Source: Candidatus Neomicrothrix sp. UBA4742
Lineage (GTDB): Bacteria > Actinomycetota > Acidimicrobiia > Acidimicrobiales > Acidimicrobilacustridaceae
DNA: 11,910 bases
NCBI GenBank assembly: GCA_002403895.1
Contig: DHIQ01000092.1
Coordinates: 3,553 to 15,462, forward strand
Reading direction: 5' to 3'
Shown here piece after piece: positions 1-11,910 of this stretch. Made by a program: the position numbers and the translations under genes. The number at the start of each line of letters is the position of its first letter. Position 1 is the stretch's first letter. A model generated the notes under the pieces. The model was not told the DNA's origin, ran no database searches, and worked only from the letters and a program-made list of their open reading frames with translations.

Positions 1-223
1 GGCCGAAAGCCATGACCAGCAGCTGGCGGAGCGGCTCGTAGTAGGGGCTGTCGCTGTTGGCTGAGACGAGCCTCGAGTGGCCGACTCGTCGGGATCGGAT
101 CAGGCCAGCGCGCTCTGCCCGTTCGATCTCCCGATGCACGGATGCCACCGGGATGTGAAGCTGGGCGCTCGCCACCGGGGCAGTGAACTCGTGGAGCTCA
201 ACCGGTAGACCCCTTCGATTGCG
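1..223 (-). pseudogene. Start-less fragment of a winged helix-turn-helix regulator, runs off the left edge
   Basis: The minus-strand reading frame encodes a recognisable wHTH segment: a recognition-helix region VASVHREIERAERAGL followed by the wing RSRRVGHSRLV and then ANSDSPYYEPLRQLL. This is the layout of actinobacterial wHTH proteins that are often fused to a nucleotidyltransferase domain, which would lie beyond the window edge. Family-like sequence (ELHEFTAPVASAQLHI) continues upstream to an in-frame TGA at 224-226. The only start codon in that stretch is GTG at 173-175, which would remove the first part of the HTH. I therefore read it as 5'-truncated, with the NuoF-like gene occupying the place of the missing start. 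The family match is from memory of conserved residues. A short functional protein starting at GTG 175 is the alternative. Confidence 0.5.
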
Positions 224-236
224 TCAGGAACTGCTC

Positions 237-1625
237 ATGGCCACGTTCTTGCTGTCCGGCGAGCCGATCACCTCACTCGACGCCTATCTGGCGACCGACG
301 CTGGTGGGTTGGGCGTCGAGCGCGCCCAGGAGCTGGGTCCGGTTGCCACCATCGACGAGGTGCTGCGGTCGGGTCTGCGCGGGCGAGGCGGAGGCGGTTT
401 CCCGACCGGCGAGAAGTGGGCGGGCATCGCCGCGCAGACTGGTGATCGCCGGTACCTGGTCTGCAACGGTGCCGAGGGCGAGCCGGGCACGTTCAAGGAC
501 CGGGCGCTGTTGCGCGCCAACCCCTATCAGCTCGTCGAAGGTCTCGTCATCGCCGGGTTCGCGGTCGGTGCCGTGGAGGCGTTCATCTGCCTGAAGCGCA
601 GCTTCCAACCCGAAATCGATGGTGTGACCCGCGCTGTCGAGGAGTTCCAGGCCGCGGGGATCTGCGGCGACTGCAAGGTCACCATCGTGGCGGGACCCGA
701 CGAGTATCTCTTCGGTGAGGAGAAGGCGATGCTCGAGGTCATCGAGGGCAACGAACCATTGCCCCGTTGGCTCCCACCCCACTTGCAAGGCTTGTTCGCC
801 ACCGCCCCTCAGCTCGGCTGGCAGTCCCATGAAGCCGAGACGGGGCACGTGCCCGGCACCGGGGCCAACCCGACCCTGGTCAACAACGTCGAGACCCTCT
901 CCAACATCCCGCACATCCTGGCTCGGGGATCGGACTGGTTCCGCTCGATGGGCACCGACGAGTCGCCCGGGACCATTGTCGCCACCGTTGTGGGCGATGT
1001 CGTTGGTCCCGATGTCGGCGAGGTCGAGCTGGGCACGCCGTTGAGAGCAGTCATCGATGCCGTCGGTAGTGGCGTCGACCCGGGGCGAACGGTGAAGGCG
1101 GTGTTCTCCGGCGTGGCGAACCCTGTCGTCACCGCCGCCCACCTCGATGCCGCGGTCAGTTACGAGGGGTTCCAGGCGATCGGCAGCGGGATGGGCGCCG
1201 CCGGGTTCATCGTCTATGACGACACCACATGCATGGTCGACGCCGCTTACCGGCTCTCCCGCTTTCTTTCCATCGAATCGTGCGGCCAGTGCCCGCCGTG
1301 CAAGCTCGGCTCGAGCGCGATCACCGACCACCTCGAGCGCATCGAAACCGGCGCCGGTACCGACGATGACATCGGGGCGATCGTCGGCTGGTTGGATCAC
1401 GTCACTGACGGCAACCGCTGCTACCTCGCCGTCGAGGAGCAGGTCATGGTCAACAGCATCTTGCGGGCCTTCCCCGAGGAGTTCGCTGAGCACATCGATC
1501 TGGGCCGTTGCCCCCGACCGCGACAGCTACCGATCCCGAAGCTCGTCGATCTCGTCGACGGAGTGGCCTTCTACGACGAGTCTTTCTGGCGCAAGCGACC
1601 AGACTGGACCTACGAGCCCGAATAG
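237..1625 (+). CDS. Stand-alone NuoF-like NADH-binding FMN/[4Fe-4S] protein
   Basis: This 462-residue protein has the fold signature of the complex I 51-kDa subunit, which takes a hydride from NADH onto FMN and passes electrons to a [4Fe-4S] cluster. The FMN loop GRGGGGFPTGEKW sits near residues 49-61. The nucleotide-site stretch NGAEGEPGTFKDR and the segment GEEKAMLEVIEG follow. The SLBB-like region comes next, and the cluster ligands are C349, C352, C355 (SCGQCPPC) and C395. ATG 237 is chosen because AGGA at 226-229 lies 7 bp upstream; a GTG at 183 in the same frame has no such site. No NuoE or NuoG partner is in the window, so the protein probably works with a separate thioredoxin-like or ferredoxin partner, or with a dehydrogenase. 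The gene is intact although both flanks are decayed. Its last residues (PDWTYEPE) run directly into an antitoxin remnant. The family is sure; the physiological partner is unknown. Confidence 0.9.
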   Translation: MATFLLSGEPITSLDAYLATDAGGLGVERAQELGPVATIDEVLRSGLRGRGGGGFPTGEKWAGIAAQTGDRRYLVCNGAEGEPGTFKDRALLRANPYQLVEGLVIAGFAVGAVEAFICLKRSFQPEIDGVTRAVEEFQAAGICGDCKVTIVAGPDEYLFGEEKAMLEVIEGNEPLPRWLPPHLQGLFATAPQLGWQSHEAETGHVPGTGANPTLVNNVETLSNIPHILARGSDWFRSMGTDESPGTIVATVVGDVVGPDVGEVELGTPLRAVIDAVGSGVDPGRTVKAVFSGVANPVVTAAHLDAAVSYEGFQAIGSGMGAAGFIVYDDTTCMVDAAYRLSRFLSIESCGQCPPCKLGSSAITDHLERIETGAGTDDDIGAIVGWLDHVTDGNRCYLAVEEQVMVNSILRAFPEEFAEHIDLGRCPRPRQLPIPKLVDLVDGVAFYDESFWRKRPDWTYEPE

Positions 1626-1626
1626 C

Positions 1627-1863
1627 GGCAGCCCAGCAAACAGCTCGCGGGCGCTCCTGGACCGTGTCGAGAGCGGGGAGACCGTGGTCATCACCGTCGA
1701 TGGTCGCCCCGTGGCCCGACTCGAGCCAGTCGGCCGTCGACCCCGCTGGCTGTCTCGAGACGAGTTCATCGGCGACGTCTTGCAGCACCAGGCCGACCCT
1801 GGCTTATCTCGTGACCTCGCTGCGCTCAGCGATGAAACGACCGACGACCTCTCGTTCCGATGA
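1627..1863 (+). pseudogene. VapB/Phd-YefM-type antitoxin lacking its start
   Basis: The frame encodes the core of a Phd/YefM-like antitoxin, LLDRVESGETVVITVDGRP followed by VARLEPV, then an acidic C-terminal tail (DETTDDLSF) of the kind that wraps the toxin. Its TGA (1861-1863) overlaps the toxin ATG (1860-1862) as ATGA, the usual coupled arrangement. No ATG, GTG or TTG precedes the conserved N-terminal strand and helix: the first in-frame start is GTG 1684, inside the domain. Recognisable sequence begins within a few bases of the NuoF stop. The 5' end therefore seems to have been lost when the two genes were joined. A non-canonical start, or frameshifted translation from the NuoF-like gene, cannot be excluded. 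Confidence 0.6.
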
Positions 1864-2158
1864 CGCGAGGTCTCGCGGACACCTCGCTGTTCGTAGCCCG
1901 AGAGACCGGTCGAATTCTCGACGTCGCTGCCGTTCCCGACGAGCTCGCCGTGTCGGCCATCACAATCGGTGAACTCAGAGCCGGGGTGCTCGTCGCTCTC
2001 GACACCGAGGCCCGGGCACGCCGCTTGGCGACGCTCACCCACGCGCTCGCCATGCAGCCGGTGCCGGTCGACGACGATGTTGCGGCATCGTGGCCACGCT
2101 TCGGGTCCTGCTGCGTGACCGTGGCCAACGCATGCCGGTGAACGACTCTTGGATCGCG
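1860..2158 (+). pseudogene. vapC: VapC-type PIN toxin, frameshifted and 3'-truncated
   Basis: The reading starting at ATG 1860 begins MTRGLADTSLFVARETGR and continues with ITIGELRAGVL, typical of VapC ribonucleases of the PIN family. The first two catalytic acids are visible (D7, E38). After the PVPVDDDVAASW segment the frame fails. The homologous continuation LRVLLRDRGQRMPVNDSWIA lies in the next frame (from about 2093), consistent with loss of one base near 2088-2098. The third catalytic acid (NDSW) is present in that second frame. Homology then stops at about 2158, where integrase-like sequence on the other strand begins. The C-terminal strand with the fourth acidic residue is missing. It is almost certainly inactive as a toxin. 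Confidence 0.8.
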
Positions 2159-2300
2159 GATCCTCTGGACGGAGCGATCTCCGAGCGCCGGCAGAATGCG
2201 CTTCGTCAACAGGTTCTTGTAGCGACGCAGGGTCGTCGGGCTGAGGTCGTTCCGTGGGATTCGCTCGGGCCGTTCGGCGGTGAATCGCCCCGATCCCTTG
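2150..2300 (-). pseudogene. Internal fragment of a tyrosine recombinase (phage/island integrase)
   Basis: About 50 minus-strand codons encode LSPTTLRRYKNLL and RILPALGD with the surrounding residues of the SAM-like core-binding domain of tyrosine recombinases; typical relatives read SPTTLRxYxxxLxxHILPALG. Neither the N-terminal arm-binding part nor the catalytic R...HxxR...Y domain is present. The fragment begins immediately after the CCA end of the tRNA-Lys gene and ends at the broken end of vapC. An integrase scrap directly against a tRNA 3' end is the classic trace of site-specific integration into that tRNA. The motif match is seen in the sequence; the integration history is inferred. Confidence 0.65.
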
Positions 2301-2307
2301 TCTTGCT

Positions 2308-2384
2308 TGGTAGGCCGCCCGGGGCTCGAACCCGGCACCTTGGGATTAAAAGTCCCCTGCTCTAACCCGATGAGCTAGCGGCCC
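2308..2384 (-). tRNA. trnK: tRNA-Lys (anticodon TTT), CCA encoded
   Basis: Read on the minus strand, the segment folds as a full cloverleaf. The acceptor is GGGCCGC with GCGGCCT (one G-T pair at the end). The D arm is GCTC/GAGC, the anticodon loop is CTTTTAA, and the T arm is CCGGG-TTCGAGC-CCCGG. A discriminator A is followed by genomic CCA (2308-2310). The anticodon TTT reads lysine codons. The anticodon stem GGGGA/TCCCA has a G-A mismatch at its base (27-43). The 74-nt body without CCA spans 2311-2384. An integrase remnant lies right at its 3' end, so this gene probably served as an attB site. Confidence 0.95.
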
Positions 2385-2449
2385 GGGTCGAGCCTAGGCC
2401 AGCTTCTGGATCACGCGGCTCGAATGGTCTCGCCAGGTCTTCCCCTAAG

Positions 2450-2783
2450 TCATGTCCTCGATGAGCAATTCGCCAGCGTTACGGAGTTCGGGACGAAGTC
2501 GATCTTCGTACCGTCGATGATTGTGCTGGTGCCGTCCGGGTTGCCGTGGCCGGCGATGAGGGTCCCCGCGGGCTCGATGACGAGCGTGTCGACCTCGCGG
2601 GCGGCTCGGTGGTTCGGCCCAAGACGCGCGACGAGCCGCTCAGGCGGTCGCGGGTCTCAGGTCGCCGACGACCACCAGAACCCGCTCGGTTGCGGTGGGG
2701 GATTGCTTCACGAGCGTGTTCGCCCGGGCTGCGTCGATGACGCTGCCAGTCTTGACCTCGATCAGGACCGGGCGACCGTCCAC
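2450..2783 (-). pseudogene. Frameshifted gene with an EVKT (PD-(D/E)xK-like) motif
   Basis: Two adjacent minus-strand frames join into one plausible protein. The first (2640-2783 from GTG, open back to the DUF4235 stop at 2838) reads VDGRPVLIEVKTGSV, then AARANTLVKQ and RVLVVVGDL, and ends in TGA at 2640-2642. Dropping one T there continues in the second frame as ERLVARLGPNHRAAREVDT, then LVIEPAGTLIAG and IIDGTKIDFVPNS, ending at TGA 2450-2452. A D followed by xIEVKT is the usual active-site arrangement of PD-(D/E)xK nucleases, so a small restriction-like or recombination-type nuclease is possible. I do not recognise the family. The start is uncertain, and no good ribosome binding site is seen. 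It is probably a decayed passenger of the tRNA-associated island. Confidence 0.45.
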
Positions 2784-2837
2784 CCTGGCAAAAGCTGGAG
2801 GCCTCGCTGAATCTGCCCATGCCGTGGGCCTGGCTGG

Positions 2838-3137
2838 TCAGGCGGGGCTGTCCGTCAACACGCCCGGTGGCGCCTCGTTGATGGCGACCTCCCAAACGGC
2901 GGCCGCCGACCGGTTGGCCACGACGCGGGCCACCCCCACACCGACACCAGTGGCTACGGCCCAAGACAGCGCGGCGGGCCACGACGTACGCCGGTCCGCC
3001 GGGTTGGTGGGTGCTTCCCGGCTGAAGGACTTCTCCCAAACCAGGGCCAGCACTCGGTCGGTGGCGAGACCTGTGGCCGTTCCGCACACCAGGGTGATGA
3101 TCTTCCAGGCCACGGCCTTCTTGTCGAGATCCTTCAT
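2838..3137 (-). CDS. DUF4235 family small membrane protein
   Basis: This 99-residue protein starts MKDLDKKAVAWKI. Its first hydrophobic helix is at about residues 10-36, followed by WEKSFSREAPTNPADRRTSW. A second hydrophobic helix (about 56-75, LSWAVATGVGVGVARVVANR) is followed by W82EVA. The pattern of helix, W-K-x-F/T-x-x-x-P-P-x-N-P, W-x-x-A-L-x-W-A, A-R is that of DUF4235, an actinobacterial membrane family of unknown function. ATG 3137 is preferred over in-frame upstream starts because TAGGAG lies 7 bases before it and the family begins here. It diverges from the YihY-like gene. No biochemical role can be assigned. Confidence 0.85.
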   Translation of the reverse strand: MKDLDKKAVAWKIITLVCGTATGLATDRVLALVWEKSFSREAPTNPADRRTSWPAALSWAVATGVGVGVARVVANRSAAAVWEVAINEAPPGVLTDSPA

Positions 3138-3193
3138 GCCTTGACTCCTACCCACGAGACAGCCGGTGCAGTCGGCGAGCCGCGGGCATGACG

Positions 3194-3231
3194 TCTTGGG
3201 CGATGCCGCCACGTCTGGCGAGAGCCCAAGA
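3194..3231. promoter_or_regulatory. Nested hairpin in the DUF4235/YihY divergent gap
   Basis: An 8-bp perfect inverted repeat (TCTTGGGC at 3194-3201 with GCCCAAGA at 3224-3231) encloses a second, 5-bp one (CGCCA 3207-3211, TGGCG 3216-3220) with a four-base loop CGTC. It lies 57 bp upstream of the DUF4235 start and 40 bp upstream of the YihY-family start. It could be a leader stem-loop in the YihY mRNA or an operator shared by the two genes. No T-run follows, so it does not look like an intrinsic terminator. Function is inferred. Confidence 0.4.
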
Positions 3232-3271
3232 AGCCGGCAAGGGGTAGACAAGGGATCGAGAGGAGGCGCGG

Positions 3272-4171
3272 ATGTCCGATCCGACGGCCGAGCGCAAGAC
3301 GAGGCCGCCTACCGACGGTGGCGCGCCGAGTTCTGGGGCGCCGTGGAAGGAGGCCGCACGCTCGGTGGTGAACCATGCGCGCGACCACCAGCTGTCGCTG
3401 ATCGGTGCGGGGGTCGCGTTCTTCGGACTGTTGTCCATCGCCCCGGGTCTGGTGGCCGTCGTCTCGATTTACGGGCTGCTCGCGAGCCCCGCAGACATGA
3501 GCCGTCGGATCAGCGAGCTGAGCGGTGCGATGCCCGCCGAGGCTCGTCAGTTGCTCACCGATCAACTCGAGCAGATCGTGCGGTCGAGCAGCACCGGCCT
3601 TGGCGTGGCGCTGGTAGTGGGTGTGGCCGTCGCGTTGTGGAGCGCGTCGAGCGCCATCAAACAGCTCCTCGTCGCTCTCAGCGCGGTCTACGACGTCCCC
3701 GAGACCCGACAGTTCACCCGGTTGCGAGGGCTCGCGACGCTGCTCACACTCGGCGCTATAGCGTTTGTCGTCGCGACCCTCCTTGTCCTGACGGTGGTGC
3801 CTCGCTGGATCGGTGAGTCCGTCGGCGACGGTGGTCGGGCGGTGGTCGCCGTAACTCGGTGGCCGGTCCTCGCCGCGCTGATGCTCGGCGTGCTGGCCGT
3901 CGCCTACCACTACGGACCTGACCGTCCGCGGGGCCGGTGGCAGTGGTGGAGCTGGGGCGCCGTCACGGCCGCGGCGTCGTGGTTGGTGGCGTCGGCCCTG
4001 TTCTCTGTCTATGTCACGCACTTCGGGTCCTACAACAAAACCTACGGCGCCCTCGCCGCCGTCGTGGTGTTGATGCTGTGGCTCTACTTCAGCGCGCTCT
4101 GTGTGCTTCTGGGAGGCGAGATCAACGCTGAGCTCGACCGCCGCCGAGATCAGCGGGCACCCGCCAGGTGA
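3272..4171 (+). CDS. YihY/BrkB-family integral membrane protein
   Basis: This 299-residue polytopic protein has about six hydrophobic segments, near residues 41-70, 108-136, 153-177, 195-213, 228-248 and 257-281. Family hallmarks are visible: the early SLIGAGVAFFGLLSIAPGL, the central AIKQLLVALSAVYDVPE, and the C-terminal FGSYNKTYGALAAVVVLMLW with YFSALCVLLGGEINAE. The name BrkB and the link to RNase BN are historical; the actual transport or envelope role of this family is unsettled. The start at 3272 is supported by AGGAGG at 3261-3266. The last 50 bp overlap the 3' end of the convergent histidine kinase gene. It diverges from DUF4235, and both may share control. The family call is firm; the function is not. 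Confidence 0.92.
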   Translation: MSDPTAERKTRPPTDGGAPSSGAPWKEAARSVVNHARDHQLSLIGAGVAFFGLLSIAPGLVAVVSIYGLLASPADMSRRISELSGAMPAEARQLLTDQLEQIVRSSSTGLGVALVVGVAVALWSASSAIKQLLVALSAVYDVPETRQFTRLRGLATLLTLGAIAFVVATLLVLTVVPRWIGESVGDGGRAVVAVTRWPVLAALMLGVLAVAYHYGPDRPRGRWQWWSWGAVTAAASWLVASALFSVYVTHFGSYNKTYGALAAVVVLMLWLYFSALCVLLGGEINAELDRRRDQRAPAR

Positions 4172-5189
4172 GGATCGACCCGCCGCTGGCGGCGCGGCCA
4201 ATGGTGCAGGCCCCACCCAGCTGTTGGGCCCGACTGGACATGTTGGTGAGTCCTCGCCCGCCCAGCACCTCGTCGGGTACGCCGACCCCGTCATCGCTGA
4301 CCTGCAGGACCACTTCCTTGGAGACCGACACGATGACCCGAGCGTTCTGAGCACCCGCGTGGCGGGCGACGTTGACCAGCGCCTCGCGCAGCACCGGGAT
4401 CAGGTGCTCGGCGATATCGGGATCGATGGTCTCGATCGGTCCGTCGAACTGCAACCTCGGCTCGAAGCCGAGTGCATCGGAGGTATCGGTGATCACCTCC
4501 AGCACCCGCCCTCGCAGCCCACCCGGCGAAGCGGCGGCGGCGTGGAGGGAGAAGATTGCCATCCGTAGGTCCTTGATCGTCCCGTCCAGGTCGTCGACGG
4601 TGACCTCGAGCCGGGCTCGGGTCCGGTCGTCGGTCCCCGCCATGGTGGACTGCAGGTTCAAGCCGGCGGCGAAGAGCCGTTGGATGACCGTGTCGTGCAG
4701 GTCCCGGGCGATGCGGTCGCGGTCATCGGCCACCGCCAGAACCTGTTCGGCCTGACGCAGGGCTTCCTGGCTCTGACGCAACTCCTCCTCCGCCTCGACC
4801 CGGTCGGTCACGTCGCGCACTGCAGCCACCGCGAAGACCTCACCCCCGAGTCGGAGCGGGCTCAGGCTGATCTCGACGGGGAACCGGGTGCCGTCGGCGC
4901 GTCGGGCTCGCAACCGGAAGCCGGCACCCATGGGTCGTGTCGTCGGGTCGGTCCGGTACCGGGTGCGATGGGCCTGATGGATGGCCGCGAGCTCCTCGGG
5001 TATGAGGATCTCGACCGGGGTTCCGATCAGAGCCTCGGCGTCGTAGCCGAACAGGGCCAGGGCCTGATCGTTGACGAAAACGATCTCGCCGGTCGCCGCC
5101 GCGATGAGGACCCCGTCGGGCGTGGCGTCGAGCAACGACCAAGAGAACTCGTCCCCGTAGGGCTCGAGGACCGGTGAGCGTGCTCCCAT
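4122..5189 (-). CDS. PAS-domain sensor histidine kinase (HisKA_3/NarL type)
   Basis: This 355-residue cytoplasmic kinase has no membrane segment. A single PAS domain covers about residues 15-128 (GVLIAAATGEIVFVNDQALALFGY; PAC end VAAVRDVTDR). A short coiled linker (about 130-152) leads to the HisKA_3 dimerisation box DRDRIARDLHDTVIQRLF with phospho-acceptor H165. The HATPase N-box is LREALVNVARHA (N273) and the G-box DDGVGVPDEVLGGRGL. This is the DosS/DevS-like branch that pairs with LuxR/NarL-type response regulators, but no regulator is in the window. The PAS ligand (haem, flavin or none) cannot be read from sequence. ATG 5189 is chosen because AAAGG lies about 6 bp upstream and PAS homology starts soon after; the frame stays open to 5474 without family sequence. 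It overlaps the YihY tail by 50 bp. Confidence 0.9.
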   Translation of the reverse strand: MGARSPVLEPYGDEFSWSLLDATPDGVLIAAATGEIVFVNDQALALFGYDAEALIGTPVEILIPEELAAIHQAHRTRYRTDPTTRPMGAGFRLRARRADGTRFPVEISLSPLRLGGEVFAVAAVRDVTDRVEAEEELRQSQEALRQAEQVLAVADDRDRIARDLHDTVIQRLFAAGLNLQSTMAGTDDRTRARLEVTVDDLDGTIKDLRMAIFSLHAAAASPGGLRGRVLEVITDTSDALGFEPRLQFDGPIETIDPDIAEHLIPVLREALVNVARHAGAQNARVIVSVSKEVVLQVSDDGVGVPDEVLGGRGLTNMSSRAQQLGGACTIGRAASGGSILTWRVPADLGGGRAQR

Positions 5190-5299
5190 CGCAGCCTTTC
5201 GCCAGCACGGGGCGGCCACCCCACCCCGTTCGATCGCGTAACGGCTGCGAGCCGCCACGTGGGCCGAACGGTAGCGCTTTCGCCCACTGGGGTGGGTGG

Positions 5300-5319
5300 C
5301 CCGGGTTCTCCCGGGTTCT
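5300..5319. repeat. Perfect tandem duplication of a 10-bp unit
   Basis: CCCGGGTTCT occurs twice back to back, each copy starting with the palindrome CCCGGG, followed closely by GGTCCCGG. It sits in the non-coding gap between the kinase and the PPOX gene. Spacing of one helical turn is what a cooperative dimeric regulator could use. That use is inference; replication slippage is the simple alternative. Confidence 0.45.
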
Positions 5320-5382
5320 GGTCCCGGTCCAACGCCGATGGAGCAGAACGTCCCATCTCGCACCGCACCCCGGGCACCGATC

Positions 5383-5396
5383 GGGACCTTGGACTC
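5383..5396 (+). promoter_or_regulatory. Candidate Dos-box-like operator upstream of PPOX
   Basis: GGGACCTTGGACTC matches 12 of 14 bases of a site upstream of the copper-protein operon (11155-11168, minus). It also resembles the left half of the mycobacterial DosR box (TTSGGGACT followed by its mirror), while the right half is poor. It lies 104 bp upstream of the PPOX start. The neighbouring PAS kinase is of the DosS-like class, which motivates the suggestion. It is a pattern-only call. Confidence 0.3.
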
Positions 5397-5500
5397 TGGT
5401 GCCCACCGCCGGTGCGGTCGCAAAATCGATCGATAGACGAAACTCGCAACGGGCCAGACCTGCCACACGGGCATGGCACGCGGGGGGCTGATCGGACAGC

Positions 5501-5920
5501 ATGAAACTTGATCGCAATGGCCTCGAGGTGCTCGACGAGCGAGAGTGTCGAGTACTGCTCGGTGGGGTGAACATCGGTCGCGTGGGTCTGTCCATCAGGG
5601 CCCTGCCGGTGGTCTTGCCGGTCAACTTCACGCTGCTGCTCGACGCCCTGGTGGTGTGCACCAGCCCGGGCTCGAAGTTCGAAGCCGCTTGCAACCGAGC
5701 CATCGTCGCGTTCGAAGCCGACGGGGTGGAACTCGAGAGTCGCACCGGGTGGAGCGTTCTGGTCCAGGGCCGGGCGACCGTGATCGACCAGCCCACGGAA
5801 CTGCGTGAGGGGAGCGGGCTGAGCTTGGCACCGTGGGGCAACCCCGACGCTGAGAGCTTCGTCAGGATCGGACTGGATGTGGTCAGCGGCCGCCGGGTGC
5901 GCCACCAACTCCACACCTGA
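5501..5920 (+). CDS. Pyridoxamine 5'-phosphate oxidase-family (split barrel) flavin-binding protein
   Basis: This 139-residue soluble protein has the FMN/F420-binding split-barrel pattern. An opening LDERECRVLLGGVNIGRVGL is followed by strand residues ALPVVLPVNFTLLLDALVVC, then TSPGSKFEAA, the strand AIVAFEADGVE, and SGWSVLVQGRA-like residues (RTGWSVLVQGRATVID). The family includes small flavin reductases and nitroreductase-like proteins. Substrate and cofactor (FMN or F420) cannot be decided here. The ribosome binding site is weak: a G-run lies about 13 bp before ATG 5501, but the conserved LDExE start of the domain follows closely, so this start fits. It diverges from the PAS kinase. Proteins of this family are often stress or hypoxia induced in actinobacteria, which fits the candidate operator upstream. 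Confidence 0.88.
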   Translation: MKLDRNGLEVLDERECRVLLGGVNIGRVGLSIRALPVVLPVNFTLLLDALVVCTSPGSKFEAACNRAIVAFEADGVELESRTGWSVLVQGRATVIDQPTELREGSGLSLAPWGNPDAESFVRIGLDVVSGRRVRHQLHT

Positions 5921-5956
5921 AGGCACCTCGGTGGGGGGCCCTCAGAGTTGATGGCG

Positions 5957-6427
5957 TCAACGCTTGCCCTGCCGCCACGCCGGGACGCTCGGCGCGTCCG
6001 GCTCGAGCGAACGCAGGTAGGTCGCGAGCTGGCGAACCTGCTCATCGGTGAGTGTGCCTCCGTAGGCCAGGCTCCACGCCGACATGTCCGAGCCCGACAC
6101 CCCGCCGGAGACGATGTTCTGGATCTGGCCGTCTGACGTCGCCTTCAGGAACTCCTTGGCGTCCAGCACCGGCGCGCTCCCGCCGACCGCCCCCTTGCCG
6201 TGACACGACGAGCAATTGGTCTCGAACAGCTGGCTGCCGATGTCGCGGTAGGTGGTCTGTTGCTCCGCGGCCGCGTCCGAACGCAGCGTGGGCTCGCGGA
6301 CCTTGTAGGTGACGAAGCCGGCGATCAGCAGAGCCATGAAGACGAGGCCGGCGACGAGGTACCGGTCGAGGCTCCGTTCCAGGGACTCAGGCTCGAATGG
6401 GGGAGGGCTGGGACGCTCACGAGGCAT
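5957..6427 (-). CDS. Membrane-anchored monoheme cytochrome c, last gene of the Rieske/cyt b operon
   Basis: This 156-residue protein has an N-terminal cytoplasmic stretch, one transmembrane anchor (about residues 22-42, LVAGLVFMALLIAGFVTY) and a periplasmic class-I-like domain. The haem c site is CSSCH (72-76), and the likely sixth ligand is M115 in SGSDMSAW. It ends with the typical helix DEQVRQLATYLRSL. The protein should accept electrons from the Rieske cluster, as cytochrome c1 or f does, although the fold is the small class I type rather than c1 or f. The start is 3 bp beyond the Rieske stop, with GAAGGG as ribosome binding site inside the Rieske gene, so translation is coupled. The convergent PPOX gene ends 36 bp away; no clear terminator hairpin is seen between them. 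Confidence 0.93.
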   Translation of the reverse strand: MPRERPSPPPFEPESLERSLDRYLVAGLVFMALLIAGFVTYKVREPTLRSDAAAEQQTTYRDIGSQLFETNCSSCHGKGAVGGSAPVLDAKEFLKATSDGQIQNIVSGGVSGSDMSAWSLAYGGTLTDEQVRQLATYLRSLEPDAPSVPAWRQGKR

Positions 6428-6430
6428 GGG

Positions 6431-6937
6431 TCAACCCTTCGGCTGGCAGTTGGGGCCCTTCGGGGGCGAGAAGTACTGCGCCGCTCCCCGGGCCGGACCG
6501 GCGATCTGCTTGGAGGTGTCCACCACCACCGCGTCGCCGTCGGTGCTGATGGGGTACTGCGTCATGCCCACCGGTGACGGCCCCTCGATCCACTCCCCGC
6601 CGATGTCGAAAACCGATCCGTGACACGGGCATTCGAAGCGGCCCGACGAATCGCAGAATGGCACCCGGCACCCGAGATGCGGGCATTTCTGAGAGATGGC
6701 GAGCAGGGTCGTGCCCGTGTTGGCGACGAACAGGCGACCCTCAGGGACGTAGGTGGCCGTCCCTGCCGCGTAGTTCCCGGTGTTGGCCAGCTTGATCGGG
6801 CCCCCTTTGCCGGAACCGGCCAGCGGCCGGAGGGACTCGAACAGCGTCCAACCGGCGGCAGCGGCCAGGATGGTGGCGCCAAGCCTCCACCCGGCGTTGA
6901 GGAAGTTGCGGCGAGACGTGGCGGCAGGGGCGGTCAT
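6431..6937 (-). CDS. Rieske [2Fe-2S] protein with Tat-type anchor
   Basis: This 168-residue protein begins with a twin-arginine signal (SRRNFLNAG, residues 8-16) and a hydrophobic stretch (about 19-34) that probably stays as a membrane anchor. Box I is C85-P-H87-L-G-C90 and Box II is C103-P-C105-H106-G-S. C85, H87, C103 and H106 would hold the cluster, and C90-C105 would form the disulfide of high-potential Rieske proteins. Box I has Pro where many have Thr. The protein takes one electron from quinol at the Qo site of the cytochrome b encoded just upstream and passes it to cytochrome c or the cupredoxin. ATG 6937 has AGGAG 5 bp upstream, overlapping the cytochrome b stop (8-bp gap). The C-terminal extension, rich in G, P and Q, is short and unassigned. 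Confidence 0.95.
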   Translation of the reverse strand: MTAPAATSRRNFLNAGWRLGATILAAAAGWTLFESLRPLAGSGKGGPIKLANTGNYAAGTATYVPEGRLFVANTGTTLLAISQKCPHLGCRVPFCDSSGRFECPCHGSVFDIGGEWIEGPSPVGMTQYPISTDGDAVVVDTSKQIAGPARGAAQYFSPPKGPNCQPKG

Positions 6938-6945
6938 GGTGGCTC

Positions 6946-8355
6946 CTAGAGCTCGACGTACCAGTGGGTCCAGGGGGCGACGAACTGCCAGCCGGGTCCC
7001 CGGAAGAAGGTCCCGACGATGGTCAACACCACGGCGAGGACGACCAACCCGGAGAAGATGACGATGGCCACCTTGCGCTGGCGGGCGATGGTCGACGGGT
7101 TCCGGTCGATGTAGGGCAGCAGCACCAGGGTGAGCACGGCACCCATGGGCACGAGGATGCCGGCGACGAGCGGGTCGAAATGGGAGAGCAACTCCTGGAG
7201 GCCAGCGAAGTACCAGGGAGCCTTGGCCGGTTCGGGGGTGAGGTTGGGGTTGGCCAGCCCCCGTAGCGGCGCGGCGAACAGCACCCCGAGGGCGAGCACC
7301 ACCGTCGCCACCCCCAGAGCGACCACCACGTGACGGACGATGAGGTGCGGCCAGCTGAACACGGTGTCGTCGACGGCCCGTTCCTCCGCGGTGACCGACT
7401 CGCGATCCACCACGCCGAGCACCCGGGTGCGCCCGCCGTAGAGCTCGGCCGGGGCCGAGGCCGGCACGGCCGCGGCGGGCAGAGCGGTGGCCTCTTCGGC
7501 GAAGGCACCGCTCGTGCCCACCGCCGAGCGCTCGACCGCGAAGCCGTCCTTGCGTACCCGCCAGATGTGGATGGACAGGGCGACCACGACCGCGATGGGC
7601 AGCACGGCCACGTGCAGCGCGTAGAACCGCAACAACGTGGGCTGGCCGATCTGCGGGCCACCGATCAGGAGGTCCTGCAGGGTATTGCCGATGACGGGCA
7701 CGTAATGGACCAGGTTCGTCCCGACCGTGACGGCCCAGTAGCTAAGTTGATCCCAGGGCAGGAGGTACCCGGTGAACGACAGGGCCAGCGTGAGCAACAG
7801 GAGGATCACGCCGATCACCCAGTTGAACTCGCGCGGCTTCTTGTAGGCGCCGGCGTAGAACACGCGGATCAGGTGGAGGAACAGCACCAGCACCATGAGG
7901 TGGGCCGACCACCGGTGCACGTTGCGTATCAACTGTCCGAATCCGACCCCGGTGCGGATCACCTGCATGTCGCCGTAGGCCGAGCCGACCGACGGTGTGT
8001 AGAAGAACATGAGGTACACGCCGGTCAGCGTGAGGATGCCGAACAGTACGGCGGCGATGAAGCCCAGCCGGAACGAGTATCGCAGGCGCAGCACCCGGGC
8101 CGGGATCTTGATCGGGTAGACGTGCAGGAAGAAGTTGGAGAACCCCTGGAGGGCCCGACCCCTGGGCGTCTCGATCCGGGGATGGCGGAAGACCGACCGC
8201 CAGGCGCGGCTGCGCTCGATCCGGGCCACCATCCCGGAGCCGGGCGCATAGGCCACGGCGGGCTCGAGGGGGTCGCGAGTCGGGGCCTCCGTGGGGACGA
8301 CTGCGGTCGCACCTTGGGGCGCGGGTTTCCGCGGGTCAGACTCGTTGTCGGCCAC
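6946..8355 (-). CDS. Fused cytochrome b (b6 plus subunit IV) of a Rieske/cyt b complex
   Basis: This 469-residue membrane protein is the quinol-oxidising core. The b6-like half (about 75-270) carries haem ligand pairs H147/H161 (NVHRWSAHLM, LFLHLIRVF) and H248/H263 (FYALHVAVL, SIHIWRV). The gaps of 14 and 15 positions are those of cytochrome b6, not of mitochondrial-type b. A hydrophilic linker (about 270-335) joins it to the subunit-IV-like half, with NPNLTPEPAKAPWYF (369-383) at the Qo site and three helices ending in WYVEL. Where b6 has the cysteine that binds haem c_i, the aligned stretch reads RYSFRLG, so that haem is probably absent. GTG 8355 has AGGAGG 6 bp upstream and overlaps the flavoprotein 3' end by 20 bp. 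The long N-terminal cytoplasmic tail (about 70 residues) is unusual. Confidence 0.94.
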   Translation of the reverse strand: MADNESDPRKPAPQGATAVVPTEAPTRDPLEPAVAYAPGSGMVARIERSRAWRSVFRHPRIETPRGRALQGFSNFFLHVYPIKIPARVLRLRYSFRLGFIAAVLFGILTLTGVYLMFFYTPSVGSAYGDMQVIRTGVGFGQLIRNVHRWSAHLMVLVLFLHLIRVFYAGAYKKPREFNWVIGVILLLLTLALSFTGYLLPWDQLSYWAVTVGTNLVHYVPVIGNTLQDLLIGGPQIGQPTLLRFYALHVAVLPIAVVVALSIHIWRVRKDGFAVERSAVGTSGAFAEEATALPAAAVPASAPAELYGGRTRVLGVVDRESVTAEERAVDDTVFSWPHLIVRHVVVALGVATVVLALGVLFAAPLRGLANPNLTPEPAKAPWYFAGLQELLSHFDPLVAGILVPMGAVLTLVLLPYIDRNPSTIARQRKVAIVIFSGLVVLAVVLTIVGTFFRGPGWQFVAPWTHWYVEL

Positions 8356-10189
8356 CGGCCACCTCCTGGGCGTTCACCATGGACAGCGCCCCCGGGGGGC
8401 ATCGATTGACGCACAGGCCGCAGCGGATGCACTGGTCCTCGTCGAGGAGCAGCACGCTCTGGGCCTCGGTCCCGAGCTCGAGCTGGTCGGCCCGGGCGAT
8501 CGTGATGCAGTTCGTCGGGCAGACGTCGACGCACAACCCGCACAAGATGCACAGGGACGGTTCGAGCATGACGTTGTCGAAACAGCGCAGGCAGCGCAGC
8601 GACTCGAGCCAGGCGTCCTGGCTGTCGTAGCCAACCTCGACCTCGGCAAACCCGGTCCGACGTTCGGTCGCCATGGCGGGGACCGCTTGGCGGGCGATGG
8701 CGTCATAGCCGGTGGAGAGTCGGCGGTAAGCCGGCCGGCGGGTGAGCTCGACGTGCACGCCTCGCGCCGGTTGGACGCCTTCGGGGTCCGCGGGCTCGGG
8801 GTCGCCGGGGACGGACGCGGCGTGGATCGAACGGGCCGCCCGCTGGCCGTCGGCCACCGCGTCGATCAGGTTCCGGGGCCCCCGGGCAACGTCGCCGCCC
8901 GCCCAGATCCGTGGGTCGGAGGTCCGCAGGGAGCTCGGGTCAGCCTGTACCCCCCCGCCCCGGGTGCGCTCGATCGGTCGGTCACCCAGAAAGTCGAGTT
9001 CGGCGGTCTGGCCGACGGCCAGGATGATGGTGTCGGCCGGCAGGACGTTCTCGGTGTGGTGGATGAACGTCGGGGCAAATCGGCCGGCGGCATCGAACAC
9101 CGACTCGACGTCGATGGTCTCCAGCCCCGTGACCCGCCCGTCGGCGCCGATGAAGCGGTGCGGTCCCTTGCGGAACACGATGGTGATGCCCTCGGCCTCT
9201 GCCTCTTCGATCTCCTCGGGGTCCGCCGGGATCTCCTCTTCGGACTCGAGGGCGATCACGGTGACGCTCTGCACTCCCTCGCGTACCGCGGCGCGGGCCA
9301 CGTCGAGCGTCGTGGTCATGGCCCGCCGGGCGTCTTCGGCCGTGCCGGCCACCGCGGGCTCGGAGCCGTTGCTGGAGCTGCCACCGGCCGCGGCCCGCAA
9401 GGCGGTGCGGGCCGCGTCGAAGGCCACGTTCCCCCCTCCGACCACCACCACCCGTTCGCCCAGGTGGACCTGGTACCCCTGATTCACGTTCAACAGGAAC
9501 TCGACTGCCCGCACCACACCGTCCTGATCGGCACCGGGCAGGTCGAGGCTGCGTCCCCGCCCGGTCCCCACGGCGAGGAAGAGCTGATCGTGGCGCTCCA
9601 GCAACTCGTCGAGGCTGACGGTCTCGCCGATCCGGGCGCCGAGTTTCACCTCGATGCCCAGCTCGACGATGGCCTCGATCTCCCGGGCGATGAGCTCCCG
9701 GCTGAGCCGGTACTCGGGGATGCCCAGCACCATCATCCCGCCCAGGCGGCCGGCCGCTTCGTAGACGGTGACGGGATGGCCCAGCAGGCGCAGTTCGTAG
9801 GCCGCGGACAGCCCAGCCGGGCCACCGCCGATGATGCCCACCGAACTGCCCGCAGCCGGCGGCACCGGACCGTGGGCCTCGTGCCAGACCGCGGCGGCGT
9901 GGAAGCTCTCCACCCCGAACTGATCGGTCACGTAGCGCTTGAGGGCCCGGATGGCGACGGGGGCGTCGACGGTGGCGCGGCGGCAAGCCGTCTCGCAGGG
10001 GGCGGCGCACACCCGACCGCAGATCGAGGGGAAGGGATTGGGAGCACGGGCGATGAGGTAGGCATCGCGGGGGCGGCCCTCGGCGATGGCGGTGACGTAG
10101 GCGCCGGCATCGGTGTGCACCGGGCAGGCGGCCCGGCACGGCTCGTTGGCCCACAGCCAGGCGGCGTCGGGGATGCCAGGTCGGGGCAC
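8336..10189 (-). CDS. GltD/NfnB-like NAD(P)/FAD oxidoreductase with N- and C-terminal Fe-S domains
   Basis: This 617-residue soluble protein is built as: an N-terminal GltD-type Fe-S domain (C18, C22, C57, C61, C65, C69; ANEPCRAACPVHTDAGAY, CGRVCAAPCETACRR), an FAD-binding motif GIIGGGPAGLSAAYE (118-132), an NAD(P)-binding motif VVVVGGGNVAFDAART (247-262), the second FAD contact IWAGGD (428-433), and a ferredoxin tail. The tail has CLRC (533-536) and two [4Fe-4S] motifs, CILCGLCVDVCP (547-558) and CIRCGLCVNRCP (587-598). Relatives shuttle electrons between NAD(P)H and ferredoxin-type partners. Encoded between the 2-TM protein and cytochrome b, it is probably the cytoplasmic module of the complex. 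GTG 10189 shares its G with the preceding TAG (TAGTG); GGGGG lies about 8 bp upstream. The direction of electron flow is not readable from sequence. Confidence 0.93.
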   Translation of the reverse strand: MPRPGIPDAAWLWANEPCRAACPVHTDAGAYVTAIAEGRPRDAYLIARAPNPFPSICGRVCAAPCETACRRATVDAPVAIRALKRYVTDQFGVESFHAAAVWHEAHGPVPPAAGSSVGIIGGGPAGLSAAYELRLLGHPVTVYEAAGRLGGMMVLGIPEYRLSRELIAREIEAIVELGIEVKLGARIGETVSLDELLERHDQLFLAVGTGRGRSLDLPGADQDGVVRAVEFLLNVNQGYQVHLGERVVVVGGGNVAFDAARTALRAAAGGSSSNGSEPAVAGTAEDARRAMTTTLDVARAAVREGVQSVTVIALESEEEIPADPEEIEEAEAEGITIVFRKGPHRFIGADGRVTGLETIDVESVFDAAGRFAPTFIHHTENVLPADTIILAVGQTAELDFLGDRPIERTRGGGVQADPSSLRTSDPRIWAGGDVARGPRNLIDAVADGQRAARSIHAASVPGDPEPADPEGVQPARGVHVELTRRPAYRRLSTGYDAIARQAVPAMATERRTGFAEVEVGYDSQDAWLESLRCLRCFDNVMLEPSLCILCGLCVDVCPTNCITIARADQLELGTEAQSVLLLDEDQCIRCGLCVNRCPPGALSMVNAQEVAGGRQRV

Positions 10190-10488
10190 TAGATGAGCCC
10201 CCGGGCCTGGAGGCGGCGCAGCGCCCAGGCCGCCACCCCGACCACGACCAGGAACAGCGCACTGGCCAGCCACACCCGGTTGTCCCGGCTCAGGCCGGTG
10301 ACGTTGGTCAGGAACCAGTCGGTGCCGACGATCGTGACCCCGAGTGCGATGGCCAGGGCGAGCAGTCCCGACCCGATGGCCCGCGGCCAGCCGATGCTGG
10401 CCTGGGGGACCTCGGGGCCGTCCCCGCCGACGTCCGGCGCTCCCTCCGAAGAGGACGCCCTGACGCCGGCGGGTTCAGCAGTGCTCAC
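10189..10488 (-). CDS. Small two-helix membrane protein of the Rieske/cyt b operon
   Basis: This 99-residue protein of unrecognised family has a hydrophilic N-terminus of about 35 residues rich in G, S, P and E. Two hydrophobic helices follow, at about 38-57 (GSGLLALAIALGVTIVG) and 72-90 (VWLASALFLVVVGVAAWAL), and a short basic end (RRLQARGLI). Its GTG start overlaps the stop of the copper-protein gene as GTGA (10485-10488), and its own stop overlaps the flavoprotein start. It is thus translated in step with redox subunits on both sides, which suggests a structural or assembly subunit that docks the soluble flavoprotein to the membrane. That role is inference. No metal- or haem-binding residues stand out. 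Confidence 0.8.
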   Translation of the reverse strand: MSTAEPAGVRASSSEGAPDVGGDGPEVPQASIGWPRAIGSGLLALAIALGVTIVGTDWFLTNVTGLSRDNRVWLASALFLVVVGVAAWALRRLQARGLI

Positions 10489-11024
10489 GAGACCGTGAAC
10501 GGGGCTTCCATGCCCATCGTGTAGTGCTGGGCGATGTTGCAGACGAGCGCGTAGTTCCCGGCGGCCATGGCCTTGACGGTGAACGTCCGGGTCTGGCCTG
10601 GCTGGAGGTTCGGTTCGCCGGTTTCTCCGACACTGGAAGCCTCGTCGACCTTGTCGGCCCCGGTGGCGACGGGCGCCGGCGGGTCACCGCCATCGACGAC
10701 CGGCAGTTTGTTGTAGGTGGTGCCGGCCGGCAACAGGAGGACGATCACCTCGTGTTCGATCGTGCCCGTGTTCTTCACGATGAACGTCACATCCCCGGCC
10801 TTGGCCGCGTTGGGCGTGGCCACGAGCGTCATGGGCCCGGTGAGGCCCGTGGTGTCACTCACCACGATGTTGACGGTGTTCCCCAATGCGGGGGTGGTGA
10901 CCGATACGCCGCCACCGGCGGACGAGGAGGTGGAACTCGAGTTCTTCGAAGAACTCGAACACCCGGAGAGGGCGGCGATCAGCGCGACCGCTACGACCAC
11001 AGAACCCAGCTTGATTCGAGCCAT
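10485..11024 (-). CDS. Sulfocyanin-like type-1 copper lipoprotein, first gene of the operon
   Basis: This 179-residue protein has a lipoprotein signal (MARIKLGSVVVAVALIAALS with lipobox LSGC, lipidated C22) and a Ser/Gly-rich tether (23-40). A cupredoxin domain follows. Type-1 copper ligands are H91 (TIEHEVIVLLLP) and the C-terminal loop C162-N-I-A-Q-H167-Y-T-M-G-M172. The C-x4-H-x4-M spacing is that of sulfocyanin and related proteins. An insert of about 35 residues (100-140) lies between the first His and the ligand loop. The protein would face outward and carry electrons from the Rieske/cyt b complex to an oxidase, or stand in for cytochrome c. ATG 11024 has GAAAGGG 7 bp upstream; the frame is open further upstream but shows no family sequence there. 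The leader contains tandem hairpins. Confidence 0.9.
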   Translation of the reverse strand: MARIKLGSVVVAVALIAALSGCSSSSKNSSSTSSSAGGGVSVTTPALGNTVNIVVSDTTGLTGPMTLVATPNAAKAGDVTFIVKNTGTIEHEVIVLLLPAGTTYNKLPVVDGGDPPAPVATGADKVDEASSVGETGEPNLQPGQTRTFTVKAMAAGNYALVCNIAQHYTMGMEAPFTVS

Positions 11025-11049
11025 GGGATGGCCCTTTCTTCTTGGCGGT

Positions 11050-11086
11050 TCCCGCTTCTTGCGGGAGACGTGGTCTTCAGGACCAC
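11050..11086 (-). promoter_or_regulatory. Tandem stem-loops in the leader of the redox operon
   Basis: On the minus strand two perfect 6-bp hairpins with 5-nt loops follow each other 3 bases apart: GTGGTC-CTGAA-GACCAC (11086-11070) and TCCCGC-AAGAA-GCGGGA (11066-11050). They end about 25 bp before the copper-protein start, just ahead of the ribosome binding site. A TAGTCT lies about 1 bp upstream of the first stem and could be a -10 element; no clear -35 is seen. They may stabilise the mRNA or control translation. They are not followed by T-runs. Confidence 0.45.
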
Positions 11087-11154
11087 AGACTAAAACGAGC
11101 CTCTTGCGAGATGCTCTCGATTCCAGTAGGTCACGGATGGCCCCGCCCGAACTA

Positions 11155-11168
11155 GAGGCAAAGGTCCC
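11155..11168 (-). promoter_or_regulatory. Candidate Dos-box-like operator upstream of the redox operon
   Basis: Read on the minus strand, GGGACCTTTGCCTC shares 12 of 14 bases with the site upstream of the PPOX gene (5383-5396). It has the GGGAC half of the DosR-type box; the mirror half is degenerate. It lies 130 bp upstream of the copper-protein start, beyond the leader hairpins. It is a pattern-only call without a computed score. Confidence 0.3.
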
Positions 11169-11182
11169 TGACCGGTCGTGCT

Positions 11183-11209
11183 GACCCAGGACCGAATCCC
11201 CGGTGGGTC
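11183..11209 (-). terminator. Possible hairpin terminator downstream of the phosphoribosyltransferase gene
   Basis: An inverted repeat GACCCA (11183-11188) with TGGGTC (11204-11209) encloses ACCG/CGGT (11191-11194, 11201-11204); the two share one base, so only one full pairing can form at a time. It lies about 42 bp past the phosphoribosyltransferase stop and before the redox operon promoter region. There is no T-run, so an intrinsic terminator is only possible, not shown. Confidence 0.25.
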
Positions 11210-11250
11210 GGATCGGCCGGCCCATCACGGCGGAGACCCCCCGACGCGAG

Positions 11251-11898
11251 CTAGCGGGGAGCGGGGTTGCGGGCATGGCGGAGGAGCGCCACGACCTCCT
11301 TGTCGGACACGGCGGAGAAGTCGGCGTAGAATTGGCCCACGGCGCCGAAGGGATGGGGTGCCTCCAGGCACACGATCTCGTCGGCGACGTCGCCCAGCTT
11401 CTCGATGGCATCGCGTGGGGCGACCGGGACGGCGAGCACCACCCGGGCTGCCCCCTGGACCCGGGCCACCTCGCATGCTGCCCGGGCGGTCGAGCCGGTG
11501 GCGAGGCCGTCGTCGACCAGGATCACCGTCCGACCCTGAAGCGCCAGCTTGGGCGCATCGGCGCGGTAGCGGGCGGCGCGCCGCTCGAGTTCGACACGCT
11601 CCTGACGCTCAACCGTGCTGAACTGCTCATCGGTCACCTGCGCGGCGCGGACCACGTCCTGCGTGACCACGCGAAACCCGCCCTCACCGATGGCACCCAT
11701 GGCCAGCTCCGGTTGGAAGGGCACCCCGACCTTGCGGACGAACATCACGTCCAGCGGCGCGGCCAGCGCCCGGGCCACCTCAGCGGCTACCGGGACACCG
11801 CCCCTCGGCAGGCCGACCACGATCGTGTCGGGCCCCCGGAGATAACCGAGGCGCCGGCCGAGCTCACGACCCGCTTGAGCCCGATTGTCGAAGATCAC
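11251..11898 (-). CDS. Phosphoribosyltransferase-domain protein (Rv0571c-like)
   Basis: This 215-residue protein is of the type I PRTase fold. The PRPP-binding motif VILVDDGLATGST is at about 125-137. Upstream are the family stretches VVGLPRGGVPVAAEVARAL (28-46) and RKVGVPFQPELAMGAIGEGG (55-74), and the C-terminal part holds AVGQFYADFSAVSDKEV. The set is typical of an actinobacterial group of uncertain substrate, whose Mycobacterium tuberculosis member Rv0571c belongs to the dormancy regulon (family knowledge). GTG 11898 is chosen over the in-frame GTG 11904: AGGAGG (11905-11910) has a 6-bp spacer to the former and none to the latter. The gene ends 227 bp before the copper-protein start and is read in the same direction, probably as a separate unit. 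Confidence 0.88.
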   Translation of the reverse strand: MIFDNRAQAGRELGRRLGYLRGPDTIVVGLPRGGVPVAAEVARALAAPLDVMFVRKVGVPFQPELAMGAIGEGGFRVVTQDVVRAAQVTDEQFSTVERQERVELERRAARYRADAPKLALQGRTVILVDDGLATGSTARAACEVARVQGAARVVLAVPVAPRDAIEKLGDVADEIVCLEAPHPFGAVGQFYADFSAVSDKEVVALLRHARNPAPR

Positions 11899-11910
11899 GA
11901 TCACCCTCCT

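Follow-up and report, generated by a model that had tools for sequence, protein, structure and literature searches.

The window analysed here is a stretch of 11,910 nt from Candidatus Neomicrothrix sp. UBA4742 (GCA_002403895.1, contig DHIQ01000092.1, positions 3,553-15,462 of the forward strand). Between window positions 5957 and 11024 it carries an operon of six genes, all on the minus strand. The first gene encodes a blue-copper lipoprotein of 179 aa, which will be referred to as the cupredoxin (11024..10485, ATG start), followed by a 2-TM protein of 99 aa (10488..10189, GTG), a flavoprotein of 617 aa (10189..8336, GTG, in an open frame that extends to 10273), a cytochrome b of 469 aa (8355..6946, GTG), a Rieske protein of 168 aa (6937..6431, ATG) and, as last gene, a membrane-anchored monoheme cytochrome c of 156 aa (6427..5957, ATG). 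The genes are joined by overlaps of 4, 1 and 20 bp, the longest between flavoprotein and cytochrome b, and by gaps of 8 and 3 bp, matching to the base the arrangement given in a first-pass annotation of the sequence. Pfam cut-offs were exceeded by the flavoprotein, the cytochrome b, the Rieske protein and the cytochrome c. A perfect 6-5-6 palindrome, GTGGTC-N5-GACCAC (11070..11086, no strand assigned), is located 45 bp upstream of the cupredoxin ATG and is the window's only zero-mismatch match of its pattern; it is possibly an operator, and the perfect inverted repeats detected ahead of 11 relatives did not include it. A DosR-like operator was dropped (27 matches versus 20.7 expected), and a NuoF-like gene at 183-1625 was rejected as part of the system, as tblastn of the related loci gave no match.

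The flavoprotein is composed of Fer4_20, an FAD/NAD Pyr_redox_2 domain, an RCLxC motif and a ferredoxin tail with two [4Fe-4S] clusters, as assigned by Pfam and NCBIfam, and its relatives in the PDB are NfnA (9n5u, E = 1.2e-91), 9bov/9bp5 and NfnI (5jca). Among the 120 homologues listed of 7041 matches, the Cys set together with K84 was present in 118-120; K84, which lies near the FAD-proximal cluster, was detected in all 120 and in 24 of 24 linked rows. Judged by position, K84 presumably corresponds to the Lys described in PMC12954380. As a Lys of this type also occurs in several unlinked rows besides all linked groups, it is not diagnostic of flavin-based bifurcation. Flavoprotein and cytochrome b together contain complete ligand sets for four Fe-S clusters, the FAD/NAD domains and two b haems.

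In the flavoprotein the motif ALES closes the second strand of the NAD domain; it was found in 120/120 listed matches. The RR of NADPH-type GltD/NfnB flavoproteins is not present in the window protein; LE occupies this site in all 14 rows of the window's phylum and both acidobacterial rows, and RR in all eight anammox-linked ones. The replacement of RR by LE at the presumed 2'-phosphate position suggests that NAD rather than NADP is preferred. Fold and conserved specificity motif back the NAD(P) link proposed by the first-pass annotation. Direct coupling to ferredoxin, also considered there, finds no support, because the Fe-S domains belong to the flavoprotein and the operon contains no separate ferredoxin gene. 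A flavoprotein structure predicted from a 14-row alignment was poor (pLDDT 55.4) and was set aside.

The cytochrome b represents a b6-like domain (PF00033, E = 1.8e-50) fused to a subunit-IV-like domain (PF00032, E = 2e-11), with H147, H161, H248 and H263 as b-haem ligands. A hydropathy scan yielded three hydrophobic stretches in the subunit-IV-like domain (343-447), in which APWYF stands where PEWY would be. The position of the haem c_N cysteine is occupied by R96. This Cys was found in none of the 14 rows of the window's phylum, in neither of two acidobacterial rows and in none of the 120 listed cytochrome b matches; it is present in 8/8 anammox rows and in 52 of 66 loci in which no full-length flavoprotein was found, several of these loci being short. 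H78, proposed as ligand of an extra b haem, is conserved as the same His in 66/66 of the latter loci; being equally conserved without the flavoprotein, it is not diagnostic and provides no argument for NAD coupling. H78 is located 190 residues ahead of R268 compared to 204 residues between His and matching Arg in anammox bacteria (5/5 rows measured), a difference explained by a 14-residue insert.

The Rieske [2Fe-2S] protein (PF00355, E = 3.1e-10) has a twin-arginine-like N-terminus by eye, and the hydropathy scan detected no TM stretch (maximum 1.08). Its cluster motif CHGS-V-F contains the potential-raising Ser and has Phe in place of Tyr. Kustd1480 shares these features and is at the same time its best PDB match (9rk3, E = 7.3e-16) and one of the two anammox Rieske proteins with reported potentials. 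The cytochrome c (PF13442, E = 1.5e-10) contains one CxxCH motif (CSSCH) and a single hydrophobic stretch (23-41).

For the cupredoxin three Pfam matches were obtained, each under its cut-off. Among 120 homologues listed of 334 found, however, the copper ligands H91, C162, H167 and M172 are kept in 119-120 and the lipobox Cys22 in 106. The predicted structure (pLDDT 82.9) retrieved auracyanin, rusticyanin and azurin in a fold search, and a His, Cys, His and Met set within a predicted cupredoxin fold argues for a type-1 copper site. The initial annotation as a blue copper protein thus stands. The designation sulfocyanin-like is weak, since PF06525 (sulfocyanin, SoxE) gave 19.2 bits versus a gathering score of 21, although some listed homologues do carry precomputed PF06525; the best match by sequence profile and fold alike is auracyanin of Roseiflexus (6kol), and the protein is better described as auracyanin-like. 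The suggested pairing of the copper protein with the complex was strengthened by fusion proteins of two relatives (P0220 and P0224), each containing both a cytochrome c and a cupredoxin. The cytochrome halves of P0220 and P0224 are 73% and 71% identical to the window cytochrome c, and the cupredoxin half of P0220 is 66% identical to the window cupredoxin, which we propose to be the electron acceptor of the complex. The 2-TM protein, with two hydrophobic stretches, belongs to no known family in Pfam or NCBIfam and is proposed to be an anchor or small subunit. A scripted scan detected a 2-TM gene directly ahead of the flavoprotein gene in 12 of the phylum's 14 loci; the remaining two were found by eye (L014) and by tblastn (L044).

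Close flavoprotein homologues unlinked from cytochrome b, the outcome that the first-pass annotation had named as speaking against it, did not prevail: all 14 distinct loci detected in the phylum with a close flavoprotein, which cover many families, have cytochrome b next to it. The operon is thus a conserved unit and not a chance neighbourhood. The cupredoxin was not detected by tblastn in six of the 14 loci (L013, L014, L036, L037, L040 and L043), two of which reach a contig edge. The linkage recurred among metagenome protein clusters: in the lists of 120 matches per search, 23 identical longest-contig sizes were common to flavoprotein and cytochrome b, and 12 to flavoprotein and cupredoxin. 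As another cytochrome b and NuoH are encoded in all 14 cluster-bearing genomes tested, the six-gene complex would represent an added function. Haem-copper oxidase genes, a possible electron sink, are present in the window's genome.

A single clade of all linked flavoproteins was rejected (AU p = 0.0016 with 40 rows and 0.00026 with 35 rows), indicating repeated recruitment of the module, or else its loss; one gain followed by losses is possible. For cytochrome b, a tree that unites every flavoprotein-linked row in a single clade was neither rejected nor shown (p-AU = 0.084).

Contig C233, which is binned in the window's genome (G000), carries a version of the cluster with a split cytochrome b. 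A paralogue, and with it two complexes in one cell, was considered and rejected: four pieces of C233, ~12.6 kb in total, are 99.9-100% identical to a contig of G237, a genome related to the window's only at phylum level, and the tetranucleotide distance of C233 is 3.62 to G237 and 4.17 to G000. The matching piece of G237 itself is far from both (4.66 and 5.05), and the window's contig (C199) is closer to G000 (2.13) than to G237 (3.01). In a control with 20 contigs of each genome, omitting four (G000) and three (G237) below 4000 bases, 14/16 G000 and 17/17 G237 contigs were placed on their own side. C233 is therefore probably misbinned and was counted once, as belonging to G237, a true second copy in the window's genome being improbable.

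The operon resembles the Rieske/cytochrome b-NAD(P) oxidoreductase complexes of Kuenenia, R/b-2 (Kustd1480-1485) and R/b-3 (Kuste4569-4574), as described in PMC12954380, the names being from PMC8862662. The anammox parallel named by the first-pass annotation was confirmed in the former, and anammox homologues were detected and set against the window proteins. In the window as in anammox bacteria, Rieske protein, b6-like cytochrome b, subunit-IV-like protein and flavoprotein are encoded together, the anammox gene order of such clusters being seen in L046 and L149; the GltD/NfnB-like flavoprotein with its four-cluster Cys set and Lys as well as the His at the proposed extra-haem site are shared. 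The anammox proteins possess the haem c_N Cys, whereas R, Y or F replaces it in the window's phylum, and their subunit IV has five TM stretches (L045, L046, L048, L149 and L152) compared to three in the window. Five-TM forms also occur in L062 and L079, two of the loci without a full-length flavoprotein found. The separate 2-TM gene was found ahead of the flavoprotein in none of the four anammox loci scripted; the idea that it supplies the two missing helices received no sequence support by eye. Instead of a monoheme cytochrome c and a cupredoxin, the anammox clusters encode cytochromes with six to eight haems (six and eight CxxCH motifs in L149, eight in L046) and an HAO-like protein. Their NAD(P) motif is RR (NADPH-type) compared to LE (NADH-type), the NAD domain of the window flavoprotein is ~35 residues longer, and the flavoproteins of the two do not form one clade. 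By sequence, the window version falls outside the R/b-2, R/b-3 family despite the shared architecture.

Two more clusters, L154 and L155, were detected in an acidobacterial MAG (G453). Like the window they combine Rieske protein, cytochrome b without the c_N Cys and an LE-type flavoprotein in one locus; their flavoprotein belongs to the sister lineage, L154 has a cytochrome with eight CxxCH motifs, L155 adjoins FixG and an E1-E2 metal ATPase, and tblastn gave no cupredoxin match in either. With the chloroplast and cyanobacterial cytochrome b6f the window shares the four-helix b6-like domain, the three-TM subunit IV and the b-haem ligands, but differs in the b/IV fusion, the missing haem c_N Cys and cytochrome f, and the flavoprotein in the operon. 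NfnA/NfnABC, NfnI and GltD (9n5u, 9bp5, 5jca, 2vdc) likewise contain Fer4_20, the FAD/NAD(P) core and RCLxC; in the window, however, RCLxC follows the NAD domain, whereas in 4ylf and 5jca it precedes the Fer4_20 stretch, LE replaces RR, and the operon has no second flavin subunit. Actinobacterial qcrCAB (bcc) also comprises Rieske, cytochrome b and cytochrome c subunits, but the NCBIfam cut-offs were far from reached (QcrB 119/500, QcrA 29/275 and QcrC 36/200 bits), the window cytochrome c is monoheme, and flavoprotein and copper protein are added. Auracyanin in Chloroflexi serves Alternative Complex III. Unlike auracyanin of Roseiflexus and Chloroflexus, the window cupredoxin is encoded with a Rieske/cytochrome b operon, and its homologues in P0220 and P0224 are fused to the cytochrome c of that operon. 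This gene combination was not found outside anammox bacteria in the literature searched, most subscription journals being beyond reach, nor in passages of PMC3578206 and PMC8862662.

Based on gene order, cofactor ligands, linkage, the cytochrome c/cupredoxin fusion in relatives and the absence of the c_N Cys, we infer, with about as much doubt as confidence, that the six genes encode an extra, specialised Rieske/cytochrome b complex in which menaquinol bifurcation drives NAD+ reduction. The products would assemble as one complex, and menaquinol would be oxidised at Q_P. One electron would pass downhill via the Rieske protein, the anchored cytochrome c and the blue copper lipoprotein to a terminal oxidase. 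The other would travel from haem b_P to haem b_N, perhaps also via an extra b haem held by H78, and enter the flavoprotein on the cytoplasmic side, whose four Fe-S clusters would relay it to FAD and NAD+, so that NADH would be formed without reversing complex I. The anammox complexes have been modelled with the same cofactor chain, and their Rieske potentials of +303 and +335 mV were argued to be compatible with NAD(P)H production (PMC12954380). The same source names a high-potential side step at haem c_N as a difficulty in that model, which the window form, having no haem c_N, would avoid. Several points count against the NAD+ route, among them the six loci in which no cupredoxin was detected by tblastn. 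Q_N, if intact, could divert b_N electrons to quinone. In addition, neither RuBisCO (PF00016 in 1/12 cluster-bearing genomes, at 138 bits, versus 68/396 sampled) nor [NiFe] hydrogenase (3/12 versus 152/396) is associated with the cluster; both were rejected as the cause of the NADH demand, which leaves an extra demand without explanation. Reverse electron flow serving RuBisCO CO2 fixation is hence not supported, and the first-pass interpretation as a whole is partly supported.

The same parts would permit electrons to run in reverse, from NADH via the Fe-S chain of the flavoprotein and cytochrome b to menaquinone at Q_N. The complex would then be an NADH:quinone reductase that does not pump or that balances redox state, comparable to the cyclic flow driven by ferredoxin/FNR at b6f. 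Steps at flavins and Fe-S clusters can proceed either way, and an Fe-S chain beside b_N would fit; nevertheless we consider this unlikely, as complex I (NuoH in 14/14 tested genomes) already performs the reaction with energy gain, and a dedicated Rieske protein, cytochrome c and cupredoxin would be left in the operon without reason. Moreover, haem c_N is a usual suspect for such a b6f route, and its Cys is lacking from the 14 rows and the 120 listed matches. Flavin-based bifurcation similar to Nfn, with FAD sending NADH electrons partly to cytochrome b/quinone and partly to a carrier of low potential, for instance ferredoxin, is suggested by the nearest solved relatives, which are Nfn/Bfu-family subunits, and by the two ferredoxin-type clusters in the tail. 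It appears highly improbable, since the operon contains no gene for a second flavin subunit, ferredoxin or ferredoxin oxidoreductase, and the FAD-proximal Lys is also found in several unlinked rows.

The flavoprotein might also be a soluble NADH-dependent oxidoreductase that is merely co-transcribed with an otherwise ordinary b6c-type menaquinol:cytochrome c reductase. Its single hydrophobic stretch (539-565) is in fact the Cys-rich ferredoxin motif, sister-lineage relatives in two anammox genomes are found near or overlapping an MTHFR gene (2/3 rows), and the same type of cytochrome b occurs in the 66 loci mentioned above. We regard this as improbable, too: linkage in 14/14 loci over many families, the 20 bp overlap of the flavoprotein and cytochrome b frames with the 2-TM partner kept ahead, and the recurrence of the pairing in the acidobacterial MAG and in anammox bacteria all argue against it, as does the finding that the subunits of one anammox complex all migrate together (earlier work cited in PMC12954380).

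If quinol bifurcation towards NAD+ is correct, the operon encodes a complex-I-independent route from quinol to NADH. For anammox bacteria, which are not known in pure culture, the question has been raised whether one of the two quinol electrons can be passed to NAD(P)+ by a Rieske/cytochrome b complex. The compact six-gene version, which brings a copper acceptor of its own and lacks haem c_N, lies in a genome with haem-copper oxidase genes and represents a simpler test system and a second natural design to set beside the anammox one. More tentatively, and with the balance somewhat against it, quinol-driven NAD(P)+ reduction by Rieske/cytochrome b may have been assembled independently at least two times, as an NADPH-type form with multihaem cytochromes in anammox bacteria and, in the window's phylum, as an NADH-type form that has no haem c_N and uses an arm of cytochrome c and blue copper protein. 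The acidobacterium has the NADH-type flavoprotein as well. The His corresponding to H78, kept without the flavoprotein, is relevant to the published extra-haem model of the anammox complexes.

Six ORFs lie in tandem on the minus strand between window positions 11024 and 5957; the first three junctions are overlaps (4, 1 and 20 bp) and the last two are gaps (8 and 3 bp). In order of transcription they encode a lipoprotein cupredoxin (all Pfam matches under cut-off), a 2-TM protein (no Pfam match), a flavoprotein of 617 aa, a cytochrome b of 469 aa, a Rieske protein and an anchored, single-CxxCH cytochrome c, the last four all matching Pfam above cut-off. The genome carrying the operon (G000; 79% complete, 285 contigs, 3.55 Mb) is probably a MAG, and the composition of the window's contig agrees with it. 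Among the best protein matches, those carrying a taxon name indicate Acidimicrobiales/Acidimicrobiia and Actinomycetes.

To carry out a check suggested in the first-pass annotation, namely for conserved neighbourhoods of flavoprotein and cytochrome b, genomes were searched with the flavoprotein as query. Close homologues were detected in 3 of the 61 genomes neighbouring that of the window (E up to 1e-60) and in 12 of 396 genomes sampled over the phylum (E up to 1e-120), the window's own genome being included in both samples; none was found in the 36 other genomes of its family. This yielded 14 distinct loci, among them the window, and in all 14 the cytochrome b gene adjoins the flavoprotein gene. 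A Rieske match follows downstream in 13, the remaining one (L013) being a fragment at a contig end, and the Rieske gene of L043 is likewise broken off. Cytochrome c is present in 12 loci, the contigs of L013 and L043 stopping before its position. A script located a 2-TM gene upstream of the flavoprotein in 12 loci; in the remaining two it was recognised by eye or with tblastn. Using tblastn, a cupredoxin was detected close to the operon in eight loci (window, L034, L035, L038, L039, L042, L044 and L041, the last in divergent orientation), and no match was obtained in L013, L014, L036, L037, L040 and L043. In a protein database searched separately, 23 longest-contig sizes agreed exactly between the flavoprotein and cytochrome b matches (best 120 of 7041 and best 120 of 7898), and 12 between the flavoprotein and cupredoxin matches (best 120 of 7041 and best 120 of 334); equal size is strong, though not conclusive, evidence that two matches share a contig. 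The neighbourhood is thus conserved among the loci found, which do not show the usual lack of linkage between flavoprotein and cytochrome b that the first-pass annotation named as refuting evidence.

One locus was present twice and counted once. Contig C233 of G000 (L012, 1-20000) shares about 12.6 kb, at 99.9-100% identity, with contig C106 (L041) of G237, a genome sharing only the phylum with G000, and its composition is closer to G237 than to G000. On C233 the operon has a split cytochrome b, and next to it lies what by eye is a DoxX-like/Rieske fusion.

For comparison with the Kuenenia anammox complexes R/b-2 (Kustd1480-1485) and R/b-3 (Kuste4569-4574), named genomes were scanned with a 96-residue piece of Kustd1480 taken from its PDB alignment (9rk3; Kuste4569 is 9rk4), and the best 80 of 543 relatives were analyzed. 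A full-length flavoprotein, 34-35% identical to the window's, was found in six of these loci (Brocadia, Scalindua, a Brocadiaceae MAG and one 'Planctomycetes bacterium'); of the 74 others, 66 yielded a cytochrome b row. A search of twelve whole genomes added L149 and L152, which are Kuste4569-74-type clusters of the Brocadia genome and a Scalindua genome, as well as two clusters in an acidobacterial MAG (L154, L155). Cytochrome b was present in these four of the 15 neighbourhoods examined and absent from eleven. At L155 (contig C24 of genome G453), FixG and an E1-E2 metal ATPase are encoded beside Rieske, cytochrome b and flavoprotein, hinting at a link to cbb3-type oxidase assembly. A Kustd1480-like Rieske (66% identity) also occurs with cytochrome b in a MAG record titled 'Klebsiella pneumoniae' (L056, CAMBZJ010000047.1); Alphaproteobacteria and Deltaproteobacteria MAGs listed alongside have such a Rieske with cytochrome b too, and the title may be wrong.

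The nearest solved relatives of the flavoprotein are NfnA/NfnABC-type and NfnI-type subunits. The (R)RCLQC stretch, located ahead of the Fer4_20 part in 4ylf and 5jca, lies behind the NAD domain (residues 508-536) in the window flavoprotein, so that two cluster ligands appear to be relocated to the opposite chain end. Together with the Fer4_20 cysteines and two CxxCxxCxxxC motifs, these ligands are predicted to hold four Fe-S clusters. Judging from its position, K84 is likely the counterpart of the buried lysine next to the FAD-proximal cluster of the Kuenenia flavoprotein (PMC12954380, in excerpt). The second strand of the NAD domain ends in ALES in the window and in YRR(T/S) in five aligned PDB relatives. 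The LE type was observed in 14/14 rows of the phylum, 2/2 acidobacterial rows and 120/120 of the best 120 of 7041 matches; all 8/8 anammox flavoproteins encoded together with cytochrome b are of the RR type. In this fold an acidic residue usually binds the NAD ribose, and arginines the 2'-phosphate of NADP. By this rule the window flavoprotein should use NAD(H) and the anammox flavoproteins NADP(H).

In the flavoprotein tree the window's phylum forms one clade (100/98), next to which stand the acidobacterial rows, followed by a lineage found in anammox genomes (L150, L159, L162); the anammox flavoproteins linked to cytochrome b are placed at two other points. With a small outgroup of sixteen unlinked flavoproteins, a single clade of all linked flavoproteins was rejected (p-AU 0.0016 with 40 rows; 0.00026 after removing five long rows, where the LE group has 100/99.6 support); for cytochrome b the same grouping was not rejected (p-AU 0.084). 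The linkage label needs three changes on the tree and may alternatively reflect one gain and two losses; the reading we prefer is that the flavoprotein was recruited repeatedly. In the unlinked sister lineage, the flavoprotein gene lies near an MTHFR gene in L150 (G448) and overlaps one in L162 (G451), and the C-terminal part of the L162 protein, the one scanned, is a FlpD domain. These two flavoproteins are candidate NADH modules for methylene-THF reduction.

The cytochrome b is a single chain comprising a b6-like domain and subunit IV, and its four b-haem histidines are invariant among the rows compared. In the alignment, R96 stands where b6 has its haem c_N-binding cysteine. This position holds R, Y or F in 14/14 rows of the phylum (L012 representing the duplicated locus), R in all of the best 120 of 7898 matches, Y/G in the two acidobacterial rows and Cys in 8/8 anammox flavoprotein-linked rows; the 66 rows from loci in which no full-length flavoprotein was found have Cys (52) or Gly (14).

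For the anammox complexes, an extra b haem was proposed at His43 in Kuste4571 and at His62 in Kustd1481, close to Arg247 and Arg266/Lys267 (Hauser et al., PMC12954380, in excerpt); His and Arg are 204 residues apart in each protein. In the window, H78, located within FFLHxYPxK, is 190 residues from R268, and the aligned residues are 204 apart in 5/5 anammox rows measured. A 14-residue insert explains the difference, so the two sites match. The H78 column is also His in 66/66 rows (L045-L124) from the loci without a full-length flavoprotein found, several of which are short, with a flavoprotein possible elsewhere in the genome; the L062 genome, for example, also contains L154 and L155. Since His is kept in these rows, H78 is less useful for recognising NAD(P) coupling, both in the window and in anammox.

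Rieske potentials of +303 mV and +335 mV were reported for Kuste4569 (Ser127/Tyr129) and Kustd1480 (Ser114/Phe116), respectively (PMC12954380, in excerpt). The window Rieske has Ser and Phe (CHGSVF), and the motif is whole in 22 of 24 tabulated rows (L013 and L043 are broken off; L012 and L041 are one locus), all 22 having CHGS and F or Y two residues on, which makes a high potential plausible. Two cupredoxin homologues of 299 aa, P0220 and P0224, consist of the operon's cytochrome c in the N-terminal half (154 residues aligned, 73% identical in P0220 and 71% in P0224) and the cupredoxin in the C-terminal half (66% identity over 137 residues for P0220; by eye for P0224). Given these fusions, the cytochrome c of the last gene and the cupredoxin of the first very likely act jointly, on the same membrane side. 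Tandem cupredoxin domains in single proteins were also noticed among relatives of the copper lipoprotein (P0122, P0128, P0130; L039, L044, by eye).

Another cytochrome b and a NuoH gene were found in 14/14 cluster-bearing genomes tested, and haem-copper oxidase genes are present in the window's genome; the Rieske/cytochrome b complex is thus an addition. In the phylum sample, RuBisCO was detected in one of 12 genomes that carry the cluster (G070, with 138 bits where top scores exceed 400 bits) compared to 68 of 396 overall, and [NiFe] hydrogenase in 3 of 12 compared to 152 of 396, so that neither shows an association that would explain a need for NADH. Menaquinol lies near -70 mV and NAD(P)+ near -320 mV (PMC12954380, in excerpt). 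Assuming menaquinone as the quinone, one electron would move 250 mV uphill to NAD(P)+, paid for by a second electron dropping to the high-potential copper/oxygen arm. The authors of the anammox model estimate that haem c_N is about 250 mV higher in potential than the remaining cofactors and discuss what keeps quinone from being reduced at this haem (PMC12954380, in excerpt). A complex without haem c_N would face less of this difficulty.

Elsewhere in the window, a NuoF-like protein (Complex1_51K and NADH_4Fe-4S; 183-1625, plus strand) scored under the NCBIfam NuoF cut-off and has no counterpart beside the related operons compared. A 93-aa ORF (1860-2141) with a PIN-domain match of 22.4 bits against a cut-off of 23.6 is perhaps a VapC-type toxin gene, and positions 3272-4171 encode a membrane protein of the YihY/BrkB family (PF03631, 205.6 bits). 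The operon flanks (4122-5920 and 11251-11904) encode a PAS histidine kinase, a pyridoxamine-oxidase-like protein and a phosphoribosyltransferase, a set reminiscent of mycobacterial dormancy regulons; DosR-like sites occurred at a frequency near chance. A pyridoxamine-oxidase-like match lies close to the operon in L034 as well.
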